A stretch of 64,000 bases of DNA from a virus (IMGVR_UViG_3300005527_000050:26274-90273), one strand, 5' to 3'; numbered from the stretch's first letter, positions 1 through 64,000 are shown. The notes: generated by a model from the sequence alone, not told the origin. Made by a program: numbers and translations.

Positions 1-735
1 GACGAACCTATAGATCATTTAACTATTTTAAGTGAAAAGGTAAAAATCATTAATGTAAAAGATGAACCTTACTTCAATCAACCCCAACCATTGAACCTGG
101 CTGCATCTTTAGTTAAGAGTGAGTATCTTTTAAAATTAGATTGCGATCATATCCTTAATCCTTATTTTAACTTTTTTGACTTCCACAAAATTGAAGAAAA
201 GTCTTTTATTACTGGATCAAATAACCTGTTGCAGGGATTGGATTTTGAGTTTTTACATCCTCTTTGGGGACTACTATATGTAAAAACCCAAATCTTTAAA
301 GAAATTGGTGGATACAACGAAAGTATGGGTAAATATTATGCAGCAGAAGATGATGAATTGGCTGCGAGATTAATATCATATGGTCTCAATCCAGTTCTAA
401 TAGACTCTCAGAAATTATCTGCTTTACATATTCCACATTCAAATAAAGAAAGGGTAAAGAACTTTGAGTCATTTGAAAGTATAACTAAAATTTTGAGTGA
501 ATTTGGAAAAGATTTTGTGGGAGACGATCTTTATACTTACATAGCAAAATTATGTAAAGATAAAAATCACAATGTATTTCCAACATCTTCTAGAATGTTG
601 GAAATACTTGACTTACACGAGAAAGACAAATACAGTGAGGAGGTAACTGCGGAAGCAGATCCTTATTGTGAACCAATTTACAAGTGGGAAGTTACCCAAA
701 TAAATGACCAAGTATATGAAGCTGTTAAGGTATGA
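1..735 (+). CDS. Glycosyltransferase-like protein, 5' end outside window
   Basis: The frame is open from base 1, so the gene starts upstream of the window; the TTG at 91 is internal. A DxD-type motif (LKLDCDH) lies near codon 45, followed by a PLWGLLY segment, an IGGYNE segment and an acidic AAEDDE patch. This order matches family 2 GT-A glycosyltransferases with a galactosyltransferase C-terminal (Glyco_transf_7C) region, in which DxD binds metal and nucleotide sugar. It overlaps the next gene by 4 bases (ATGA) and is its paralogue. The sugar and acceptor are unknown; a role in glycosylating virion, DNA or host surface would be a guess. Confidence 0.7.
   Translation, partial: DEPIDHLTILSEKVKIINVKDEPYFNQPQPLNLAASLVKSEYLLKLDCDHILNPYFNFFDFHKIEEKSFITGSNNLLQGLDFEFLHPLWGLLYVKTQIFKEIGGYNESMGKYYAAEDDELAARLISYGLNPVLIDSQKLSALHIPHSNKERVKNFESFESITKILSEFGKDFVGDDLYTYIAKLCKDKNHNVFPTSSRMLEILDLHEKDKYSEEVTAEADPYCEPIYKWEVTQINDQVYEAVKV
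64..116 (+). repeat. 53-bp exact direct repeat, copy 1
   Basis: These 53 bases are identical to 912-964, at the equivalent site in the paralogous glycosyltransferase downstream. The surrounding genes are clearly more diverged, which suggests recent recombination or gene conversion. Confidence 0.95.
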
Positions 736-1583
736 GTGTTTCTATAATATCAGCATGTAAGAATAGAGGTGAGGCCTTAGCCGTATCCATAAGTTCATGG
801 ATTCAATTTGATGAGGTTGAGGAAATCATCGTCACAGATTGGAACTCTGATGAACCAGTGTCACATCTGACTCGATTAGACAGTAGAATTAAAATCATTA
901 CTGTTCCGTGGGAACCTTACTTCAATCAACCCCAACCATTGAACCTGGCTGCATCTTTAGTTAAAAGCGATTATATTTTAAAATTGGATTCTGATACTGT
1001 TATGAATCCATACTTTAATTTTTTTGATCACCATACTATTGATGATGAATCATTTTTAACTGGTACGGATGAAACATGGCACTTTACTCATGAAAAACTT
1101 GATTCAAGACATGTCTACCAAAAATACAAATATATAAAACCCCTTTGGGGTACTTTGTACATATCAAAGGAAAATTATATGAAAATTGGTGGATATAATG
1201 AAAACATGGATAAGTTTGCTGCTTGGGAGGATACTGAGATATATGAACGGTTATTAATTTTGGGTTTGAATCATGTAAACATAAACTTTAAGGAAAAGAC
1301 TCTATTTTCATTACCACACGCAACGAAAAAACGAGTAGAAAACTTTAAAGCTTATTGTGAGAACAAACATATTGAAGTCGCAATCAGAGACCACATTAAA
1401 AAATTCAATAATATTGAAGATGATAATGTTGTACATCGGTTAATTCTGGAAAAACATAATAGAATTAACTACAAGAAATTCAAATTAAAAGAAGATAGTG
1501 ATTATTATGTAGAACCTATGGTAAAATGGGACATACAACAAGAATCTCCTCAACACTATACTGCATATAAAATTGCACAATAA
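732..1583 (+). CDS. Glycosyltransferase, GT2 / Glyco_transf_7C-like
   Basis: This 283-aa protein starts with a beta-strand plus ACKNRGEAL-type nucleotide-sugar binding region. It continues with a DWNSDEP segment, a DxD motif (LKLDSDT near residue 86) and the PLWGTLY, IGGYNE and AAWEDTE segments of the galactosyltransferase C-terminal region. It probably transfers a hexose from a nucleotide sugar. Its ATG overlaps the stop of the upstream paralogue. The two differ through most of their length but share an exact 53-bp block around the Q-P-Q-P-L-N-L-A-A codons. Acceptor unknown. Confidence 0.75.
   Translation: MSVSIISACKNRGEALAVSISSWIQFDEVEEIIVTDWNSDEPVSHLTRLDSRIKIITVPWEPYFNQPQPLNLAASLVKSDYILKLDSDTVMNPYFNFFDHHTIDDESFLTGTDETWHFTHEKLDSRHVYQKYKYIKPLWGTLYISKENYMKIGGYNENMDKFAAWEDTEIYERLLILGLNHVNINFKEKTLFSLPHATKKRVENFKAYCENKHIEVAIRDHIKKFNNIEDDNVVHRLILEKHNRINYKKFKLKEDSDYYVEPMVKWDIQQESPQHYTAYKIAQ
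912..964 (+). repeat. 53-bp exact direct repeat, copy 2
   Basis: Identical to 64-116 and in the same reading frame of the paralogous gene. Confidence 0.95.
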
Positions 1584-1586
1584 ATA
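1579..1586 (+). promoter_or_regulatory. Possible late promoter (AATAAATA)
   Basis: A T4-late-like TAAATA box overlaps the stop of the glycosyltransferase and lies 26 bases before the next ATG, which has no evident Shine-Dalgarno. T4-type late promoters are recognised by gp55, with gp33 and the clamp as co-activators. Confidence 0.4.
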
Positions 1587-1611
1587 AATCATACTGAATT
1601 TTATTAATTAA

Positions 1612-1860
1612 ATGGCGACCTATCCTGTTATAAACAAAGTCACTGGTGAACAGAAAGAAGTGAATATGAGTGTTCACGACTGGTCTCAGTGGAAGTTAGA
1701 TAATCCGGACTGGGATAGAGATTGGAGTGATCCATCTACTTGTCCTGGTTCTGGTGAAGTAGGCGAGTGGAAAGACAAACTCATTTCCAGAAATCCAGGC
1801 TGGAATGATGTTCTCACTAAGGCCGGAAAAGCGCCTGGTTCTCGTGTAAAGAAAATCTAA
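1612..1860 (+). CDS. Conserved-looking hypothetical protein, 82 aa
   Basis: Not recognised. It is a Trp-rich protein (several W residues in the first 50) with Asp/Trp repeats such as WDRDW and a basic C-terminus. Its stop directly abuts the ATG of phoH, so the two are probably co-transcribed. The antisense frame 1696-1920 is a shadow. Confidence 0.6.
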   Translation: MATYPVINKVTGEQKEVNMSVHDWSQWKLDNPDWDRDWSDPSTCPGSGEVGEWKDKLISRNPGWNDVLTKAGKAPGSRVKKI

Positions 1861-2619
1861 ATGGCAAGACAAAGAAAGACATCTAACGGCAACATTGGGA
1901 TTGGCATGAGCGCAAAACAACTGCGTCGTAAAAAACCAATTAATTCTGATTTGATGGTGGATATTTCACCACTGACTGACAATCAAAAAGTATTTTTTGA
2001 TGAATATAAAAAAGGTAAAAACATTTTTGCCTATGGTGCAGCGGGAACAGGTAAAACTTTTGTAGGATTATACTTAGCACTTAAGGATGTTTTAGACGAA
2101 AGAACTCCTTATGAAAAGGTTTATATTGTTCGTTCTCTAGTCGCTACAAGAGAAATTGGATTCTTGCCTGGAGACCATGAAGATAAGTCTTCACTCTATC
2201 AGATTCCATACAAGAACATGTGTAAGTACATGTTTGAGTTGCCTTCTGATGCGGACTTTGAAATGCTTTATGGCAATCTAAAGGGTCAAGAAACTATTTC
2301 ATTCTGGTCTACATCATTCATTCGTGGTACTACACTAGATAACGCGATTGTTCTTGTTGATGAAATGCAAAACTTGAACTTTCACGAATTAGATAGTATA
2401 ATTACTCGTATTGGTGAAAATAGTAAGATTATTTTTTGTGGTGATGCTACTCAATCTGATCTTGTTAAAACTCACGAAAAGAATGGTATTCTAGATTTTA
2501 TGAAAATCATTCGTGCAATGGAATATGATTTTTCCAGTGTAGAATTTGGTGTTGATGATATTGTTCGTTCTGGACTTGTCAAAAACTATATTGTTACAAA
2601 GTTGGCTTTAGGTATGTAA
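1861..2619 (+). CDS. phoH: PhoH-like P-loop ATPase
   Basis: 252 aa. A short basic N-terminus is followed by a PhoH ATPase core: Walker A GAAGTGKT at residues 59-66, Walker B IVLVDEMQ at 163-170, then the FCGDATQ sensor region near 193. PhoH is common in cyanophages and in the host phosphate-stress regulon; its biochemical role is unsettled, with proposals including RNA helicase or RNA processing. It immediately follows the 82-aa gene, and its TAA overlaps the ATG of the exonuclease gene (TAATG). Confidence 0.9.
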   Translation: MARQRKTSNGNIGIGMSAKQLRRKKPINSDLMVDISPLTDNQKVFFDEYKKGKNIFAYGAAGTGKTFVGLYLALKDVLDERTPYEKVYIVRSLVATREIGFLPGDHEDKSSLYQIPYKNMCKYMFELPSDADFEMLYGNLKGQETISFWSTSFIRGTTLDNAIVLVDEMQNLNFHELDSIITRIGENSKIIFCGDATQSDLVKTHEKNGILDFMKIIRAMEYDFSSVEFGVDDIVRSGLVKNYIVTKLALGM

Positions 2620-3305
2620 TGTTTGTCCATCTAGATTATTTAAAAGAAGAGGTTGATCTACAAGCCCAAAGTATTGAAGGAACTCGTTTTTATCGGGTTC
2701 CTTCTGGTAGATTGTATCCCTCTATCACTTCTGTCACCAGTTTTTATGGTAGACAGAAATTTATTGACTGGCGTAAGAAAGTTGGTGAGGAAGAAGCCAA
2801 TAAGATTACTAAGGTTGCTACAGAAAAAGGAACTAAGTTTCACGATATTGTTGAAAAGTATTTGTTGAATGAAGATATTGACAAATATAATCCCCTTCCT
2901 ATTACGAAGTACCTTTTTCTTGCAGCTAAACCCTATCTAGATCGTATAAATAATATACATGCTTTAGAAAAGTCACTTTATAGTGACTACTTGGGACTCG
3001 CGGGTAGAGTTGATTGCATCGCAGAGTACGAGGGAGAGCTCGCAGTCATTGACTTCAAGACTTCAAAAAAAATAAAACCTGAAGAATGGATTGAAAATTA
3101 CTTTGTCCAGGAAACAGCATATGCTTGCATGTATTATGAAATGACTGGTATTCCAGTCCAAAAACTGATTACTATTATGGTCGCTGACAATGGAGAATGC
3201 TTCGTCTATGAAAAAAGAAACAAAGGTTACTATATTAAACTTCTTACCAAATACATCCGAGAGTTCGTCGCTCATCATACCGAAACCCATGCAGAACAAC
3301 ACTGA
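2619..3305 (+). CDS. PD-(D/E)XK exonuclease, MGME1/RecB-like
   Basis: 228 aa with the motif order of the PDDEXK_1/MGME1 (mitochondrial genome maintenance exonuclease 1) family: FHDIVE with H75, GRVD with D132, IDFKTS with D145 and K147, then QETAYA at 164-169 (RecB-type motif QxxxY). D132, D145 and K147 would form the metal-dependent catalytic site of a single-strand DNA exonuclease. It sits between phoH and the gp33-gp59-gp32 replication cluster, which fits a role in DNA processing. The C-terminus overlaps the start of gp33 by 17 bases. Confidence 0.75.
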   Translation: MFVHLDYLKEEVDLQAQSIEGTRFYRVPSGRLYPSITSVTSFYGRQKFIDWRKKVGEEEANKITKVATEKGTKFHDIVEKYLLNEDIDKYNPLPITKYLFLAAKPYLDRINNIHALEKSLYSDYLGLAGRVDCIAEYEGELAVIDFKTSKKIKPEEWIENYFVQETAYACMYYEMTGIPVQKLITIMVADNGECFVYEKRNKGYYIKLLTKYIREFVAHHTETHAEQH

Positions 3306-3552
3306 AGATGTAAATTCACTCATTAAAGAAAAATTTCTCTGTCAGTCTAAGTTTGCACAAGACATTGAACATCTTGTGATGAATTCAAAAATTAATTATA
3401 TTGAAGCCATCGTCACTTATTGTGAAGAAAATGGTATTGAATTTGAGTCAGTTTCAAAACTCATTTCAAAACCACTGAAAGAGAAACTAAAACATGAGGC
3501 AACCCAACTTAACTTTCTGAAAAAAACAAGTCGTGCTAAATTAGTATTCTGA
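3289..3552 (+). CDS. gp33: gp33-like late promoter transcription accessory protein
   Basis: 87 aa from ATG 3289. The longer frame from 3190 lies inside the exonuclease gene and is unlikely to be used. T4 gp33 bridges host RNA polymerase and the sliding clamp to activate late promoters. The call rests on small size, a helical core (FAQDIEHLVMNSKINYIEAI), a basic C-terminal segment and, mainly, its position directly before gp59, since T4 has the same 33-59-32 neighbourhood. The C-terminal hydrophobic residues could be clamp-interacting. TGATG coupling to gp59. Confidence 0.65.
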   Translation: MQNNTEDVNSLIKEKFLCQSKFAQDIEHLVMNSKINYIEAIVTYCEENGIEFESVSKLISKPLKEKLKHEATQLNFLKKTSRAKLVF

Positions 3553-4142
3553 TGACGCCAATAGAGGTATATAAAACATACCTGGCATTCAAGAATCATT
3601 TCACCAAATCAAACTACGATTACTTTCAATATTGCGGAAAGTCTAGAGCTTCCAAAGAGTCCTTTAACAAAAGGAAAGATCGATACTTCTTTGAACGTAT
3701 GTCTCGTCAAAAGTCTGATGACGAGATTCGTCAATATTTCTTAGCTAATTTTGTAGAATGTGATGATCCCGCAAAACTTTGGATCGGTGAAATTATTGAA
3801 TCCGGTGAAAAAAATTATTCAAACTGGTTGAAGAGATCTCAAAGTCTCTTCTATCTCTTTAAGACAGAAGCTGCAGTTTTTGTGCATAAAGATAACTTCA
3901 ATCAGTTATTTGAAATTCAGGGATCTTCCCATCCAGATATTCTTAAAAAGTATTTACAAAACGCTATATCCATAGAAACTTTCATAATTTTGGATATGAT
4001 TCTTAATTTTTCCAAAAAATTTGATAAGAAACTACTAGATCCAGTGTGGGAATCCGTCAGTTTACGCATCAAAAAATACAAATCATTCCTAAATATTGAT
4101 AAGGAAAAGTACACACAAACTCTAAAGGAGATTGTATTGTGA
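3552..4142 (+). CDS. gp59: gp59 loader of the gp41 helicase
   Basis: 196 aa, against 217 in T4. Recognisable T4 gp59 signatures include an early VYKTYL segment, KRKDRYFFERMS near 40-50, a WIGEI segment, ILKKYLQNAIS followed by ETFIILD, and a terminal IKKYKSFLNID. gp59 binds fork DNA and gp32 and loads the gp41 replicative helicase. It starts at a TGATG junction with gp33 and ends with an AAAGGAG Shine-Dalgarno for the next gene's GTG start. Confidence 0.88.
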   Translation: MTPIEVYKTYLAFKNHFTKSNYDYFQYCGKSRASKESFNKRKDRYFFERMSRQKSDDEIRQYFLANFVECDDPAKLWIGEIIESGEKNYSNWLKRSQSLFYLFKTEAAVFVHKDNFNQLFEIQGSSHPDILKKYLQNAISIETFIILDMILNFSKKFDKKLLDPVWESVSLRIKKYKSFLNIDKEKYTQTLKEIVL

Positions 4143-4537
4143 ATGAAGTTTTTCAGTATGAAGTGGAAGAACTTAAACGAATCCTTGACTCTCTCAAGGA
4201 TTTTGTAGTATCTAACAACAAAACTATAAGATGTACTGAATATTATATAGCTTTAGATAATAAAAACTTCCTTCAAGTTCTTGAAGATACTTTTAATGAT
4301 TCTACTTTAAATGAAAATTTAAAAAAAGAACATCTAAAGTTAATTAAAATTTTTCTCGAAAAACAAAAAAACTTATATCATAAACTTTGTTTTGAAAGTA
4401 ATGCACAGTCACTTGATTTAAAATCAAGATTTGAAGATGTTTTAATGTTTTTAGGATTTTCCGAAAATAAAAATAATTTATTTTCAAATTTAGAAAATAC
4501 AATAAATCGTATAGATATAAAGGAGATTGTACAGTGA
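4139..4537 (+). CDS. DUF1825-like protein, AT-rich copy
   Basis: 132 aa starting at GTG 4139 (GTGA overlap with gp59, preceded by AAAGGAG). The C-terminal half (FLEKQKNLY, FLGF, NTINRID) aligns with the next gene, a DUF1825-type protein; that family is conserved in cyanobacteria and cyanophages and has no known function. This copy is longer at the N-terminus and noticeably more AT-rich, as if diverging after tandem duplication. Confidence 0.6.
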   Translation: MNEVFQYEVEELKRILDSLKDFVVSNNKTIRCTEYYIALDNKNFLQVLEDTFNDSTLNENLKKEHLKLIKIFLEKQKNLYHKLCFESNAQSLDLKSRFEDVLMFLGFSENKNNLFSNLENTINRIDIKEIVQ

Positions 4538-4866
4538 GTGGATTTTTCCAATCCGAAATTGTAAGAGAAGCCATCAAAGAGATGGAAGAACTTCAACAAC
4601 GAATTATTCAAGACACATTCAAAGCTCCACTTATGAGCAAAGAAGAAAAGAAAGAACATGTTGAGTTAATGAGAACTTTCTTAGAGAAACAAAAAAACTT
4701 ATATTTCCGTCTATCCCTCTCAGATGATCCAGAAGCATTAGAAATGAAAGAAAGAATCCAAGAAGCTGCAGAGTTTCTTGGATTTAAAGGTAATAATGTA
4801 AACCAATTATTTTCCGAAATGGAAAACACTCTGAAAAGACTAGATAAAATTGCAGAGATAGAGTAA
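4534..4866 (+). CDS. DUF1825 family protein
   Basis: 110 aa starting at GTG 4534 (GTGA overlap). It begins GFFQSEIVREAIKEMEELQ and has FLEKQKNLYFRLSLSDDPEA and a terminal MENTLKRLDK helix, matching my memory of cyanobacterial DUF1825 proteins. Mostly alpha-helical and soluble. The upstream junction repeats the AAAGGAGATTGTA plus GTGA pattern found before the previous gene, marking a tandem duplication. Function unknown. Confidence 0.7.
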   Translation: MSGFFQSEIVREAIKEMEELQQRIIQDTFKAPLMSKEEKKEHVELMRTFLEKQKNLYFRLSLSDDPEALEMKERIQEAAEFLGFKGNNVNQLFSEMENTLKRLDKIAEIE

Positions 4867-4867
4867 C

Positions 4868-5137
4868 ATGTCCTACTACTACAAAATCACCTCCGCATAT
4901 TGTTATCACAATGGTGAAATTGTAGATATGTATTTCATAAACGGAATTCCTTTTACATTTGATGATATTCCTTTAATTATGCAACAAGATCCTTACATTC
5001 AAATGGAAGCCGAAGACCATGAATCATATTCATCCGAAGACATGTACAGGTGGTCAAATTACTTAATTGACGAAATGTGTCACCCTCTTTTGTTTGAGTT
5101 ACAGATCGAAAACCCCGAAGAAATGCCTAAAGACTAG
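4868..5137 (+). CDS. Hypothetical protein, 89 aa
   Basis: Not recognised. It is acidic and Tyr/Met-rich, and starts at the ATG in TAACATG just after the DUF1825 gene. The last codons run into the gp32 promoter hairpin region. Confidence 0.6.
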   Translation: MSYYYKITSAYCYHNGEIVDMYFINGIPFTFDDIPLIMQQDPYIQMEAEDHESYSSEDMYRWSNYLIDEMCHPLLFELQIENPEEMPKD

Positions 5138-5169
5138 GGCTTGACAACCCTTCTGCCCTGCGGTAAGAT
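5136..5169 (+). promoter_or_regulatory. sigma70-type promoter of gp32 with overlapping inverted repeat
   Basis: TTGACA (5141-5146), a 17-base spacer and TAAGAT (5164-5169) form a near-consensus host sigma70 promoter. AGGGC (5136-5140) can pair with GCCCT (5155-5159) around the -35 box, so the -35 sits in a potential stem-loop. A GGAG Shine-Dalgarno (5203-5206) precedes the gp32 ATG. Confidence 0.8.
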
Positions 5170-5213
5170 AAAGTCGTCCCAAAGGCCAAATACACTCAAT
5201 ACGGAGAATACAA

Positions 5214-6137
5214 ATGTCTTTTGCTGATCTCAAGAAACAGTCCCGTGCTGGTTCACTGACTGAAAAACTGATCAAACAAGTTGAAAAACTGAATAGTGGA
5301 GAATCTGGTGGCGATGATCGTTTCTGGAAACCAGAAGTAGACAAAGCCGGAAATGGTTATGCAGTAATCCGATTCCTCCCCGCACCTGAAGGATGTGAAC
5401 TTCCTTGGGCCCAAGTCTGGAGTCACGCTTTCCAAGGCCCTGGTGGTTGGTATATTGAAAATAGTCTGACGACTATGGGACAAAAAGATCCTGTTTCTGA
5501 ACACAATCGTGTTCTGTGGAACTCTGGGTCTGATCGTGACAAGGAGATTGCTCGGAAACAGAAACGCAAACTCTCTTACTACGCTAACATTTATGTGGTG
5601 AGTGATCCTGCACACCCCGAGAACGAAGGTCGTGTGTTCCTCTACAAGTTCGGTAAGAAGATCTATGACAAGATTACCGAAGCGATGCAACCTCAGTTTG
5701 CAGATGAGGAAGCCATTAATCCTTTTGACTTCTGGAGTGGTGCAAACTTCAAACTGAAGATTCGTAAGGTTGAAGGTTACTGGAACTACGATAAGTCGGA
5801 GTTTGATAAGCCTTCCGCACTTCTAGATGATGATGACAAACTGGAACGCATCTACAAGAACCTGAACGATCTCAATGAGTTCAGTGCCGCAAGTAACTTC
5901 AAGTCTTATGAAGATTTGAAGAAGCGTCTTGACTATGTTCTGGGTGCAAAAGCTCCTGCACGTCAAGATCCTGAGACTGTTGAAGAGGATGAACAGTGGG
6001 AAGCCGAACGTCGCGGTGAGTCTGCACCGAAGCGTTCAACTCCTTCCTTTGAGATTGCTCGTCCTGCAGTCCAAGAAGAGGATGATGAAGATGCAGATGA
6101 TGCTCTGAGTTACTTCCAGAAACTCGCTGAGTCCTGA
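5214..6137 (+). CDS. gp32: gp32 single-stranded DNA-binding protein
   Basis: 307 aa (T4: 301). It has the gp32 architecture: a basic N-terminal cooperativity segment, an OB-fold core with YAVIRFLPAPE, WYIENS, YYANIYVV and the PENEGRVFLYKFGKKIYDKI-type stretch near 150-175, then an acidic tail (EEDDEDADD near the end) that binds replication partners. It coats ssDNA at the fork and in recombination. The histidine equivalent to T4 Zn ligand H64 is present (H71), but the three cysteine ligands (T4 C77, C87, C90) have no counterpart in residues 82-105. It has its own strong promoter and a downstream terminator, so it is probably transcribed independently. Confidence 0.93.
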   Translation: MSFADLKKQSRAGSLTEKLIKQVEKLNSGESGGDDRFWKPEVDKAGNGYAVIRFLPAPEGCELPWAQVWSHAFQGPGGWYIENSLTTMGQKDPVSEHNRVLWNSGSDRDKEIARKQKRKLSYYANIYVVSDPAHPENEGRVFLYKFGKKIYDKITEAMQPQFADEEAINPFDFWSGANFKLKIRKVEGYWNYDKSEFDKPSALLDDDDKLERIYKNLNDLNEFSAASNFKSYEDLKKRLDYVLGAKAPARQDPETVEEDEQWEAERRGESAPKRSTPSFEIARPAVQEEDDEDADDALSYFQKLAES

Positions 6138-6146
6138 TAGTTCAAA

Positions 6147-6172
6147 GGAGGGGTAAATCCCCTCCTTTTTTT
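6147..6172 (+). terminator. Terminator after gp32
   Basis: GGAGGGG (6147-6153), a 5-base loop and CCCCTCC (6159-6165) followed by seven T. The A-rich left flank means it could also work for the converging minus-strand gp53 operon. Confidence 0.85.
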
Positions 6173-8501
6173 ATATTCTCATAACTTTTTCATTATAAGT
6201 TTTCTTAAGTTTTTCATTAATATAGTTTGGATCATCTTCATTATACGTCATAATATTTCTAAATTCATCAATAACTACAGGTAAGTATTCTGGTTTTATA
6301 ATTATTATTTTTCTTTTTTCTTCGTTCAATCTAGATTCATATTCATAATTGGTTATAGGTTTAGAAAGAGAAGATCCGGGAATTCTGATTATAGAACTTG
6401 TACTTGGATCAAAATATTGAAACTCTTCTGTAATTTTTTCTTGCCATTTACTTCCAGTCCATCTCCAAGTTGTTTGATTTTGACTGTAGGTATCATTTGG
6501 TTCAATGTTTACAATTTCTTCTGGCAAACTTACAGTAATAGTTGGACTAGAGACATAATTCAATCCACCATCAGTAACAGTAACTTTTTCTATACTAGTA
6601 TTTGTTAATTGGAATGAAAATGCCGCTTTTCTTGAAATAGGAGCCTTTTCAAGGGTAACAGTTGGAGGTACAGTATATCCAAATCCAACATTAGTTATAG
6701 AAATAGTGGTAACAATTCCAGTGTTTAAATTTGCTACCCCTGTTGCTTTAACCGCAGGGTATGGAGATCCAACAGTAATAGTTGGAGCAACAGTATATCC
6801 AACTCCAGGATTTGTAATATTGATTCCACTTACAGATCCATTTGTTATTTCCGTTGTTCCTTTTGCAGTAGAAGTTAAATTATATTCATAAATTTTATCT
6901 AATGGACCACCAGCAATTAAAAATTTATCTCTACTTAAACTAATTATAATGTCACACGGAGATCCAACCCTGTCTCCAACATAAAAACTATAAGCATAAG
7001 TTGCGGTGTTTATTTGCCAAGATTCTAAATTATATTCGTAAATACTGGAACTACCTTCACTTGTAGTGAATAATTTAGTACCATCAGAATTAAAACCAAA
7101 CCCAAGAATAAAATTATCACCAGTACTACTAGTAATATTCAAACTGTTTAATGCGGACCCACTCCTCGTAGTGATATTCCAAGGAATCCCAAGAGAATAT
7201 TCCCTAATTACATCGGGATTGGAAAAGTCTAAAACAAACATTCTAGTTCCATCTGGTTTGAATCTTATTCCGCCAGGAGAAGCTATTGTGATTTGATTTA
7301 ACTTAGTTGCGGTCGATAAATCCCACGGAGTAGATAACTCATAAGCTACAATTTTATAAGATAATCCAACTCCACCAGTTACATACACTATAGTTCCATC
7401 TGGTTTAAATTCAACACCAGTTGTATAGTTAAAATCGGCACTTACATCTAATTGATAGGTTATTGAAATTGTATCAATATTCCAGGCGGTACTTAAAGTA
7501 TATTGTTTAATTTGATTTGCACCAGTAAAACTAGCAGTATATAAGTAATTACCTGCGTCATTTAAGTAAAAACCTTCGAGGTCATTACCAATTGCAATTG
7601 CAGATTCTTTGTTATATAATCCAGCAATAACTCGTGGTGACTGGGAAAATGTTACTATTGGTGCAGTGAGTCCGTAACCTATTCCCCCTACTAAATTTTT
7701 AATAGTTGTAACTCTGTCAATATTAATTCCATCACCCAATTCACATTCAGCAGTTGCTTGTACTGATGGAGTAGGATCCGAAAATGTTACTTGCGGAGCA
7801 TTATTATATCCCTGACCTCCCACTAAATTTACAATTGCAGATACTCTAAAGTCGGTAACTAAACAATTCGCTGAAGCATCACTGGTAACTGGTGGATTTG
7901 AAATTGTAATTGTTGGAATTTTGGTATAACCTAATCCAGGATTTGTAATCTCAATTGTTTGTATAGTATTGCCAGCACCAACCACAGGAGTTAATACAGC
8001 TTGAGTACCTGGTATGTAAATTGGTGGAAAAGTTATTCCGGGTGGAGTTTCTTCTACGTCTTTATATTCTGGTGTATTATAAAAAATTTCATCAAGTATT
8101 ACCCCACTAGGAAAAACTTCTCTACCGAAAGAATCTTTAGTTGAAATAGATTCATAGTGGTGAATGTTTAAAAAAGCACTTTCGGAACCATATTTTTCCA
8201 ACATGTACTTATTGAAACTATCGACGTTTAGGGGCCACTCGTCTTGAATATTGATAATATTATTAGAAATTAATATAACCCAATCTAATCCAGAATCTCC
8301 ATAGATTCTTTCTGCAATCTGGTCAGGTCGTTCATTTTCAGTAATGATATAATACTCAAAAGCCGAGGCTATTGAGATAATATCTTCTCTAAGTTTTGCT
8401 CTCTTGAAGATATTCTTAACAATCAGGGTTTCATCATTAGATACCTGATTTTTCGTTCTATTAAGAACTTGAATATTTGGTAATTCTTTAAAGTACGACA
8501 T
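6171..8501 (-). CDS. gp53: gp53 baseplate wedge protein with a large inserted repeat/propeller region
   Basis: 776 aa, against 196 in T4 gp53. The N-terminal ~150 residues match gp53 (AFEYYIITENERPDQIAERIYG, then LDWVILISNN), as does the C-terminal ~85 (ESRLNEEKRKIIIIKPEYL, then EFRNIM). Between them lie about 500 residues: three PGxGYxxxPxxT-type repeats (roughly 175-285), a region with recurrent DGTxxFVxx blades (FKPDGTIVYVTG, FKPDGTRMFVLD, FNSDGTKLFTTS) that looks like a beta-propeller (roughly 290-530), then three more GY repeats (545-670). gp53 completes the baseplate wedge. Last gene of the minus-strand operon, 1 base after gp48. Confidence 0.85.
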   Translation of the reverse strand: MSYFKELPNIQVLNRTKNQVSNDETLIVKNIFKRAKLREDIISIASAFEYYIITENERPDQIAERIYGDSGLDWVILISNNIINIQDEWPLNVDSFNKYMLEKYGSESAFLNIHHYESISTKDSFGREVFPSGVILDEIFYNTPEYKDVEETPPGITFPPIYIPGTQAVLTPVVGAGNTIQTIEITNPGLGYTKIPTITISNPPVTSDASANCLVTDFRVSAIVNLVGGQGYNNAPQVTFSDPTPSVQATAECELGDGINIDRVTTIKNLVGGIGYGLTAPIVTFSQSPRVIAGLYNKESAIAIGNDLEGFYLNDAGNYLYTASFTGANQIKQYTLSTAWNIDTISITYQLDVSADFNYTTGVEFKPDGTIVYVTGGVGLSYKIVAYELSTPWDLSTATKLNQITIASPGGIRFKPDGTRMFVLDFSNPDVIREYSLGIPWNITTRSGSALNSLNITSSTGDNFILGFGFNSDGTKLFTTSEGSSSIYEYNLESWQINTATYAYSFYVGDRVGSPCDIIISLSRDKFLIAGGPLDKIYEYNLTSTAKGTTEITNGSVSGINITNPGVGYTVAPTITVGSPYPAVKATGVANLNTGIVTTISITNVGFGYTVPPTVTLEKAPISRKAAFSFQLTNTSIEKVTVTDGGLNYVSSPTITVSLPEEIVNIEPNDTYSQNQTTWRWTGSKWQEKITEEFQYFDPSTSSIIRIPGSSLSKPITNYEYESRLNEEKRKIIIIKPEYLPVVIDEFRNIMTYNEDDPNYINEKLKKTYNEKVMRI

Positions 8502-8502
8502 T

Positions 8503-10101
8503 TTAGTATCCTATTGAGTTCGAACTTACTGAGGATAAATCACCTCTATTGTCAAAAATATTATTTTCTTGATAATCAGTATCATAAATTGGTTCAAGTT
8601 CATTAAAGGTCATTTGCATGATAGTCGAAACTGGTTGACCTTTTTCATATGCAGCCCACAAACCATCTGGAGTATAATTGCAACTAAAACTTATCAATGC
8701 ACAAGTTTTAAACTTATTTACACCTGGAATTTCATTTTTTCCTCCTGTTCTAAATTGCAGTTTAAAAACATTTGGAGTTCCCAAGAAAAATGATGCTTGT
8801 CCAGATTTACCTTTCATTTTTTTAACAGCCATTCCCTGTTTGAAAAATCTTATAATTTTTCTAACCATTGCAGCTTCTTCTGCACTTCTTGGGGATAATC
8901 TATAATTAAAACTAAAACTTCTAAGTGTTGGAGAATTGAATAATAATTCCAAATTAGAATTAGGCACAATACCTGCACCTCTTGCAAGAATTGATTCCGA
9001 TTCAACACCCATGCCTTGCATTTTTAATAACTTTGAAGCTCCTTCGGATCCGACTAACATTGCCAATTCTTCACTCACTTTTCCTTCTTTATATAACTTC
9101 ATTAAGTTATTTGCTATTAAAGCCTTAGCAGCCAGTCCCTCAACTCCAGTAAGTCCACCGAAGGCAGATGCAGCAAGTGCTATTCCCGCTTCTCCTTTAA
9201 GATTACCAAGTGTACTTGCAGTTGCTGCAGCTGCTAGGTTTCCCATCGAATCTTCACCCCAACTAACGTTATTGCTGTCTGCAATAGTGTTAGGCATTGG
9301 CAGAAATACTGTACCAATTATTTCTGATAAATTTGATACAGTTTGAAGACCCCCAGATAATGCCTGACTAGCGGCTGCAGTTCCCCCAAAGATTGCATCT
9401 GCTTTAGATGGTTTATATCTATATTGAGAAATTGCAAAATGGTCCTGTTGACTTGTCATCAAATCCGCAGGATATTTCATTTCACCACTGAATAATTTCT
9501 TTTCGTTTCCAACTCCAAAATTATCCCCATTGACTGCAAAGTTTTTATAACTTTCTTTGGGGTTTTGTAGAAATGAAAATAAAGATCCGACTCCACCACC
9601 CCCACCGACTGCAGCTGTTGCACTACTTGCAGGTGTTGTTCCTGGAATCGCAGTGGACCCTGGAGTACCGCCAGTAGTTGTTGTAGTTTTAACAACAGTT
9701 CCTGCAGACGTAGTAGTTACTGACAGATTTGATCCACCCAATCCACCGACTGCTCCAGATACTGGACTTTGGGGAGTAATTGATGATTGTCCAGGAGCTC
9801 CAGTAGTAAAATTCTCAGATGCCCATTGTGCTAATTTTGAATTGGAATTGACTCCCCCAACACTTTTATATGCCGATTGAATTGATATAATTGTTTGAAT
9901 ATGTAATTGATTCTTTTCATTATCCGTAAATCCCAATAATGTTGAGGATGCGTTCCATTTACCGTCTTGGTAAATTGGCTTTGTTCCTGCAGGAGCATTT
10001 TGTTGTATAATTTGAACGTCACCAGTCCCTAGATCATATTGGAGATTATATGAAATTCCATTTTTGGTAACTAATGGTGATTTAACGTTTGTATACGCCA
10101 C
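8503..10101 (-). CDS. gp48: gp48 baseplate tail-tube cap/initiator
   Basis: 532 aa (T4 gp48: 364). The C-terminal ~170 residues carry the tail-tube-like signature: NLELLFNSPTLRSFSFNYRL, SAEEAAMVRKIIRFFKQGM, FFLGTPNVFKLQF and a FKTCALISFSCNYTPDG segment. In T4, gp48 and gp54 cap the baseplate hub and nucleate tube polymerisation. The middle (about 110-180) is a low-complexity Gly/Thr/Ala linker and 225-345 is Ala-rich. The stop abuts the gp53 start and the start abuts the previous gene's stop, so the four minus-strand genes form one operon. Confidence 0.8.
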   Translation of the reverse strand: MAYTNVKSPLVTKNGISYNLQYDLGTGDVQIIQQNAPAGTKPIYQDGKWNASSTLLGFTDNEKNQLHIQTIISIQSAYKSVGGVNSNSKLAQWASENFTTGAPGQSSITPQSPVSGAVGGLGGSNLSVTTTSAGTVVKTTTTTGGTPGSTAIPGTTPASSATAAVGGGGGVGSLFSFLQNPKESYKNFAVNGDNFGVGNEKKLFSGEMKYPADLMTSQQDHFAISQYRYKPSKADAIFGGTAAASQALSGGLQTVSNLSEIIGTVFLPMPNTIADSNNVSWGEDSMGNLAAAATASTLGNLKGEAGIALAASAFGGLTGVEGLAAKALIANNLMKLYKEGKVSEELAMLVGSEGASKLLKMQGMGVESESILARGAGIVPNSNLELLFNSPTLRSFSFNYRLSPRSAEEAAMVRKIIRFFKQGMAVKKMKGKSGQASFFLGTPNVFKLQFRTGGKNEIPGVNKFKTCALISFSCNYTPDGLWAAYEKGQPVSTIMQMTFNELEPIYDTDYQENNIFDNRGDLSSVSSNSIGY

Positions 10102-10632
10102 TTAAGATTTGCTCCAGGCTTTGTGATTGGGAAAGGGTTGACCTCTTATATCAACAAATTTTTCAGTGGGTAATATTGCAACGGAGGGCCAATCTTTTTC
10201 TGGAACTCTCAAAAATCCCCCAGCAACTCCAGAAAAAAAGTAACGATGAATAGTATTACGAGGTATGCCTACTGTATCTGCATTATTTATTAGACCTTTT
10301 GCAATTCCTTCACGATATTGTCTCCCAACATAATGCAGGTTAATTCCGATAAAATAGTCTTGATTATAATTAATTTCTGTAATATACGTTAATGGTTGTC
10401 TGTCAAAAAACGACAACTTAGGAGTATTTGATCCATAAATGAAAAAATACATTCGTCCAACTTCAATTCCACCAGTATCCGAAAGATTTATATCACTTTG
10501 ATCCAATTCCCCAAGATATTGTCTAAGTTGCCCAGAAAACCAATCCCCACTTTTATTTTTTCCTTTTACTTGTTTAAGTAAGTCATATCCAAAACCTTTA
10601 CCATTGACATAAGGTTCGTCTTTCCAAGTCAT
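10102..10632 (-). CDS. Conserved phage protein between gp4 and gp48, function unknown
   Basis: 176 aa. GRMYFFIYGSNT, FFDRQPL, FIGINLHYVGRQYR, IHRYFFSGVAGGFLRVPEKDW and ILPTEKF recall a widespread tailed-phage family with a FRYDPK/YYDRFPL/GLNLHYL/FLPTE pattern that I cannot name with certainty. Its position between head-completion and tube-cap genes suggests virion assembly. Overlaps the gp4 stop by 4 bases. Length matches T4 gp3 but the sequence does not obviously resemble it. Confidence 0.6.
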   Translation of the reverse strand: MTWKDEPYVNGKGFGYDLLKQVKGKNKSGDWFSGQLRQYLGELDQSDINLSDTGGIEVGRMYFFIYGSNTPKLSFFDRQPLTYITEINYNQDYFIGINLHYVGRQYREGIAKGLINNADTVGIPRNTIHRYFFSGVAGGFLRVPEKDWPSVAILPTEKFVDIRGQPFPNHKAWSKS

Positions 10633-11072
10633 ATACCTAAATCCTCCTCAGTCATGATTCGGAATTCATAATTACGATCTGCACAATATTCTCTTGCAGC
10701 CTTCCATTTTGCTTGATTTTTTACCCAAGTTTGAACTTTATATGCCCAGGCCTTTGTTCTTCTTTTTGGATTTTGTTCAGGCATTTCCACTTCTTTTTTT
10801 GGTTTGATTTCAATTACAACTGTTCGTGTATTTCCACTTTTGTCCTTATACTTTACAAAGAAATCCGGAAAGTAACGATGAACTTTATTGTCAAGTGGAG
10901 AAAGATACGGAATCCAAAACTCTTCAGACTGCCATTGATTCACATTTTCATTTAAGTCACAATAACGCATAAACTTTCTTTCCCATAAAGAACGGTAAAC
11001 GATATTTGTGGGATCTCCTTTATACTTTTTGGGGTTTTCTGGTCTGTATTTTCCCTTATAACTCATATACAT
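10629..11072 (-). CDS. gp4: gp4 (gp50) head completion protein
   Basis: About 147 aa. It closely follows the T4 gp4 pattern: KGKYRPENPKKYKGDPTNIV, YRSLWERKFMRYCDLN, EEFWIPYLSPLDNKVHRYFPDFF, VVIEIKPKKE. The FPDF and EIK residues make a PD-(D/E)XK-like arrangement seen in gp4. It joins packaged heads to tails. ATG 11072 is preceded on the minus strand by AAGGA 8 bases away; ATG 11066 is an alternative, and the in-frame extension to 11156 crosses the divergent gp54 start and is unlikely. First gene of the minus operon, with a TATAAATA late promoter at 11092-11099. Confidence 0.85.
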   Translation of the reverse strand: MYMSYKGKYRPENPKKYKGDPTNIVYRSLWERKFMRYCDLNENVNQWQSEEFWIPYLSPLDNKVHRYFPDFFVKYKDKSGNTRTVVIEIKPKKEVEMPEQNPKRRTKAWAYKVQTWVKNQAKWKAAREYCADRNYEFRIMTEEDLGI

Positions 11073-11091
11073 ACTATAGATCCTTAAGTAA

Positions 11092-11099
11092 TATTTATA
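11092..11099 (-). promoter_or_regulatory. T4-consensus late promoter for the gp4-gp53 operon
   Basis: Reading the minus strand gives TATAAATA, the T4 late consensus, 20 bases upstream of the gp4 ATG. It ends immediately before the ATG of divergent gp54 (11101). Confidence 0.7.
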
Positions 11100-11100
11100 G

Positions 11101-12069
11101 ATGGCTGAGCCATTCAGATCCGATTTTCCAAGTAATCCATATAGAGTAGACCCCATCTATGCAAGGATGACCTTGCCCAGAAATACAAATGATGGTCGTA
11201 CTGCTTTACCCGGAGTTAGTGAGTTATTTGGTGAATTATCTGTTACAAGTCAATTCAAAGTTACTTTATTTTTAGGTGATACATATCCAATTACAAACTC
11301 AGATTCTGATATCAATGCTTGGTTAGTTACTTGCGGGGTCCTGGGTTCAAATTTATTTAATGGTGGATCTTCATATTTGAATTCTCTACGTTATGAATTT
11401 ATGTGTAATGAAACTTCTCTTCCAGGAGCTTCGTTTAGTATGATTGAAGAGACTGGAAGTAGACAAGGAATTGTCGAGAGATTTCCAAATAGAAGAGACT
11501 TTCCAGAAGTTACAATGACTTTCTATGTTGATGCGGAATATGGAATTATTCGTCTATTTGAAGAGTGGATGAATTTCATAAATCCCCTTTATAGTACAAG
11601 AGGTAGATTGGTTTCAGGTAATCCTAGAGGTGGAGTTGGTCAATTTTCAGACGATCAATTTTTCAGATTCAGATATCCAAACACATATAAAAGAGATTTA
11701 GCGATAACAAAGTTTGAAAGAGATATTTACGTAGATCCAAACACTAGAGATGTAGAAAAAACACCTTCAATGATGACTTATAAATTTATTAATGCATTCC
11801 CAACAAATTTAACTGCTCTTCCTGTCACTTATGAAGGTAGTACAATCACAAAAACTACAGTGAGTTTTAATTATGATCGATATGTAATATTGAATCACTT
11901 CGGTACAGGTCAAAATCAATATTCAAACCAATTTGTAACAGAAAATGGAGAGAATATAAGTCTTACACAACCATCCTTCTCTTGGGGTGAGGCTCCAGAA
12001 TACTTTACAAATCCAACATTTGGAGTTAACTCTGCAATTGATGTTTCTCCTTCCTTTAAACCACTCTAA
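11101..12069 (+). CDS. gp54: gp54 baseplate tail-tube initiator
   Basis: 322 aa (T4: 320). Tail-tube fold signatures include VTSQFKVTLFLG, MCNETSLPGASFSM, RRDFPEVTMTFYVD, IRLFEEWMNFI and MTYKFINAFPTNLTALPVTY followed by a final beta-strand. gp54 joins gp48 on the hub and starts tube polymerisation. It is divergent from gp4, with only 28 bases between the two starts, and no Shine-Dalgarno is evident before its ATG; its promoter may lie inside gp4. Confidence 0.88.
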   Translation: MAEPFRSDFPSNPYRVDPIYARMTLPRNTNDGRTALPGVSELFGELSVTSQFKVTLFLGDTYPITNSDSDINAWLVTCGVLGSNLFNGGSSYLNSLRYEFMCNETSLPGASFSMIEETGSRQGIVERFPNRRDFPEVTMTFYVDAEYGIIRLFEEWMNFINPLYSTRGRLVSGNPRGGVGQFSDDQFFRFRYPNTYKRDLAITKFERDIYVDPNTRDVEKTPSMMTYKFINAFPTNLTALPVTYEGSTITKTTVSFNYDRYVILNHFGTGQNQYSNQFVTENGENISLTQPSFSWGEAPEYFTNPTFGVNSAIDVSPSFKPL

Positions 12070-12072
12070 ATA
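12066..12072 (+). promoter_or_regulatory. Late promoter CTAAATA
   Basis: CTAAATA overlaps the gp54 stop, 23 bases upstream of the gp26 ATG. The same heptamer recurs before other late genes here (26904, 33447, 43399). Confidence 0.6.
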
Positions 12073-12095
12073 AATTTAATTGATTACATAATTAT

Positions 12096-12824
12096 ATGCC
12101 ATTACCTAAGATTGCTACACCAACTTATGAGCTTAAATTACCTTCTACAGGAAAACCGGTAAAATATAGACCATTTCTAGTAAAAGAAGAAAAAGTTCTA
12201 ATTTTGGCTCTAGAAAGTCAAGATATTAAACAAATTACCCTGGCAATTAAATCAGTTTTGAAAGACTGCATTTTAACAAAAGGAATTAAAGTAGAAGAGT
12301 TACCATCTTTCGATATCGAATATATTTTCTTGAATGTTCGAGGAAAATCGGTAGGAGAATCTATAGATTTAATTGTAACTTGTTCAGATGATGGGACAAC
12401 AGAAGTTCCTGTTAAAATTTTTGTAGATGAAGTTCAAGTCCAAAAAGACGAAGAACATTCTACAGAAATAAAAATTGATGATAATATCATGATTAAAATG
12501 AAGTACCCTTCACTGGATCAATTTATTAAAAACAATTTTGATTTTACAACTCAGGAATCTGTATCAACTATTGAAAGATCTTTTGATATTATATCCTCAT
12601 GCATTGAATCTATTTTTACAGAAGAAGAAGCTTGGGCTGCTTCAGATGTGACTAAGAAAGAGTTGATTGAATTCATTGAAAGTATGAACGCAGATCAATT
12701 CAAGAAGATTGAAAAGTTTTTTGAGACAATGCCTAAACTGTCTCATACTTTCACCGTTATTAATCCAAATACAAAAGTAGAAAATACAGTAACTCTGGAG
12801 GGCCTAACAAGTTTTTTCGGCTAA
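12096..12824 (+). CDS. gp26: gp26-like baseplate hub protein (T4 baseplate family)
   Basis: 242 aa. Starts PLPKIATPTYELKLPSTGK, then RPFLVKEEKVLILALES and LPSFDIEYIFLNVRGKSVGE, the pattern of the phage T4 baseplate family (gp26, hub assembly) related to T4-type tail-assembly proteins. Lies between gp54 and the 61-aa gp51-like gene, with a 2-base gap to the latter. No Shine-Dalgarno is obvious upstream. Confidence 0.8.
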   Translation: MPLPKIATPTYELKLPSTGKPVKYRPFLVKEEKVLILALESQDIKQITLAIKSVLKDCILTKGIKVEELPSFDIEYIFLNVRGKSVGESIDLIVTCSDDGTTEVPVKIFVDEVQVQKDEEHSTEIKIDDNIMIKMKYPSLDQFIKNNFDFTTQESVSTIERSFDIISSCIESIFTEEEAWAASDVTKKELIEFIESMNADQFKKIEKFFETMPKLSHTFTVINPNTKVENTVTLEGLTSFFG

Positions 12825-12826
12825 TT

Positions 12827-13012
12827 ATGGCTCATATTGATCTTGAGTCATATTTCCGCATTAATTTCGCTCTCATGCAGTTTCATAAATACTCTTTGAC
12901 AGAGATTGAAAACATGATGCCTTGGGAAAGAGATATCTATCTCGCCCTGTTGAAACAACACATTGAAGAAGAAAACCTAAAGGCACAACAGGCAGCAAAC
13001 CGTGGCAGTTAG
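12827..13012 (+). CDS. gp51: gp51-like small baseplate hub assembly protein
   Basis: 61 aa: a helical protein with MPWERDIYLALLKQHIEEEN, a motif frequent in small T4-like phage proteins encoded right after gp26 and often annotated gp51 or a gp26-extension chaperone. It is far shorter than T4 gp51 (249 aa), so the identity is by motif and position. Its 3' end overlaps the next start by 11 bases. Confidence 0.55.
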   Translation: MAHIDLESYFRINFALMQFHKYSLTEIENMMPWERDIYLALLKQHIEEENLKAQQAANRGS

Positions 13013-14777
13013 TTCACTACTCAATCCATCTAGAATTGTAAGAGAAAGACAAACGACGGCTGCAGCTGCTCAAAATTTTATCACTGGTGGATCTCCTCTA
13101 GGTCAAGGAGTCGTTGCTAGTGCCGCTAATAAAATTGTTGGATTTCAACGAGGTGCAGCTGCAGTTTCTGCGCGACCACCAGATTTAAATTCCATCATTC
13201 AAACATTATCATCAAACATTTTAAATAATGTTGAAAATAGAGTACAATCTGTAAATAAAAATGTAACTCAGATAGTTAATCAAAAAATTGATGGATTAGA
13301 AAAAAAATATCAAGATAGATTAGGTAAGATTGAAGCTGCAACACCAAATTCTATCTTGCAGAATTTCTTAAATCTATACAAAGAAGCATTAGGATATATT
13401 CAGTTTCTAGGCAATAGAAAAAACGTAAGAACTCTTGGCGAAAATTTAAAAGCACTTCAAAACGTATTTACTGAGACTTTTAATGTTGCAAAGATTATTC
13501 GTCAAACTATTATAAACATTGTAAAACAACTTTCAAATCTACCTACTGCAAGTGCTGGCGGAGGTGGATTAAATTTAGATATTGACATTCCTGGTGGATC
13601 TCTTAGAAGGGGATCTATGGGTGGTCTATCTAGAGCTCTTAGACGTGGTGGCAAACCTGCCATGATGTTGGGTGGTGCCGCATTAGCAGGTGGATTAGGT
13701 TCCAAAGTAGTAAGTGGAATGATGGATCTTGGTGGGGACGTTCAAGCTGCGCCCATGTCAGAAGGAGCTATACCAGGAGTTCTATTAGACCGTTTTAACT
13801 CAATATTAGATAGATTTTCGGCAGCGATAAATTCATTATCAAGTACTAAAAAGTCTCAACCTGCTCCTGGAGGTGCTGCTCCAGCACCACAAAAAGCACC
13901 AGGAAAACCACCCGCAAGTGGTGGAGCTCCTACTACACCAGTAACTACATCTGCTCCTGGAGATGAAAAGTTAGCTGCATTTGTTGCAACTATGGAAGCA
14001 TCATCTCCAGAAAATGCTGCTGACGCACTCCAAGTAATGTTAAATCGTTCAGCATCTGGAAAATATGGTAAAGGATTGCCTGGCGTCTTATCGGGATATG
14101 ATCAATTTTCTCCAATTTCTGCAGCAATTTTTGGAAAAAGTAAAGATCCAGATGCTGCAGCAAAATATGGACCAATTGCGGCTAAACTACCTGGAAATAC
14201 TCCTCAAGAAAAATTCAAATATTTACAACAAGTTGCCTCTGAACCTGATGGATTAAATAAACTTCAACAAATATTTGGTGGAGGTAGTGCTAGTGTTGCT
14301 GGAACAATTTTAAATGATCCAAAATATCTGGAGATGTCCAGACAAAATGTTAAGGGTGCTCAGAATTTTTATGGTGGAAGACAATCACAATCTGGAGATA
14401 TTCAATTTAGATCTGGAGGTAATTGGTTTTATAATTTTGGTGGACCAGTAGGAAAATTAGGAACACAACCAACTGGCACTGTAACTACTCCACCACAAAA
14501 ACCTTCAGCAGTCGCACCAGCTCCATCACAGGCAACAAATCAACAACAACTTGCACAGACCGTATCTAGACCTCCAGTTCAACAAGCTCCTCAAGTCAAT
14601 ATAGCTCCTTTAAATCTCTCCACGCCGCAAGCACAATCTACAAAAGTGGGAGATACAATTACTCCTCCACCAATAATGAGTAAAGGTGGTGTTACTGTTC
14701 CATTCTTATCATCATCAAATTATGATAATTTTCTTACATTATATTCCAAAATGGTTTATAACATTGTGGACGGATAA
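13002..14777 (+). CDS. Tail hub/tape-measure-like protein with SleB-like hydrolase domain
   Basis: 591 aa. Residues 60-180 are helical and coiled-coil-like (NNVENRVQSVNKNVTQIV); a Gly-rich hydrophobic stretch follows (190-250), then a Pro/Ala linker. Residues 320-440 resemble cell-wall hydrolase 2 (SleB/CwlJ) proteins: a candidate catalytic glutamate in MEASS (E332), a VMLNRSAS segment (N348-R349) and YDQFSP (Q368-F369). The C-terminus (480-560) is a Pro/Gln linker. Such a domain would cleave host peptidoglycan glycan strands during injection. Length and position also fit a gp29-like tape measure, but no gp29 sequence signature is claimed. Confidence 0.6.
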   Translation: MAVSSLLNPSRIVRERQTTAAAAQNFITGGSPLGQGVVASAANKIVGFQRGAAAVSARPPDLNSIIQTLSSNILNNVENRVQSVNKNVTQIVNQKIDGLEKKYQDRLGKIEAATPNSILQNFLNLYKEALGYIQFLGNRKNVRTLGENLKALQNVFTETFNVAKIIRQTIINIVKQLSNLPTASAGGGGLNLDIDIPGGSLRRGSMGGLSRALRRGGKPAMMLGGAALAGGLGSKVVSGMMDLGGDVQAAPMSEGAIPGVLLDRFNSILDRFSAAINSLSSTKKSQPAPGGAAPAPQKAPGKPPASGGAPTTPVTTSAPGDEKLAAFVATMEASSPENAADALQVMLNRSASGKYGKGLPGVLSGYDQFSPISAAIFGKSKDPDAAAKYGPIAAKLPGNTPQEKFKYLQQVASEPDGLNKLQQIFGGGSASVAGTILNDPKYLEMSRQNVKGAQNFYGGRQSQSGDIQFRSGGNWFYNFGGPVGKLGTQPTGTVTTPPQKPSAVAPAPSQATNQQQLAQTVSRPPVQQAPQVNIAPLNLSTPQAQSTKVGDTITPPPIMSKGGVTVPFLSSSNYDNFLTLYSKMVYNIVDG

Positions 14778-14780
14778 TAT

Positions 14781-16730
14781 ATGGCACCTCCAAAGAAAGA
14801 TACTCCATTAAGATCACCATTAGTCTCGGCTTTTAGTAATATTGTCAATATTAATAGATCTAAATCTCAAATGAAGTCTACACAGGCTTCGTATAGTGAA
14901 TTTTTGAGATTTATGACTACGGAAGTAAGAAATATTGAAGCAATTAAACTTCCAGATGAAAAAAAGATCAAAAGGTTATCAAGTATCAATGTAAGTTCTA
15001 CATTTGGATCCGCCGGAAGTTTGCTTTCTGGTTTAGCTAGTGGTGCTTTAGATGCTGCAGGATTGGTTGGTAATTTATTTGGTGGTGGAGGGAAAGGTGG
15101 TAAAGGCGGCAAACCTGGTGCAAAACCGAGTCCAAAAGCAGGAAAACCAATACCAAAAGGTACAAAAATCAGACTTCCTGGTGTTAGAGGATTGCCGATT
15201 CTTTCCGCTGCTTTAGCTGGATTAGATTTTGCACAAGGAATATCCGAAGGAGAATCTGTGGGCAAAGCAGGTGCTGGTGCAGTTGGATCTGCTGCTGGTG
15301 CTGCTGGTGGCGCTCTTGCTGGTGCAGCATTAGCGGGAGCTATTGGTCAGACATTGGTTCCAATTCCTGGATTAGGTTTTGTATTAGGAGCTGCAGTTGG
15401 TAGTTTGGGAGGACTTGCTGGAGGTTATTTAGCTGATAGAGCATATGAATCTGCGACTGGGGAAGGAAAAGTAAAAGAAAAACAAAAAGCAAAATTAAAA
15501 CAACAAGAACAAAAACAAAAACTTGCAGCAACATCAGCTTCCAAAGTTACATTGCCTCAGGTATTGGATAAATTTGAAAATGTTGTTATTAAATTTGAAA
15601 AAGTTTCAATGAATCTTGCCGCGCCACAAGAAGTTGTCCCTCAAGGATATGATGAAGAACTTGGAGAAGATGAGGCTCCAAAATTACCGGAAGACACAAC
15701 TCCTGGAGGTGTAGATTCCATCCAATATGGATCAGGAAATGCAGAATTTGGTGAAACTGGAAATGTAAGTAATGCTCCTGGTTGGGTTCATGGACATTTT
15801 CAAGGTGATAGTGCGGGTGCGGTTGTTAAAGATACAACAATGGTAGTCAAAGCTTTATTGAAACAAGGATCTCCAGTTTACCTGAATCCTGGAGTAGACT
15901 TAAATCCATCTAAACAGTACAGCGATGAAGAAATAAGAAGTTATGTTGAACAAGCAAGAAGAGCCCATACCCATAGTGGAACAGGAAAATCTATCGATGT
16001 TTTTGTAAAAAAAGGTACGAAAATACCAGTCCCTCTTACTAATGTTGGTCCAACTGGATCTGGTTTTGGTGGTTATGGTAGAGGCGGAATTGCTGGTTAT
16101 ATTCAAGGAACACGTACTTGGATTGGTCACTTGAAACCTGGTTCTAAATCTGGTTTATCTGAAACCAAAGGAAAAATAGAATCAAAAGGTAAAGAAACTG
16201 GAGATATGGAAGATTTAAAACCTGGAGTAGTTCCAGATAAATCACAAAATCCTGCTGCACCATCTCCTCCAAGTGCCGAGATGCAACAAAAGTTTCAAAT
16301 GGCATGGGACAATAGAAGTAATCCTTTTGCAAGAGGAAAAATTGAATCTGCTTGGACAAATCTGACACCGGAACAACAACAACAAGCTAAAATATGGGCA
16401 AAATCAAAAGGATATAATTGGAATGAAATGAAGTTGAAAGAAAAACCCATGAATGTTCAAGCTGCCCCAGCAACAGTCACTGCAGTTCCATCAATGCAAC
16501 AGACTGTACCTCAACAAATAGAACAATATCCAGATTATAACTTACCACAATCAAGTATAACGTTAATGCCAATTGTTATGGGTGGTCCTAGTGGATCACA
16601 ACAACGACCTATGGTTATTGCTGGAGGTAGTGGAGGAGGAGGTACAACGATCTTACCTCCAACTCCTGAAGGTCAGGTGTTAAATAGTTTATTCAAGACC
16701 ATCTTGTTAACGAACTTATCGGGAACGTAA
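14781..16730 (+). CDS. Tail hub protein with metallopeptidase-like domain
   Basis: 649 aa. Gly/Ala-rich hydrophobic stretches (about 70-230), a Lys/Gln-rich helix (~232-255), then a domain from ~330 beginning PGWVHGHFQG. This contains HTHSGTGKSIDVFV (H396, H398, D406), KKGTKIPVPL and RTWIGHL (H450). H...D plus a downstream H recalls M23 (LytM) or M15 peptidases, although the H-to-D spacing is unusual for either; zinc binding is an inference. Follows the SleB-like protein by 3 bases; both proteins share linker style and probably a place in the hub. Confidence 0.55.
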   Translation: MAPPKKDTPLRSPLVSAFSNIVNINRSKSQMKSTQASYSEFLRFMTTEVRNIEAIKLPDEKKIKRLSSINVSSTFGSAGSLLSGLASGALDAAGLVGNLFGGGGKGGKGGKPGAKPSPKAGKPIPKGTKIRLPGVRGLPILSAALAGLDFAQGISEGESVGKAGAGAVGSAAGAAGGALAGAALAGAIGQTLVPIPGLGFVLGAAVGSLGGLAGGYLADRAYESATGEGKVKEKQKAKLKQQEQKQKLAATSASKVTLPQVLDKFENVVIKFEKVSMNLAAPQEVVPQGYDEELGEDEAPKLPEDTTPGGVDSIQYGSGNAEFGETGNVSNAPGWVHGHFQGDSAGAVVKDTTMVVKALLKQGSPVYLNPGVDLNPSKQYSDEEIRSYVEQARRAHTHSGTGKSIDVFVKKGTKIPVPLTNVGPTGSGFGGYGRGGIAGYIQGTRTWIGHLKPGSKSGLSETKGKIESKGKETGDMEDLKPGVVPDKSQNPAAPSPPSAEMQQKFQMAWDNRSNPFARGKIESAWTNLTPEQQQQAKIWAKSKGYNWNEMKLKEKPMNVQAAPATVTAVPSMQQTVPQQIEQYPDYNLPQSSITLMPIVMGGPSGSQQRPMVIAGGSGGGGTTILPPTPEGQVLNSLFKTILLTNLSGT

Positions 16731-16731
16731 T

Positions 16732-18030
16732 ATGTCTAATGCGTTAACTACGTTAAAATATAATTCAGTTATAATCGAATCTTCAGAAACAAAGAGAAAA
16801 ATTGATCTAACCAGTTCTCTCATTTTCTGTGATTATTTTGAAGATATATTATCTCCTTGTGTGACGATGACTATGCAGATCGCTGCCACTTATTCAATAT
16901 TCAATAATCTTCCAATTCGAGGTGGAGAAAAAGTTGTTATTGATATAGAAACTCTAAGTGGAAATTTTAAGTTGGATGGTGATTATGCAATGTATGTTTA
17001 TAAAGTGGGTGGAATTGTTTCTGATGGTGCAAAAGAATACTTTACTCTTCACTTATGTTCTCGTGAGGCATTGACAAATGAGACGGCTAGAGTTCAAAAA
17101 AAGTATGATAAAAAACCAATCAATGATCATGTAACTGCAATTCTCAAAGATGTACTAAAAACTAAAAAATTTAAGAGTGCAAATATCGAGAAAACATCTA
17201 ATTCTTATAGTTTTATTGGTACTCTAAAAAAACCATTTCACATATTAACTTGGTTAGGTCCTAAAGGTATTCCAGCTACTTCATCGTCTGGAAACAGTGG
17301 AACAATTGCAAAGGGAGTTGCTGGATTTTTATTCTATGAAAATAAAGATGGATTTCATTTTAGAAGTATTGATACATTAGTTTCTGCAACAATGTCTCAA
17401 ACTGGTAGTACATCGAAAGAATCAATACCAAAATATAATTACAATCCCGGAATTACGGAGTCTGGAAATTTAAATGCAAATTTCAACATTTTAAATTATA
17501 ACTTTGAAAAGAATATTGATTTAATGAAATCTCTCCGGGTCGGAATGTATGCAAATATCACATATTTTTACGACTTATATGAGAACAAAATTAGTGGGAT
17601 TACTTATAGTTTAAATTCAGAAATTAAATCTAAACTAGGTAGTACTAGTAAATTGGCATACCCAAGAGATTTTGGTAATAGACCATCAAGAATTCTGTTT
17701 AGATCTGCAGATGTGGGAATATTAGACAAAACTGGTAGAACTGATGATTCTGGTAGGGACAATACTGATATGGCAAAAGCTTTTTCTCGTTATAATTTAT
17801 TGTTTACTCAGTCGCTAAATATTGTAGTACCTATGAATGTCAATTTGAAAGCTGGTAACATACTTTACGCACAATTTCAAAAAATTGATGCAGGACAAAC
17901 TGCTGAAGTAGATCCTGAACAAAGTGGAAATTATTTGATTAAAGAAGTTAGACATCATTTCGAAGGCAATCAAATGGTATCATCACTAAAACTCGTCAGA
18001 GACTCCTACGGATTATATGGGGCAAAATAA
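16732..18030 (+). CDS. gp27: gp27-like baseplate hub protein
   Basis: 432 aa (T4 gp27: 391). Starts with a strand-rich hub domain (SSLIFCDYFEDILSPCVTMTMQ), has a DGDYAMYVYKVG segment and ends with KAGNILYAQF and DPEQSGNYLIKEVRHHFEG, the late tube-domain pattern of phage hub proteins of the gp27/gpD type. T4 gp27 trimers form the torus that carries gp5. Call supported by its place just before the gp5-like gene. ATGA overlap with the CP12-like gene. Confidence 0.65.
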   Translation: MSNALTTLKYNSVIIESSETKRKIDLTSSLIFCDYFEDILSPCVTMTMQIAATYSIFNNLPIRGGEKVVIDIETLSGNFKLDGDYAMYVYKVGGIVSDGAKEYFTLHLCSREALTNETARVQKKYDKKPINDHVTAILKDVLKTKKFKSANIEKTSNSYSFIGTLKKPFHILTWLGPKGIPATSSSGNSGTIAKGVAGFLFYENKDGFHFRSIDTLVSATMSQTGSTSKESIPKYNYNPGITESGNLNANFNILNYNFEKNIDLMKSLRVGMYANITYFYDLYENKISGITYSLNSEIKSKLGSTSKLAYPRDFGNRPSRILFRSADVGILDKTGRTDDSGRDNTDMAKAFSRYNLLFTQSLNIVVPMNVNLKAGNILYAQFQKIDAGQTAEVDPEQSGNYLIKEVRHHFEGNQMVSSLKLVRDSYGLYGAK

Positions 18031-18242
18031 TGAACAACATAGATACCCACATTGCAAAAGATAGAGAAATTCTCGATAACCCTGTCACTTCTCCACAAGC
18101 GAGAAGACATACTCAAGAAGAATTAGAAGCTTTAGAAGCTTATAAGGCTAATCATCCAGAAGATGATCATGATCCAACTCCATTAGAGTTATATTGCGAT
18201 AGTCATCCAGGTGCCGCAGAATGTAAAATTTACGAAGACTAA
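18030..18242 (+). CDS. CP12-like small protein in the hub operon
   Basis: 70 aa. The C-terminus PLELYCDSHPGAAECKIYED has the C-terminal CP12 signature: C56 and C65 in a C-x8-C arrangement followed by Tyr-Glu-Asp. In cyanobacteria and plants this tail plugs GAPDH and, with PRK, shuts the Calvin cycle. The N-terminal Cys pair of typical CP12 is absent; residues 1-45 are a charged helix. Overlaps gp27-like by 1 base and gp5-like by 1 base, so it is translated with late structural proteins. It could be a host-metabolism effector or a virion protein that borrowed the fold. Confidence 0.6.
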   Translation: MNNIDTHIAKDREILDNPVTSPQARRHTQEELEALEAYKANHPEDDHDPTPLELYCDSHPGAAECKIYED

Positions 18243-20539
18243 TGATAGACGAATCTTTTGTAAAATCAAATTTTTTAGGTAGAGACGGATTCATTTGGTG
18301 GATCGGCCAAGTTGCCGATCCTAAAGTATGGCGCACTGAAAAAACAAGAATTGATGAAGGCAAATCATCTTGGGGATATAGATGCAAAATACGAATTATT
18401 GGATATCATAGTTTTGATAGAAATGAGTTAAAAGATGAAGACCTTCCTTGGGCTCATGTTCTAACTAGTGCAGCAGATGGAGCTCCAGCTCAAGGTGGTT
18501 TTGGTAAATTACCTTTACTTGTTGGAGGAGAGTCTGTATTTGGATTCTTTCTGGATGGGGAAGAAGCTCAACAACCTGTCATAATGTCTTGCTTCTATAG
18601 AAGCCCAATGGTTGAAAACATACCAAATCCGAATCCATTTGAACCATTTGCAGGAGCACCAACAAGTGGACCTCTTGGGGGAGGAGACCCAAAAAGAAGG
18701 AGTCAATCTACAAGAAATAAAAGACAAGATGATGGAGTTGCAAAAGAAATAGATGAAAAAATTGGAGAGGGATCCCAATTTGAAATGTTTGCCAACCCAC
18801 TCTTCGGAGCAGCTACAACAAAAAGTTTGGATTTAAGTCCCGGATTCGCTCCAATTACAACAGATACTAGTAGTAAAGCCGGAGCAATATTTGGAGCTCC
18901 AAATATTCCTAGAGATCAGTTATTTTACGATGAAAAAGCAGAAGTTGCATTTCTATCTGCATTTGATAAAGTAGGTAATGTTGAAACTGATAATGGGTGT
19001 GGAAATAATATTTTAAGTCAAATTACAAATACTCTACAAAGTTTTATCAAAACAGTAAATGGACTTGAAAAAACTGCATTAGGATTCATAGACCCAGTTA
19101 GAAATGTTGTTGTAGATGTTCAACAAACTGTTAGGTCTGTAGCTAGAATTGTTGCATCCATTATGAAGTTTGTGATTAATGGAATGCGTGATAGTATTTT
19201 CTGTTTAATTGGAAAATTATTTAAAGTACTATCAATTACATTACCATCTTCGATTAAACTTCCCATCTCTGAAGCTGCTAAAAATATATTAAATCTAATA
19301 TTTTGTCTTTTTGAAAAACTATTTGGTCCTCTTATGGACTTTATCAAGGGTCTTTTAAATGGACTTATTGGTAAAAGTCCAAATATACCTTTGTGTGCAA
19401 TAGAAGAAATTACGAGTGCATTGGTAAATAAGTTGGCAGATATGGCAGATAATGCTCTATCTGCTATTTTAAGTGGACTAGATTGGTTAGCTAGTGGAAT
19501 TAGTTCAATTGCTGGTGCTTTAACCAGTGGATTGAACATGATTAGTCAGATCCTAAGTTTTTTAAGTTGCGATTCCTTAGCTTGTCAAAGTACAACTTCT
19601 TGGAATCCTTTTAGTGGAGCATCATTCCCAGCTTTGGATAGTTGGAATAGTATTATAGGAAACATGGATGTATTGAGTGGACTTGGTGGAGCCAATCAGT
19701 CTCTAGGTTATTTGTCTATGTTCGGATCTTCAAATACACCATTCAGTAAGTGCAGGAAAAAAATTACAAATCCACAAACACAAGATGATCTTGCTCCAAT
19801 GCCAATTGGTGTCAAATTTTATAACTGTATCCCCCCAGAAATTAGAATCTATGGAGATGGAGTTGGTGCAAGAGCAAAAGCAGTAGTATCTGAAGTAGAT
19901 GGATCCATTGTAACATTTTTACTATGCGATCCTGGAAAAGGGTATACATATCCACCAGAAATAAGAGTTGTTGATAATTCAAATCATGGAAAAGGTGCTC
20001 AAGCTAGAGCAACAGTATCAAATGGAGGAATAGATTCGATCTATGTTATTAATCCCGGAACTGGTTATTGTCAAACCAACTTAACCGAAGAGACTGGTGG
20101 TGGTGCTGGTACTGCCTCTCTACCACCATGTTTAGATGTGGGAGACGGTCAACTTTCTCCAGTTGTTATTGGAATCACTACTAATTTTGTAATAGGAAGT
20201 CCCGGAATAGGATATACTTTTGGAGATACTATACAAGTTGGAGATGATTTGTTTAAACCAGTGATTACAGATAACGGTTCTATTATTGATGTGGAATACC
20301 CAAGTTTTGCGGTTCAACCAACTCAACCAGGTCAAGCGCCCCCTCCCAATCAAACTACACAAACTGGATCATCTGGTCAAACTTTCAAATCTGTTCCACC
20401 AGTGATTATAAATACAAGGACGGGAGAAGGTGCCATCATCTATCCAGTTCTACAATTCGTACCACAATTTATCACTGATACTCTTGATCAAAATATTGTT
20501 GGTATTGGCTCCATCGTAAACGTAGTCGATTGTGTGTAA
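18242..20539 (+). CDS. gp5: gp5-like hub protein with OB domain, no lysozyme domain seen
   Basis: 765 aa. Residues 1-110 match the gp5 OB domain: FIWWIGQVADP, CKIRIIGYHSFDR, DEDLPWAHVL, GESVFGFFLDGEEAQQPVIM. Instead of the T4 lysozyme domain there is a hydrophobic, helical middle (about 250-480, e.g. IVASIMKFVINGM and NLIFCLFEKLFGPLMDFI), then PGKGYTYPPEIRV-type GY repeats (540-640) like those inserted in gp53. It should sit in the hub with gp27. The needle part appears to be a separate gene just downstream. Confidence 0.75.
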   Translation: MIDESFVKSNFLGRDGFIWWIGQVADPKVWRTEKTRIDEGKSSWGYRCKIRIIGYHSFDRNELKDEDLPWAHVLTSAADGAPAQGGFGKLPLLVGGESVFGFFLDGEEAQQPVIMSCFYRSPMVENIPNPNPFEPFAGAPTSGPLGGGDPKRRSQSTRNKRQDDGVAKEIDEKIGEGSQFEMFANPLFGAATTKSLDLSPGFAPITTDTSSKAGAIFGAPNIPRDQLFYDEKAEVAFLSAFDKVGNVETDNGCGNNILSQITNTLQSFIKTVNGLEKTALGFIDPVRNVVVDVQQTVRSVARIVASIMKFVINGMRDSIFCLIGKLFKVLSITLPSSIKLPISEAAKNILNLIFCLFEKLFGPLMDFIKGLLNGLIGKSPNIPLCAIEEITSALVNKLADMADNALSAILSGLDWLASGISSIAGALTSGLNMISQILSFLSCDSLACQSTTSWNPFSGASFPALDSWNSIIGNMDVLSGLGGANQSLGYLSMFGSSNTPFSKCRKKITNPQTQDDLAPMPIGVKFYNCIPPEIRIYGDGVGARAKAVVSEVDGSIVTFLLCDPGKGYTYPPEIRVVDNSNHGKGAQARATVSNGGIDSIYVINPGTGYCQTNLTEETGGGAGTASLPPCLDVGDGQLSPVVIGITTNFVIGSPGIGYTFGDTIQVGDDLFKPVITDNGSIIDVEYPSFAVQPTQPGQAPPPNQTTQTGSSGQTFKSVPPVIINTRTGEGAIIYPVLQFVPQFITDTLDQNIVGIGSIVNVVDCV

Positions 20540-20542
20540 ACC

Positions 20543-21094
20543 ATGCCCGAACAACCAAAAGAATATTATGAAAAGAAACCAGGCTATATAATTAAGTCTG
20601 GAACTGAAGATGCTGTGGGGAGAATAATAGATTATGCGATGTTCACGGATAATGGCCAAGGGTTTGAGTACACAACCGATGGTCAATACATGCAACAATG
20701 TAATAAAACCTCATATGAACTTTGTGGGGTAGATGGAAAAGATAAAGAACCTGCTAAAATTATAAGAGCTAGAAAGGGTGATATTATCATCGAAGCAATG
20801 GATGGTGATATTATTCTAAGAGGTAAAAATATTAGAGTTGTTGCTCTAGATGGAACTGGAGAAGTGACTGTAGTTTCAGGAAAACATTTTGCTGTAAATG
20901 CTCCTGTACAATCTTTTAAAGGAAGTAACTCCAATACAGTTATGTCCAACAGTGCATCTATTGGAGCTCAAGCAACAGATACCACTGGAAATATACAAAA
21001 TAGTCAAACTTCTGGTGCAGAAGATTGTGAAGGGTCAATTTTAACTAGACTTTTAAATATTGCTAAGAAATTTGAAAAATGGTTAAGTTGTTGA
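20543..21094 (+). CDS. Beta-helical needle-like protein (gp5 C-terminal-type)
   Basis: 183 aa. Residues 70-115 consist of short alternating strands (AKIIRARKGDIIIEAMDGD, IILRGKNIRVVALDG, EVTVVSGKHFAV) typical of the triple-stranded beta-helix of gp5/VgrG spikes. Two Cys near each end. Immediate position after the gp5-like gene (3-base gap) supports a split gp5: hub OB part plus separate needle. Inference from strand pattern only. Confidence 0.55.
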   Translation: MPEQPKEYYEKKPGYIIKSGTEDAVGRIIDYAMFTDNGQGFEYTTDGQYMQQCNKTSYELCGVDGKDKEPAKIIRARKGDIIIEAMDGDIILRGKNIRVVALDGTGEVTVVSGKHFAVNAPVQSFKGSNSNTVMSNSASIGAQATDTTGNIQNSQTSGAEDCEGSILTRLLNIAKKFEKWLSC

Positions 21095-21110
21095 ATACTA
21101 GGAGGTGAAA

Positions 21111-21161
21111 TATGCCTGCAGAACCCGTTAAGTATATTGGTGATAAACTCTGTGTAGGTCC
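21111..21161 (+). repeat. 51-bp exact direct repeat, copy 1
   Basis: Starts one base before the ATG of the first paralogue and is identical to 21989-22039 at the start of the second. Confidence 0.95.
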
Positions 21162-21984
21162 TTTAGATTACTCATTTTTACCTGCTGTCCCCGCTATACC
21201 TGGAACTTCAGTATTAAATGGACCTGCATGGATTGGTGCAGGTGGACCCCAAATTCCTACAGCTAATTGTATGATTGGTCCTGGAATTGGAGGTCCAATT
21301 TCTTTACAAGTTATTGGTATTGCTAATTTTATTTCTATTACCAACCAAATAGGAATTAATAATAGATCTGGTCTTGCAAATATAACTGGATTTACTCAAA
21401 AACTTGGTGCAAGTACAAAAGCTGCATTTTCGGCTACCACTGGATTTAGTGCAAAATCTACCACACAAACTACAGCTGGACCACAGTATTCTCAAGCATT
21501 TGCTGAAACTCCTTTATTAAAGGCTAAAGTAATTCTGGGAAATGTTTCAGGAACTACAGGAATCAATCCAACTCAAGCTGCAGCATTAGCTACAAAAAAA
21601 CCATTTGATATTAAACACCCAACCAAAGAAGGTTGGAGACTTAGACATGTTTGTGTCGAAGGTCCAACTGCGGATGTTTATGTCAGAGGTGTGATGGAAT
21701 CCTGCGATACTATTGAACTTCCAGATTACTGGACAGGACTAGTAGATTCTGAAACAATCACAATTAGTTTAACCGCAGTCGGAGAATATCAAGAACTTTT
21801 TGCAAAACTATCGGAGTGTGGTACTAAAGTAAAAGTCTCCAACGCTTTAGGTGAAGTAAAAAAATATAGTTATTTGATATTCGGTGAAAGAAAAGATGTT
21901 GAAAGAAATATTGCAGAATATGAGGGAGAATCGGTAACAGATTATCCCGGAGATAATGCACAATACGGATTGTTTACTTTATAA
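21112..21984 (+). CDS. Virion structural protein, paralogue A
   Basis: 290 aa, preceded by a strong AGGAGGTG Shine-Dalgarno. The N-terminal ~85 residues are Gly-Pro rich (VGPLDYSF, GAGGP, GPGIGGPIS). A C-terminal domain from ~163 contains FDIKHPTKEGWRLRHVCVEG, VRG, IELPDYWTGLVD and FGERKDV, a domain found in cyanophage tail-fibre-like proteins often beside S74 chaperones. It lies right after the needle gene, so it may decorate the spike or baseplate. Paralogous to the next gene. Confidence 0.6.
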   Translation: MPAEPVKYIGDKLCVGPLDYSFLPAVPAIPGTSVLNGPAWIGAGGPQIPTANCMIGPGIGGPISLQVIGIANFISITNQIGINNRSGLANITGFTQKLGASTKAAFSATTGFSAKSTTQTTAGPQYSQAFAETPLLKAKVILGNVSGTTGINPTQAAALATKKPFDIKHPTKEGWRLRHVCVEGPTADVYVRGVMESCDTIELPDYWTGLVDSETITISLTAVGEYQELFAKLSECGTKVKVSNALGEVKKYSYLIFGERKDVERNIAEYEGESVTDYPGDNAQYGLFTL

Positions 21985-21988
21985 TTAT

Positions 21989-22039
21989 TATGCCTGCAGA
22001 ACCCGTTAAGTATATTGGTGATAAACTCTGTGTAGGTCC
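21989..22039 (+). repeat. 51-bp exact direct repeat, copy 2
   Basis: Identical to 21111-21161; covers the first 16 codons of paralogue B. Confidence 0.95.
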
Positions 22040-22895
22040 AATAGATTATTCATTCTTACCTGGATGCGTTCCATCAATTCCAGGAACAACAGTTTTAAAT
22101 GGGCCTGTGTGGATTGGTGCTGGAGGACCACCAATTCCTACAGCTAATTGTATGATTGGACCTGGATTGGGGGGACCAATCTCCCTACAAGTTATTGGTA
22201 TTGCCAATATTCCAGCTATTAATAATCAATCCGGAATCTACAATAGATCAGGTCTTGCAAATGTTACTGGATACAGTAACAAAGTTGGTTCCGACGTAAA
22301 AGCTGCATTTTCGGCTACAACTGCATATAGTGCAAAAGCCGCAGTACAAACCACTGCTGGTCCAGATTATTCTCAAGCATTCAGAGAAACGCCATTATTA
22401 AGAGCTAGGGTGATTATTGGAAACATGTCCGGAACAAAGGGCATGAATACGCAATTCAAAACAAGAGTGCAAGCAAAAAAACCTTTGGGACATCCAAATT
22501 TTGACATTAAACATCCCACAAAAAATGGTTGGAGAGTTCGTTATGTTTGTACAGAGGGCCCGACTGCCGATGTTTTTATCAAAGGAACTCTTAAAAATAA
22601 AAATATTATTGAACTTCCAGATTATTGGGAAGGTTTAGTTGATTCTGAAACCATAAATGTAATATTAACTTCGATTAATCAACATCAAAAACTCTTTTAT
22701 AATGTTTCCAAATGTGGAACCAAAATTGAAGTTTTCTCTAACTCTGATAATTCAATCAATTGTTACTATAAAATATTTGCAGAAAGAAAAGACACTCCTA
22801 AAAATATTGTAGAATATAAAGGGTTGAATCATACCGATTATCCTGGAGATAATAACGAATATAGATTCTGGTTTAGTCCCACAGTGTTCCCATAA
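21990..22895 (+). CDS. Virion structural protein, paralogue B
   Basis: 301 aa with the same two-part design as paralogue A: Gly-Pro rich N-terminus, then FDIKHPTKNGWRVRYVCTEG, IELPDYWEGLVD and FAERKDT, ending WFSPTVFP. The first 16 codons are identical at DNA level to A while later parts differ, suggesting tandem duplication with a conserved or converted attachment segment. Short 5-base gap after A. Confidence 0.6.
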   Translation: MPAEPVKYIGDKLCVGPIDYSFLPGCVPSIPGTTVLNGPVWIGAGGPPIPTANCMIGPGLGGPISLQVIGIANIPAINNQSGIYNRSGLANVTGYSNKVGSDVKAAFSATTAYSAKAAVQTTAGPDYSQAFRETPLLRARVIIGNMSGTKGMNTQFKTRVQAKKPLGHPNFDIKHPTKNGWRVRYVCTEGPTADVFIKGTLKNKNIIELPDYWEGLVDSETINVILTSINQHQKLFYNVSKCGTKIEVFSNSDNSINCYYKIFAERKDTPKNIVEYKGLNHTDYPGDNNEYRFWFSPTVFP

Positions 22896-22898
22896 ATA
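22891..22898 (+). promoter_or_regulatory. Late promoter CATAAATA
   Basis: Overlaps the stop of paralogue B, 36 bases upstream of the next ATG, which lacks a Shine-Dalgarno. Confidence 0.55.
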
Positions 22899-22934
22899 AT
22901 ACTAAACAATCTTTGACAATATAATTAACTAATT

Positions 22935-24593
22935 ATGGCCGGTGTATCTACTCATTTCATTGCAGAATGTAAGGAAGAACTTGAATTTAAAAAGCAAGAA
23001 AAAGAACAGTTACTGGAACAACTTGCATTATATGATGTAAGAATAGATCGATATGATGCAGTTATTGAAAATATGGACAGGTCATTATTGCCTGGGATAG
23101 CAGAAATTAATGCTGGAGCGACTGCTGCAGCTGCAGCATATGAGTCTAGAGTTTCTACTGGGTGTAAAAGTGATTTAGCTTGGGTTCAAACCGGCCAACG
23201 TACTTTTAGAGTCGGTTTTACAAGCGTAGTGACTGAAACAATCTATGAAGTCAAAAAAGATTCTTCCACATATACACAGTATGGAAAATGGGGAATAAAA
23301 TATTACAGAAGACCTAAAAATCAAGATTATGGTTCCAATATTGTTTCTGAATTTTATGGAGCTATCAGTGCAGGAACTACCAACTTAGCAATTGTTCAAG
23401 CTGGTGTTGCTGGAACTGTTGGTATTTTGCCTGGTGATCTTATTACGGATGATCTAGAAAATCCTACTGTATTTGGAATAAATAATCTTCCCAATATTGT
23501 TGGTTTCGGACAAAGTACCTTAGTAATTGAAACCAAAATTTTTAATGGTAAGGTTACAATTGGATCTACTGTTATTGCACAAGCAGGAGTTGGAGATACA
23601 ACTCAAATTCAAGTAGGTAATAGAATTATTGGAACCAGTGTTTTACCTTTTGAAACTACTGTAGTGGCTATTAGTTCTGCTCCAATTGATATTGAAATAT
23701 GGGATTTTGATTTTGGTGGATTTATTACCACTAGTGTTACTGTTCCATCTTTGGTCATAAGTAATCCAGCTTTAGGTTCAACTACTATTGACTTTGCAAT
23801 AGGAATTACAAGTACTTATGATTCATTTTTAATAGATGTCCCTGCAAGTCAAGATGTTAATCCTAGTGATCCTACGAATTTTACTATAATTAGAACTACG
23901 CAATCAGTATTGGATGAATTTGATGCTACAAATAATCCTATAGATCCAGTTACTGTGGGGATTATGAATGAAAGCACTGTAGGATTTGGCCATAGTGTTG
24001 TGAGAGTTAGTAGTACTGCTCCTCCGGGACCTTTTCAGTGGAGAGAAGTTCTCGGTGATTTTGATCCAGAACCTGAGTGTGGGGCTGGATTTGTAGATTG
24101 GTATGAAGGAACTACTCAATGGCCTGTATTGATTACCAATACATTTGATTCTGAAGGAGCCTTAATTAGTTCGAGTAGCGCACATGCGCCAGAAGGAACT
24201 ACAGTTACATTATCAGTTGGAAGTACTGTTCCACAAAGATATGGAATAGGATATACTGGAACCAGTTCAAATAATCCATCTTTTTCTGGTTGTGGGGCAC
24301 AAAATACTGCTATATCAAACGCGGAATCAACAAGAAATTCAAGTATTACAAAGTCACAAGCAACAGTGGATGAAACTCTTGCTGCTTCATTAAGACTTAG
24401 ACAACTTAGAGATAAGTTGGAAGGTCAAGCATTTGTCTTTTTACAAGGAAGAGCTGCAGCGGACGCAGAAATAGTTAGATTAACTAAGGCAATTGCAGAG
24501 TTGGAAGCGGTAGATTTATCGCAATATGAACCAACAACGAACATAAACAAAAATAAATACACAAACAATACGGTCGGGGTGCCAACCACTTAA
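22935..24593 (+). CDS. Virion structural protein, 552 aa
   Basis: Helical coiled-coil ends (residues 8-50 and about 450-525, the latter with SLRLRQLRDKLEG and AEIVRLTKAIAELEA) flank a beta-rich Gly/Thr/Val middle with TTIQVGNRIIG-type strands, typical of cyanophage fibre or baseplate-associated proteins. Function not identified. End of the plus-strand late tail block. Confidence 0.55.
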   Translation: MAGVSTHFIAECKEELEFKKQEKEQLLEQLALYDVRIDRYDAVIENMDRSLLPGIAEINAGATAAAAAYESRVSTGCKSDLAWVQTGQRTFRVGFTSVVTETIYEVKKDSSTYTQYGKWGIKYYRRPKNQDYGSNIVSEFYGAISAGTTNLAIVQAGVAGTVGILPGDLITDDLENPTVFGINNLPNIVGFGQSTLVIETKIFNGKVTIGSTVIAQAGVGDTTQIQVGNRIIGTSVLPFETTVVAISSAPIDIEIWDFDFGGFITTSVTVPSLVISNPALGSTTIDFAIGITSTYDSFLIDVPASQDVNPSDPTNFTIIRTTQSVLDEFDATNNPIDPVTVGIMNESTVGFGHSVVRVSSTAPPGPFQWREVLGDFDPEPECGAGFVDWYEGTTQWPVLITNTFDSEGALISSSSAHAPEGTTVTLSVGSTVPQRYGIGYTGTSSNNPSFSGCGAQNTAISNAESTRNSSITKSQATVDETLAASLRLRQLRDKLEGQAFVFLQGRAAADAEIVRLTKAIAELEAVDLSQYEPTTNINKNKYTNNTVGVPTT

Positions 24594-24612
24594 AGAACTG
24601 TCACACACCCCC

Positions 24613-24642
24613 TGGACACCCCCCCACACTTCTTGGTATGAT
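24613..24642 (+). promoter_or_regulatory. Promoter of the pre-tRNA small-gene operon
   Basis: TGGACA (24613-24618), an 18-base C-rich spacer and TATGAT (24637-24642) followed by AGCCATGTT, the start-region motif of the cassette promoters further on. A GTCACAC tract precedes it. Confidence 0.6.
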
Positions 24643-24668
24643 AGCCATGTTAATCCAAACAACCCCTA

Positions 24669-24845
24669 ATGCAAATTGATCGTGATGTTTTGAAGAATCT
24701 TCAGGAACTGCAAGAAGATGTTGCAGAGGCCTTTACTGACGAAAACTTCCCTATGAGTGGTGAAGTTTATTGGACTGCGGTAGAGTGTCTTGCAACTGCA
24801 AAACTCGCAGAACTTCGTGGTGAACTGGTTGCAGATGAAGTATAA
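24669..24845 (+). CDS. Hypothetical protein, 58 aa
   Basis: Acidic, helical (NLQELQEDVAEAF). It is too short for usual ORF cut-offs but is the first gene after the promoter at 24613-24642. Overlaps the next gene by 11 bases. No recognised family. Confidence 0.6.
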   Translation: MQIDRDVLKNLQELQEDVAEAFTDENFPMSGEVYWTAVECLATAKLAELRGELVADEV

Positions 24846-24984
24846 AGTCCAGTACTTTAAACCCAAAAAGAAAGGCCTTGCCAAACACGAAGCAGTGTTC
24901 TACAATATAGAAGACGCAATGAGGTGGGAGTCTTACGTTAAATACGAATTGAACGCACAAAATCTAGAAATAGTTCCAATCTAA
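24835..24984 (+). CDS. Hypothetical protein, 49 aa
   Basis: ATG 24835, basic N-terminus KYKVQYFKPKKKG and a helix. It resembles small phage proteins carrying a strand-helix RNA/DNA-binding-like surface, but no family is recognised. Confidence 0.55.
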   Translation: MKYKVQYFKPKKKGLAKHEAVFYNIEDAMRWESYVKYELNAQNLEIVPI

Positions 24985-24985
24985 T

Positions 24986-25195
24986 ATGAGTCTACTCAAA
25001 ATTAACAGAGCATCACTTTACGAATATCCAGTGAAAACAACTCCTCAAAATGTCAAAGAATCAAACGAAGGACTGTTTCATGCTAAAATGACTCTACCTG
25101 CGGCTGCAAAACATTGCGGAATGACACAAAAAGAAATGAAGTTGACATTCTTCGAGTTTTTGAAGTATAATCCTCCTACCTACCAACCCGAGTAA
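24986..25195 (+). CDS. Hypothetical protein, 69 aa
   Basis: Contains a helix-turn-helix-like AAAKHCGMTQKEMKLTFFEFL segment (residues 38-58), so a small DNA-binding regulator is possible. Sits 1 base after the previous stop and 9 bases before the tRNA cluster. Confidence 0.55.
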   Translation: MSLLKINRASLYEYPVKTTPQNVKESNEGLFHAKMTLPAAAKHCGMTQKEMKLTFFEFLKYNPPTYQPE

Positions 25196-25204
25196 GGTTT
25201 TCGA

Positions 25205-25279
25205 GGGACTGTCGCCTATTGGTTAAGGCCCACTGCTTATAACGGTGTGAACGGAGTTCAATTCTCCGCAGTCCTACCA
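25205..25279 (+). tRNA. tRNA-Ile (anticodon UAU), CCA encoded
   Basis: Cloverleaf: acceptor GGGACTG/CAGTCCT with a G-T first pair; D arm GCC/GGC; anticodon stem CACTG/CGGTG with loop CTTATAA (anticodon TAT); T arm CGGAG/CTCCG; discriminator A then genomic CCA. It would read AUA directly without the lysidine-modified CAU tRNA bacteria normally use, which fits an AT-rich phage with many AUA codons. Confidence 0.85.
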
Positions 25280-25287
25280 AAATAAAT

Positions 25288-25370
25288 GGGAGCATGGTGG
25301 AATCGGTAGACACACCAGACTTAAAATCTGTCGGGCATAGCCTGTGGGAGTTCAAGTCTCCCTGCTCCTA
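25288..25370 (+). tRNA. tRNA-Leu (anticodon UAA)
   Basis: Class II tRNA with long variable arm. Acceptor GGGAGCA/TGCTCCT, anticodon stem CCAGA/TCTGT (last pair A-T outer region imperfect) with loop CTTAAAA (anticodon TAA), variable arm CGGGCATAGCCTG, T arm GGGAG/CTCCC, discriminator A. CCA is not encoded. Confidence 0.9.
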
Positions 25371-25394
25371 TTAGTATACATAGTTATACTATTT

Positions 25395-25466
25395 GCCCTT
25401 GTAGCTCAGTGGTAGAGCAACGGTTTTGTAAACCGTTGGTCGCTGGTTCAAATCCGGTCGGGGGCT
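25395..25466 (+). tRNA. tRNA-Thr (anticodon UGU)
   Basis: Acceptor GCCCTTG/CGGGGGC, D arm GCTC/GAGC, anticodon stem ACGGT/ACCGT with loop TTTGTAA (anticodon TGT), T loop TTCAAAT, discriminator T. CCA not encoded. Confidence 0.9.
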
Positions 25467-25514
25467 TCAGTAATTAAAAGATTCATGATCATCAATCTCT
25501 GGTACAATAAAGAC

Positions 25515-25643
25515 ATGAATCAATGGAGATGGTCGTTGACTGATCCATCCACAATGGAACAACATACAGGAGGACAACCAAATCTTAGAACAGCAATGAA
25601 TGACATTGCCAATACAGTAGAATTCATTTTAAGTAAAAAATGA
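25515..25643 (+). CDS. Hypothetical protein, 42 aa
   Basis: Begins MNQWRWSLTDPSTM; helical C-terminus. ATGA overlap with the next gene. A TACAAT hexamer at 25503-25508 could be a -10 box, but no good -35 is seen. Confidence 0.5.
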   Translation: MNQWRWSLTDPSTMEQHTGGQPNLRTAMNDIANTVEFILSKK

Positions 25644-26206
25644 ATAATACACATGTGTATTATAAAAAACTAAACGAGAAATCAATATTTTTATATGATT
25701 TTTGTAATTCAACAATGAACAATATCCCTGAAGATCAAAGAAAAAAATTAGTAAATCGTGCAGATTTTAAAGTTGTCAGGATAAACAAAGACCACTTTTT
25801 AAAAGAACCTTTAATTAAAAAGATACATGAACAATTTGAGATAAGTTTTGCTGGTATTTTTATCTTAGAAAAAAATACCGCATGTGAATTTCACATAGAT
25901 GAGCCAAGAAAAGTAGCCATCAATATGTTGTTATCTTCTGGAATAAGTCATAGTATTTTTAAAAAAGAAAATAAAGAATCCGATAACGCATATCAATACG
26001 AATTTGAAGAACTGATATTTGAAGAAAAATATTTTTATTTGTATAATGTCTCAAAAGAACATAGTGTAATAAACTTCGATAAACCAAGATATATGTTCTC
26101 AATCAAATTTAAAGATGGCAAATTGTCTTACGACGAATTATCAAAGTGGTGTGAAGAAAATAATTTGTTAGAAAACCAAAACAAAATAAGTAATTATACT
26201 CAGTGA
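25640..26206 (+). CDS. 2OG-Fe(II) oxygenase-like protein
   Basis: 188 aa, strongly AT-rich. A double-stranded beta-helix pattern with candidate iron ligands FHID (H85, D87) and EHSV (H141), and R150 after a strand as 2-oxoglutarate anchor, followed by YMFSIKF. Such enzymes hydroxylate proteins, nucleic acids or small molecules; substrate unknown. The gene overlaps the Mom-like gene by 4 bases, so a joint role in modifying a macromolecule is conceivable. Confidence 0.5.
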   Translation: MNNTHVYYKKLNEKSIFLYDFCNSTMNNIPEDQRKKLVNRADFKVVRINKDHFLKEPLIKKIHEQFEISFAGIFILEKNTACEFHIDEPRKVAINMLLSSGISHSIFKKENKESDNAYQYEFEELIFEEKYFYLYNVSKEHSVINFDKPRYMFSIKFKDGKLSYDELSKWCEENNLLENQNKISNYTQ

Positions 26207-26814
26207 AAAGTCAATTTTACATAGATAAAGTTGGTAAAGATGAAATAAAAGAACTTCTTTATACTCATCATTACCTTAAAGACGAATCTAAAGATTTTAA
26301 ATCTGGGTATAACTATGGACTTTTCAAACATCCTGACTGGGAATGTCCCCTTAGAATTAGCAGGTGCCTTGGTGCTTGCATTTTTAGTACACTCCCAGTA
26401 CCAGAAATCGCCGTAGGAGCTTTTGGTTTAAATCGTAATGAACAACAAGGAATTTTTGAACTATCCCGCCTCTGCATCCTCCCAGAAATTCAATCAGATG
26501 AATATAATATCACTTCTTGGTTTGTTTCAAGATCGATTAGACAGTTACGGAAGGATACTAAAGTTAAAGCAATCCTCTCTTACGCTGATAGTAATCGCCA
26601 TACTGGCACAATCTATCGCGCTTGTAACTTTAAGTATTACGGTCTCACGGATCGAAAAAAAGATTTCTACTATGCGGATGGAACTAAACACTCTCGTGGA
26701 AAAATAAAAGGTGAAAATGGCGAATGGAAAGATCGTAGTAGAAAACATAGATACTTAATGATTTTTGATAATTCTTTAAAAGAAAGCCTTGCCTGGAAAG
26801 AAGTTAAATGGTAA
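26203..26814 (+). CDS. Mom-like / GNAT-type acyltransferase
   Basis: 203 aa (GTG start in GTGA overlap). Segments ELSRLCILPE, SWFVSRSIRQLRK, AILSYADSNRHTGTIYRACNF and KYYGLT match the layout of phage Mu Mom and other GNAT-fold DNA-modification proteins, in which the SYAD..GTIYRA region is central. Mom modifies adenine to block restriction. Assignment is by pattern memory; a plain GNAT acetyltransferase is the alternative. Followed by a strong terminator, so the oxygenase-like and Mom-like genes close an operon. Confidence 0.6.
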   Translation: MKSQFYIDKVGKDEIKELLYTHHYLKDESKDFKSGYNYGLFKHPDWECPLRISRCLGACIFSTLPVPEIAVGAFGLNRNEQQGIFELSRLCILPEIQSDEYNITSWFVSRSIRQLRKDTKVKAILSYADSNRHTGTIYRACNFKYYGLTDRKKDFYYADGTKHSRGKIKGENGEWKDRSRKHRYLMIFDNSLKESLAWKEVKW

Positions 26815-26873
26815 TATATACTTGGTGGTACTAAGACACCAGCGACAAAATCCCTTCCGTGTGAACTTTAAAA

Positions 26874-26898
26874 CCTCCTCATTGAGAGGAGGTTTTTT
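26874..26898 (+). terminator. Terminator after Mom-like gene
   Basis: CCTCCTC, a 5-base loop and GAGGAGG followed by six T. It separates the upstream operon from the late fibre gene. Confidence 0.9.
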
Positions 26899-26903
26899 AG
26901 TGT

Positions 26904-26910
26904 CTAAATA
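26904..26910 (+). promoter_or_regulatory. Late promoter CTAAATA of the giant fibre gene
   Basis: CTAAATA directly after the terminator and 34 bases before the ATG; AGGA (around 26933) serves as Shine-Dalgarno. Confidence 0.7.
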
Positions 26911-26944
26911 TAAAAAGAATAATTTGTCACTGTAGGAAAACAAG

Positions 26945-29900
26945 ATGCCGCTAAGTAGATTAGAGAATTTCCTAAAAAATGCTGAGGGTAATATCCTATA
27001 TGTTAACCCTTCTGATTTTGATGCTACTGATAGTATTGAGAATAGAGGTAACTCCTTAACTAGACCGTTTAGAACTATCCAGAGAGCTGTTCTGGAAGCG
27101 GCAAGATTTTCATATTTGGTAGGAAAGAATAACGATAAAATTGATACTACAACTATTCTAGTTTATCCAGGCGTTCACTACATTGATAATAGACCTGGAC
27201 ATTCAATTACAAATCAAAGTGGTACTGCAGAATTTAAAAGATTTGTAAATGGATCTTGGACTACATCTGGCGCTACATTATCAGAATTCACATTGAATTC
27301 TAATTTTGATCTTTTTGATGAAGATAACGATTTATACAAATATAATTCTACCGAAGGTGGTGTAATTCTACCTAGAGGTACTTCAATTGTTGGTCTAGAT
27401 CTTAGAAAGACTAAGATTCGTCCAATGTATGTACCAGATCCACTGAATGATAATGTAGATCCTACAGCTGTGTTCAGAGTTACTGGTACTTGTTACTTTA
27501 CGGCATTTAGTATTTTTGATGCTGATCCACAGAGGGCTTGTTATAAGGATTCTACATCAAGAAAAGTTGTTCCAAACTATTCGCACCATAAACTAACTTG
27601 TTTTGAATATGCTGATGGTGTAAATCAAGTTAAGTTGGGATCTGAGCATACAGGTCTCACCGACTTGGATATGTATTACTATAAGGTTTCATATGCCTAT
27701 GGTGATACTTCTGGAAGAGGTATTCCAAATTACCCAGTAAACAATAGTTCAGACTTTGAGCCGTCTATTGATGAATATAGAATTGTTGGAGATCTTCGTG
27801 CTGATCCTATTGGAATTACGAGTATTAAGTCTGGTAATGGTATTGTAGCGACTACAACTATTACAGTAACAACTGATGTTCCACATAATTTATTCAAAGA
27901 TACACCTGTTCTTATTACTGGAATTACAACAAGTGTTGATGAGTATAATGGATCTTTCTTAGTTAGTGATGTAACAAGTGCAACAGAATTTAAATATGTT
28001 GCTCCATCAACTCCAGTTATAGCTCTACCAACATCAGGACAAATTCTTAATGCTAGAGCTATTGTAGAGTCTGACAGCGTTTCTTCAGCTTCTCCATATA
28101 TTTTCTCTTGTACATTGAGATCCGTTTATGGTATGAACGGACTTCATGCTGATGGTAACAAGGCAACAGGATTTAAATCCATGTTGACTGCTCAGTTTAC
28201 TGGAATTTCTCTACAGAAAGATGACAATGCTTTCCTATTGTATGATACGGAAACAGGGATATACAATGAAAATTTAACTGTTGACGACGCAGATAAACCA
28301 CTTCATACAAATTCTAGGGCAATTTATAGACCTGGTTGGGAAAACTTCCACATGAAGTGTAGTAATAATTCTATTCTTCAGTGTGTTTCTATTTTCGCAA
28401 TCGGATTCGCAAGACACTTTGTAGCTGAATCTGGTGGTGACCAATCTATTACTAACTCAAACTCAAACTTTGGCGCAGTTTCATTAGAAGCTGTGGGATT
28501 CAGACCAGAGTCGTTTGATAGAGACGATGTTGGTTATATTACACACGTAATTCCACCAAGAGACTTAACATTTAGAGAAACTAACGTAACTTGGTTGCCT
28601 CTTGATGTCAACAAGATTATTTCAGCTGCTAACACTGCAAGACTTTACATATCTGGTTATGACAGTTCGGACATTGCTCCACCATCACAGATTGACTCCT
28701 ATAGAATTGGTGCAAAAGAGAATGAAGAGTTATATCTGTCTGTAATCATTGGATCTCAACAAAATAACTTTAAAGCCCCAATTTTGATGCAGGTTCCTAG
28801 TGGAATCGGAACTTCGTCTAAAAAAGTATATACAGTTGGTAGAAATTCAGGAATCAACAGTATTACCTCAAATATCCTAACTCTCCAGTCAAATCACCAA
28901 TTTTTCAATGGAGAAAAGGTAAGAATTGTAAGTGACAATGGCGATTTACCAGAAAATGTGGCTTCTGATAAAATTTATTATGCTTATACAACAGGATTAT
29001 CAGCTAATCAAATTAGACTATCCTCCACATTAAATGATGCAAACGCTGGAAATACTATCACCGGCATTTCCAATGGTGGTGGAAGACTCGAAGTAATCAG
29101 TTATGTTTCAGATAAACGACCAGGAGATGTAGGTCACCCGATACAATATGATAGTACAGTAAGTAACTGGTATATTCAAAGTACACCAGTTACCCTATTC
29201 AACACCATTTATACTGGTATTGTAGGAATTGGATCAACTACACTAGGAACTCAAACTGGATCAACATTTATCACTAGAAGAATTGATAACAGAGGTCTAG
29301 ATGATAGAATTTATAAGTTCCGTTATGTCATTCCAAAAGAATTTGTAGATGCTAGACCACCGACTGATGGATTTGTTCTTCAAGAATCAAAATCCGTAGG
29401 TATCAGTAGTGTATCTTATTTAACATCCGCACTCACAGATGTAACTCAATTAAGAAATCCTAGAATAATTAAAACTATCAATTATTCTAGTGGTAGTGCG
29501 TTTGTAAAGACCGAATTGCCTCACAATCTTGTCATTGGTGATACTGTAAAAATTTCAAACGTAGTAAGTTCAGCTCAAACTGTAGCATCTTATAATGGAT
29601 CTTTTGAAGTTATTTCAATAACAAATTCAAAAGAGTTTGCCATTGGTGGTTTCGATGCCAGCCCTGGAACATTTTTAAATCAAACTAACCAAAGATCAAC
29701 TCAACAACAAATTGAGGCTTTACCAACAATACAAAAGGAAAAGTCTAGAGACAGTATTTACATCTATAGAAGTCAAGAAATTAAACCATTCATTCCTGGT
29801 GCTGGTGGTCAGGATGGAATTTATAACATTATTGCACTATCTGGTAGTATTAAACCAAATTCTAAGGTTGGATTTGGTTTAAGTAATACCAACTTTAACC

Positions 29901-32900
29901 AAGACGTAAGAAATCTATATCCACAAATAGACAGAGATAATTACAACTCTGATCCACTACCCACATTAAGTTATGCTGAACTATATCCAACTGGAATCGT
30001 CAAAACAAGTGATAAGAAAAACTCTCTTACTAAAGAATCTTTAAACCATTTCTTCGATAATAACAGAGTTGGATATGCAATTACTGGAGCAGTAATTACT
30101 GGATCTGGAAACACAACTATCACACTCTTTACAGATATTGATCATAATCTAAATTCAATTAGATCTCTAACCTTAACAAACGCAGGTTCTGGTTATAACA
30201 ACAGTGCTGGAGTTACAAGTGCAATTTATTCCGCTGAGTTAATTAACAATTTCATTACTGGAAAAAATGCTACCGTAAAAGTAACTATTTCAGTTGGAAA
30301 TACTATTTCATCTGTAGAAATCGTTGATCCCGGTTCAGTATATGGAATCGGAAATACTATGACCATTTCTGCGGATCCTGCAGGAGCTCCTTCAACTTAT
30401 GCTGTTGTTCAAGTTGCATCCATTAACAACAATATTGGCGATTCTCTAGAATTGAGTGGATTCATGGAACCACTCATGAATGGAACATTCAGAATCATAG
30501 ATGTTCCTTCAACTAAAACTATCGCCTTAATCAGAGAAGGTGGTCTACCTTCAGCGACTTATCGAACCAGAAATGATGAAAGATTGCCAATTGCATATCT
30601 ATCCGCAAAAGGAGTTGGAGTAAGTACCATCAGACTTAATGGTACAGTTGGAATTACAACAGTAGTTTGTTCGGAAGGTCATGGACTTCTCCCTGGTAAT
30701 ACATTCACTCTTGTTGGGGTAGGAAATACATACTTCTCTAAGAAATTCATTGTTAATGAATCTTTAGGTATTACCTCATTCACATTTAGTTCCGGAATTA
30801 CTACAGTTACTCAAACTTGGAATTTAACTGGAGTAACTGCACATAAATCAACTCTTTCTGCAAATGGAAGAGCTCTAGGATCTGGAGAAGAAAATCTTGG
30901 TGGAAGAGGTAACTTCTTATACGCTGGAATCACTACTACAATATCAACTCCAATCACTTCGACAGACAGTTCTATAACATTAACAAGTGCTAATGGATTT
31001 AAGAAGGGTGACTTTATTTCTATAAATTCTGAAATTATTAGACTTTCAAGTGATCCTGCAGGAAATACATTCAATGTTCTAAGAGGACAATTTTCAACAG
31101 TTGCTGGTTCTGGTGGTTCGGGTTCAGTAGTAAGAAAGATCCGTATTCTTCCAGTAGAAATTCGTAGACCATCTATTCTTCGTGCATCTGGACATACATT
31201 TGAATATCTTGGATACGGTCCTGGTAACTATTCAACAGGTTTACCTGTAAAACAAGACAGGATCTTAAGTACAGATGAAAGTCTAGTTTCTCAAGCACGA
31301 GAACAGGACGGTGGTACAGTCGTTTATACTGGCATGAACGACAGAGGTGAATTTTATACTGGTGCTTCAAAAGTTAATGGTGCAACTGGTGAAGAAGAGA
31401 CTGTTGACGCTCCCGTTGTTTCATTCTTTGGAGATGATTTACTAACAGGTACTGAAAAGAGAAACAGTGGTGTTTTTGATGACCTAGTTGTTAAAGAAAG
31501 AATCACCGTTGAAGGTGGTGAAAATAACAACCAAACATCTCAGTTCTACGGACCAGTTAACTTCTCTCAAAAGGTAACTAGCTCTGCTGACGATGGACTT
31601 GAGACTAGAGATCTATACATCAAGGGTCTTGCATCTCAACCAAAGCTTCTAACCGTTGGTATTTCAACTCCAACAGACGCTAAGAAGACTGGAGATATCT
31701 CATTCCTAGCTAACCCAGACCCTGCTGGATATATTGGTCACGTTTATGCTGATGGTGATTGGCGTCGTTGGGGAATGATTTCTCAAGATAAGAATAGAGA
31801 TTACCTCAAGTTAGATCAGGTTGCTATTGGTCAGTCTGCTGGTGTTTATAACTTCTCCGACGCACTAGAAGTTAATGGAACGGTTAAGGTTAGAAACCTC
31901 TATGTGGGTGGTGCTGTTACATTCGCTGGTGCTCAGGCAATCGGTAACGCTTCATTTGATAATATTACAGTCAATAATACAACTGTATTCTCTGGAGTTG
32001 GAACAAATTATACAATTAGAACAACTAATGCAAATACAATTGCACAATTCCAAAACATAGAAGTTATTGGAACTGCTGCAACATTTACAAATGCAACGGT
32101 AAGATTTGAGAATTCTTTCAATTCCGTATTCACTGGAGTATCTACTGTTGCTGGAACTTTAGTTGTTGGTAATTTGTCTGTGCCAGCTGGAATTATTTCC
32201 GCATCAAATATGATTATTGATAATCTAAACGTTAATAGATTATCAGTATCTACAGAAGCTTCAATACTATCTGGTATTATTACTGCAATTAGAACCAGAT
32301 ATATTGGTGGTGGCATTGGAACATTCCCATCTCTAGCATGTTTTAATGTTGGTGTTGTTACTTCATTGACTGGCGTTGCTTGTACAATTACTACAATTAA
32401 TGGTACTAATGCTTTCATTACAGGTATCAGAGCTAATACATCTTTTGCAACTCCTCTTGCAACAATTAACACTGGTATTATTACAAACTTCGCAAGCACA
32501 GTTGCAGGAATTACAAGTGCATATGTAGTTACTGGATTCACAACTACTGAAATTATTAGTAATTGGATCGGTGCTCCAACTGCTTATACTAATGTTGGAT
32601 TTACTACTACTGCCGTTGTTACAGGTTGGATGGGGGCTCCAACTGCTTACGTCAACAGTGGTATTATCACTACTCTCAGTGGTACAACAGCTACCTACCA
32701 AAATGGACAATTTACTGGAGCACTACGATTAAACGGTACTGCAACAGGACAGGGTATTTACGCAAATATTGGTATTATTAGTGCCTTTGGACCTGGTGCT
32801 ACAAATCCAACTGCTGGTAGCATGAATATCAACTGTGGACCTTCTGGAGATATTACTGGAAGAGTAATCACTTCTACAGTTGCAACTGGAACAGCTCCAT

Positions 32901-33454
32901 TAGTTGTTACATCAACAACGGAGGTAGCAAACTTAAACGCGAGTAGAATTGGTGGAAGACTGCCTGCAGGATTCTTAAGAGGTGTTGTTGATGTATGGCA
33001 GACATCTGATGACGGTAAGAATAGATTGTATTTTGGAAACAACTCCAAAACATATTTTGGATCAGCTGGCAGTGGATATGAATTTAGATCCAGTACCGAT
33101 ACCACTATCATCACAATAGACAATAGTGGAAATGCTTCATTTACTGGAGAAGTTACCGCAAGTTCTGATGAAAGAATCAAAACCAACATCAAAACTATTG
33201 AAAATGGTTTAGATAAGGTTGTTCAACTTCGTGGTGTCGAATATGATCGTATTGACATTGAATCTCATCAAATTGGTGTAATTGCACAAGAAGTTGAAAA
33301 AGTTCTGCCAAATATTGTTCATACAGATGAAAGGGGAATGAAGTCAGTTGCTTATGGTAATCTAACTGCAGTTCTAATTGAAGCAATCAAAGAACTTAAA
33401 GGCGAGATCTCCGAACTTCGTGCAGAATTGAATGAATTAAAGGGTACTAAATAA
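26945..33454 (+). CDS. Giant tail-fibre-like protein with C-terminal S74 chaperone
   Basis: 2169 aa. The N-terminal ~600 residues start with YVNPSDFDATDSIENRG, then SLTRPFRTIQRAVLEAARFSY and LVYPGVHYID, a right-handed beta-helix-like module typical of cyanophage fibre or baseplate proteins. A long repetitive Thr/Ile/Gly beta region follows, with IDRDNYNSDPLPTLSYAELY near 1010 and ITTTV-type strands at 1700-2000. The end (2073-2169) is an S74 intramolecular chaperone: SDERIK (S2074, D2075), then GVIAQEVEKVLP and a terminal coiled coil. S74 domains trimerise the fibre and self-cleave before the Ser. Probably host recognition; late expression from the CTAAATA box. Confidence 0.8.
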   Translation: MPLSRLENFLKNAEGNILYVNPSDFDATDSIENRGNSLTRPFRTIQRAVLEAARFSYLVGKNNDKIDTTTILVYPGVHYIDNRPGHSITNQSGTAEFKRFVNGSWTTSGATLSEFTLNSNFDLFDEDNDLYKYNSTEGGVILPRGTSIVGLDLRKTKIRPMYVPDPLNDNVDPTAVFRVTGTCYFTAFSIFDADPQRACYKDSTSRKVVPNYSHHKLTCFEYADGVNQVKLGSEHTGLTDLDMYYYKVSYAYGDTSGRGIPNYPVNNSSDFEPSIDEYRIVGDLRADPIGITSIKSGNGIVATTTITVTTDVPHNLFKDTPVLITGITTSVDEYNGSFLVSDVTSATEFKYVAPSTPVIALPTSGQILNARAIVESDSVSSASPYIFSCTLRSVYGMNGLHADGNKATGFKSMLTAQFTGISLQKDDNAFLLYDTETGIYNENLTVDDADKPLHTNSRAIYRPGWENFHMKCSNNSILQCVSIFAIGFARHFVAESGGDQSITNSNSNFGAVSLEAVGFRPESFDRDDVGYITHVIPPRDLTFRETNVTWLPLDVNKIISAANTARLYISGYDSSDIAPPSQIDSYRIGAKENEELYLSVIIGSQQNNFKAPILMQVPSGIGTSSKKVYTVGRNSGINSITSNILTLQSNHQFFNGEKVRIVSDNGDLPENVASDKIYYAYTTGLSANQIRLSSTLNDANAGNTITGISNGGGRLEVISYVSDKRPGDVGHPIQYDSTVSNWYIQSTPVTLFNTIYTGIVGIGSTTLGTQTGSTFITRRIDNRGLDDRIYKFRYVIPKEFVDARPPTDGFVLQESKSVGISSVSYLTSALTDVTQLRNPRIIKTINYSSGSAFVKTELPHNLVIGDTVKISNVVSSAQTVASYNGSFEVISITNSKEFAIGGFDASPGTFLNQTNQRSTQQQIEALPTIQKEKSRDSIYIYRSQEIKPFIPGAGGQDGIYNIIALSGSIKPNSKVGFGLSNTNFNQDVRNLYPQIDRDNYNSDPLPTLSYAELYPTGIVKTSDKKNSLTKESLNHFFDNNRVGYAITGAVITGSGNTTITLFTDIDHNLNSIRSLTLTNAGSGYNNSAGVTSAIYSAELINNFITGKNATVKVTISVGNTISSVEIVDPGSVYGIGNTMTISADPAGAPSTYAVVQVASINNNIGDSLELSGFMEPLMNGTFRIIDVPSTKTIALIREGGLPSATYRTRNDERLPIAYLSAKGVGVSTIRLNGTVGITTVVCSEGHGLLPGNTFTLVGVGNTYFSKKFIVNESLGITSFTFSSGITTVTQTWNLTGVTAHKSTLSANGRALGSGEENLGGRGNFLYAGITTTISTPITSTDSSITLTSANGFKKGDFISINSEIIRLSSDPAGNTFNVLRGQFSTVAGSGGSGSVVRKIRILPVEIRRPSILRASGHTFEYLGYGPGNYSTGLPVKQDRILSTDESLVSQAREQDGGTVVYTGMNDRGEFYTGASKVNGATGEEETVDAPVVSFFGDDLLTGTEKRNSGVFDDLVVKERITVEGGENNNQTSQFYGPVNFSQKVTSSADDGLETRDLYIKGLASQPKLLTVGISTPTDAKKTGDISFLANPDPAGYIGHVYADGDWRRWGMISQDKNRDYLKLDQVAIGQSAGVYNFSDALEVNGTVKVRNLYVGGAVTFAGAQAIGNASFDNITVNNTTVFSGVGTNYTIRTTNANTIAQFQNIEVIGTAATFTNATVRFENSFNSVFTGVSTVAGTLVVGNLSVPAGIISASNMIIDNLNVNRLSVSTEASILSGIITAIRTRYIGGGIGTFPSLACFNVGVVTSLTGVACTITTINGTNAFITGIRANTSFATPLATINTGIITNFASTVAGITSAYVVTGFTTTEIISNWIGAPTAYTNVGFTTTAVVTGWMGAPTAYVNSGIITTLSGTTATYQNGQFTGALRLNGTATGQGIYANIGIISAFGPGATNPTAGSMNINCGPSGDITGRVITSTVATGTAPLVVTSTTEVANLNASRIGGRLPAGFLRGVVDVWQTSDDGKNRLYFGNNSKTYFGSAGSGYEFRSSTDTTIITIDNSGNASFTGEVTASSDERIKTNIKTIENGLDKVVQLRGVEYDRIDIESHQIGVIAQEVEKVLPNIVHTDERGMKSVAYGNLTAVLIEAIKELKGEISELRAELNELKGTK
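33447..33453 (+). promoter_or_regulatory. Late promoter CTAAATA
   Basis: Overlaps the fibre gene stop, 30 bases before the 53-aa coiled-coil gene. Confidence 0.55.
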
Positions 33455-33483
33455 ATCGTCAGAGTTATTTTGATTTGAAACAC

Positions 33484-33645
33484 ATGGATGATAAAGCGCA
33501 ACAAATGTCTGCACAACTTACTGAACGTGCTGAAACACTAAGAGAAGAGCTAATTGAACTTGAAAGACAATTCAACATTAAAAAAGAAGAGTTTTTCAAA
33601 GTTCAAGGAGCTCTAGAGGCAATTCAAGCTATGTCTCAGGATTGA
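33484..33645 (+). CDS. Small coiled-coil protein, 53 aa
   Basis: Almost entirely a charged heptad helix (LTERAETLREELIELERQF). Lies between a late promoter and a terminator, directly after the fibre gene. It could be an assembly helper of the fibre; that is inference from location. Confidence 0.6.
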   Translation: MDDKAQQMSAQLTERAETLREELIELERQFNIKKEEFFKVQGALEAIQAMSQD

Positions 33646-33676
33646 AACCTCACAGAGTTATTATAAAAAGAATCAA

Positions 33677-33710
33677 GGGGCTTTGTCAAGATTGACAAAT
33701 GCCCTTTTTT
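33677..33710 (+). terminator. Terminator overlapping the next promoter
   Basis: GGGGC and TTTGTCA pair with TGACAAA and GCCC (one bulged T), followed by six T. The right arm contains the TTGACA of the next promoter. Confidence 0.8.
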
Positions 33711-33720
33711 ACTTTATAAC
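33692..33720 (+). promoter_or_regulatory. sigma70-type promoter with -35 inside the terminator stem
   Basis: TTGACA (33692-33697), 17 bases, TATAAC (33715-33720). A stem-loop that includes the -35 box is the PeSL layout described for T4-type phages. Confidence 0.75.
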
Positions 33721-33738
33721 TAAACTATTTGATTTAAA

Positions 33739-34014
33739 ATGACTGATAAAACACCAGAATTTATAGATCCAAAACAATATCCAGATTTTTGGGAACAGAT
33801 GAAAAACTTCAAGGAGTTTGCTAAGTCTGTTGGTCAAGATGCTGTAGAAGGAGATGGAATTTTTGTCTCGGAAGAAAAAAGAAAAAAAAGAGAAGAGGTT
33901 TGTATTAATTGTTCTCAATTTAATCCAGAAAGTAAAAGATGTTATCTTTGCGGATGTTATATGGAGGTCAAATGGAAGTTTAAGTCTGCTGACTGTCCGA
34001 TTAATATGTGGTGA
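33739..34014 (+). CDS. Small zinc-ribbon-like protein, 91 aa
   Basis: C-terminal CINC (C-x2-C), then CYLCGC and a final C near residue 87, spaced like a small metal-binding ribbon; the N-terminal half is charged. Resembles small Cys-rich proteins common in cyanophages; function unknown. Confidence 0.6.
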   Translation: MTDKTPEFIDPKQYPDFWEQMKNFKEFAKSVGQDAVEGDGIFVSEEKRKKREEVCINCSQFNPESKRCYLCGCYMEVKWKFKSADCPINMW

Positions 34015-34018
34015 TCGC

Positions 34019-34047
34019 TTGACAAATTCCTAAATATCCAGTATTGT
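34019..34047 (+). promoter_or_regulatory. sigma70-type promoter with embedded late box
   Basis: TTGACA (34019-34024), 17 bases, TATTGT (34042-34047). A CTAAATA heptamer at 34030-34036 lies in the spacer, so the next gene might be served by both early and late transcription. Confidence 0.7.
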
Positions 34048-34068
34048 AGACGGACATCATATAAAACC

Positions 34069-34458
34069 ATGAAAAAACTACTACTTTTACCTCTAGTTTT
34101 CTCATTGTTCTCAGTGCCTGTAAAGGCTCAACAAGTTAATGACTATCAGACCTGCACAAAGTATCGTGAGGTCTATAATCCTGGATATTACGACGCAAAT
34201 GGAAATTATGTTCAAGGAAATGTTTCTACTCAGTCATACCAAGTCCCTTGCGGAACTGGACCCATCAATTATCAGCCACGCGGAACTGTTTACAGTCGGG
34301 GTTATTATAATCGCGGCGGTTATTGTAATCCTACGCAGAGTGCGCTAGGCGCACTTCTAGGGGGTGGTGTGGGTGCTGCACTGTCTAGAGGTGATGGAAG
34401 ATGGTGGGCGGTCCCTGTAGGCGCTGCCGTGGGCGGTGCAATGTTTGGATGTAACTAA
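34069..34458 (+). CDS. Exported glycine-zipper protein
   Basis: 129 aa. A classical signal peptide MKKLLLLPLVFSLFSVPVKA ending in the AxA-like site at residue 20, a Tyr/Gly/Asn-rich middle with two Cys, then a glycine-zipper membrane segment (ALGALLGGGVGAAL and AVPVGAAVGGAMFG). Such 2TM glycine-zipper proteins resemble bacterial outer-membrane 17-kDa-antigen-like proteins. A role in envelope change or superinfection exclusion is possible, unproven. Confidence 0.65.
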   Translation: MKKLLLLPLVFSLFSVPVKAQQVNDYQTCTKYREVYNPGYYDANGNYVQGNVSTQSYQVPCGTGPINYQPRGTVYSRGYYNRGGYCNPTQSALGALLGGGVGAALSRGDGRWWAVPVGAAVGGAMFGCN

Positions 34459-34459
34459 C

Positions 34460-34756
34460 ATGAATCTCTTCAACTATAAACATCGTGAAGACTTTGGGGA
34501 TGAGTGGTATATTCAACTTCTGAATACTGGAAGGCATGTTCCAAAGTTCATGAAGAACTGGTCACTTCTACAAGCATCAGTCAGTTGGAATGACTATCCT
34601 GGATGGCCTTATCTTCAAATCACATTTGGATCTAATGGTTTCTTTAGTATTCTTTTGTGGGTTTATAAGTTTGGATTAGATGTAGATATTCTTTCCCGTA
34701 CTTGGAGATGGGATCATGTGGAGAACATAGATGAAAACGAAATTGAACTGGTTTGA
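34460..34756 (+). CDS. Hypothetical protein, 98 aa
   Basis: Start ATG 34460, 1 base after the previous stop. Trp/Phe-rich, FGSNGFFSILLWVYKFGLDVDIL. Overlaps the next gene by 26 bases. Not recognised. Confidence 0.55.
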   Translation: MNLFNYKHREDFGDEWYIQLLNTGRHVPKFMKNWSLLQASVSWNDYPGWPYLQITFGSNGFFSILLWVYKFGLDVDILSRTWRWDHVENIDENEIELV

Positions 34757-35084
34757 GTATTACTTCGGTCATTGTTTCCAGACTGGATGGAGAGAAATCT
34801 GGAATAACTTTAAGATGTGGAGAGATCTGATCAGTGGAAACTATGATGATTATGCTATACTGAGTCAAGATGATCCATACGAAGAATGTTATAATTGGTT
34901 TTGGACAAGTATCAACCTAGATGAAACCTATCCCAAAGAATTTCTTGAGTATCTGATGGAAATGTGTGATAGAATTGATAGAGGTGAAGAGAAAGTATAT
35001 CCACTTGATGAAGACTTTTTTGATAGAATAAAAGAACTTACTGATGGTGTTGATGTAGATTTGTTTGATGATGAGGACACTTGA
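34731..35084 (+). CDS. Hypothetical protein, 117 aa
   Basis: Aromatic N-terminus (NWFEYYFGHCF) and acidic C-terminus ending in a DDED cluster. Not recognised; similar aromatic style to the protein at 41472. Confidence 0.55.
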   Translation: MKTKLNWFEYYFGHCFQTGWREIWNNFKMWRDLISGNYDDYAILSQDDPYEECYNWFWTSINLDETYPKEFLEYLMEMCDRIDRGEEKVYPLDEDFFDRIKELTDGVDVDLFDDEDT

Positions 35085-35098
35085 TGAGCTGTCCATTG

Positions 35099-35131
35099 AC
35101 CCTTGACTTCTGTGGTCAAGGGTTTTACTAT
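35099..35131 (+). promoter_or_regulatory. Stem-loop promoter
   Basis: ACCCTTGAC (35099-35107), a 7-base loop, GTCAAGGGT (35115-35123), then TTT. TTGACT (35103-35108) within the stem is the -35; TACTAT (35126-35131) after 17 bases is the -10, followed by AGCCATAT as in the cassettes. A clear combined stem-loop and promoter. Confidence 0.8.
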
Positions 35132-35153
35132 AGCCATATAAATCTCCAGATTC

Positions 35154-35735
35154 ATGACTTACGAAGCCACTCTGAAAGTTAAGTTTGATACCAAATTCGT
35201 CAATCATTCCACCTATGGTGTATATGATGATGAGATTCTTCCTGAAGAACATTATACTTTTGAGATTCCTGTTGACGACATCAATACCATTCAACTCTTT
35301 CGTTTCTTTGGAACGATTGCCCGCACGATGGGACATAATGAACTCGGTATTATGAAAGGTGCTTGTTCACTTGCATTTAATGATATGCGTAGTGAAGAGG
35401 ACATGAAGAAGATTGCGGAAGAATTTGATCTGAAACTTTCTGAAGATTATTCTAAAGAACTTTGTGAGAATGAAAAAGAAATTCTCAAACTGAAATTTGA
35501 GATCAGTGATTTGAAAGCTAAACTTTCTCGCCTTGAACAACCAGAGAATCCTCAATATACTGATGAAGAAATAGATGCAATGACAGAGGATCAAATGAAA
35601 CATTGGAAAGGTCTTGTTCCTGGTAGTTATGCTGCTGTTGAAAATGGATGTAAGTGTCCTGTAATGGATAATGAAGAAATGCCTGATGATCGTAAATGGG
35701 TGAATGGTGATTGCCCTCTTCATGGTAAAAAGTGA
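35154..35735 (+). CDS. Hypothetical protein, 193 aa
   Basis: N-terminal alpha/beta region, coiled coil at ~105-130 (ENEKEILKLKFEISDLKAKL) and a Cys-containing tail with CKCPVMD and CPLHG that could bind a metal. Not recognised. Begins the operon from the promoter at 35099. Confidence 0.55.
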   Translation: MTYEATLKVKFDTKFVNHSTYGVYDDEILPEEHYTFEIPVDDINTIQLFRFFGTIARTMGHNELGIMKGACSLAFNDMRSEEDMKKIAEEFDLKLSEDYSKELCENEKEILKLKFEISDLKAKLSRLEQPENPQYTDEEIDAMTEDQMKHWKGLVPGSYAAVENGCKCPVMDNEEMPDDRKWVNGDCPLHGKK

Positions 35736-36019
35736 TGAGAACTGATCAAGAAATCCTTGATAATGCAGCACTCAAGGTATCACAAATCCTTCGAATCTCT
35801 GTAGGAGAGATTGATAAGACCAAGTTCGTGTATTTGTATACTTTACTCTACAACATGATGGGTCAGGGCCCAGATGGTCAACCTTGTGAGGAAGGTGATC
35901 TAAACATGAGACACTGGTTGAATACTCACAATAGCCACTTGGGATTCTGTCCTGCAGCCCGCTTGACGGATGAGGGTTCTATGCGTATGATCATCTCATA
36001 TCTTGAGAGTTTCCTATGA
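35735..36019 (+). CDS. Hypothetical protein, 94 aa
   Basis: TGATG junction with the previous gene. Helical N-terminus with ILDNAALKVSQILRI, then MRHWLNTHNSHLGFCP. Not recognised. Confidence 0.55.
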   Translation: MRTDQEILDNAALKVSQILRISVGEIDKTKFVYLYTLLYNMMGQGPDGQPCEEGDLNMRHWLNTHNSHLGFCPAARLTDEGSMRMIISYLESFL

Positions 36020-36201
36020 AACCCAACTTCCGTAAAGTTCTAGAAATGGCACTTGAAGAAGGTGTCCGTTTCGGTTATCATCGTGCCCACAAACATGTAG
36101 AGAATCCACACGAAGATGCAGTGGTTGATCTTGTTGTGGAGGGTGCGATGAACTCTATTTACGAATGGTTTGAATTTGAGGAGAATCATGTCTCTAATTG
36201 A
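36016..36201 (+). CDS. Hypothetical protein, 61 aa
   Basis: Helical and acidic, with a His-rich YHRAHKHVENPH segment; ATGA overlap with the gene before, 14-base overlap with the next. Confidence 0.55.
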   Translation: MKPNFRKVLEMALEEGVRFGYHRAHKHVENPHEDAVVDLVVEGAMNSIYEWFEFEENHVSN

Positions 36202-36397
36202 TACACTAGAATACTTCATTGATGATACCAGAGCACGTTGTTCTGATATTGAATGGGAGATCCGTGAGGAAGGTAACTATGCTCATGAAGAAGACCATAC
36301 ATCACGATTTGATTACTTCTGTGAAGAGTATGATGAGGCTAAAGCACGTTTAGATGATCTCATGCAAATCAAATCTATTATTGAGGCACAACAATGA
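36188..36397 (+). CDS. Hypothetical protein, 69 aa
   Basis: Acidic helical protein (DTRARCSDIEWEIREEG, then DEAKARLDDL). ATG 36188 chosen because GGAGAATC precedes it. ATGA overlap downstream. Confidence 0.55.
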   Translation: MSLIDTLEYFIDDTRARCSDIEWEIREEGNYAHEEDHTSRFDYFCEEYDEAKARLDDLMQIKSIIEAQQ

Positions 36398-36654
36398 AAA
36401 TCAAATTTAACGGACACTCTCCCACTGAATGTGAGGTAGAGTTTGACAAAGACGACCAAGTGCGCCTGTTTGAGATTATGAAACAAGAGTTTATTGAACA
36501 TATTACTTACTCTAAGTTTAGTAATCTCAGTTATCCTACACACACTGAACGACAACTCGAAAACTTCTGTAAAAATTATGGTGTAGACATCGAGTATTCA
36601 AAAGACCGTATAGCATTCTTCACTGCCCTTATCAAGGAGATGAAATTCCAATGA
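36394..36654 (+). CDS. Hypothetical protein, 86 aa
   Basis: Alpha/beta pattern with a short N-terminal strand pair then helices. Not recognised. ATGA overlaps on both sides. Confidence 0.5.
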   Translation: MKIKFNGHSPTECEVEFDKDDQVRLFEIMKQEFIEHITYSKFSNLSYPTHTERQLENFCKNYGVDIEYSKDRIAFFTALIKEMKFQ

Positions 36655-36980
36655 GCGGAGGACACTTTGGAAACTGCGGTTATGATTACTACAAGGTATC
36701 TCAGTTTGCTGATGAGTTGGAAGTAGAAATCCAGGACAAAAAGGATGAGTATGGGCATTCCTATAACTTTTCACCAGAAACTATCAACTACTTGAGGAAT
36801 CAACTTATTCCGATGCGTAAGATGGCAGAGATCATGAGGCACATTGATTATCTGTATTCGGGTGATCATGGTGAAGATAGTTTTATGTATCGTGTAAAAG
36901 AAGTTGAGAAACACTGGAAAGAGTGTGAAGACCTTGCTACTCGTATGGATGAATGGAATGAAACTGGAGACGGCGTATGA
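36651..36980 (+). CDS. Conserved phage protein starting MSGGHF, 109 aa
   Basis: The N-terminus MSGGHFGNCGYDYYKVSQFADELE is the hallmark of a small protein family seen in many phages, with no known function. The rest is charged and helical. Confidence 0.6.
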   Translation: MSGGHFGNCGYDYYKVSQFADELEVEIQDKKDEYGHSYNFSPETINYLRNQLIPMRKMAEIMRHIDYLYSGDHGEDSFMYRVKEVEKHWKECEDLATRMDEWNETGDGV

Positions 36981-37234
36981 CCACACGAATTGAACTCAAA
37001 CCAGTCTGTATTACCTACAGAAAACATGTCATATTCACTCCTACAGCAGAAATGTTTGAGGATTGGGATGTAGAACCCACACAGGAAGGATTTGAGGAGT
37101 ATGTAATTCAAGAGTTTCTAGATGAGATGTGGTGGGAGTTGAGTAACAAGAGTGCTAACACTCCTATGGACTATGTTGATCTTGATACTCTAGACGAGAA
37201 CATTGAGTTTGATTGGGGTGAATATGATGAGTGA
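36977..37234 (+). CDS. Hypothetical protein, 85 aa
   Basis: Acidic (DVEPTQEGFEEYVIQEFLDEMW, C-terminal DEYDE). ATGA overlap with the MSGGHF gene. Not recognised. Confidence 0.5.
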   Translation: MTTRIELKPVCITYRKHVIFTPTAEMFEDWDVEPTQEGFEEYVIQEFLDEMWWELSNKSANTPMDYVDLDTLDENIEFDWGEYDE

Positions 37235-37526
37235 AGATATGCCTTGGGTGATTGGATTGTCTGATGAGGAAGTCCAAGAACTTCGTAAGAATAAACAAGA
37301 ACTCACAGAATACGGAAAGAATAAGATCCGAAAACTTTTGGATGAATATTCTAAACAAAACAAGAAACCAACTCTATGGGAAATTATGAGAGACCAACTT
37401 GGTTTCTCTATAGATATGTGTGATGAAATTGTAGATGCAGTTGAAGGATGGCTTCCCCCTCAACACGAAACTAACGACTATCAATGGAATAAATGTATTG
37501 ACTTAATGAAGGAGAAGTTGAGATGA
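37227..37526 (+). CDS. Hypothetical protein, 99 aa
   Basis: ATG 37227 (8 bases after GGGG) or ATG 37224. Charged helical protein, VQELRKNKQELTEYGKNKIRKLL. ATGA overlap with the next gene. Confidence 0.5.
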   Translation: MSEDMPWVIGLSDEEVQELRKNKQELTEYGKNKIRKLLDEYSKQNKKPTLWEIMRDQLGFSIDMCDEIVDAVEGWLPPQHETNDYQWNKCIDLMKEKLR

Positions 37527-38098
37527 CGAATCAAGAAACAATCGAAGAGAATAGAATAACAGCTGCTCAAAGATACTTTAAAAAAGTAGAAGAGTCTTTG
37601 CAACGCAGACGAATTCAAACTGAAATTGAAGAAATTGGTGAATACTCCAACTTACTTGCAAAGACTAATGGAGTAAAGTCTATTGCTAAGTTGAAAGAAA
37701 AACATAGAGAAAACCTTTCTTCAGTGGGTAAAGTTTATATTGAAGAATATGAAAAAGAATATGGAAAAATTCCAGAATACGAACGTTGGGTATTCATGGA
37801 ATCTTCTTATTTTATTCCGGGTGAAGGACACTCGACTTGCCTATTAGTGACACAAGCTTTACCATGTGATGAAGATTCCCTTGAAGGGACTAATGAAGTG
37901 ATCACAACGCAAATTGATCGTGCGGTAAGGGAGTTTTTCAAAGAGTTCGGTACTATGTCTTTGTATAATCTTGGATTTCATGATCGAGAGGGATTTTTTG
38001 AAAAATATTCGATTATGATTCCACATGCAGTAATAAAATTCAAAGACAAGCCGTGCGATTTCACATTCAAACTAAAGTTTCATTATAATTTTCCCTAA
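37523..38098 (+). CDS. Hypothetical protein, 191 aa
   Basis: More AT-rich than its neighbours. N-terminal long charged helix (1-85), then an alpha/beta region with FIPGEGHSTCLLVTQ and a beta-rich end (CDFTFKLKFHYNF). Not recognised; composition hints at separate acquisition. Confidence 0.5.
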   Translation: MTNQETIEENRITAAQRYFKKVEESLQRRRIQTEIEEIGEYSNLLAKTNGVKSIAKLKEKHRENLSSVGKVYIEEYEKEYGKIPEYERWVFMESSYFIPGEGHSTCLLVTQALPCDEDSLEGTNEVITTQIDRAVREFFKEFGTMSLYNLGFHDREGFFEKYSIMIPHAVIKFKDKPCDFTFKLKFHYNFP

Positions 38099-38404
38099 AT
38101 GACCTACAAACTTGATGAAAATGTCAAAGCATTCTCTTACACCCGTGAAGAGTTGTTTGATTGTATCATGCGAATCGTAGCACATCCACACACCGCTATC
38201 ACTCAACACGATAAGGCTCGTGCCATGGCAATCTTCCTCACCTTTGCTGATTATCTTGGCAATTACACTGAGAGTGACAACAACTTTGGTCATGTCATTT
38301 ATGAGTCTGACTCTACAGATTTCGAGGGGCATGTATTACAGTTGTTAGGTAAAAATAAGCCAATGGATTTTTATCGCACTGACGCCGATGAGTTACTGAA
38401 ATGA
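38099..38404 (+). CDS. Hypothetical protein, 101 aa
   Basis: Starts immediately after the previous TAA. Helical, with FDCIMRIVAHPHTAITQHDKA. Not recognised. ATGA overlap with the next. Confidence 0.5.
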   Translation: MTYKLDENVKAFSYTREELFDCIMRIVAHPHTAITQHDKARAMAIFLTFADYLGNYTESDNNFGHVIYESDSTDFEGHVLQLLGKNKPMDFYRTDADELLK

Positions 38405-38601
38405 AAGAATGGATTGAAGATGCTTGGTGGTCTTGGGTCAATTGCATCAACTTTCGATTTGTGAAGTATGGTGATGATATAGATCGTTTTGCCTTCTTCG
38501 AAGAACTAAACAACGGTTGGTATCAGATGTATATCTACCCTTACGATGATTGGTATCATCCGACTATCTCAGAAGAACGAAAAAAGTTTCTAGGGCCATG
38601 A
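38401..38601 (+). CDS. Hypothetical protein, 66 aa
   Basis: Very aromatic (DAWWSWVNCINF, GWYQMYIYPYDDWYH). Not recognised. Confidence 0.5.
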   Translation: MKEWIEDAWWSWVNCINFRFVKYGDDIDRFAFFEELNNGWYQMYIYPYDDWYHPTISEERKKFLGP

Positions 38602-38639
38602 TTCAAACTGGCACACAAGGGGCGCTGATGCTCTCGATA

Positions 38640-38650
38640 GGTTGTATAAT
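38640..38650 (+). promoter_or_regulatory. Possible promoter (-10 TATAAT)
   Basis: Consensus TATAAT at 38645-38650 preceded by TTG; no convincing -35 box. Confidence 0.4.
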
Positions 38651-38680
38651 GAAAACAATGAAGGACTGAAACGACTTGCT

Positions 38681-38866
38681 ATGGTTGAAAAAGTAAAGTT
38701 TGTAAGTGTCACCCGTGTGATTGATGACCGCAAAGGTATTCATTACCTTGATGCTATTGATGAGAATGGGTATCACTGGACTGCTGAAATGGATAACAAA
38801 CAAGAGAAATGGTTAGTGTATACGAAAGTGTGGACTAAAGACCCTCAAATGCCGTATGATATATGA
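38681..38866 (+). CDS. Hypothetical protein, 61 aa
   Basis: ATG 38681. Beta-rich (KVKFVSVTRVIDD, GYHWTAEMD). ATGA overlap with the next gene. An in-frame TTG at 38642 overlaps the -10 box and is not used as start. Confidence 0.5.
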   Translation: MVEKVKFVSVTRVIDDRKGIHYLDAIDENGYHWTAEMDNKQEKWLVYTKVWTKDPQMPYDI

Positions 38867-39084
38867 AAAACTACCGCATCAAAAAAGTCACAGACGGACA
38901 CTCAACCAGATACTACCCACAACACAAAAGATTTGGATTGTTCTGGTATAATCTATTTGTAGACGAATATAGGGATGGTGATTATTCTACATTTGAAGAA
39001 GCACAGTGGCACCTTTGTAACTATTTGAGGGAACCTGTGGTAGAATACCTTGACTTTGATTGTGATTGTGGAGAACCTCTGTGA
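38863..39084 (+). CDS. Hypothetical protein, 73 aa
   Basis: Basic N-terminus, FGLFWYNLFVDEYRDGDYSTFEEA, acidic Cys-containing tail (DFDCDCGEP). Not recognised. Confidence 0.5.
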   Translation: MKNYRIKKVTDGHSTRYYPQHKRFGLFWYNLFVDEYRDGDYSTFEEAQWHLCNYLREPVVEYLDFDCDCGEPL

Positions 39085-39296
39085 CTGAACCTATCAAACT
39101 CTGTAAGGATTGTAAGCACTACAAAAGAGATTGGAATGCTCGTTTTACTGGATTTGGAGATACTTTTGATTTGTGTCTCCATCCTGCTTTGACTGGAAAT
39201 CTTGTGACTGCAAAAAATAATGGTCGTTATTGTGATAGTATGAGAAAGTATCACGAATGTGGGATGGACGGAAAACTTTTTGAGGCACGTAAATGA
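39081..39296 (+). CDS. Small Cys-rich protein, 71 aa
   Basis: GTG 39081 in a GTGA overlap. Starts with LCKDCKHY (C-x2-C), later DLCLHP and YCDSM, consistent with a single zinc site as in phage C-x2-C...C...C small proteins. Not identified further. Confidence 0.55.
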   Translation: MTEPIKLCKDCKHYKRDWNARFTGFGDTFDLCLHPALTGNLVTAKNNGRYCDSMRKYHECGMDGKLFEARK

Positions 39297-39496
39297 CTGA
39301 AGAATTGTATAAAACACAATACCCAGCACTTCAAATCAACAATCCAAAGCTATCTAACTGGAATTGTTATATGTTCGGCAATCGTCCTGGTGGTGTTGGA
39401 ATAATGTATACTCCAGAAGAAGGAAGAGTGCCTAATAGGTTTGTGAGGTTCATGATGAAGATTTGTTTTGATTGCACTTGGGTGGAGAAGAAGTGA
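39293..39496 (+). CDS. Hypothetical protein, 67 aa
   Basis: Contains NCYMFGNRPGGVGIMYTP; two Cys near the end. ATGA overlap with the previous gene. Confidence 0.5.
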   Translation: MTEELYKTQYPALQINNPKLSNWNCYMFGNRPGGVGIMYTPEEGRVPNRFVRFMMKICFDCTWVEKK

Positions 39497-39720
39497 ATAA
39501 AGAAGAATACTATAAACACATAGAAGAAAACGACACTTACCCAGAACATTCTCATAAGTGGATTGTGAGAACTTATACTGGTGAGTTGTTCTATCGCAAC
39601 TTCGGCACATTTGAGACTAAAGAAGAAACAAAAGAGTTTATTGAGAATTATAAGGTAAAATATACAACCAAAGGATTTATTACAAGATATAGTATTCAAG
39701 GAGTTTGTGAGGTATTATGA
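39493..39720 (+). CDS. Hypothetical protein, 75 aa
   Basis: GTG start in a GTGA overlap. Strand-helix-strand pattern (WIVRTYTGELFYRNFGTF, ETKEFIENY). Last gene before the promoter at 39739-39778. Confidence 0.5.
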   Translation: MNKEEYYKHIEENDTYPEHSHKWIVRTYTGELFYRNFGTFETKEETKEFIENYKVKYTTKGFITRYSIQGVCEVL

Positions 39721-39738
39721 GGGACACTTGAAGAACTG

Positions 39739-39778
39739 TCACAGGGACACTCCAAAGCCCCCTGTGATGCCTTATAAT
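39739..39778 (+). promoter_or_regulatory. Stem-loop promoter
   Basis: TCACAGGG (39739-39746) can pair with CCCTGTGA (39760-39767), followed after a few bases by TATAAT (39773-39778). CTCCAA occupies the -35 position, like the CGCCAA of later cassettes. Confidence 0.7.
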
Positions 39779-39800
39779 ACACTCATAATCAACCAAACCG

Positions 39801-39992
39801 ATGCCTACTCCCAAAGAAACCTACGAATACGTTGAACAACTGATTGATGAAGAACTCAACACTTTGATTGATACAGCATATCTCAACAAAGAAGGTGAAG
39901 CACTCGTAAGGTTCAAACAAGACTTCAAAGACCTTTACAAACATTTGGAGAACATTCAACAAATGAAAAAATCTTATCTTTCAGGACGATGA
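39801..39992 (+). CDS. Hypothetical protein, 63 aa
   Basis: All-helical charged protein (ETYEYVEQLIDEELNTLID). First gene after the promoter at 39739. ATGA overlap downstream. Confidence 0.55.
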   Translation: MPTPKETYEYVEQLIDEELNTLIDTAYLNKEGEALVRFKQDFKDLYKHLENIQQMKKSYLSGR

Positions 39993-40234
39993 AACTCTAC
40001 CAGCACTCCAAACAAACTTATCAGGATGGTGAAGTAGATCACACTTGGCAGTTTGGTATCATCAAAAACCGAGCACTACTCTGGGTGAATTTTGAAAGCC
40101 CTGGTGGTGTCATTCATTCTTCTGGTGGTATCAACCTCTTGTTTTCTTTCTTTGGTAATTCTCTTATGAGTGTAGATTTTCAACAACGCAAATTTTGTTT
40201 AGCAGTTGCTTTTATTACTGAATACGATGACTGA
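39989..40234 (+). CDS. Hypothetical protein, 81 aa
   Basis: Beta-rich, with SPGGVIHSSGGINLLFSFFG. Not recognised. Confidence 0.5.
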   Translation: MKLYQHSKQTYQDGEVDHTWQFGIIKNRALLWVNFESPGGVIHSSGGINLLFSFFGNSLMSVDFQQRKFCLAVAFITEYDD

Positions 40235-40433
40235 ACGCAATTTCAAACAAGAACTTGTACACTCCTGTTATTATGACATGGAAGATGGACATGACAGCGA
40301 AACAATTGATTATGATTGTTTGATTGGTGTTATCACTGAATTGTGTGATAGAATAGAACAACTTGAATCTGAAGTCAAGATTCTAAACCGAAAACTTACG
40401 GAAGACACATTTGAAGTGATTAAAAATGACTGA
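40227..40433 (+). CDS. Hypothetical protein, 68 aa
   Basis: Acidic with a C-terminal coiled coil (LCDRIEQLESEVKILNRKL). ATG 40227 overlaps the previous stop by 8 bases. Confidence 0.5.
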   Translation: MTERNFKQELVHSCYYDMEDGHDSETIDYDCLIGVITELCDRIEQLESEVKILNRKLTEDTFEVIKND

Positions 40434-40719
40434 CCCAACCCACGAAGAAATGCTTGAAGAAGCAGAACGAAGAGAAGCAGCAAACAAAGCAGCATTAGAA
40501 TCACTTGGAATTGACTACGAATCTTTCGGACAGAAACCTTGGAATGAAGGTCATTTGGATTATGAAGCACCGAATGGTGATTACATCAAAAACTATCCAC
40601 TCATCAATCGGGTGGAGGTAATTGGACCGAATGGACGAGAGTATGTTAATTACGAATGCTCTAACATCCAAGTATCAGAACAAGACAACGGACGCACACT
40701 TAAGGTATTTCTATCATGA
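40426..40719 (+). CDS. Hypothetical protein, 97 aa
   Basis: Helical acidic N-terminus and beta-rich C-terminal half (RVEVIGPNGREYVNY). Overlaps its neighbours by 8 and 4 bases. Confidence 0.5.
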   Translation: MTDPTHEEMLEEAERREAANKAALESLGIDYESFGQKPWNEGHLDYEAPNGDYIKNYPLINRVEVIGPNGREYVNYECSNIQVSEQDNGRTLKVFLS

Positions 40720-40904
40720 CACGATTTACAGAAAACCCAGACGAAATCGTGCTGGAAGAAGTGAAGATGTTTCACCTGGAAAGTATGAATGAACGCACCT
40801 TATGGGTCGGGGTTTATACTCAAAATGGTAAAACCTATCACTTGAATATTTCTGCGGATGGTGATAAACTGCGTTATTATTGGAGTGATGAAACCTGTGA
40901 CTAG
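40716..40904 (+). CDS. Hypothetical protein, 62 aa
   Basis: Small beta protein (RTLWVGVYTQNGKTYHLNIS). ATGA overlap with the previous gene. Confidence 0.5.
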   Translation: MTRFTENPDEIVLEEVKMFHLESMNERTLWVGVYTQNGKTYHLNISADGDKLRYYWSDETCD

Positions 40905-41088
40905 GCGTGCTCAATATCTTCTAGATGCTTCAATGGAACTCACACTTCGTCCACAGAAAGGTGATCGTCAGAGACTGATTGCGTTTATTCTTCGTGAAGT
41001 TGCTGATCGATTTTGTACTGATTGGGGAGAACTTGAACATCCTTATGATGTGTTGAATAATATAGCTAATGAAGTAGAGTCACTCTAA
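40888..41088 (+). CDS. Hypothetical protein, 66 aa
   Basis: ATG 40888 overlaps the previous gene by 17 bases. Helical with basic patch LRPQKGDRQRLIAFILREVADRF. Confidence 0.5.
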   Translation: MKPVTRRAQYLLDASMELTLRPQKGDRQRLIAFILREVADRFCTDWGELEHPYDVLNNIANEVESL

Positions 41089-41318
41089 TGTTTGAAACTG
41101 AAAAAACTTGGTATCACGAAAGGGATTGGGATTCGTGTGAAAAACTTCGCCACATCCAAGATGCGGAGTATAATACTCTTGTCGCAAAGTCAGAACAGAT
41201 GCGTGATATTGAAGAGATGAAAAGAGATCTTCGTGATCTTTATGAACTTGTGAGATATTTGGAAAATAAGTGTGACTTTCTTGAGAGTCAAGTTGAAGAA
41301 AACTATTACGACAGATAA
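41088..41318 (+). CDS. Hypothetical protein, 76 aa
   Basis: Coiled-coil protein (MKRDLRDLYELVRYLENKCDF). TAATG junction with the previous gene. Confidence 0.5.
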   Translation: MFETEKTWYHERDWDSCEKLRHIQDAEYNTLVAKSEQMRDIEEMKRDLRDLYELVRYLENKCDFLESQVEENYYDR

Positions 41319-41320
41319 TC

Positions 41321-41485
41321 ATGATTGATGTAAAAGAAAACAAAGATGGATCACTTGACATCTCATGGGATGAAAATGATCCTCAAGAAAGTATTTTGAA
41401 CACTTGGACAGAACAAGACTTTATTAAGGCTATCACTGATCGTTTAGAGGAATTGAAAGTTGGACTTACCGATGTGGATGAATAA
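41321..41485 (+). CDS. Hypothetical protein, 54 aa
   Basis: Starts MIDVKENKDGSLDISWDEND, a pattern I recall in several T4-like cyanophages; function unknown. Strand pair plus helix. Overlaps the next start by 14 bases. Confidence 0.55.
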   Translation: MIDVKENKDGSLDISWDENDPQESILNTWTEQDFIKAITDRLEELKVGLTDVDE

Positions 41486-41804
41486 GTGGATCATCGGATT
41501 TAAACCGATTAAATATACACCATTCTGGTGGTGGTATCGTCTGATATCTCATCAAGGATTTCGCTTTGATGATTATCATATGTGGGGGTCTTTCTGGCAT
41601 TCACTTAATCATGGATGGGAACATATGGAATATGTTTATAAGTTTGAAGAGTATTGGGGCAAGGGTTCTTATCCACCAGAACGCATTTTCTTAAAAGAAG
41701 GAGATTTTGATGCTCTAGTGGAAAGATTATCACTTCCGAGTGAATCAACAATGGAAAGTATTAAGAGAATTATGGACCGTAAAGCACCTTGGGATGAAGA
41801 ATGA
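41472..41804 (+). CDS. Hypothetical protein, 110 aa
   Basis: ATG 41472 (or 41478). Extremely aromatic and His-rich (FWWWYRLISHQGF, WGSFWHSLNHGWEHM), acidic end. Not recognised. Confidence 0.5.
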   Translation: MWMNKWIIGFKPIKYTPFWWWYRLISHQGFRFDDYHMWGSFWHSLNHGWEHMEYVYKFEEYWGKGSYPPERIFLKEGDFDALVERLSLPSESTMESIKRIMDRKAPWDEE

Positions 41805-41971
41805 AACGCAACCGTTCTCAAATACCTGAGTTTTACAAAGTCGGTTATATTTTAGATTATGAACAGAAATGGGCCTGTTACTTTGACTTTAATTGTGCTC
41901 AGGAAGCCATGATGAAGATGATTCAACGTGGTATAAATGTCACTGGAATGGAAACACAAATGATGGTGTGA
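41801..41971 (+). CDS. Hypothetical protein, 56 aa
   Basis: Ends METQMMV; its TGA is the TGA of the GTGTGACAG that opens the next promoter cassette. ATGA overlap upstream. Confidence 0.5.
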   Translation: MKRNRSQIPEFYKVGYILDYEQKWACYFDFNCAQEAMMKMIQRGINVTGMETQMMV

Positions 41972-42037
41972 CAGTCTTTTGGCTGTCCACTGATCTCGCC
42001 GAAGGGGCTCTGATCTTGGTATCTTAGCCATGTTGAG
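41970..42037 (+). promoter_or_regulatory. Stem-loop promoter cassette
   Basis: GACAGTC (41970-41976) pairs with GGCTGTC (41981-41987) around TTTT. CGCCGA at the -35 position is 17 bases from TATCTT (42020-42025), followed by AGCCATGTTGAGAC. Confidence 0.75.
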
Positions 42038-42092
42038 ACACGGATGTGGTCTTGACGCAACACAAACCCCTCTCAAGTAACTTCAAGACAAC

Positions 42093-42476
42093 ATGGCGAC
42101 TCGTTCTCGCATCGGTGTTCAACTTAAGAATGGCTCTGTCCTTTCGGTGTATTGTCACTGGGACGGCTATCCTGAGTGGAATGGTAAGAAACTGAAAGAA
42201 CACTTCAACACTCGTCAGAAAGCTGCAGAGTTGGTTGATGGTGGTGACATCAGTTCTCTGTGGACTGATAAAGATTGGGACGGTAAAGAACAGGAGTTTG
42301 GTACTCTTTACTACGAAGGCCGTGGTGATGTAGATACCGAACCTAATCTGGACAACTCTTTCCAAGCTTTCATTGGTTCTGTGAACGATTCTTGGTGTGA
42401 CTACGCTTACCTGTTTACAAATGGTGAGTGGAAGTGTTATACTACTAAAGGTAATGAAGAACAAATCCCTGCGTGA
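42093..42476 (+). CDS. Conserved phage protein MATRSRIG family, 127 aa
   Basis: Starts MATRSRIGVQLKNGSVLSVYCHWDGYPEWNG, a family seen in many phages; also GDISSLW. Function unknown, abundant in T4-like cyanophages as I recall. The 5' leader from the cassette promoter is unusually long (about 60 bases). Confidence 0.65.
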   Translation: MATRSRIGVQLKNGSVLSVYCHWDGYPEWNGKKLKEHFNTRQKAAELVDGGDISSLWTDKDWDGKEQEFGTLYYEGRGDVDTEPNLDNSFQAFIGSVNDSWCDYAYLFTNGEWKCYTTKGNEEQIPA

Positions 42477-42477
42477 T

Positions 42478-42618
42478 ATGAAAGACCTCATTCAAGTGAA
42501 GTATTACTTCAAAGAACATCCGAACACTACTCTTTCCGTCTTTCTTAAGACTGTAGAACAAGTGGAGGCTTTCAAAGCCAAACATCCTGACTATGTTTAT
42601 GTTGGAGAAACTAAATGA
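42478..42618 (+). CDS. Hypothetical protein, 46 aa
   Basis: ATG 42478, 1 base after the previous stop. Strand-helix (VKYYFKEHPN, LKTVEQVEAFKAKHP). ATGA overlap with the SPFH-like gene. Confidence 0.5.
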   Translation: MKDLIQVKYYFKEHPNTTLSVFLKTVEQVEAFKAKHPDYVYVGETK

Positions 42619-43019
42619 CTCAAGACAACACTATGCGTAACGCCAGTATCATCGGCGTTTCTTTTCTTCTGTCTCTGTTGATTATCAATGCAGTTGTTGG
42701 TCCTCTCTATAATGTGTGGGCCCAATCACTACAAGGTAAAGCAGAACTGCAAAAGGCAGAGTATACTCGTCAGGTAGCAGTGCTGGAAGCACAAGCAAAG
42801 AAAGATTCGGCACAACAACTTGCTGATGCTGAAGTGATCCGTGCTACTGGTGTCGCTAAGGCAAACCAAATTATTGGTGATAGCCTGAAGGACAACCGTG
42901 AGTATCTCCAATACCTGTACATCACTGGTCTTGAAGATGGTAGCAAGAATGGTAATGTGACCATCTATGTGCCCACCGAAGGTGGAATGCCCGTCCCTAC
43001 TCTCCAAATGAACAAGTGA
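42615..43019 (+). CDS. SPFH/prohibitin-like membrane protein
   Basis: 134 aa. One N-terminal transmembrane helix (SIIGVSFLLSLLIINAVVG), then an Ala/Gln-rich coiled coil (AVLEAQAKKDSAQQLADAE, VIRATGVAKANQII) and a conserved-looking VTIYVPTEGGMPV tail, as in the C-terminal half of band 7/SPFH proteins. The SPFH core itself is missing. Membrane anchored; possibly interferes with host FtsH/HflK-type complexes (inference). Confidence 0.6.
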   Translation: MTQDNTMRNASIIGVSFLLSLLIINAVVGPLYNVWAQSLQGKAELQKAEYTRQVAVLEAQAKKDSAQQLADAEVIRATGVAKANQIIGDSLKDNREYLQYLYITGLEDGSKNGNVTIYVPTEGGMPVPTLQMNK

Positions 43020-43402
43020 TTAAATCTCTGTTGATTTTGACTTCGCTGGTGTTCACTGCACCAGTATTTGCACAGACCACACCACCAAAACCAAAGGTGT
43101 ATCGTCCATTTGTGTATGAAACTCCATGTGTACTTGAGGCAGGACTTCAAACCTATCCAGATACATGTAAAGTTGTAGAAACTCGTGAGACTGGCGGTGC
43201 TCTGCGTACTCGTAACATCTTTTCTAACAAGTTTGGCCTTACTATTAAGGGTAGATTTGACAAAGAGAAGGGTTATATGACTTGGGATAGTCATAACAAG
43301 TATGAGTATAAGTGGGAGTACAAGGTTGGCGGTAATCAAGAGTCTGGTTCATGGACTTATGTGATGCCTGGCTTCCTTCTACAAAACGTATCTTGGGACT
43401 AA
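43016..43402 (+). CDS. Exported hypothetical protein, 128 aa
   Basis: GTG start in a GTGA overlap. Signal peptide of about 20 residues (LLILTSLVFTAPVFAQ), two Cys that could form a disulfide, beta-rich mature part. No family recognised. Confidence 0.6.
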   Translation: MIKSLLILTSLVFTAPVFAQTTPPKPKVYRPFVYETPCVLEAGLQTYPDTCKVVETRETGGALRTRNIFSNKFGLTIKGRFDKEKGYMTWDSHNKYEYKWEYKVGGNQESGSWTYVMPGFLLQNVSWD

Positions 43403-43405
43403 ATA
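43399..43405 (+). promoter_or_regulatory. Late promoter CTAAATA
   Basis: Overlaps the stop of the exported protein, 20 bases before the acetyltransferase ATG; GGGGA serves as Shine-Dalgarno. Confidence 0.55.
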
Positions 43406-43424
43406 CTGAATTTCGGGGACTCAA

Positions 43425-44045
43425 ATGTTCATCAAAAATAATAAACCAGTTAAAATAATTGGATTTCCCGAATCTTCAATCACTCAACAATACTTTGAAG
43501 TTTTCAATAAGGAAGGATTGAAAGATATTTCTATAATCACTCCCAAAGACTTCAAAGCTTTAATTTCAAAAGATAACTATCAATACATTATTGCTTTCTA
43601 TCTTGACATGGATCTTAGAAAAGAGGTCTGTGATTTATTAGATAATCTTAATCTAGATTGTTTAACATACATAGATGATTCGGTTTACATGTTCTCCTCT
43701 TCCAAAATTGGAAGGGGATCTTTTATTGGTCATTTGTGTGAGATTTGTTGGAATGCTTCAGTAGGCGATCATTGTTATTTTGATAACCAATCTGGTATTG
43801 GTCATGATGTTATCCTAGGTAGAAATAGTATCATTAGTTCAAGAGTTTATGTTGGTGGGAGAACAAAAATAGGAGAAAACTGTAAGTTCTTTTTGAATGG
43901 AACAGTTATGAATAACTTAAACATTTGTGATAATGTAATTTTATGCACACACAGTAACATAACAAAAGACATCACAATTCCTGGGAAGTATGTTGGTAGA
44001 AATGCAAGACTTATGAAATCTGAAGAGTCCGATAAGGATCTCTGA
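43425..44045 (+). CDS. Hexapeptide-repeat acetyltransferase, NeuD/PglD-like
   Basis: 206 aa. N-terminal Rossmann-like half (PVKIIGFPESSITQQYFEV), then a left-handed beta-helix of hexapeptide repeats (IGRGSFIG, ASVGDHCYFD, IGHDVILG, TKIGENCKFF, DNVILC) with the candidate catalytic His in SGIGHDV. Layout of sugar O-/N-acetyltransferases of the NeuD/PglD group acting on UDP- or CMP-linked sugars. Fits with the glycosyltransferases at the window start as sugar-modifying genes. AT-rich, with its own late promoter inside an otherwise early region. Confidence 0.7.
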   Translation: MFIKNNKPVKIIGFPESSITQQYFEVFNKEGLKDISIITPKDFKALISKDNYQYIIAFYLDMDLRKEVCDLLDNLNLDCLTYIDDSVYMFSSSKIGRGSFIGHLCEICWNASVGDHCYFDNQSGIGHDVILGRNSIISSRVYVGGRTKIGENCKFFLNGTVMNNLNICDNVILCTHSNITKDITIPGKYVGRNARLMKSEESDKDL

Positions 44046-44058
44046 TCGGTCAGCCCCT

Positions 44059-44087
44059 TGACTCTCCCCCGAATCCACAGTATTTTG
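44059..44087 (+). promoter_or_regulatory. sigma70-type promoter
   Basis: TTGACT (44059-44064), 17 bases, TATTTT (44082-44087) followed by GGCC. Serves the 48-aa gene and the Cys-His-Asp protein. Confidence 0.75.
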
Positions 44088-44109
44088 GCCTTGTTCAACT
44101 GATTCACCC

Positions 44110-44256
44110 ATGAACGACGATTTCAACTACGATTCCTTTGATGAGAACGATCTTTATCAATCCATGATGGAAACTGGTCCTGAAGATTGGCTTCCTGATT
44201 CTGGTATTCGAGAGGAGTTTGATCGTGAAACTCTTGCACTTCTAAAGAACTTCTGA
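44110..44256 (+). CDS. Hypothetical acidic protein, 48 aa
   Basis: Very acidic N-terminus (NDDFNYDSFDENDLY). TGATGA junction with the next gene. Not recognised. Confidence 0.5.
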   Translation: MNDDFNYDSFDENDLYQSMMETGPEDWLPDSGIREEFDRETLALLKNF

Positions 44257-44762
44257 TGAAAGAAGTTGTAAGACATTCTTACAAAGATGGAGAAATCTCT
44301 GAGACTCGTACTCTGAGGTTTCTCCCGTTTTATTATAACCAAGAGATTGCGGAGTCAATGATGATGATTATTCGCAATCATCTGACTCCAGATCTTCTCA
44401 CTAAAAAATATCGGGAAGAAAATGTAAAGAACCCGATGTATGGTCATTGTTACCATTCAACTCAGGCCCTATTCTATCTCTTGGATCCTCATGATTTGAT
44501 TCCAATGAGCGGGATAGATTACAGAGGTGATACACATTGGTGGTTGTATGATGACCGAGGAGTTACCTACGACACCACAGCTGATCAGTATTACTCTGTG
44601 GGTCAAGTTCCGCCCTACGATGTAGGTAAGAGAACACAATGGTATGGTTGGAAACAACGACCACACCAAAGATCACTGGACTTAATTATGCGAGTCCTTT
44701 ATGCTTGTAACATTGAGTATTGTTACGAAACCCTCAAACCTCAGACAGGGCCCTTGACATAG
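44256..44762 (+). CDS. Putative Cys-His-Asp hydrolase/transglutaminase-like phage protein
   Basis: 168 aa. NPMYGHCYHSTQAL (C65), GDTHWWLYDD (H94) and VTYDTTADQY (D106) follow the Cys-His-Asp order of papain-like and transglutaminase-like folds and match a phage family with NP..GHCY..S.AL, THWW and D.TA.Q signatures. Catalysis is inferred only. The 3' end overlaps the -35 box of the next promoter. Confidence 0.55.
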   Translation: MKEVVRHSYKDGEISETRTLRFLPFYYNQEIAESMMMIIRNHLTPDLLTKKYREENVKNPMYGHCYHSTQALFYLLDPHDLIPMSGIDYRGDTHWWLYDDRGVTYDTTADQYYSVGQVPPYDVGKRTQWYGWKQRPHQRSLDLIMRVLYACNIEYCYETLKPQTGPLT

Positions 44763-44782
44763 TTCTTTGTCTGATGTATTCT
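44754..44782 (+). promoter_or_regulatory. sigma70-type promoter of the ParB-like gene
   Basis: TTGACA (44754-44759) inside the end of the upstream gene, 17 bases, TATTCT (44777-44782), then GGCCTCATGAG resembling the cassette start region. Confidence 0.8.
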
Positions 44783-44852
44783 GGCCTCATGAGATAAATG
44801 CCTCTGGCAAACAAAATCTCATCACCAACTGCTCTTAGCAAAAACAAACACT

Positions 44853-45941
44853 ATGAAAAAACGCATTATTTTTGGCAAGGAAATTGACCTTGCTGAGTAC
44901 GAAAAGAATTGGTCTAAAGAAGAGATTGAATCCAAGTTTAATGGAGAGTTTGTAGACTTCAGCTTCATTAACTTGGCTAAGAAAAACCCAGATGATCCTG
45001 AGTTTGCCAATGCTGGTGTTAGGTGTGAACAGAACTCTAACAATAGTGTTCTTGACATGCAAGTTTCATACCAACTCCGAGGTTGGGACACTAAGGATCT
45101 CCCCCCAGTTGTCCGAGTTACTGACAACGAGTTTGAGGATGGCCGTACTCGGGCTCTTGCAGCTATGGCTGAGAACGAACCTTTCCTTCCTGTTGTTCGT
45201 ATCCGACCAAAAGAGAACACCAAAGCTTGCTCTTTTGCTAACGGACTTCTGCTGAACAACTTTCCTCCCCGTCGCAAAGTAGTCCAAGAAGACTTCATTG
45301 TTGCTGGTGCTGAATTGGTTCGGATTGGTGAACTTCAACGAGACATCACTGCGATTGAAGACTGGCTCATCAAGATGTGCAAAATTGATGAGGTTTATCC
45401 TAACAATGCTGGTGGTGCATTTACGAAGATTGTCAACGCAATCTATAACCGCACCGAGAATGGTGGTGATCCTATTGTTCGCAAGATGGATCGTGAAGAA
45501 TGGTTGAAGTGGTTGTCTACTTCTCCCGACATGAAAGATGAGTCGGGCAATCGTATTGATCCCTTTGTGCAACTGGATCATGACCCAGATTTTGTTCTCT
45601 ATGATGCTCCGAGTTCCACCAACGAAGCACGACTTCTGAGGAAACTTCTTGAGAATGGTTCTAAGGGTCGTCACACTTACATTGTGTTGTATTCTGCAAA
45701 AGAAAACACTCATGAGGTTCTGAAACTGGGCTTTAAGTCTTTTGTTACCACTACCGAAACCCAACATTCTTCTATCATTCGGTATTCTCAGGCATCCATT
45801 GGTCTTGATGGTATTGATCTGACTAAGATGCCTAATGAAAAGATGTTCACTTTCTTGGGTGTTGTTCCTATCCTGTTTGATGGGAATGGTCACGAAGCTG
45901 CTTTTAAAGCTCATCGTATCCTTCCTATTGATAAGTTCTGA
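44853..45941 (+). CDS. ParB-like domain protein
   Basis: 362 aa. Residues 70-120 (YQLRGWDTKDLPPVVRV, EFEDGRTRALAAMAENE) resemble the ParB/Srx fold with its DGRxRxxAA loop. The remainder contains AGGAFTKIVNAIYN and a C-terminal domain ending FLGVVPILFDG and AFKAHRILPIDKF that I cannot place. ParB-fold proteins bind DNA, hydrolyse CTP or act as nucleases. Followed by an SF2 helicase with its own promoter and a third unknown gene, forming a possible functional unit. Confidence 0.5.
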   Translation: MKKRIIFGKEIDLAEYEKNWSKEEIESKFNGEFVDFSFINLAKKNPDDPEFANAGVRCEQNSNNSVLDMQVSYQLRGWDTKDLPPVVRVTDNEFEDGRTRALAAMAENEPFLPVVRIRPKENTKACSFANGLLLNNFPPRRKVVQEDFIVAGAELVRIGELQRDITAIEDWLIKMCKIDEVYPNNAGGAFTKIVNAIYNRTENGGDPIVRKMDREEWLKWLSTSPDMKDESGNRIDPFVQLDHDPDFVLYDAPSSTNEARLLRKLLENGSKGRHTYIVLYSAKENTHEVLKLGFKSFVTTTETQHSSIIRYSQASIGLDGIDLTKMPNEKMFTFLGVVPILFDGNGHEAAFKAHRILPIDKF

Positions 45942-45965
45942 CCCATAAGGATCTCTGATCAATGG

Positions 45966-45999
45966 CCCCATTGCCCTGCGCCGGGTGATGGGGTATTCT
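45966..45999 (+). promoter_or_regulatory. Stem-loop promoter of the helicase gene
   Basis: CCCCATTGCCC (45966-45976), a 6-base loop and GGGTGATGGGG (45983-45993) form an 11-bp stem with two G-T pairs ending exactly at TATTCT (45994-45999). TTGCCC in the left arm is the -35, 17 bases away. Best example of promoter and stem-loop merged. Confidence 0.8.
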
Positions 46000-46021
46000 A
46001 GCTGTATTGAAACGCAATTTG

Positions 46022-47245
46022 ATGATTCTTCGTCCCCACCAACAACGCGCAGTTGAGTTAATGCAACTGCATAAACTTGGTCAAATGGTGATGCCTACTG
46101 GTGCCGGTAAAACACCTACAATGAGTTTTGATTGTATGCGTCAGTTTGAGTCTGAAACTCCTCAAACGATTGTTATTGTTGCACCTCGCATTTTGCTTGC
46201 AGAACAACTCTGTTCCGAGTTTCTGGAGTTTATCACCAATGCAAGTGTGATGCACGTTCACAGTGGTGAAACTCATCACTTTTCGACTACCAAACCTCAA
46301 GAGATTGTTGACTGGTGGGTGAACACTCGTGGCCATAAACTGATCTTCACGACCTACAATTCTCTGGAGCGACTACAACAATCTCGCATCAAGGTTGATA
46401 CCATTTATTTTGACGAAGCTCACAACTCCGTCAAACGTAACTTCTTCCCTGCAACTGAATACTTCAGTCAAGAAGCCGACCGTTGTTACTTCTTCACTGC
46501 GACTCCCAAACATTCTCTCGCAGTCGGTAAGCCTGGGATGAATGATGTAGATGTTTATGGTCAGGTCATTTGTAATGTTCCTGCACCTGAACTTGTGCAA
46601 GGTGGTTACATTCTCCCTCCGAAAGTGATTGCAAAACAACTTCCAATGGTGAAGTCTGGTAAGATTCCTGCGGATCGTGATTGTGAGAATCTGATTGAGA
46701 CTCTGGATGAATGTGGTAAGGGCAAAGTGTTGATCTGTGCGAAAGCTACTAAACAGATCTCTGCACTGATGTCTGAGACTGATTTCATCCAACAGTTGCA
46801 AGATCGTGGATTCTCTTACCTCTACATCACCGCAAAGACTGGTGCAATTATTGATGGTAAGAAGGTGAATCGTGAGGTGTTCTTTGAGACCCTAAGTGCA
46901 TGGGGTAAGGATGACTCTAAGAAGTTCGTTGTGTTGCATCACTCCATCCTCTCTGAGGGTATCAACGTCTCTGGACTTGAGGGTGTCATCTTTATGCGTT
47001 CGATGGACTACATTGGTATCTCCCAAACCATCGGCCGTGTGATTCGGATGCACCACAATGATGCAGCTCGCATCCGTAGTGGTGAACTGGTTCCTGGTGA
47101 TGTCAACAACTACACCAAATCTTTCGGTCTAGTTGTTGTTCCCGTCTTCAACAAAGTTGGGATCTCTACTCACCAGAAGATCCAAGCTGTGGTCGATACT
47201 ATCTTCCAACAAGGTCAACCTGCAATCTCGGTGGTACGCAAGTGA
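46022..47245 (+). CDS. SF2 DEAH-box helicase
   Basis: 407 aa from ATG 46022 (an in-frame TTG at 46007 lies at the transcription start). Q-like LRPHQQRAV, Walker A PTGAGKT (25-31), motif Ia VIVAPRILLAEQL, DEAH (131-134), motif III FTATP (158-162), a Cys-lined VLICAKATKQIS strand opening RecA2 and motif VI QTIGRVIRMH. Same general type as T4 UvsW and restriction-enzyme helicases. It lacks obvious extra domains. TGATG coupled to the next gene. Confidence 0.85.
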   Translation: MILRPHQQRAVELMQLHKLGQMVMPTGAGKTPTMSFDCMRQFESETPQTIVIVAPRILLAEQLCSEFLEFITNASVMHVHSGETHHFSTTKPQEIVDWWVNTRGHKLIFTTYNSLERLQQSRIKVDTIYFDEAHNSVKRNFFPATEYFSQEADRCYFFTATPKHSLAVGKPGMNDVDVYGQVICNVPAPELVQGGYILPPKVIAKQLPMVKSGKIPADRDCENLIETLDECGKGKVLICAKATKQISALMSETDFIQQLQDRGFSYLYITAKTGAIIDGKKVNREVFFETLSAWGKDDSKKFVVLHHSILSEGINVSGLEGVIFMRSMDYIGISQTIGRVIRMHHNDAARIRSGELVPGDVNNYTKSFGLVVVPVFNKVGISTHQKIQAVVDTIFQQGQPAISVVRK

Positions 47246-47796
47246 TGGAAAAGTGGGAAGTCTACGCTGAAGGCACCTTCAACAACATGAGGGCCAATGC
47301 ACACAACTGGGCCCGATCTTTTGATGACAAACGAAAGATCTCCCGTGATTTTTACTACGGGGTTTTTGATGCAGGTAATCCAAATCCTACGAACCTGATT
47401 AGTGAGAAAGCTCTGGAGAATCAACTCTCCAAACAGTACAGGCTAAATACTCTGGATCACTACCATTCCCCGCAATTTGTGGGTCGGATGATTATGTCGA
47501 ACCAGGAAAAGTATCTAGGGGATTACGAGGAGTTCAAGAAGATCTTTTTGGTCTGCACACAACAAATTGTTGTGACCAAGAAAGAGAATGAATCTCTGTC
47601 ATTCTTGACTGCACCTGATAAGGAAGATTACAAGGTTCTTGTACCTACCAACCTCAAGTACAACCATCTTGGTATCAATTTGTATCAGAGGCAAGAGGGT
47701 AAAGTTAGGTGGAAAAACTCTGATCCGATTGACTCTAACATCTTGGAAGTTCCTGAAGATCTGTTAGAATACGAGAAAAGATATTTGATCGGCTAA
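47245..47796 (+). CDS. Unknown protein coupled to the helicase, 183 aa
   Basis: ATG 47245 (GTG 47242 alternative) overlaps the helicase stop. Segments NAHNWARSFDDKRKISRDFYYG and LDHYHSPQFVGRMIMSN are distinctive but not recognised; charged throughout, no membrane segment. Translational coupling suggests it acts with the helicase. Confidence 0.55.
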   Translation: MEKWEVYAEGTFNNMRANAHNWARSFDDKRKISRDFYYGVFDAGNPNPTNLISEKALENQLSKQYRLNTLDHYHSPQFVGRMIMSNQEKYLGDYEEFKKIFLVCTQQIVVTKKENESLSFLTAPDKEDYKVLVPTNLKYNHLGINLYQRQEGKVRWKNSDPIDSNILEVPEDLLEYEKRYLIG

Positions 47797-47824
47797 CTAC
47801 ATACTGTATCTGGATAAATCTTAA

Positions 47825-48868
47825 ATGAAAACAAAATCACTAGAAAATTATAACTCAAGTGTTGGACTTGAAGTTTATGACATTGATTGGAATTGTGAAG
47901 AAGAACTATTGGAACTCGGTAGGCTATGTGCATCTGAGTGTGTTGTTTTCCTGAATGAAAATATCTCCACTGAGAATCTATTTGATGTGATGAGTAAGTG
48001 GGGAGATCCAAGTCGAGCTTTCACCCATGAGTATATCTGTGACAAGAAACTCACAGGTCGTCACTGGAGAGAGATCCTTGCTAACCTAGGTTACATTAGT
48101 AATGCAGCTGGTAACTATTTGAGTCAAGCAGTTGCCTATGTCAGTTACAAACAGGAAGACAAAGGCCGTCCAGCTGGAATGTTCCAGAATGGGGAACTAA
48201 ATTGGCACAGCGATCAGTGTGCATTTGAGGATGCACAGAGAGTTATTGGTCTTAAGAGTGTCAGTGATTCTGAGAACAGTCAAACGCAGTTCCTATGTAC
48301 TCATGACGCTTATGAATCTCTGAGTTCAGAGATGAAAAGTATGATCAAAGAACTTGTGGTAAAACATAAGTGGATTGACAATGAAATGGCTCCTGTTCTC
48401 AACGATGTTCAGTCATCTTTGCTCCGTTACAACATGGTTCCCCTTGACGGAATGGAGACCTCCCTTTACACTGAGACTGCATCTGGCCTATCTGGAATGA
48501 AGATTCCAAGTTGTTCTTTTGATGGATTTGTTGGACTCTCCAGAGAAGAAAGTAATAAGATCCTGAATGAAATTAAAAAGGTAGTCTTTCAGGACAAATA
48601 TGTGTACACACAAAACTGGAAAGATGGCCAAGTAGTTTTCATGGATCAGGAGATTACTCTACACAAGAGACCAACAAACATCCAAGCCGGAAATAAACGA
48701 ACAATGGCTAGATCAATCTTTTATGTCAACAAACTGTTCGACACAGAAAAAGCTCAAAGGGTTACAACAGTCAAACACAACGGTTCTGTCTACAGTATAG
48801 AAGATTTTGTGAAACTTGTTGATGAAGACCGAAAGAAAAACTACGAGAAAAAGTATCAACCTGCATGA
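47825..48868 (+). CDS. TauD/TfdA-like 2OG-Fe(II) dioxygenase
   Basis: 347 aa. LCASECVVFLNENIS near the start, NWHSDQC (H128, D130) and ITLHKRPT (H280) as the iron triad, and R296 in MARSIFYVN as the 2-oxoglutarate anchor. TauD-family enzymes hydroxylate small substrates, e.g. taurine for sulfur release; the phage substrate is unknown. A GATAAATC possible late box lies at 47813-47820. Confidence 0.75.
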   Translation: MKTKSLENYNSSVGLEVYDIDWNCEEELLELGRLCASECVVFLNENISTENLFDVMSKWGDPSRAFTHEYICDKKLTGRHWREILANLGYISNAAGNYLSQAVAYVSYKQEDKGRPAGMFQNGELNWHSDQCAFEDAQRVIGLKSVSDSENSQTQFLCTHDAYESLSSEMKSMIKELVVKHKWIDNEMAPVLNDVQSSLLRYNMVPLDGMETSLYTETASGLSGMKIPSCSFDGFVGLSREESNKILNEIKKVVFQDKYVYTQNWKDGQVVFMDQEITLHKRPTNIQAGNKRTMARSIFYVNKLFDTEKAQRVTTVKHNGSVYSIEDFVKLVDEDRKKNYEKKYQPA

Positions 48869-49254
48869 TGTTTCCCAACACAAGTATCCTGGATCCAGAC
48901 AATGGCCCAACAGGATTTGCTACTGATGACTTCCAATTTGCTGCTATCCCGTTCGGCAAAAAGTATATGATCATTGCAAATGGTCAACAACTTGAAGTAG
49001 TCAAGACCCGACAACTTGCTGAGATTCGGCTTGAACAATTAAAAAACTCGCATCGGAAACTCAAGAAGGGTACTAAGACTCCTGTGCAACCAAAATCGCA
49101 AAAAAAGGCGAAAACGCCTAGTGGCCAACAGGGATCTCAGGGGACAAAACCCAAGGCCACCAAGGGTTCCCCCACAAAACCAAAATCCAAGAGTGTGACA
49201 GTCAAGAAACCGTACACTCTTCATCCAAATCCGCTCCTTGACGCATTAAGTTAG
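48865..49254 (+). CDS. Basic low-complexity-tail protein, 129 aa
   Basis: A small folded N-terminal part (1-60, AIPFGKKYMIIANGQQLEVV) and a Lys/Pro/Thr/Gln tail (70-118) resembling histone H1-like tails; likely binds DNA or RNA. ATGATG start overlaps the TauD stop. The end of the gene carries the promoter for the next gene. Confidence 0.6.
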   Translation: MMFPNTSILDPDNGPTGFATDDFQFAAIPFGKKYMIIANGQQLEVVKTRQLAEIRLEQLKNSHRKLKKGTKTPVQPKSQKKAKTPSGQQGSQGTKPKATKGSPTKPKSKSVTVKKPYTLHPNPLLDALS

Positions 49255-49263
49255 CCATGTTGG
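49224..49263 (+). promoter_or_regulatory. Cassette-type promoter inside upstream gene end
   Basis: TAAGTT (49247-49252) followed by AGCCATGTTGG aligns with the TATCTT-AGCC-ATGTTG cassette core; TCCAAA sits 17 bases upstream. No hairpin seen, so it may be a degenerate cassette. Confidence 0.45.
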
Positions 49264-49271
49264 TAAAGACT

Positions 49272-49484
49272 ATGACTACGAAAACAAAACGGGTTTCCGT
49301 TGTACCACTGTCCAGTAAAGCTAAGAACCGATTCCATAATGTTATGGATCAGTTCCACATGTGTACTGTAGAACAGGAAAAGACGATTGATGGTGTACCT
49401 CACTTGTTCCTAGTTTCTATGAACAAAATGTACTGTTTCTGGGTTCCTGTCAAGGGTAACGAACACTGGAAAATTGAACGGTGA
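49272..49484 (+). CDS. Hypothetical protein, 70 aa
   Basis: ATG 49272; the ATG at 49257 belongs to the conserved transcription-start motif. Basic N-terminus, beta-rich end (LFLVSMNKMYCFWVPVKG). GTGA overlap with the next gene. Confidence 0.55.
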   Translation: MTTKTKRVSVVPLSSKAKNRFHNVMDQFHMCTVEQEKTIDGVPHLFLVSMNKMYCFWVPVKGNEHWKIER

Positions 49485-49765
49485 CGGTAGAACTATTCCA
49501 TAAAGCCCCAGAGGGTTATCATTATGAACAACAAAAGGATTTCAAGAGGAACACTACTGCTATTTGGTTGCATCACCATCAGCGGTACGACTATAATCTT
49601 GGGAAACCAGTTAAAACCATCTGGGGATTCTACAACACCAAAACCAGGCAATTCCACGCCCCAGTTAATAGCCAGACAGTGGGTAATGTAGTTGACATTG
49701 AAGAGACAACACCTTATACTGCAATGCCTATCAAACAAACTCCCCTTGAGGCTGCATTTGGATGA
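49481..49765 (+). CDS. Hypothetical protein, 94 aa
   Basis: GTG start in a GTGA overlap. His/Trp-rich beta protein (TAIWLHHHQRYDYN, IWGFYNTKTRQFH). Not recognised. Confidence 0.5.
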   Translation: MTVELFHKAPEGYHYEQQKDFKRNTTAIWLHHHQRYDYNLGKPVKTIWGFYNTKTRQFHAPVNSQTVGNVVDIEETTPYTAMPIKQTPLEAAFG

Positions 49766-49938
49766 TTAAAAATCAAAGAGAACTTATCAAGTATTTGGAA
49801 AACTACCACGAGTCAAGGTGTTCTGACCTTGCAGAAGCTGGCAGGAAAAAAGATGCACAATCCATCTACTATGAGATCGTAGTAGATGAACAAGACCCCA
49901 AAGATTACCTATTTGTTTCACTCCACCGCGCACGATGA
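49762..49938 (+). CDS. Hypothetical protein, 58 aa
   Basis: Helical (NQRELIKYLENYHESRCSDLA) plus a short strand. ATGA overlaps on both sides. Confidence 0.5.
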   Translation: MIKNQRELIKYLENYHESRCSDLAEAGRKKDAQSIYYEIVVDEQDPKDYLFVSLHRAR

Positions 49939-50318
49939 AGTATAAAGTAGACTGGACTTCTCCCCGTCAGGGCATCCAATCAACCACTGTTGATGCTCTT
50001 GGTCCTATGCAGGCTGAAGAACAAGTCAACTCCATGTATGCACATGTTGAGGGATTTAGGTCATTCTGTGTTAGTCCTGTTTTCGATAAAAAAGAATACT
50101 CAGAACCACAACAATCTTATAGTTCTAGTTCTGAAAGTTCTGGAGGATCTGATGACTTTAGCACTATAGTTGGTGGAGGAGCTGTTGCTGCGGGATTCTT
50201 CATTGCACTTTTTGGATTGTTCACACTTCCCACTGGTATTGTTGCTATGGTGATCGGTGGAGCTGTGGGTTGGATTGGTTGGAAAGTGGCCTGCTGGTTG
50301 AGTGATCGAGGCTGGTGA
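49935..50318 (+). CDS. Membrane protein with soluble N-domain, 127 aa
   Basis: N-terminal cytoplasmic domain (1-60), Ser-rich linker (63-75), two transmembrane helices (VGGGAVAAGFFIALFGLF and GIVAMVIGGAVGWIGWKV). Not a clear holin but size and topology allow it. TGATG coupling to the HExxH gene. Confidence 0.55.
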   Translation: MKYKVDWTSPRQGIQSTTVDALGPMQAEEQVNSMYAHVEGFRSFCVSPVFDKKEYSEPQQSYSSSSESSGGSDDFSTIVGGGAVAAGFFIALFGLFTLPTGIVAMVIGGAVGWIGWKVACWLSDRGW

Positions 50319-50698
50319 TGGATTATTTGACTCCAACTCATCAAGAGATTCTCGATGTGTTGAATCAATCTGGTGTTACGGTAATTGTCAACAATCACAA
50401 GGTCTGTGAGAGTAGAAAATACGATGGCATGGTGTTGACAAGAAAAGATCCCAACAATCGGTCGGGTAGGACACAATTAGTCTTGTGTGAGGATGTTGTC
50501 CAACAAAACTATCCTGATTGGCAAGGTGAAATGAGTCGTACCATAGCTCATGAGTCAGTTCATGTAGCACAAGTCTGCAAAGTTCCCAATGGGTATTTCT
50601 ATCCATTAGGATTCAAAAATGATGTTGAGAAAGAGGCTTTTGCAATTCAGGATCAACCGAGAGAGGTTCTTCGTATTCTGAAAAAGTATTGTCTCTGA
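50318..50698 (+). CDS. Minimal HExxH zinc metalloprotease-like protein
   Basis: 126 aa from ATG 50318. TIAHESVHVAQ gives HExxH (H78, E79, H82) and a downstream EKEAFAIQ (E106) is placed like a gluzincin third ligand. SprT-like and phage mini-proteases share this core. Substrate unknown. Coupled to the membrane protein gene. Confidence 0.6.
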   Translation: MDYLTPTHQEILDVLNQSGVTVIVNNHKVCESRKYDGMVLTRKDPNNRSGRTQLVLCEDVVQQNYPDWQGEMSRTIAHESVHVAQVCKVPNGYFYPLGFKNDVEKEAFAIQDQPREVLRILKKYCL

Positions 50699-50699
50699 C

Positions 50700-50728
50700 T
50701 TGACAAATTCAAACAAAACATCTACACT
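50700..50728 (+). promoter_or_regulatory. sigma70-type promoter
   Basis: TTGACA (50700-50705), 17 bases, TACACT (50723-50728). Confidence 0.75.
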
Positions 50729-50751
50729 AAAAGAGTAATTTACAAACAACA

Positions 50752-50985
50752 ATGAAGTATCTTTATCTGGTTGATTATTGGGTTCCTTTTCCTTCTTCTG
50801 AGTATGGTGGCGTTGTAAGTGTCATCGCAGAAAATGACAATGAGTGTCACGATGTTCTCCTAGATTGGCGGGATGAGTATGAGAATACTCACGATTCTCG
50901 AATCATGGAACGTGTGGTAAATGCACACAAGTTTGCTCTTGTTGATGAGGAAACATCTCGTGTCGTTGATAGTTTTACAACCTGA
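50752..50985 (+). CDS. Hypothetical protein, 77 aa
   Basis: KYLYLVDYWVPFPSSEYGGVV start and acidic alpha/beta body. TGATG coupling to the next gene. Confidence 0.5.
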   Translation: MKYLYLVDYWVPFPSSEYGGVVSVIAENDNECHDVLLDWRDEYENTHDSRIMERVVNAHKFALVDEETSRVVDSFTT

Positions 50986-51158
50986 TGAACTTCAGCGGTC
51001 ACGAGTGTAGTCTGCTTCATAAAGCTCTGAGGTACTACCAAATTAACAAAACAATTACAGATAGTAAAGAATACTGGGAATGTGACTTTATCTTGAGAAA
51101 GTTGCAACCACATGTTGAGATCAATGGAATAGAACCGATGTTCAGAACCGATACATAA
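50985..51158 (+). CDS. Hypothetical protein, 57 aa
   Basis: Mixed alpha/beta, with FSGHECSLLHKALRYYQ. Not recognised. Confidence 0.5.
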   Translation: MNFSGHECSLLHKALRYYQINKTITDSKEYWECDFILRKLQPHVEINGIEPMFRTDT

Positions 51159-51177
51159 ATTAGAGTTTAATGATACA

Positions 51178-51357
51178 ATGATTGATCCTAACTTTAATGA
51201 TCCAGAGAAACTTCATAGACTTCATGCACAAAAATTAGAAGCAATGAAAACTCTGATGAATGAAATTGTAGCTAATCCTGAAAGTGTAAAAGTAAGTGAT
51301 ATGCAAAAAGTAATAAACTTTTTAGATCAATCTTCAGACAGTGTGACAGATCAATAA
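51178..51357 (+). CDS. Hypothetical protein, 59 aa
   Basis: Helical (EKLHRLHAQKLEAMKTLM). Its last codons contain GTGTGACAG and precede the next cassette. Not recognised. Confidence 0.5.
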   Translation: MIDPNFNDPEKLHRLHAQKLEAMKTLMNEIVANPESVKVSDMQKVINFLDQSSDSVTDQ

Positions 51358-51364
51358 CTGTCAC

Positions 51365-51400
51365 AGGGGCTCTTCACAGGGCCCTTTTTTCGTGTATTAT
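51365..51400 (+). promoter_or_regulatory. Terminator-like hairpin plus promoter
   Basis: AGGG...CCCT with a six-T run (ending 51390) is followed at once by CGTG and TATTAT (51395-51400), then GGCTATATGAAG. TTCACA is 16 bases upstream of the -10. The stem is imperfect. Confidence 0.6.
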
Positions 51401-51406
51401 GGCTAT

Positions 51407-52321
51407 ATGAAGAACACACATCTCGAACATCCCGAAGATTCTGCACTTCTCGGTAAGAAAGCCGTGCAGGATACTATCAATTACCTGCGTAACTGCAAAG
51501 GTGATTGTAGTGTGAAATATGATGGTGCTCCTGCTATTGTTTTTGGGACTAATCCCGAGAATGGTAAGAAGTTTGTAGGTACAAAAAGTGTATTCAATAA
51601 GGTCAAAGTTAAGATCAATTATACACACTCCGACATCGAAAAGAATCACGGCACGAATCCTAAAGTTGCAGCGATTCTTCATACCTGCCTTTCTCACTTC
51701 CCGCAGTTTGATGGGATTTATCAGTGCGATTGGATTGGTTATGGTGGTGAAACAACTTTTACGCCTAATACTATTACCTACAATTTTGATTCCGTTCCAG
51801 GTATTCTGGACGTTGATCTTATTGTCGCTGCTCATACACATTACACTGGAGATTCCATCAAGGAACTGGAGGCACATTTTGGTGTCCCTAACTATCTTTC
51901 TGGTCGTTTTCTTGGTATTCATTTTGTAGATGGAAATGCACAATTTACCTCCCGTCGTCGTAGGATTGATTACATTCTTGGTCTTGCAAGTGTGGTTAGC
52001 AATTTTGTTAGATACCCTGATGAAAAAGAAGTAGCGAACCTTAAAATTGCAATCAATAAGTGTATCCGAGAGAATCGACCTGTTGATTGTATTGATGGCA
52101 ATCTCCTCCTGTTGTTCAACCTGTTGACCAAAGCTAAAGAATTGATCATGGAAGGAATCTCCGTGACTGGTGATCAGGTTGATGCACGGATTGATATGGG
52201 CATTGATTACATTCCTTCTGGCCATGAGGGTTATGTTCACTCCAACGATTACGGGACTTTCAAGTTAGTTAATCGTCGTATGTTCTCTTACTACAACTTC
52301 ACCAAACCTAAAGGTTGGTGA
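51407..52321 (+). CDS. Ligase-like covalent nucleotidyltransferase
   Basis: 304 aa from ATG 51407. SVKYDGAPAIVFG gives motif I KxDG (K37, D39, G40); TKSVFNK near 60 could be motif Ia; EGYVHS (E274) fits motif IV and FKLVNR (K286) motif V of ATP-dependent DNA/RNA ligases and capping-type enzymes. No C-terminal OB domain is obvious. Likely seals RNA or DNA ends, for example repairing host-cleaved tRNA; unproven. Monocistronic with its own promoter. Confidence 0.6.
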   Translation: MKNTHLEHPEDSALLGKKAVQDTINYLRNCKGDCSVKYDGAPAIVFGTNPENGKKFVGTKSVFNKVKVKINYTHSDIEKNHGTNPKVAAILHTCLSHFPQFDGIYQCDWIGYGGETTFTPNTITYNFDSVPGILDVDLIVAAHTHYTGDSIKELEAHFGVPNYLSGRFLGIHFVDGNAQFTSRRRRIDYILGLASVVSNFVRYPDEKEVANLKIAINKCIRENRPVDCIDGNLLLLFNLLTKAKELIMEGISVTGDQVDARIDMGIDYIPSGHEGYVHSNDYGTFKLVNRRMFSYYNFTKPKGW

Positions 52322-52378
52322 GGACAGTTACGGAACCGTCCACTAGAGGCGCCAGGCGACTCCCTGGCGATGTATCTT
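52322..52378 (+). promoter_or_regulatory. Stem-loop promoter cassette
   Basis: GGACAGTT-ACGG-AACCGTCC hairpin (52322-52341, one mismatch), then a second hairpin CGCCAGG/CCTGGCG (52350-52356, 52363-52369) spanning the -35 to -10 spacer, and TATCTT (52373-52378) with AGCCATGTTGAGAGG. Confidence 0.8.
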
Positions 52379-52400
52379 AGCCATGTTGAGAGGTTCACCC

Positions 52401-52574
52401 ATGAATCGCATTGAGATCCAACGGGCACTGTATGATGCCCGCAACAACTACCTCAAAGCGAAAGCTTCGGTAGAGTTCTATCGTAAGGAGATCATGTTCC
52501 TCAAGGAATGTGAAGCAAACCTCGACAAACCTGAAAACTGGTTGTATCAGGAAATGTTCGGAGTTGAAGCATGA
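52401..52574 (+). CDS. Hypothetical protein, 57 aa
   Basis: Helical, charged (EIQRALYDARNNYLKAKAS). ATG 52401 with GAGAGG upstream; the in-frame ATG 52383 is the cassette motif. ATGA overlap downstream. Confidence 0.55.
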   Translation: MNRIEIQRALYDARNNYLKAKASVEFYRKEIMFLKECEANLDKPENWLYQEMFGVEA

Positions 52575-52726
52575 AAGTTGATCTTACTGACTATCAAATC
52601 AATCTGATTCTCTATTGCCTTGAACAACAGGCTTCTGAGTTCACTTGGGATGAAAACCTTGACTATAAAGGCATTCTAAGGGCTGTTGAGTCTGCTGCTA
52701 ACTTTGAATACGATTTTGGTTACTAA
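52571..52726 (+). CDS. Hypothetical protein, 51 aa
   Basis: Acidic helical (LTDYQINLILYCLEQQASEF). The stop abuts the next ATG. Below common ORF length limits but fits the coupled array. Confidence 0.55.
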   Translation: MKVDLTDYQINLILYCLEQQASEFTWDENLDYKGILRAVESAANFEYDFGY

Positions 52727-52975
52727 ATGACCCGCACTCTTGCTGAACTCCGTCAAGCTATCAATCAACTGATTGTCCGACAGGGTGAACATGCACCTGT
52801 AGCTGCATGGATCTACACTAAAGATGATGTTCTCGATTATCCCGATGATGAAGTAACTGTAACCGAAGAAGTTGCAAACAAAGTGATTGAAAATCTAGAT
52901 CAGTATGATCACATTTACACCGAAATCTTTGATTGTATTGATGAAGAACTCCGTCAAGTTGAGGTACTAAAATGA
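52727..52975 (+). CDS. Hypothetical protein, 82 aa
   Basis: ELRQAINQLIVRQGEHAPVAAWIYTKDDV followed by an acidic helix. Resembles small phage proteins with a GxxxPVAxWxxxxxD pattern of unknown role. ATGA overlap downstream. Confidence 0.55.
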   Translation: MTRTLAELRQAINQLIVRQGEHAPVAAWIYTKDDVLDYPDDEVTVTEEVANKVIENLDQYDHIYTEIFDCIDEELRQVEVLK

Positions 52976-53121
52976 CTGAGTTTATGCCTTGGAATGAAAT
53001 GAAAAAGCAGATGACGATTGAAGCCGTTGAATACTACATCTATCGGATGAAGAAAGACAACGCCAATCAAGCTGCGATTGATGTCTACACTAAGTTTCTG
53101 GAGGAACTTGAAGCGGAATGA
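52972..53121 (+). CDS. Hypothetical protein, 49 aa
   Basis: Helical charged protein (EYYIYRMKKDNANQAAIDVY). ATGA overlaps on both sides. Confidence 0.5.
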   Translation: MTEFMPWNEMKKQMTIEAVEYYIYRMKKDNANQAAIDVYTKFLEELEAE

Positions 53122-53291
53122 ACTACCTTTGTCTCGTTGATGGTGTTGTTGAGTACGGCAGCACAAGTCTCTCCGACTTTGCACACTATCAATTAGTGTA
53201 TGCTGAAGAGCATAGAAATGCTGATGTTCAGTATCTTACTCTAACTGACGAAGAATACGACGAAATGTTCCCTTACGAGGAGGATGAATGA
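53118..53291 (+). CDS. Hypothetical protein, 57 aa
   Basis: Acidic alpha/beta (NYLCLVDGVVEYGSTSLSDF). ATGA overlaps on both sides. Confidence 0.5.
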   Translation: MNYLCLVDGVVEYGSTSLSDFAHYQLVYAEEHRNADVQYLTLTDEEYDEMFPYEEDE

Positions 53292-53473
53292 CTTACACTA
53301 TTACCAAACACATCAAAATTGAGCACGAAGAAGATGGTTGGAGTTTTGATTTTACTGCTGATGAGTGTGGAACTGTGAGTGTGGAAGATGGTAATGGACC
53401 AGGATTTCAAACCATTCATATTCCTAAAGATTGTATTCAACACTTCATTGATGTCCTGGGACAATACAAATGA
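53288..53473 (+). CDS. Hypothetical protein, 61 aa
   Basis: Small beta protein (IKIEHEEDGWSFDFTADECG). ATGA overlaps on both sides. Confidence 0.5.
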   Translation: MTYTITKHIKIEHEEDGWSFDFTADECGTVSVEDGNGPGFQTIHIPKDCIQHFIDVLGQYK

Positions 53474-53733
53474 CTTACTCTAACCTCTCCAAGATTCGTC
53501 CCAAACTGAGAACAACTGGGCGTGTGTCAGGAAACTTCGGACGCAACAAAGTTGTTAGTGGATCTCCCCTAAATGATGTAGGTATGAGTAACGCAGAAGT
53601 CGTAAAGTGTATGAAACAGGATGAATACCTTGCACGGCTTTGGTACGCATTTGATAACACTGATGATGACAAACTAAAACAATTCGTTTATACTGAAATT
53701 AAAAAGATTCACATTCAACGAGGTACATGGTGA
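53470..53733 (+). CDS. Hypothetical protein, 87 aa
   Basis: Basic N-terminal 40 residues (RPKLRTTGRVSGNFGRNKVV) and a helical end; possible nucleic-acid binder. Ends at a TGATG junction. Confidence 0.5.
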   Translation: MTYSNLSKIRPKLRTTGRVSGNFGRNKVVSGSPLNDVGMSNAEVVKCMKQDEYLARLWYAFDNTDDDKLKQFVYTEIKKIHIQRGTW

Positions 53734-53945
53734 TGAGCTACAACCGATTCGGTGACAAATCTCTTGCATGGCTTCTTGGAGCCGCTACAGGTATTATTGC
53801 AGTTTCATTTCTGTTTCTTTGTTTTGAAGCTTGGTTACTTGGATTGATCCTATCCTGGTTCGCAGTTCAACTTACATTCTGGCAATGTTTCGCTATTATC
53901 TTCCTCATTCAGGCCCTTCTAGGTGCCGCAAAGAGCAACAAATGA
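53733..53945 (+). CDS. Small membrane protein, 70 aa
   Basis: Two to three hydrophobic helices (WLLGAATGIIAVSFLFLCF, WLLGLILSWFAVQL, CFAIIFLIQALLG) and a short basic tail. Could be a holin-like or inner-membrane effector. ATG 53733 chosen over 53727 because of the TGATG junction. Confidence 0.6.
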   Translation: MSYNRFGDKSLAWLLGAATGIIAVSFLFLCFEAWLLGLILSWFAVQLTFWQCFAIIFLIQALLGAAKSNK

Positions 53946-53956
53946 TCTAGTGTGAC

Positions 53957-54008
53957 AGTTGGCGGGCTGGACACCAAACCCGCCAAACCCAGCCAGATCC
54001 TGTATCTT
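53957..54008 (+). promoter_or_regulatory. Stem-loop promoter cassette
   Basis: TTGGCGGG (53959-53966) pairs with CCCGCCAA (53979-53986); the right arm provides the CCGCCA -35 element. TATCTT (54003-54008) then GGCCATGTTGAGAG. Confidence 0.8.
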
Positions 54009-54031
54009 GGCCATGTTGAGAGATGAATCAA

Positions 54032-54196
54032 ATGCGAATCGACATCCGTTGCCCTGCAGCTCCTTGGGAGAATCACACCACTGATCATGACAAAGCTTAT
54101 GACATTGCATTTAATTTGAGTGAAGAGTATCAGTGCGATGTTGACCTCTTTTACAACTCCACTGGTGGACTTTACTCTGTTGTTTCTGCATACTGA
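54032..54196 (+). CDS. Hypothetical protein, 54 aa
   Basis: ATG 54032 (54023 in frame, closer to GAGAG). MRIDIRCPAAPWENHTTDHD start, alpha/beta. TGATG junction with the next gene. Confidence 0.55.
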   Translation: MRIDIRCPAAPWENHTTDHDKAYDIAFNLSEEYQCDVDLFYNSTGGLYSVVSAY

Positions 54197-54393
54197 TGGA
54201 CACCAAATACGCACAAGATCGCATCAATTATGTGATCACATCACTTGAAGATGCACTTCTAAAGTGTATCTCAGTGGATTTCACTGATGATGCAAAGATG
54301 GACCAATCACCCGCTTATGTGATTGGTTACACAAGTTCAATGATTAAAAATGCACTGGCAGATCTTAAGGGTGTTGCCAACGATCTAAACTAA
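54196..54393 (+). CDS. Hypothetical protein, 65 aa
   Basis: Helical (YAQDRINYVITSLEDALLKC, SMIKNALADLKGVAN). TGATG coupled to the previous gene. Confidence 0.5.
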   Translation: MDTKYAQDRINYVITSLEDALLKCISVDFTDDAKMDQSPAYVIGYTSSMIKNALADLKGVANDLN

Positions 54394-54418
54394 TGTCTTA
54401 AGTTATCGGAGAAAAATT

Positions 54419-54556
54419 ATGTTCACTGCACTGACTGTTGCTGCTGCATGGTTTTCATTTGGCTATTGCGTTACTGACATTGTATTGAATCGACGTAGTG
54501 CTAAACGACTGGATGAGATGTTGAAAGATATTGTAGAAGCTGAAACGGACAGATGA
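54419..54556 (+). CDS. Small single-pass membrane protein, 45 aa
   Basis: N-terminal transmembrane helix (FTALTVAAAWFSFGYCVTDIVL) then a charged cytoplasmic helix. ATGA overlap with the next membrane peptide gene; GGAG Shine-Dalgarno upstream. Confidence 0.6.
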   Translation: MFTALTVAAAWFSFGYCVTDIVLNRRSAKRLDEMLKDIVEAETDR

Positions 54557-54651
54557 TTTATTTTGTCATCTATTTGGCCGCAGTTGCCATAGCAGTTGCG
54601 ATCAATTATGCTCTTTGTTCCGTAAATCCGAGAGACAATGATCCTAGCTAG
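54553..54651 (+). CDS. Membrane peptide, 32 aa
   Basis: Nearly all one transmembrane helix (IYFVIYLAAVAIAVAINYAL) with a short polar tail. Overlaps the RlpA-like gene by 14 bases. Confidence 0.5.
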   Translation: MIYFVIYLAAVAIAVAINYALCSVNPRDNDPS

Positions 54652-54943
54652 TTTGATGTGTGGAATCGCCACATTCTATGGCGTTGGTGATGGATTCCAT
54701 GGCCAAGTTACTGCAAGTGGCAAGACCTTTAATGCCTACGAATTAACTGCTGCTCACCCTTATCTTCCAATGGGTAGCAAACTACGCATCACCAATCAAG
54801 ATAACATGAAGCAGGTGATTGTGCGAGTGAATGATAGAGGTCCGTACAGCCATGCAGATATTGATTTATCTTATGGGGCTTTCAGAAAGATTGCTCCACC
54901 TTCCAATGGTAATGCAACTGTATGTTTTAGGGTGATTGGTTAA
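54638..54943 (+). CDS. RlpA-like double-psi beta-barrel protein
   Basis: 101 aa. GIATFYGVGDGFHG, TASGKTFNAYELTAAHPYLPMG, LRITNQ, VIVRVNDRGPYSHADIDLSY closely follow the RlpA (rare lipoprotein A, septal lytic transglycosylase) DPBB domain, including the ASG, TAAH and NDRGP motifs. RlpA cleaves denuded peptidoglycan glycan strands. No SPOR domain and no clear signal peptide (starts MILASLMCG), so export is unexplained. Two tiny membrane-protein genes overlap just upstream, making a possible lysis or envelope-remodelling unit. Confidence 0.8.
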   Translation: MILASLMCGIATFYGVGDGFHGQVTASGKTFNAYELTAAHPYLPMGSKLRITNQDNMKQVIVRVNDRGPYSHADIDLSYGAFRKIAPPSNGNATVCFRVIG

Positions 54944-54963
54944 TTAACAACAATTGATTTTTG

Positions 54964-55173
54964 ATGAATCTGATTGCAGGGGATGACCTAATCCCCTACT
55001 GGGGTAAAATTGCAGAAAAATCATTGTTTGCTCAAACTCAAATCCCTTGCCACGACAGGGATCTTAAAGTGAGAACCATGCGACGATTTGAGGGTTGGAC
55101 GGATCAGAGACAAACCGAGCCAGAGTGTGACAATCCGCAAACCGCACACCAATTCAACCAAAGGTGGCCATGA
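54964..55173 (+). CDS. Hypothetical protein, 69 aa, running into the next cassette
   Basis: ATG 54964. Mixed charged sequence; the last ~15 codons lie within the GTGTGACAATCC promoter cassette. Could be a real gene extended by cassette insertion or a fortuitous frame. Confidence 0.4.
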   Translation: MNLIAGDDLIPYWGKIAEKSLFAQTQIPCHDRDLKVRTMRRFEGWTDQRQTEPECDNPQTAHQFNQRWP

Positions 55174-55184
55174 GGATGTATCTT
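55126..55184 (+). promoter_or_regulatory. Cassette promoter, weak hairpin
   Basis: GTGTGACAATCCGCAAACCGCACAC opening, AACCAA at the -35 position, 17 bases, TATCTT (55179-55184), AGCTATGTTGAGAC. Confidence 0.65.
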
Positions 55185-55213
55185 AGCTATGTTGAGACAA
55201 ACACACAAACCCC

Positions 55214-55435
55214 ATGACTTTCGTTGACGCACTGATCGCATCTGGTTATGTCTTTGATGATGAGAATTATGATGGTTGTTATGTGAAACAAGACTCAGAG
55301 GGTTTCATTCACTGTTATCAGGAAAATGTGGATGATGACACTGACACTCTCTGGAATTATGTCAAAATGACTGAGGATTTTGATGTGATTCATGAGGTTA
55401 CTTTTGATCCCAATGTTGATACTATTGTTGAGTGA
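55214..55435 (+). CDS. Hypothetical protein, 73 aa
   Basis: Acidic (IASGYVFDDENYDGCYVKQD, VDDDTDTLW). First gene after the promoter at 55179. Confidence 0.55.
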   Translation: MTFVDALIASGYVFDDENYDGCYVKQDSEGFIHCYQENVDDDTDTLWNYVKMTEDFDVIHEVTFDPNVDTIVE

Positions 55436-55439
55436 ATCA

Positions 55440-55682
55440 ATGAACTTCACTCATAAAGTTAGAAGTTGGTCTGTAACTCTTCCAAGAGAGTTAGAAGAAG
55501 AGAAGAAATGGTGGAGGAGAAAACCAGGAAAACCCAGAAAGATGGGTGATCCGTTACCACCACCAAAGGGTAAATTACCCAAGAAAAATAGTGACAAACG
55601 CATGTTGCAAGGTTACTATTTGTTGAAGAGAAGTGGTCAACCTGTTGATGCACTTGAATCTCTGATTGCACACCTTCTGTGA
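55440..55682 (+). CDS. Basic hypothetical protein, 80 aa
   Basis: ATG 55440. Strongly basic and Pro-rich middle (KKWWRRKPGKPRKMG, KGKLPKKNSDKR), helical ends; probably nucleic-acid binding. GTGA overlap with the next gene. Confidence 0.55.
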   Translation: MNFTHKVRSWSVTLPRELEEEKKWWRRKPGKPRKMGDPLPPPKGKLPKKNSDKRMLQGYYLLKRSGQPVDALESLIAHLL

Positions 55683-55873
55683 CACAAATCATGAACGACA
55701 AAACTAAACTCATTTTCGCATTGATGCAGATTGATAACATCACCAACCTGATGAAAGAGAATGAGTATGAGCACTTTATGGTGTCACACTTAATTCCACT
55801 TCAGGTAGAGATTCAACGACAACTGAGCAACATAAACCATAGGGAGTGTGCCAGTCTGCAGACCGTCCACTAA
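55679..55873 (+). CDS. Hypothetical protein, 64 aa, stop supplied by cassette
   Basis: GTG 55679 (GTGA overlap) or ATG 55691. Helical. The last ~8 codons and the TAA lie in the next promoter cassette (GTGCCAGTC...CCACTAA), so the C-terminus is cassette-encoded. Confidence 0.5.
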   Translation: MTQIMNDKTKLIFALMQIDNITNLMKENEYEHFMVSHLIPLQVEIQRQLSNINHRECASLQTVH

Positions 55874-55905
55874 ACCTGCCGAAGGGGGCCGTGGCCTTGT
55901 ATCTT
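55850..55905 (+). promoter_or_regulatory. Stem-loop promoter cassette
   Basis: GTCTGCAGAC core (stem GTCT/AGAC) followed by CGTCCACTAAA, TGCCGA, 17 bases, TATCTT (55900-55905), AGCCATGTTGAGAGG. Confidence 0.75.
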
Positions 55906-55927
55906 AGCCATGTTGAGAGGAACGCAA

Positions 55928-56170
55928 ATGACCCGCAAGTTTCACACCATGAGCATCGAAGATCGTGAAATGTTTGCTTACAATTCTGCCTACCAAAAGC
56001 AACAGGCCGAGATGAAGCGTATTCTTGCACAACCCGAGCAACGCATTAAGTATGCCTTTGAGTTTCTGAAAGGTTATGTTGCTGATGGTGATCAAATGAT
56101 GGCAGCAAAGTGTTACAATGCCATCGCAAAGTACAGTGAAATGCTTGACACTTCTGAGGCCCACTTCTGA
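55928..56170 (+). CDS. Hypothetical protein, 80 aa
   Basis: ATG 55928 after GAGAGG. Helical, charged (AYQKQQAEMKRILAQPEQRI). TGATG-type junction downstream. Confidence 0.55.
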   Translation: MTRKFHTMSIEDREMFAYNSAYQKQQAEMKRILAQPEQRIKYAFEFLKGYVADGDQMMAAKCYNAIAKYSEMLDTSEAHF

Positions 56171-56334
56171 TGAAAACTAACTACATTCCCAAACAACATT
56201 GGGACGATTTATATGATCGTCTCCATGATGCTTATGTTGAGTGCATGAAGTATCACAATCCAACTTATGAGCAGAAACTTGCTCAAATCTTGGATCATAT
56301 GATTATCAACAAACCCCATCTGGCTATCAAATGA
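56170..56334 (+). CDS. Hypothetical protein, 54 aa
   Basis: Helical, His/Tyr-rich (KQHWDDLYDRLHDAYVECMK). ATGA overlap with the next gene. Confidence 0.5.
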   Translation: MKTNYIPKQHWDDLYDRLHDAYVECMKYHNPTYEQKLAQILDHMIINKPHLAIK

Positions 56335-56507
56335 CTTACAAAGAACTCCTGCAACAGCTTCAACAACTCGACGAAGATCAGCTCAATTCTGATGTTGTTA
56401 TCTATGATGAAGGCATCAATGAGTATTATCAACTCAAAGTTGAGTTAGTGTTTGCAACTGAGCGATGTCAGGTACTTAATCTAGACCACCCTATCATTCG
56501 TTTCTGA
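56331..56507 (+). CDS. Hypothetical protein, 58 aa
   Basis: Starts MTYKELLQQLQQLDEDQLNSDVVIYD, a pattern seen in other small phage proteins. Beta C-terminal half. Confidence 0.5.
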   Translation: MTYKELLQQLQQLDEDQLNSDVVIYDEGINEYYQLKVELVFATERCQVLNLDHPIIRF

Positions 56508-56731
56508 TGATGTACGCAACCCTAGCTGAGTTTCATAGTTACGTCTTCAAGTTCTATGGCCGTGGTGGTGTGTATCCTATGGGTGCAACTTTGAAGGAGA
56601 TTGCATCAGCAACTGAGATTCTGTTGGAGCAACTTACTGCAACAGATGGTGAGTTTCATGGTGATAGTATGGATCGTGAGCTTGTGCGGGACATTCTCAT
56701 TTCAGAATACGGCTTAGAGTTTCCCGATTAA
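56507..56731 (+). CDS. Hypothetical protein, 74 aa
   Basis: ATG 56507 in TGATGATG. Helical (GATLKEIASATEILLEQL). Ends 5 bases before the next cassette. Confidence 0.5.
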   Translation: MMYATLAEFHSYVFKFYGRGGVYPMGATLKEIASATEILLEQLTATDGEFHGDSMDRELVRDILISEYGLEFPD

Positions 56732-56735
56732 GCTT

Positions 56736-56793
56736 GTGACAGTTGGCGGGCCGTCCACCAAACCCGCCAAAGGGGCCCAGGGCCCTGTATCTT
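56736..56793 (+). promoter_or_regulatory. Stem-loop promoter cassette
   Basis: TTGGCGGG (56743-56750) pairs with CCCGCCAA (56763-56770), giving CGCCAA as -35; a palindromic GGGCCC-type spacer; TATCTT (56788-56793), AGCCATGTTGAGAC. Confidence 0.8.
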
Positions 56794-56818
56794 AGCCATG
56801 TTGAGACAAACAAACGCA

Positions 56819-57100
56819 ATGCGCTACATCACTATCACCTTCGGCCCTCGCAACGATGATCCTAGCCAGTTCTACAACGAGCGTACTTGGTGGGATCGTC
56901 AGAGTCAAGCTGAGAAGTGGGGGCTTCAGTCTCTCTCAATCGCAGGTTGTTTCGGTTATGTTGTGATTGAAGAGGGAGAGGATTCGTGGAAGATTGTGGA
57001 TGAACTTGGTGCTCCTTCTAATGCTGTGAGTGTGTCTGCTGAGTATAAAGGTGGAGTCACCTATTCTGTTCAACCTGCACCTAAACTTGTTCTGGTTTGA
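56819..57100 (+). CDS. Hypothetical protein, 93 aa
   Basis: Beta-rich (RYITITFGPRNDD, GYVVIEEGEDSW). ATG 56819; ends in a TGATG junction. Confidence 0.55.
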   Translation: MRYITITFGPRNDDPSQFYNERTWWDRQSQAEKWGLQSLSIAGCFGYVVIEEGEDSWKIVDELGAPSNAVSVSAEYKGGVTYSVQPAPKLVLV

Positions 57101-57237
57101 TGAACTACCGAATGAGAATTATGTTGTCTCCAATTATCTCCTGGCACCGACATGTTACAGGATACTGGGAGAAGAAACTCCCACACATTCCTGGAGCAAA
57201 CTCTAAACAATTCTGGAACATTATCAACGGAAACTGA
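57100..57237 (+). CDS. Hypothetical protein, 45 aa
   Basis: Basic, Trp-containing (SPIISWHRHVTGYWEKKL). TGATG junctions on both sides. Below usual ORF cut-off. Confidence 0.5.
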   Translation: MNYRMRIMLSPIISWHRHVTGYWEKKLPHIPGANSKQFWNIINGN

Positions 57238-57431
57238 TGCACACTGGTTACACTTTCAACCGAGTTGAGTTCACTCAAGATGAGGAAACTTGTCTCTTGC
57301 GTTTGATGTTCCAAGCACGAGATTGTGGGAACTGTAATGTTGATGAAGAATGGCTGCCTTTGTGTAATGATCTGATCACAAAGTATTACAACAGCCACAT
57401 CAAAGAAGCTCAACCTTTCCAAACTCTCTGA
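57237..57431 (+). CDS. Hypothetical protein, 64 aa
   Basis: MHTGYTFNRVEFTQDEETCL start, Cys pair CGNC near 32. TGATG coupled. Confidence 0.5.
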   Translation: MHTGYTFNRVEFTQDEETCLLRLMFQARDCGNCNVDEEWLPLCNDLITKYYNSHIKEAQPFQTL

Positions 57432-57438
57432 AATTATC

Positions 57439-57594
57439 ATGGTCGTTCACTTCTACGAAGGTCAATCCTACTCCTGGAATTATGCCAACCGCAGCTACGA
57501 TGATAGTGGTTGCTGGGAAGATTATCTGTCTGGGGATGAGTATGAAGAGGCTCTAGATCGTAAGCGGTTTGAGCAATCAAATCGGGACTGGTAG
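57439..57594 (+). CDS. Hypothetical protein, 51 aa
   Basis: Aromatic acidic (HFYEGQSYSWNYANRSYDDS). Ends just before the next cassette. Confidence 0.5.
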   Translation: MVVHFYEGQSYSWNYANRSYDDSGCWEDYLSGDEYEEALDRKRFEQSNRDW

Positions 57595-57603
57595 GCCAAT
57601 TTA

Positions 57604-57649
57604 CTGGCTGCACACTAAATCCGCCGAGTGCAGCCAGAACCTGTATCTT
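57604..57649 (+). promoter_or_regulatory. Stem-loop promoter cassette
   Basis: CTGGCTGCAC (57604-57613) and GTGCAGCCAG (57628-57637) form a perfect 10-bp stem with loop ACTAAATCCGCCGA that carries the conserved CCGCCGA; TATCTT (57644-57649), AGCCATGTTGAGAGG. Confidence 0.85.
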
Positions 57650-57671
57650 AGCCATGTTGAGAGGAATCGCA

Positions 57672-57881
57672 ATGACCGAGTTCCAAACTATCATCAACGA
57701 TCTGACTCCCGAAGAGCGTAAAGCTCTAAAAGAAGCAACTGCTCCCGAATGGGTCAAAGCTATCCGTGAGACTGTCAATGATCCAAACTTTTGGAATGAC
57801 ATGGCTATTGCTTTTGCTCAAGGAGTTATCAACGGATTGAATGATGCTCTGGATGACAACAACAATCGCCGTCACCGCTGA
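57672..57881 (+). CDS. Hypothetical protein, 69 aa
   Basis: Helical (LTPEERKALKEATAPEWVKA). ATG 57672. TGATG coupled to the next gene. Confidence 0.55.
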   Translation: MTEFQTIINDLTPEERKALKEATAPEWVKAIRETVNDPNFWNDMAIAFAQGVINGLNDALDDNNNRRHR

Positions 57882-58075
57882 TGACTGACGCACAAAAGCT
57901 TGAGGCACTGACTGACCTTCTCTCCAATGTCATTCACTCTCTGGAGATGACAAAGTATGAGATTGAAGATGTATCAGAGGCAGCAAATGTGGTTCGTGAG
58001 GCAGACCACTATCACCAACAAATGCTAGACATTCTTCATGGTGGCCCAGTTGAAGAACCTGCACAAGCCCCCTAG
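57881..58075 (+). CDS. Hypothetical protein, 64 aa
   Basis: Helical acidic (QKLEALTDLLSNVIHSLEMT). Its TAG overlaps the TAGACT -35 of the next promoter. Confidence 0.5.
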   Translation: MTDAQKLEALTDLLSNVIHSLEMTKYEIEDVSEAANVVREADHYHQQMLDILHGGPVEEPAQAP

Positions 58076-58101
58076 ACTTCTCCAGCCAGATCCTGTATCT
58101 T
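58074..58101 (+). promoter_or_regulatory. Cassette promoter with TAGACT -35, no hairpin
   Basis: TAGACT, a 17-base spacer containing CCAGCCAGATCCTG as at 53990-54001, TATCTT (58096-58101), AGCCATGTTGAGAGG. The 5' hairpin half of the cassette is missing. Confidence 0.7.
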
Positions 58102-58128
58102 AGCCATGTTGAGAGGAATCGCTCCCCA

Positions 58129-58272
58129 ATGTTTGACGAACTCTGGTCCGAGATTGCTGACATGCCTGGTGAAATCTTTGACACCACGATGACAGCAGAA
58201 GAACGAGCTGAGTTTCAGCGAGTTTGTGAAATGTCTGAAGAAGAGTATTACTACTACATGGAAGCTGCCTGA
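58129..58272 (+). CDS. Hypothetical protein, 47 aa
   Basis: Acidic helical (FDELWSEIADMPGEIFDTTM). ATG 58129, GAGAGG upstream. Confidence 0.5.
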   Translation: MFDELWSEIADMPGEIFDTTMTAEERAEFQRVCEMSEEEYYYYMEAA

Positions 58273-58273
58273 A

Positions 58274-58453
58274 ATGATGAACGATCTCCGTCAACGTTGC
58301 ATGGATCTCGCCGATGAAATGTCGGCCGAGGTGAATGGAAACCTGTTCTATGTTCCCGATGAAGACATAGAGGATTGTCTGAAAGCTTTGACTGAGGATA
58401 ACATCCAAGATGTCGCAGCTGAACTTGCAAACTTAGCTCACTGGTTTAACTGA
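58274..58453 (+). CDS. Hypothetical protein, 59 aa
   Basis: Acidic helical (MDLADEMSAEVNGNLFYVPD). Starts at ATGATG 58274 or 58277, 1-4 bases after the previous stop. Confidence 0.5.
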   Translation: MMNDLRQRCMDLADEMSAEVNGNLFYVPDEDIEDCLKALTEDNIQDVAAELANLAHWFN

Positions 58454-58455
58454 TC

Positions 58456-58653
58456 ATGAACCTGAACACTCTTGAATTGCTCATTGCTGACTGCTTTGAG
58501 TACATTTATGACCGCGACGCCAAAGCTGGTGCGTATTGGTGTGAACAACTCTTCACCAAGCAAGGTGACATCAAGCGTCACATGATCACTGAGATGACGC
58601 TACAACGGCTTGAGAACATCGCCGCTGACCTTTATGATCATCAGGAAGCCTGA
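58456..58653 (+). CDS. Hypothetical protein, 65 aa
   Basis: Helical (LNTLELLIADCFEYIYDRDA). Follows the previous stop by 2 bases. Confidence 0.5.
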   Translation: MNLNTLELLIADCFEYIYDRDAKAGAYWCEQLFTKQGDIKRHMITEMTLQRLENIAADLYDHQEA

Positions 58654-58654
58654 A

Positions 58655-58849
58655 ATGACGAATCAAGAATGGGTTGATGGCTTCAAGATTGTGCTGATCA
58701 TCCTATTTGTGATTGGTGTGATCATTCTTTATGTTCACAACATCAAAGTTGAGCATGCTGATTGTATCGCACACGGCGGCCAATGGGTGCATGGACTCAG
58801 CTCAGATGGTGGGGCTCAATTCTACTGCATTGAGCCCCCTGGAATCTAA
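58655..58849 (+). CDS. Small membrane protein, 64 aa
   Basis: One transmembrane helix (FKIVLIILFVIGVIILYVHN) then a Cys-containing extracytoplasmic-like tail (DCIAHGGQW...FYC). ATG 58655. Confidence 0.6.
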   Translation: MTNQEWVDGFKIVLIILFVIGVIILYVHNIKVEHADCIAHGGQWVHGLSSDGGAQFYCIEPPGI

Positions 58850-58871
58850 CACAAACACAACACACAAAACA

Positions 58872-59198
58872 ATGCAAACCACCAAAGCTTTCCCTCCCGC
58901 TGACGATCTGATTATGAAACTGCAAGAGATTGACTACATCAAACAACTGAACAAATACATGGACATTGTTGAAACTATTGTGGTATGGATTGCCGCAATC
59001 GCTACTATCATCTTTGAGAAGTTTCAAACTCTAAAGATCACAACTCCTCAAGCTATCTCCGATTACTTCTACTTTAGCTTTAACATGCGCTATGCTCCTG
59101 GTGATGAGATTATGGCTCTGAGTGTAGGTAATCTTTACCTCGGTTTGTATAGCGATTCGCTGAACTGGGGTGTGCTTGACGAGAACGGCTGCCTCTGA
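58872..59198 (+). CDS. Hypothetical protein with one hydrophobic helix, 108 aa
   Basis: ATG 58872. Helix IVETIVVWIAAIATIIFEKF at ~35-55 may be membrane-spanning; beta-rich end (DEIMALSVGNLYLGLYSD). Confidence 0.5.
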   Translation: MQTTKAFPPADDLIMKLQEIDYIKQLNKYMDIVETIVVWIAAIATIIFEKFQTLKITTPQAISDYFYFSFNMRYAPGDEIMALSVGNLYLGLYSDSLNWGVLDENGCL

Positions 59199-59372
59199 TT
59201 TGATCAAACATCTAATTTGATGCAATTCTGGCTGCATGGGATGATCCAATCTACCTGTCAGCCAGTTTTAACGCTTTTTTCGGTTTCTGTCCTAGTGGTG
59301 GCCACGAGTCTCACCGCTTCCAACCTGAGACCAGCAGGGGGCTTCTGCGATCCTGACCAAACCTGGGGGCTT
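59199..59372 (+). other. Intergenic stretch before promoter
   Basis: About 290 bases separate 59198 from the next ATG at 59490. This part has no gene I can support: an open frame through it (from 59217) is continuous with the next gene but has no Shine-Dalgarno and crosses the promoter. It contains a T6 run at 59274-59279 after a GCCAG-rich region, possibly a weak terminator. Confidence 0.4.
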
Positions 59373-59430
59373 GTGACAATTGGCTCCCTGGGCCAGATTC
59401 TCGCCAAAGGGCCCCTCGGCCCCATATATT
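59373..59430 (+). promoter_or_regulatory. Cassette promoter, TATATT type
   Basis: GTGACAATTGGCTCCCTGGGCCAG opening (GGCTC..GGGCC partial stem), CGCCAA, 17 bases with GGGCCCC-TC-GGCCCC, TATATT (59425-59430), GGCCACATGAGG. Followed by a CCCCGA tandem (about 59453-59467). Confidence 0.7.
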
Positions 59431-59489
59431 GGCCACATGAGGGAGAGGGAACGACCCCGACCCCGACCAAACCATTCTCTGCTCAAACC

Positions 59490-59804
59490 ATGCGTAAGAT
59501 CGAAACCCTGATGAACAAAGCTATCCAGCAAGAAATTGACTGGAAGCTGGACAACACCGAAGTCATCAGCTGCTCCAACGTTTCTGATGTCTACCTGCAT
59601 GGCAATCTGATTGCTCGCATCGGTGAAACTTGGCTGGAACTGTTCGACGGTGGTTGGCAGACTGCTACCACGAAGTCCCGTCTGAATGCTATTCTCGCTG
59701 CACACGGCTGCCCTGGTGAGCGTGTCTTCCAACAGAAAGGCCAGTGGTTCATCACTATCAACGGAGCTAAGGTTCCTTTCTTCTCCGGTATGCGCCTGAA
59801 CTGA
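59490..59804 (+). CDS. Hypothetical protein, 104 aa
   Basis: ATG 59490. Helix then beta-rich region (SDVYLHGNLIARIGETWLEL, WFITINGAKVPFFSG). GC-richer than the window average. TGATG junction with the next gene. Family not recognised; the VYLHGN.IA pattern recurs in other phages as I recall. Confidence 0.6.
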   Translation: MRKIETLMNKAIQQEIDWKLDNTEVISCSNVSDVYLHGNLIARIGETWLELFDGGWQTATTKSRLNAILAAHGCPGERVFQQKGQWFITINGAKVPFFSGMRLN

Positions 59805-59962
59805 TGGCTAGAACCAAGACGCTAACATTCAAGTCACCCGACAAAATGAAAACAATTGGCCTGATCTTTGTGATAGCGTTCTTGTTTTTCCCATCAGTTC
59901 GTTACACCACGGGGAGCATGATGCACTCTGCCGCTGATTTCATCCAATCCACAGCTAACTGA
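59804..59962 (+). CDS. Small membrane protein, 52 aa
   Basis: Basic N-terminus, one helix (TIGLIFVIAFLFFPSV), polar tail. TGATG coupled. Confidence 0.55.
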   Translation: MARTKTLTFKSPDKMKTIGLIFVIAFLFFPSVRYTTGSMMHSAADFIQSTAN

Positions 59963-59964
59963 TC

Positions 59965-60114
59965 ATGATGACACTTACCGCTCTTAATTTTCAAGAACTC
60001 GATACACTTTTGGCTGTTCTTGAGTCTAGCGATTGGTGCTACTTGACTGAACTTACAGAGACAGACATTCCGGCTCTGTATGATAAACTTTCTGAAATGC
60101 GGGACGAAGTGTAA
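59965..60114 (+). CDS. Hypothetical protein, 49 aa
   Basis: Acidic helical (FQELDTLLAVLESSDWCYLT). TAATG junction with the next. Confidence 0.5.
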   Translation: MMTLTALNFQELDTLLAVLESSDWCYLTELTETDIPALYDKLSEMRDEV

Positions 60115-60275
60115 TGAAACACACCAACACAGTTCGCATCATCGACCGACTTGGCTTGTTCCCTGAGACTAGAGGAAAAGCCCGCTACATCTCGGTCAAA
60201 ACTTATGCTCATGCAATGGAGATTGTGGATGAGCAGAACAAACTCGGCAACACAGCTACCCTGATTAACTGGTAA
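60114..60275 (+). CDS. Hypothetical protein, 53 aa
   Basis: Basic alpha/beta (TVRIIDRLGLFPETRGKARY). TAATG coupled to the previous gene. Confidence 0.5.
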   Translation: MKHTNTVRIIDRLGLFPETRGKARYISVKTYAHAMEIVDEQNKLGNTATLINW

Positions 60276-60281
60276 CAAATT

Positions 60282-60449
60282 ATGGGACATCATCGCACAA
60301 TGGTTGAAACTGAACACTACGAGCTTCCGCTTGACTTTTATCTCAAGTGTGAGTTCATTGCTGCTCAATTAGAGGTCACAGTTGATTACCTTCTCGATGA
60401 GTTTTACGATGACGGGGAGCTCATTGTGCCAGACTTTGTGCAAGAATGA
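60282..60449 (+). CDS. Hypothetical protein, 55 aa
   Basis: HYELPLDFYLKCEFIAAQLEVTVDYLLDEF suggests a short helix-turn-helix-like fold; acidic end. Not recognised. Confidence 0.5.
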   Translation: MGHHRTMVETEHYELPLDFYLKCEFIAAQLEVTVDYLLDEFYDDGELIVPDFVQE

Positions 60450-60459
60450 GCAGCGATGT

Positions 60460-60515
60460 GACAGTCTTCGGACTGTCCACTAAATCCGCCAAACCCCAGC
60501 CAGTCTTGGTATCTT
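60460..60515 (+). promoter_or_regulatory. Stem-loop promoter cassette with TTCG tetraloop
   Basis: GACAGTC-TTCG-GACTGTC (60460-60477) is a perfect 7-bp hairpin with a stable UUCG loop; CACTAAATCCGCCAA; TATCTT (60510-60515), AGCCATGTTGAGAGG. Confidence 0.85.
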
Positions 60516-60537
60516 AGCCATGTTGAGAGGTTCACGA

Positions 60538-60708
60538 ATGACCAACGCAACCAACTTCATTCCCTGCACTGACATCGAAACCCGTCAAGCTATGTGGGTT
60601 GGTATGAAATACGATGAGCAACTTGGTATCTTCAATGCTGTTCAAGTTGCATCGGCTTTCGCAGATCGTTATGCGGAAGATTACAAGCCTGTGACCTTCT
60701 GTGACTGA
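60538..60708 (+). CDS. Hypothetical protein, 56 aa
   Basis: Alpha/beta (ETRQAMWVGMKYDEQLGIFN). ATG 60538, GAGAGG upstream. Confidence 0.5.
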   Translation: MTNATNFIPCTDIETRQAMWVGMKYDEQLGIFNAVQVASAFADRYAEDYKPVTFCD

Positions 60709-60733
60709 ATCCAACTCTACATCTTCCAAACAA

Positions 60734-60865
60734 ATGTTCACAATCACCTATCAAGTTCCTTACAACAACTGTGAGTGGAGGACTCAAAGCTTCAAGACTC
60801 TTGAAGAAGCACAACGGATGATAGATTTCTACCGTTCTTGTGGTTCACCTTGCAAACTTGTTTGA
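60734..60865 (+). CDS. Hypothetical protein, 43 aa
   Basis: Strand-helix peptide (MFTITYQVPYNNCEWRTQSF). Same short strand plus FKTLEEAQRM pattern as many phage mini-proteins. Confidence 0.5.
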   Translation: MFTITYQVPYNNCEWRTQSFKTLEEAQRMIDFYRSCGSPCKLV

Positions 60866-60876
60866 GTAATTTAATC

Positions 60877-61023
60877 ATGCGAATCGCTCTTCTGATTGCT
60901 ACTCTTGCTCTTGGACTGAAGACTGGTCTTGCTGCTCATGCTACGGTGAATGCCTATCAAGAAGCACAAGCCGAACGGCTGTGCCAGATTGATCCAAGCT
61001 ACTGCGGACTGAAGCAAAAGTAG
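60877..61023 (+). CDS. Small exported or membrane protein, 48 aa
   Basis: Signal-like N-terminus (MRIALLIATLALGLKTGLAA), then a Cys-containing tail (LCQIDPSYCGLKQ). Stop overlaps the next cassette. Confidence 0.55.
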   Translation: MRIALLIATLALGLKTGLAAHATVNAYQEAQAERLCQIDPSYCGLKQK

Positions 61024-61079
61024 GACAGTCTGATGGCTGTCCACCAAATCCGCCGAACCGACCCGTTTGGCCCTATATT
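61023..61079 (+). promoter_or_regulatory. Stem-loop promoter cassette, TATATT type
   Basis: GGACAGTC-TGAT-GGCTGTCC (61023-61042, one G-T pair), CACCAAATCCGCCGA, 17 bases, TATATT (61074-61079), GGCCACATGAAG. Confidence 0.8.
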
Positions 61080-61085
61080 GGCCAC

Positions 61086-61409
61086 ATGAAGAACAACACC
61101 ACTCAAATGTCACTTTTCTCCCAAGGCTGGAAAGCTGAAGAATACTTCGGTAGCGAGCTGACTGCTCATCACATGAACACTCGTTCGGTGTATCGTTTCA
61201 AGGAGAATGCCAATGTGAGCATCACTCACTCCGGAAAGTATGCTGAAGATGGAACTGTTGATGTGTTCACAGTTTCTGTTCGTGAGGAGATCAATCCTCG
61301 CCACTCGGTTACTCAAACTGTTGAGACCTTTGCTAACTTTTTGGACGCATACTACTGCGGTGTGCAGTGTGTCAACAATCTGAATCTTGATCTCATCACT
61401 ATTAACTGA
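61086..61409 (+). CDS. Hypothetical protein, 107 aa
   Basis: ATG 61086 lies only 6 bases after the -10, so the message would be leaderless or nearly so if this start is used. Beta-rich (RFKENANVSITHSGKYAEDG). ATG 61110 is a possible alternative. Confidence 0.55.
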   Translation: MKNNTTQMSLFSQGWKAEEYFGSELTAHHMNTRSVYRFKENANVSITHSGKYAEDGTVDVFTVSVREEINPRHSVTQTVETFANFLDAYYCGVQCVNNLNLDLITIN

Positions 61410-61431
61410 ATCAATTTACTGAGCAACTATC

Positions 61432-61881
61432 ATGAACATTTTTGACCTGCAACGTGATCTCCAGAAGGAAAAGCTTTCTCTGGAAGAATTGCTGACTGAA
61501 GTGAAGGCTTCACTGGTGACGATCAACGAAAACCTAGAAGCTGTTGATCGAGTTGCCAAGATGTTTGGTGGAAAAGCCACATCGCCCGAACACAATCAAG
61601 AGTTCATGGCTAAACTACGTTCGCTGCTCTCTCAGAAGTTCAGCCAGAGGGAAGTTGATGAACTCATTGAAATTATTGAGCAAGATGATGTGCGGAGGCT
61701 GAACGGCAAACTGAATAAGAACCCTGCAAGCTACACTCACCAAGTTCTCGCATTGTGCTATCAGATGCGAATTGTGAATGGTAACATTCAAGATCACATG
61801 AAGGATGCGATTAAGCGTCTGCGTGAAGCTGGCCACATTTCAGTGGAGCAATCTAAGTGGTTTGTTTCACAAGGTTTCTAA
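61432..61881 (+). CDS. Hypothetical helical protein, 149 aa
   Basis: Long coiled coil (KEKLSLEELLTEVKASLVTI) then helical repeats (SQREVDELIEIIEQDDV). Not recognised. Ends just before the next cassette. Confidence 0.55.
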   Translation: MNIFDLQRDLQKEKLSLEELLTEVKASLVTINENLEAVDRVAKMFGGKATSPEHNQEFMAKLRSLLSQKFSQREVDELIEIIEQDDVRRLNGKLNKNPASYTHQVLALCYQMRIVNGNIQDHMKDAIKRLREAGHISVEQSKWFVSQGF

Positions 61882-61887
61882 TCATGT

Positions 61888-61942
61888 GACAGCCATGCGG
61901 CTGTCCACCAAATCCGCCGAGACCCGCCATCTGATGTATTCT
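61888..61942 (+). promoter_or_regulatory. Stem-loop promoter cassette
   Basis: GACAGCC-ATGC-GGCTGTC (61888-61905) perfect 7-bp hairpin, CACCAAATCCGCCGA, TATTCT (61937-61942), AGCCATGTTGAGAGG. Confidence 0.85.
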
Positions 61943-61970
61943 AGCCATGTTGAGAGGAATCGGAACCCAA

Positions 61971-62147
61971 ATGAAAGTCTACGCTGTGATCGGTGGTTGG
62001 GATTATGAAGGCGAAGACTTTCAATCCCTGCGCCTGTTTGATTGTTTCTCTGCTGCTGATGCGTACCTGAAGCAACTTGATGAAGAATACGATTATGCTA
62101 AGATGGACACCCGCGAGGTGTGCATGGAATCTGCAATCGCTGCTTGA
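61971..62147 (+). CDS. Hypothetical protein, 58 aa
   Basis: MKVYAVIGGWDYEGEDFQSL start with an alpha/beta pattern (a small phage family often begins VYAVxGGxDYEG). ATG 61971. Confidence 0.55.
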   Translation: MKVYAVIGGWDYEGEDFQSLRLFDCFSAADAYLKQLDEEYDYAKMDTREVCMESAIAA

Positions 62148-62149
62148 TC

Positions 62150-62311
62150 ATGAAAAACTATCGCGTTCGTGTTGAAACTAACGATGGCTGTGTCACGATT
62201 TGGTATGAGAAATCAAACGCAAAACGTGCTTGTGATCTTATCAACAATCGGGTCTACAATCAGCTCTGTGGGTTGAACATCAAGGAAGTTGAAGTAACTC
62301 CTTCCGTCTGA
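62150..62311 (+). CDS. Hypothetical protein, 53 aa
   Basis: Small alpha/beta (NYRVRVETNDGCVTIWYEKS). Starts 2 bases after the previous stop. Confidence 0.5.
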   Translation: MKNYRVRVETNDGCVTIWYEKSNAKRACDLINNRVYNQLCGLNIKEVEVTPSV

Positions 62312-62344
62312 ACTTTTCTTCTTAATTAACACAAACACAAACTC

Positions 62345-62530
62345 ATGACTAACACTTTCGACCGCGCACAACTCGTTGAAGATTACATTCAACAACTGAT
62401 TGAGGGAATGGACTATAAAACAATGGAGTGCTTTGTTTATGATACTATGAAAGAGAATCTTTCTAGTTATACTGATGAAGAATTGATTACAGAGGTTCAA
62501 GACTACTATCCTGAGCTGATTGAAGGCTGA
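62345..62530 (+). CDS. Hypothetical acidic protein, 61 aa
   Basis: Helical (FDRAQLVEDYIQQLIEGMDY, DEELITEVQDYYPEL), the style of small phage proteins of unknown role. Confidence 0.5.
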   Translation: MTNTFDRAQLVEDYIQQLIEGMDYKTMECFVYDTMKENLSSYTDEELITEVQDYYPELIEG

Positions 62531-62556
62531 TTCGCCATTTGCGAATAGAGAATGAG

Positions 62557-62727
62557 ATGCGCTCTAAAGACACTCACATTCCCAAACACTTTGCTACTCT
62601 CATGATTCAAACTCGTAAAGACTTCTTCATTCAAGTTCTCGATCAGTTTGCTACTAATGGTAACGAACTTCTGCAGATTCTGGATGACATCGAATCTGGC
62701 GAATGTGAATGCTTTCTCGAAGATTGA
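62557..62727 (+). CDS. Hypothetical protein, 56 aa
   Basis: ATG 62557. Helical with acidic Cys tail (ESGECECFLED). Confidence 0.5.
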   Translation: MRSKDTHIPKHFATLMIQTRKDFFIQVLDQFATNGNELLQILDDIESGECECFLED

Positions 62728-62773
62728 GCTCTAATTCTTTACACTTTTCCCAAACACTTTTCTTCTTTTTCTC

Positions 62774-62932
62774 ATGACTCTTCAAACTGCAATCTCCATG
62801 CTTCAGAGTGCTCGCAACGGCGCCGAAATGCTTGAGGTTCTTGATAGTCTCGCAGGTGGCTATGAGTACATCGAGTCCCCCATGATTGCTCAGGTGCTCG
62901 GAGTGCCCACGCTTGAACCAATGGAGTTCTGA
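62774..62932 (+). CDS. Hypothetical protein, 52 aa
   Basis: Helical (LQTAISMLQSARNGAEMLEV). Shares the LxxLDxIxxG idea with the preceding 56-aa protein; both may be related. Followed by a terminator. Confidence 0.5.
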   Translation: MTLQTAISMLQSARNGAEMLEVLDSLAGGYEYIESPMIAQVLGVPTLEPMEF

Positions 62933-62944
62933 TGATAGAATAGA

Positions 62945-62967
62945 GGGGGCTGAATAAGTCCCCTTTT
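62945..62967 (+). terminator. Terminator
   Basis: GGGGGCT (62945-62951), 5-base loop, AGTCCCC (62957-62963, one G-T pair) and TTTT. Confidence 0.75.
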
Positions 62968-62988
62968 GTGTCAACTTAACCCCGTAAA

Positions 62989-63016
62989 TTGACTTCAATT
63001 CGTCACAACTTACGAC
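62989..63016 (+). promoter_or_regulatory. Possible promoter
   Basis: TTGACT (62989-62994), 16 bases, TACGAC (63011-63016), directly before the ATG at 63017. The -10 is weak. Confidence 0.3.
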
Positions 63017-63145
63017 ATGAAGAAACGCTACCTGATTGCTGCATCAATTCTGCCATTGACTCTGCTTGTGTTCGCAACAGTTCGGGACAGTTGTGCTAAT
63101 CCCAGCTATGCCCAATACTTTACAGAATCATGCCAGACAAAATGA
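63017..63145 (+). CDS. Small exported or membrane protein, 42 aa
   Basis: MKKRYLIAASILPLTLLVFA hydrophobic signal or anchor, then a polar tail with two Cys. Overlaps the next start (ATGA). Confidence 0.5.
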   Translation: MKKRYLIAASILPLTLLVFATVRDSCANPSYAQYFTESCQTK

Positions 63146-63291
63146 CACAATCAAATTGGGCTGAGAATCTAACACCTGAAGAGCAACAACAAACTTACAA
63201 CGAGATCGTCAATTATCTCAAAGAAGAAGTGCTTTCACAGGTGTCAGAAAAGTATGACAAACCCATTGCCTATAAGTACAGAAACGTATAA
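63142..63291 (+). CDS. Hypothetical protein, 49 aa
   Basis: ATG 63142 (63130 in frame). Helical (TPEEQQQTYNEIVNYLKEEV). Confidence 0.5.
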   Translation: MTQSNWAENLTPEEQQQTYNEIVNYLKEEVLSQVSEKYDKPIAYKYRNV

Positions 63292-63294
63292 AAT
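63266..63294 (+). promoter_or_regulatory. sigma70-type promoter
   Basis: TTGCCT (63266-63271), 17 bases, TAAAAT (63289-63294) at the end of the upstream gene; AAGGA precedes the ATG at 63333. Confidence 0.5.
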
Positions 63295-63332
63295 AGTAAC
63301 GTACCTTCAACCACATTCAAGGACACACACTC

Positions 63333-63518
63333 ATGCAAACCATCAACAACAAAGTTACACGCTATCGAGTTACGTTAGACTTTACAGTTGATACATCTAA
63401 CTGTGTAAGTCCTAAGGAATGGAACTGGGCTCAACTTCTCGAACTTGGTAACAGCGAATCAGTCAATGAGGTTTATGTAGAGAATCTCGGAGAATATAAC
63501 ATTCGTAGGAGCAAGTGA
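63333..63518 (+). CDS. Hypothetical protein, 61 aa
   Basis: Beta-alpha-beta (TRYRVTLDFTVDTSNCVSPK, VNEVYVENLGEY). Not recognised. Confidence 0.55.
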   Translation: MQTINNKVTRYRVTLDFTVDTSNCVSPKEWNWAQLLELGNSESVNEVYVENLGEYNIRRSK

Positions 63519-63520
63519 AG

Positions 63521-63643
63521 ATGGGAGAAGATCAAGAGTTTTTTTACAACGAAATGATCGAACAAAGTTACTACGAAGAGGGAACGATTGACTGGGATGA
63601 TTGCTCTCAAGGTGCGACTGAAGTAGAGTCTTATGATCCATAA
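63521..63643 (+). CDS. Hypothetical acidic protein, 40 aa
   Basis: ATG 63521. Very acidic (EDQEFFYNEMIEQSYYEEG). Last gene I can support in the window. Confidence 0.5.
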   Translation: MGEDQEFFYNEMIEQSYYEEGTIDWDDCSQGATEVESYDP

Positions 63644-63728
63644 GCTTTCAACGGAGACAACAGCAAAGGAGGAGTGGAGTTACATTGCTTTAGTCCTCAA
63701 AGAGTTGTTATCAATGAGTTATGAAAGC

Positions 63729-63762
63729 TTTTCCACAAGGCTGTTGAAAAAGCTGTGGAAAA
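63729..63762. other. Inverted pair of DnaA-box-like sites
   Basis: TTTTCCACA (63729-63737) and TGTGGAAAA (63754-63762), 16 bases apart. TTTTCCACA equals the DnaA-box form I recall for Synechococcus oriC. Confidence 0.5.
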
Positions 63763-63853
63763 ATGGCTTTAAAATAAATGGCTAAAAAAACATGGCTTGT
63801 GTGAAAGCTTTCTCGTTTATGTTCTCTCTGTGGCCCCTCTGATGGCTTATAAA

Positions 63854-63898
63854 AAAGCCTCTGAGCCTTATGCTTATGTCCTCTAGAAAGCCTCTGAG
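63854..63898 (+). repeat. 12-bp direct repeat AAAGCCTCTGAG, two copies
   Basis: Copies at 63854-63865 and 63887-63898, 33 bases apart; a related CCCCTCTGATGGCTTAT occurs just upstream (about 63834-63850). Confidence 0.85.
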
Positions 63899-64000
63899 AC
63901 CTTGTGATCTAAGCGTGCAGGCTATCACACGACCGCATAAATGTCAAGAGGCACCTCACATAAGTCTCCGGGACCACACAATTTGAGCAACTTACCCCCC

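What the first reader, a model, noticed from the sequence alone, without database searches (positions are those of the whole stretch)
44853..47796. ParB-like / SF2 helicase / unknown three-gene unit
A ParB-fold protein, a DEAH helicase and a translationally coupled 183-aa unknown stand together with separate promoters in an area of otherwise tiny genes. Similar ParB-nuclease plus helicase pairs occur in DNA-processing and defence-like loci. It could act in host-genome breakdown, recombination-dependent replication (UvsW-like) or exclusion of other phages.
Basis: inference. Interest (0 to 1): 0.6.

Follow-up and report, generated by a model that had tools for sequence, protein, structure and literature searches.

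The report
Swappable ParB-like gene before phage helicase
In a T4-like virus of cyanobacteria, a gene for a ParB-type DNA-binding protein sits in a fixed slot in front of a conserved DNA motor gene, and in close relatives the same slot holds one of about ten very different proteins, most of them apparently of the same general fold, which looks like rapid part-swapping in conflicts over DNA but has not been tested in the laboratory.

Summary
The three genes are real and at the stated coordinates. The 362-aa protein has a predicted ParB/sulfiredoxin-fold N-domain (all 21 best structural rows). The helicase is not UvsW: it is a separate ~400-aa cyanophage helicase. The 184-aa protein has no recognisable fold match. 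The trio is not conserved as a unit. What is conserved is the position. In 28 non-identical relatives, exactly one gene of ~300-470 aa lies just upstream of the helicase, in one of two sub-slots around a 168-aa gene, and it belongs to ten types. Most types share no usable sequence similarity. Six (A, B, E, H, I, K) have fold or profile support for ParB relationship, three only a G-x-x-R motif, one none. Swaps occur cleanly between a conserved early-type promoter and a conserved stem-loop/promoter module resembling the PeSL shuffling cassettes of T4-type phages. Types reassort freely with two helicase forms, one of them a split gene. Type A also occurs at two other genome positions. I infer an early conflict gene, acting by NTP-dependent DNA binding or cleavage against host or competing phage DNA, in the manner of GmrS. 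That function is inference. New variant of a known kind.

The parts
44032..44086 (+). first copy of the repeated regulatory module (ATAAGGATCTCTGATC, then CCCTTGACT...TATTTT early-type promoter) in front of the conserved 48-aa gene; left border of the exchange region
   Evidence: exact 16-mer occurs twice in the window, here and at 45945; promoter pattern 1 mismatch; same module before the 48-aa gene in relatives; no long stem-loop in this copy
44110..44256 (+). conserved 48-aa gene (o48), flank of sub-slot 1b (types H, I, K, L lie between it and o168 in relatives)
44256..44762 (+). conserved 168-aa gene (o168, phrog_12251), separates sub-slots 1b and 1a
44751..44782 (+). early-type promoter CCCTTGACA-N17-TATTCT of the ParB-like gene; the same sequence precedes types A, B, D and J
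44789..44822 (+). leader inverted repeat ATGAGAT...TGCC-TCT-GGCA...ATCTCAT; a different-lettered version with the same pairing precedes the type A gene of L127
   Evidence: two sequences only; a lead
44853..45941 (+). type A ParB-like protein, 362 aa: ParB/Srx-fold N-domain (about residues 22-141, motif G97-R-T-R100), ParB-like helical part (141-204), C-terminal alpha/beta part of unknown role
45943..46005 (+). second copy of the module: post-stop element CATAAGGATCTCTGATC, stem-loop CCCCATTGCCC/GGGTGATGGGG and TTGCCC-N17-TATTCT promoter of the helicase; right border of the exchange region
46022..47245 (+). SF2 (ResIII/DEAD) helicase of the cyanophage ~400-aa family (T4-GC 36), 407 aa from ATG 46022 (or 412 aa from TTG 46007); not UvsW
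47242..47796 (+). 183/184-aa protein (U184), translationally coupled to the helicase; well-folded model, no known fold match; invariant D71-H72 and E114-N115

Best explanation
The locus is an exchange slot for one early gene. A conserved SF2 helicase gene is preceded by one ParB-like gene per phage, drawn from about ten types that are swapped as whole open reading frames between a conserved promoter on the left and a conserved stem-loop/promoter module on the right, probably by recombination in these short shared regulatory sequences as described for PeSL cassettes of T4-type phages. The window carries type A. The protein is expected to bind DNA through its ParB-type N-domain and helical part, probably in an NTP-dependent way. 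Its job is most likely in conflict: recognising or cutting foreign DNA (host or co-infecting phage), as the ParB/Srx-fold GmrS proteins do, with the helicase and the 184-aa protein as loosely associated partners. Shown: the anatomy, the fold prediction, the swapping, the reassortment. Inferred: the exchange mechanism, NTP use, the conflict role, any partnership.
For: Fold: ranks 1-21 of the structural comparison are ParB, Noc, KorB, PadC, pNOB8 ParB-N and sulfiredoxin (Z 5.8-7.7; one helical row intrudes at rank 22), and SerK/SbnI follow. Swapping: 28/28 non-identical haplotypes hold exactly one slot gene of ten types (A1 B4 C5 D5 E2 H3 I5 J1 K1 L1) while flanking genes stay alignable, mostly 70-100%. 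Profile links: A-H E 1e-7, A-K 2e-7, I-K 1e-28, A-B 2e-5; H and E hit ParB profiles (3e-6 and 0.003). G-x-x-R is invariant across A, B, H, I, K and present in C, D, L. Clean borders: same promoter before A, B, D, J and same post-stop module after the types of sub-slot 1a; module stem kept in 22/22 with compensated changes; extra cargo genes bring their own module copy (L024, L026). Mobility: type A at three genome positions, once inverted; type D at regA/hsp20 in Syn1. Conflict-type cargo in the same slot: ParB-motif+HNH (type C), EndoVII-like HNH + DNA methylase. Literature precedent: GmrS is ParB/Srx fold, and GmrSD proteins share almost only a DGQQR motif (PMC4619093, PMC12373910).
Against: No experiment. 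No nuclease motif is recognised in type A, and no Pfam, NCBIfam or PADLOC profile hits it. The type A model is only moderately confident (pLDDT 72.8, pTM 0.53). Types C, D and L rest on a short motif, J has no support. The types were named from what fills the slot, so 'exactly one' is solid for one gene, less so for one ParB-fold gene. Many marine cyanophages have the helicase with no ParB-like gene near it, so the helicase does not need it. Helicase forms (intact or split) do not follow ParB type, which speaks against a tight contact at the helicase N-terminus.
Confidence: 0.45

Rival explanations
1. Selfish site-specific mobile genes: the slot proteins are free-standing homing-type endonucleases (or ride with one, such as the 184-aa protein), and the helicase 5' end is the target; the split helicase is a scar of such events.
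For: One family at three positions and once inverted; positions at regA/gp43 and after gp23 recall T4 homing endonuclease sites (own knowledge); type C and neighbour F1 carry HNH domains; the helicase is split at about codon 50 next to the slot in many relatives; free-standing homing endonucleases exist in cyanophages (PMC3037559).
Against: 28/28 occupied, none empty, in the close clade, unusual for selfish genes; no nuclease motif in types A, B, D, H, I, K; no ParB-fold homing endonuclease found in the literature searched.
Confidence: 0.2
2. Early regulator or replication initiator: the ParB-like protein binds a cognate site in the phage's own genome to control early transcription or start replication, and variants define incompatibility-like groups.
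For: ParB, KorB and Noc are site-specific binders (established knowledge); a second position lies beside the replication genes regA, gp43, gp62; structured leader before type A genes.
Against: The conserved module stem is the same for all ParB types, so it cannot be a type-specific site; the leader core TGCCTYTGGCAA occurs only once in the window, so no repeated type-specific site was found.
Confidence: 0.2
3. Ordinary cargo turnover: a recombination-prone early region in which accessory genes come and go, with no functional link to the helicase or the 184-aa protein.
For: TauD, 2OG oxygenase, G, HNH and methylase genes also come and go nearby; PeSL-type shuffling is a known general process (cited in PMC4503421).
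Against: Slot content is not random: always one gene of ~300-470 aa, six of ten types supported as ParB-related, and the same pairing (I-helicase in S-T4, B-helicase in Sf-CH5/CH8) in distant marine phages.
Confidence: 0.15

Closest known systems
PeSL (promoter early stem-loop) shuffling cassettes of T4-type phages
   Same: stem-loop plus early-type promoter between genes, repeated at several gene borders, with unrelated genes swapped between copies
   Different: here the cargo at one border is drawn almost always from ParB-like proteins and is always present; the original PeSL papers are not in the held library and were only seen as cited in PMC4503421
GmrSD / DUF262 type IV restriction proteins (ParB/Srx NTPase plus HNH)
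   Same: ParB/Srx-type N-domain, sequences so divergent that little beyond a G-x-x-R type motif is shared; type C adds an HNH domain
   Different: window type A has no HNH domain and no DUF262 profile hit; carried by lytic phages, not in a defence island
ParB / KorB / Noc partition and repressor proteins
   Same: predicted N-domain and adjacent helical part align with KorB (residues 35-204, Z 7.7) and pNOB8 ParB-N (26-284, Z 6.9)
   Different: below all ParB profile cut-offs; unrelated C-terminal part; no evidence of ParA or parS
T4 UvsW helicase
   Same: SF2 helicase core of a T4-like phage
   Different: separate gene; lacks the ~100-aa N-terminal part of UvsW; only 22-33% partial identity
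DdrB-like ParB domains of phage polyvalent proteins (PMC5512222)
   Same: ParB/Srx domain used by phages early in infection
   Different: those are large multidomain, often virion-delivered proteins near late genes; these are stand-alone genes with early-type promoters

Membership tests
ParB/Srx superfamily | ParB/Srx N-domain fold | tested here: met
   ranks 1-21 of the VIA comparison are ParB/Srx-fold proteins, Z 5.8-7.7; model only moderately confident
ParB/Srx superfamily | G-x-x-R type motif in the nucleotide pocket | tested here: met
   G97 and R100 invariant across types A, B, H, I, K
ParB_N (PF02195) as curated | score above Pfam gathering cut-off | tested here: not met
   no hit for the window protein; 17 cyanophage records searched with PF02195, none above cut-off; best relative, type H, 15.7 bits against 26.3
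ParB CTPase partition protein | CTP binding and hydrolysis, parS site, ParA partner | not tested
   needs biochemistry; ParA was not searched for
GmrSD type IV restriction | DUF262 N-domain plus HNH/DUF1524 nuclease domain | tested here: not met
   window protein has neither profile; type C of relatives has HNH and a G-N-N-R motif
UvsW | orthology to the T4-core UvsW gene, including its N-terminal domain | tested here: not met
   distinct UvsW orthologue in 12 of 15 records; window helicase starts at its first helicase motif
PeSL cassette | stem-loop together with early promoter in an intergenic position, repeated in the genome | tested here: met
   right-hand module has both, stem kept in 22/22; left copy has the promoter but only a weak stem
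PeSL cassette | promoter active early in infection | not testable with these tools
   needs transcript data
HNH (beta-beta-alpha-metal) nuclease, for the 184-aa protein | DH and N metal site in a beta-beta-alpha fold | tested here: inconclusive
   invariant D71-H72 at a strand end and E114-N115 in a helix; only a Z 3.3 row to T5 SciA endonuclease
free-standing homing endonuclease | site-specific cleavage and biased inheritance | not testable with these tools
   no recognised nuclease domain in type A

The most novel reading that the evidence does not exclude
A polymorphic exclusion locus of lytic phages: each phage carries exactly one of many ParB-fold specificity proteins in a dedicated early slot beside a shared helicase and a new nuclease (the 184-aa protein), and mixed infections are decided by which alleles meet.
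Probability: 0.2. Interest if true: 0.85.

Novelty: new variant of a known kind. Interest (0 to 1): 0.55.

Why it matters
Gene shuffling through small regulatory cassettes is known in T4-type phages, and ParB-fold proteins are known weapons in restriction and plasmid conflict. A slot that is always filled, by one gene of mostly ParB-related type, in close relatives points to a selected function and to strong pressure for diversity. If the conflict reading is right, cyanophages carry an exclusion or counter-defence gene that can be tested allele by allele, with natural swaps as controls.

Tried and rejected
UvsW orthology of the helicase: rejected. Direct profile identification of the window ParB-like protein in Pfam, PHROGs, NCBIfam, PADLOC and by PDB sequence search: nothing usable; the weak TPR hits are taken as chance. 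Relatives in bacterial and archaeal genomes: none found with the type A alignment (a pattern-based scan that can miss distant ones). Link between ParB type and helicase form: rejected; types B, C, D, H, I and K each occur with both the intact and the split helicase; type E was left out because L020 carries extra frameshifts. Programmed frameshifting in the split helicase: rejected, the frame relation is -1 in L006/L008 and +1 in the others, with overlapping stop/start. Strict mutual exclusion of types across 24 genomes: no two of families A-group, D and C co-occurred at strong E-values, but the numbers are too small to mean anything, and L144 seems to hold two. A repeated type A binding site in the window: none found. 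Fold of the 184-aa protein: no PDB match above Z 3.3; phage-only relatives in BFVD.

Full report
The window is part of a 90,273-base IMG/VR virus record (positions 26274-90273) of a T4-like cyanophage relative. All three genes of the finding are present at the stated coordinates. The helicase start is better placed at ATG 46022, since in L015 and L070 the stretch upstream of that ATG is out of frame.

The 362-aa protein. Sequence profiles do not recognise it. An AlphaFold model built from 13 natural sequences (mean pLDDT 72.8) was compared with the PDB: ranks 1-21 are ParB, Noc, KorB, PadC, pNOB8 ParB-N domain and sulfiredoxin, and SerK and SbnI of the same superfamily follow (Z 7.7 for 6sdk_A over residues 22-141, Z 7.7 for KorB 8qa9_B over 35-204). 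Z under 8 can be common for unrelated folds, but here one superfamily fills the top of the list. The motif G97-x-x-R100 is invariant in the family. So the ParB-fold reading is right.

The helicase. It is a ResIII/DEAD SF2 helicase found in 430 phage records, nearly all cyanophages; S-SM2 labels it T4-GC 36. It is not UvsW: a query with P-SSM3 UvsW finds a separate orthologue (55-64%, split in one record) in 11 other records and itself in P-SSM3, and only partial matches of 22-33% to this helicase. The helicase occurs with or without a ParB-like neighbour.

The 184-aa protein. Its model is confident (pLDDT 93) but has no solved-structure match above Z 3.3. Invariant D71-H72 and E114-N115 sit where an HNH-type metal site could be; this is a lead, not a result. 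It is coupled to the helicase in the window and many relatives, and to the type H ParB-like gene in L036, L042 and L065 (overlapping stop and start), where the copy behind the helicase is missing. In the freshwater isolate S-SRM01 and in S-B68 it adjoins a DruA/DUF4338-like protein.

The slot. Relatives found through the 184-aa protein and the helicase share the flanking genes but not the ParB-like gene. Counting non-identical haplotypes that show the whole stretch from the 48-aa gene to the helicase gives 28, each with exactly one slot gene of ten types: A1, B4, C5, D5, E2, H3, I5, J1, K1, L1. The 28 are not all independent, some being near-identical. Types A, B, C, D, E and J lie between the 168-aa gene and the helicase; H, I, K and L lie between the 48-aa and 168-aa genes, and then the first position is free of a ParB-like gene. 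Profile comparison ties A, B, H, I and K into one deeply diverged family (A-H 1e-7, A-K 2e-7, A-B 2e-5, I-K 1e-28). Type H hits ParB profiles on its own (3e-6), type E weakly (0.003). D and L are related to each other and, like C, show G-x-x-R but no profile link to ParB. J shows neither. Sixteen of 28 haplotypes therefore carry a type with fold or profile support, eleven a motif-only type, one an unsupported type. Because I named the types from what fills the slot, 'one gene' is firmer than 'one ParB-fold gene'.

The borders. Types A, B, D and J are preceded by the same CCTTGACA-N17/18-TATTCT promoter, and slot genes of sub-slot 1a are followed, directly after the stop codon, by CATAAGGATCTCTGATC, a stem-loop and a TTGCC-N-TATTCT promoter. 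The stem is kept in 22 of 22 sequences, with compensated changes such as CCCCAT/ATGGGG in the window and CCCTCTT/AAGAGGG in L005. The first 16 bases of the module occur exactly twice in the window, in front of the 48-aa gene and of the helicase. Where relatives have extra genes (G in L024, HNH plus methylase in L026), a further module copy stands before them. This resembles the PeSL elements reported to mediate gene shuffling in T4-type phages, which I could only read as cited in PMC4503421.

Reassortment and mobility. In about half of the relatives the helicase is split into a ~57-aa piece with the Walker A motif and a ~370-aa remainder, with overlapping reading frames. Types B, C, D, H, I and K occur with both forms, so ParB type and helicase form recombine freely. 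Type A also lies at regA/hsp20/gp43 (RN05-S, L128, L129, L134, L138, L144) and between gp23 and gp3 (P-SSM3, L130-L133, L136, L137, L139-L143; inverted in L142). Type D lies at regA/hsp20 in Syn1. The pairing of slot gene and helicase is nevertheless old: type I precedes the helicase in S-T4 and type B in Sf-CH5 and Sf-CH8, at 44-46% identity.

Function. No direct evidence exists. ParB/Srx domains of GmrS type are NTPases and parts of restriction enzymes, and GmrSD proteins are reported to share almost only a DGQQR motif across types (PMC12373910, PMC4619093); ParB-type DNases are also used by phages early in infection (PMC5512222). A slot that is always filled, early, diverse and freely swapped fits a gene in conflict with hosts or rival phages better than a housekeeping role. 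I put the anatomy and swapping at about 0.85 and the conflict role at about 0.45. Rivals are selfish homing-type genes, an early regulator or replication initiator, and ordinary cargo turnover.

Noticed in passing
L005, L006, L008-L016, L060-L067, L070 (helicase 5' end, e.g. L008:3743-5001): The helicase gene is split into a ~57-aa Walker A piece and a ~370-aa remainder with overlapping ORFs; both pieces look maintained in many contigs, a natural gene in pieces.
   Followed up: partly
window 47242-47796; alignment A6: The 184-aa protein has invariant D71-H72 and E114-N115 laid out like an HNH-type metal site, with a weak structural row to T5 SciA endonuclease.
   Followed up: partly
L146:3881-5528 (S-SRM01), L147:2710-4459 (S-B68): Homologues of the 184-aa protein adjoin a DruA/DUF4338-like protein annotated 'putative cytoplasmic protein'.
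   Followed up: partly
L144:3567-4550: A 327-aa protein (phrog_2615) with a G-N-T-R motif directly follows the type A gene; possibly two ParB-like genes in tandem.
   Followed up: no
L023, L024, L048: TauD-like dioxygenase genes come and go on either side of the 184-aa gene; two copies flank it in L024.
   Followed up: no
L026:818-2172, L149:772-1752 (P-SSM3): DNA methylase genes also occur directly upstream of the helicase (with an EndoVII-like HNH gene in L026).
   Followed up: no
window 44789-44822; L127 upstream of 2962: Leader inverted repeat of the type A gene keeps its pairing with different letters in L127.
   Followed up: partly
L117:5022-6419 (Bellamy): Second, diverged copy of the helicase (about 33% identical) lies directly downstream of the first, followed by a methylase-like protein.
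   Followed up: no
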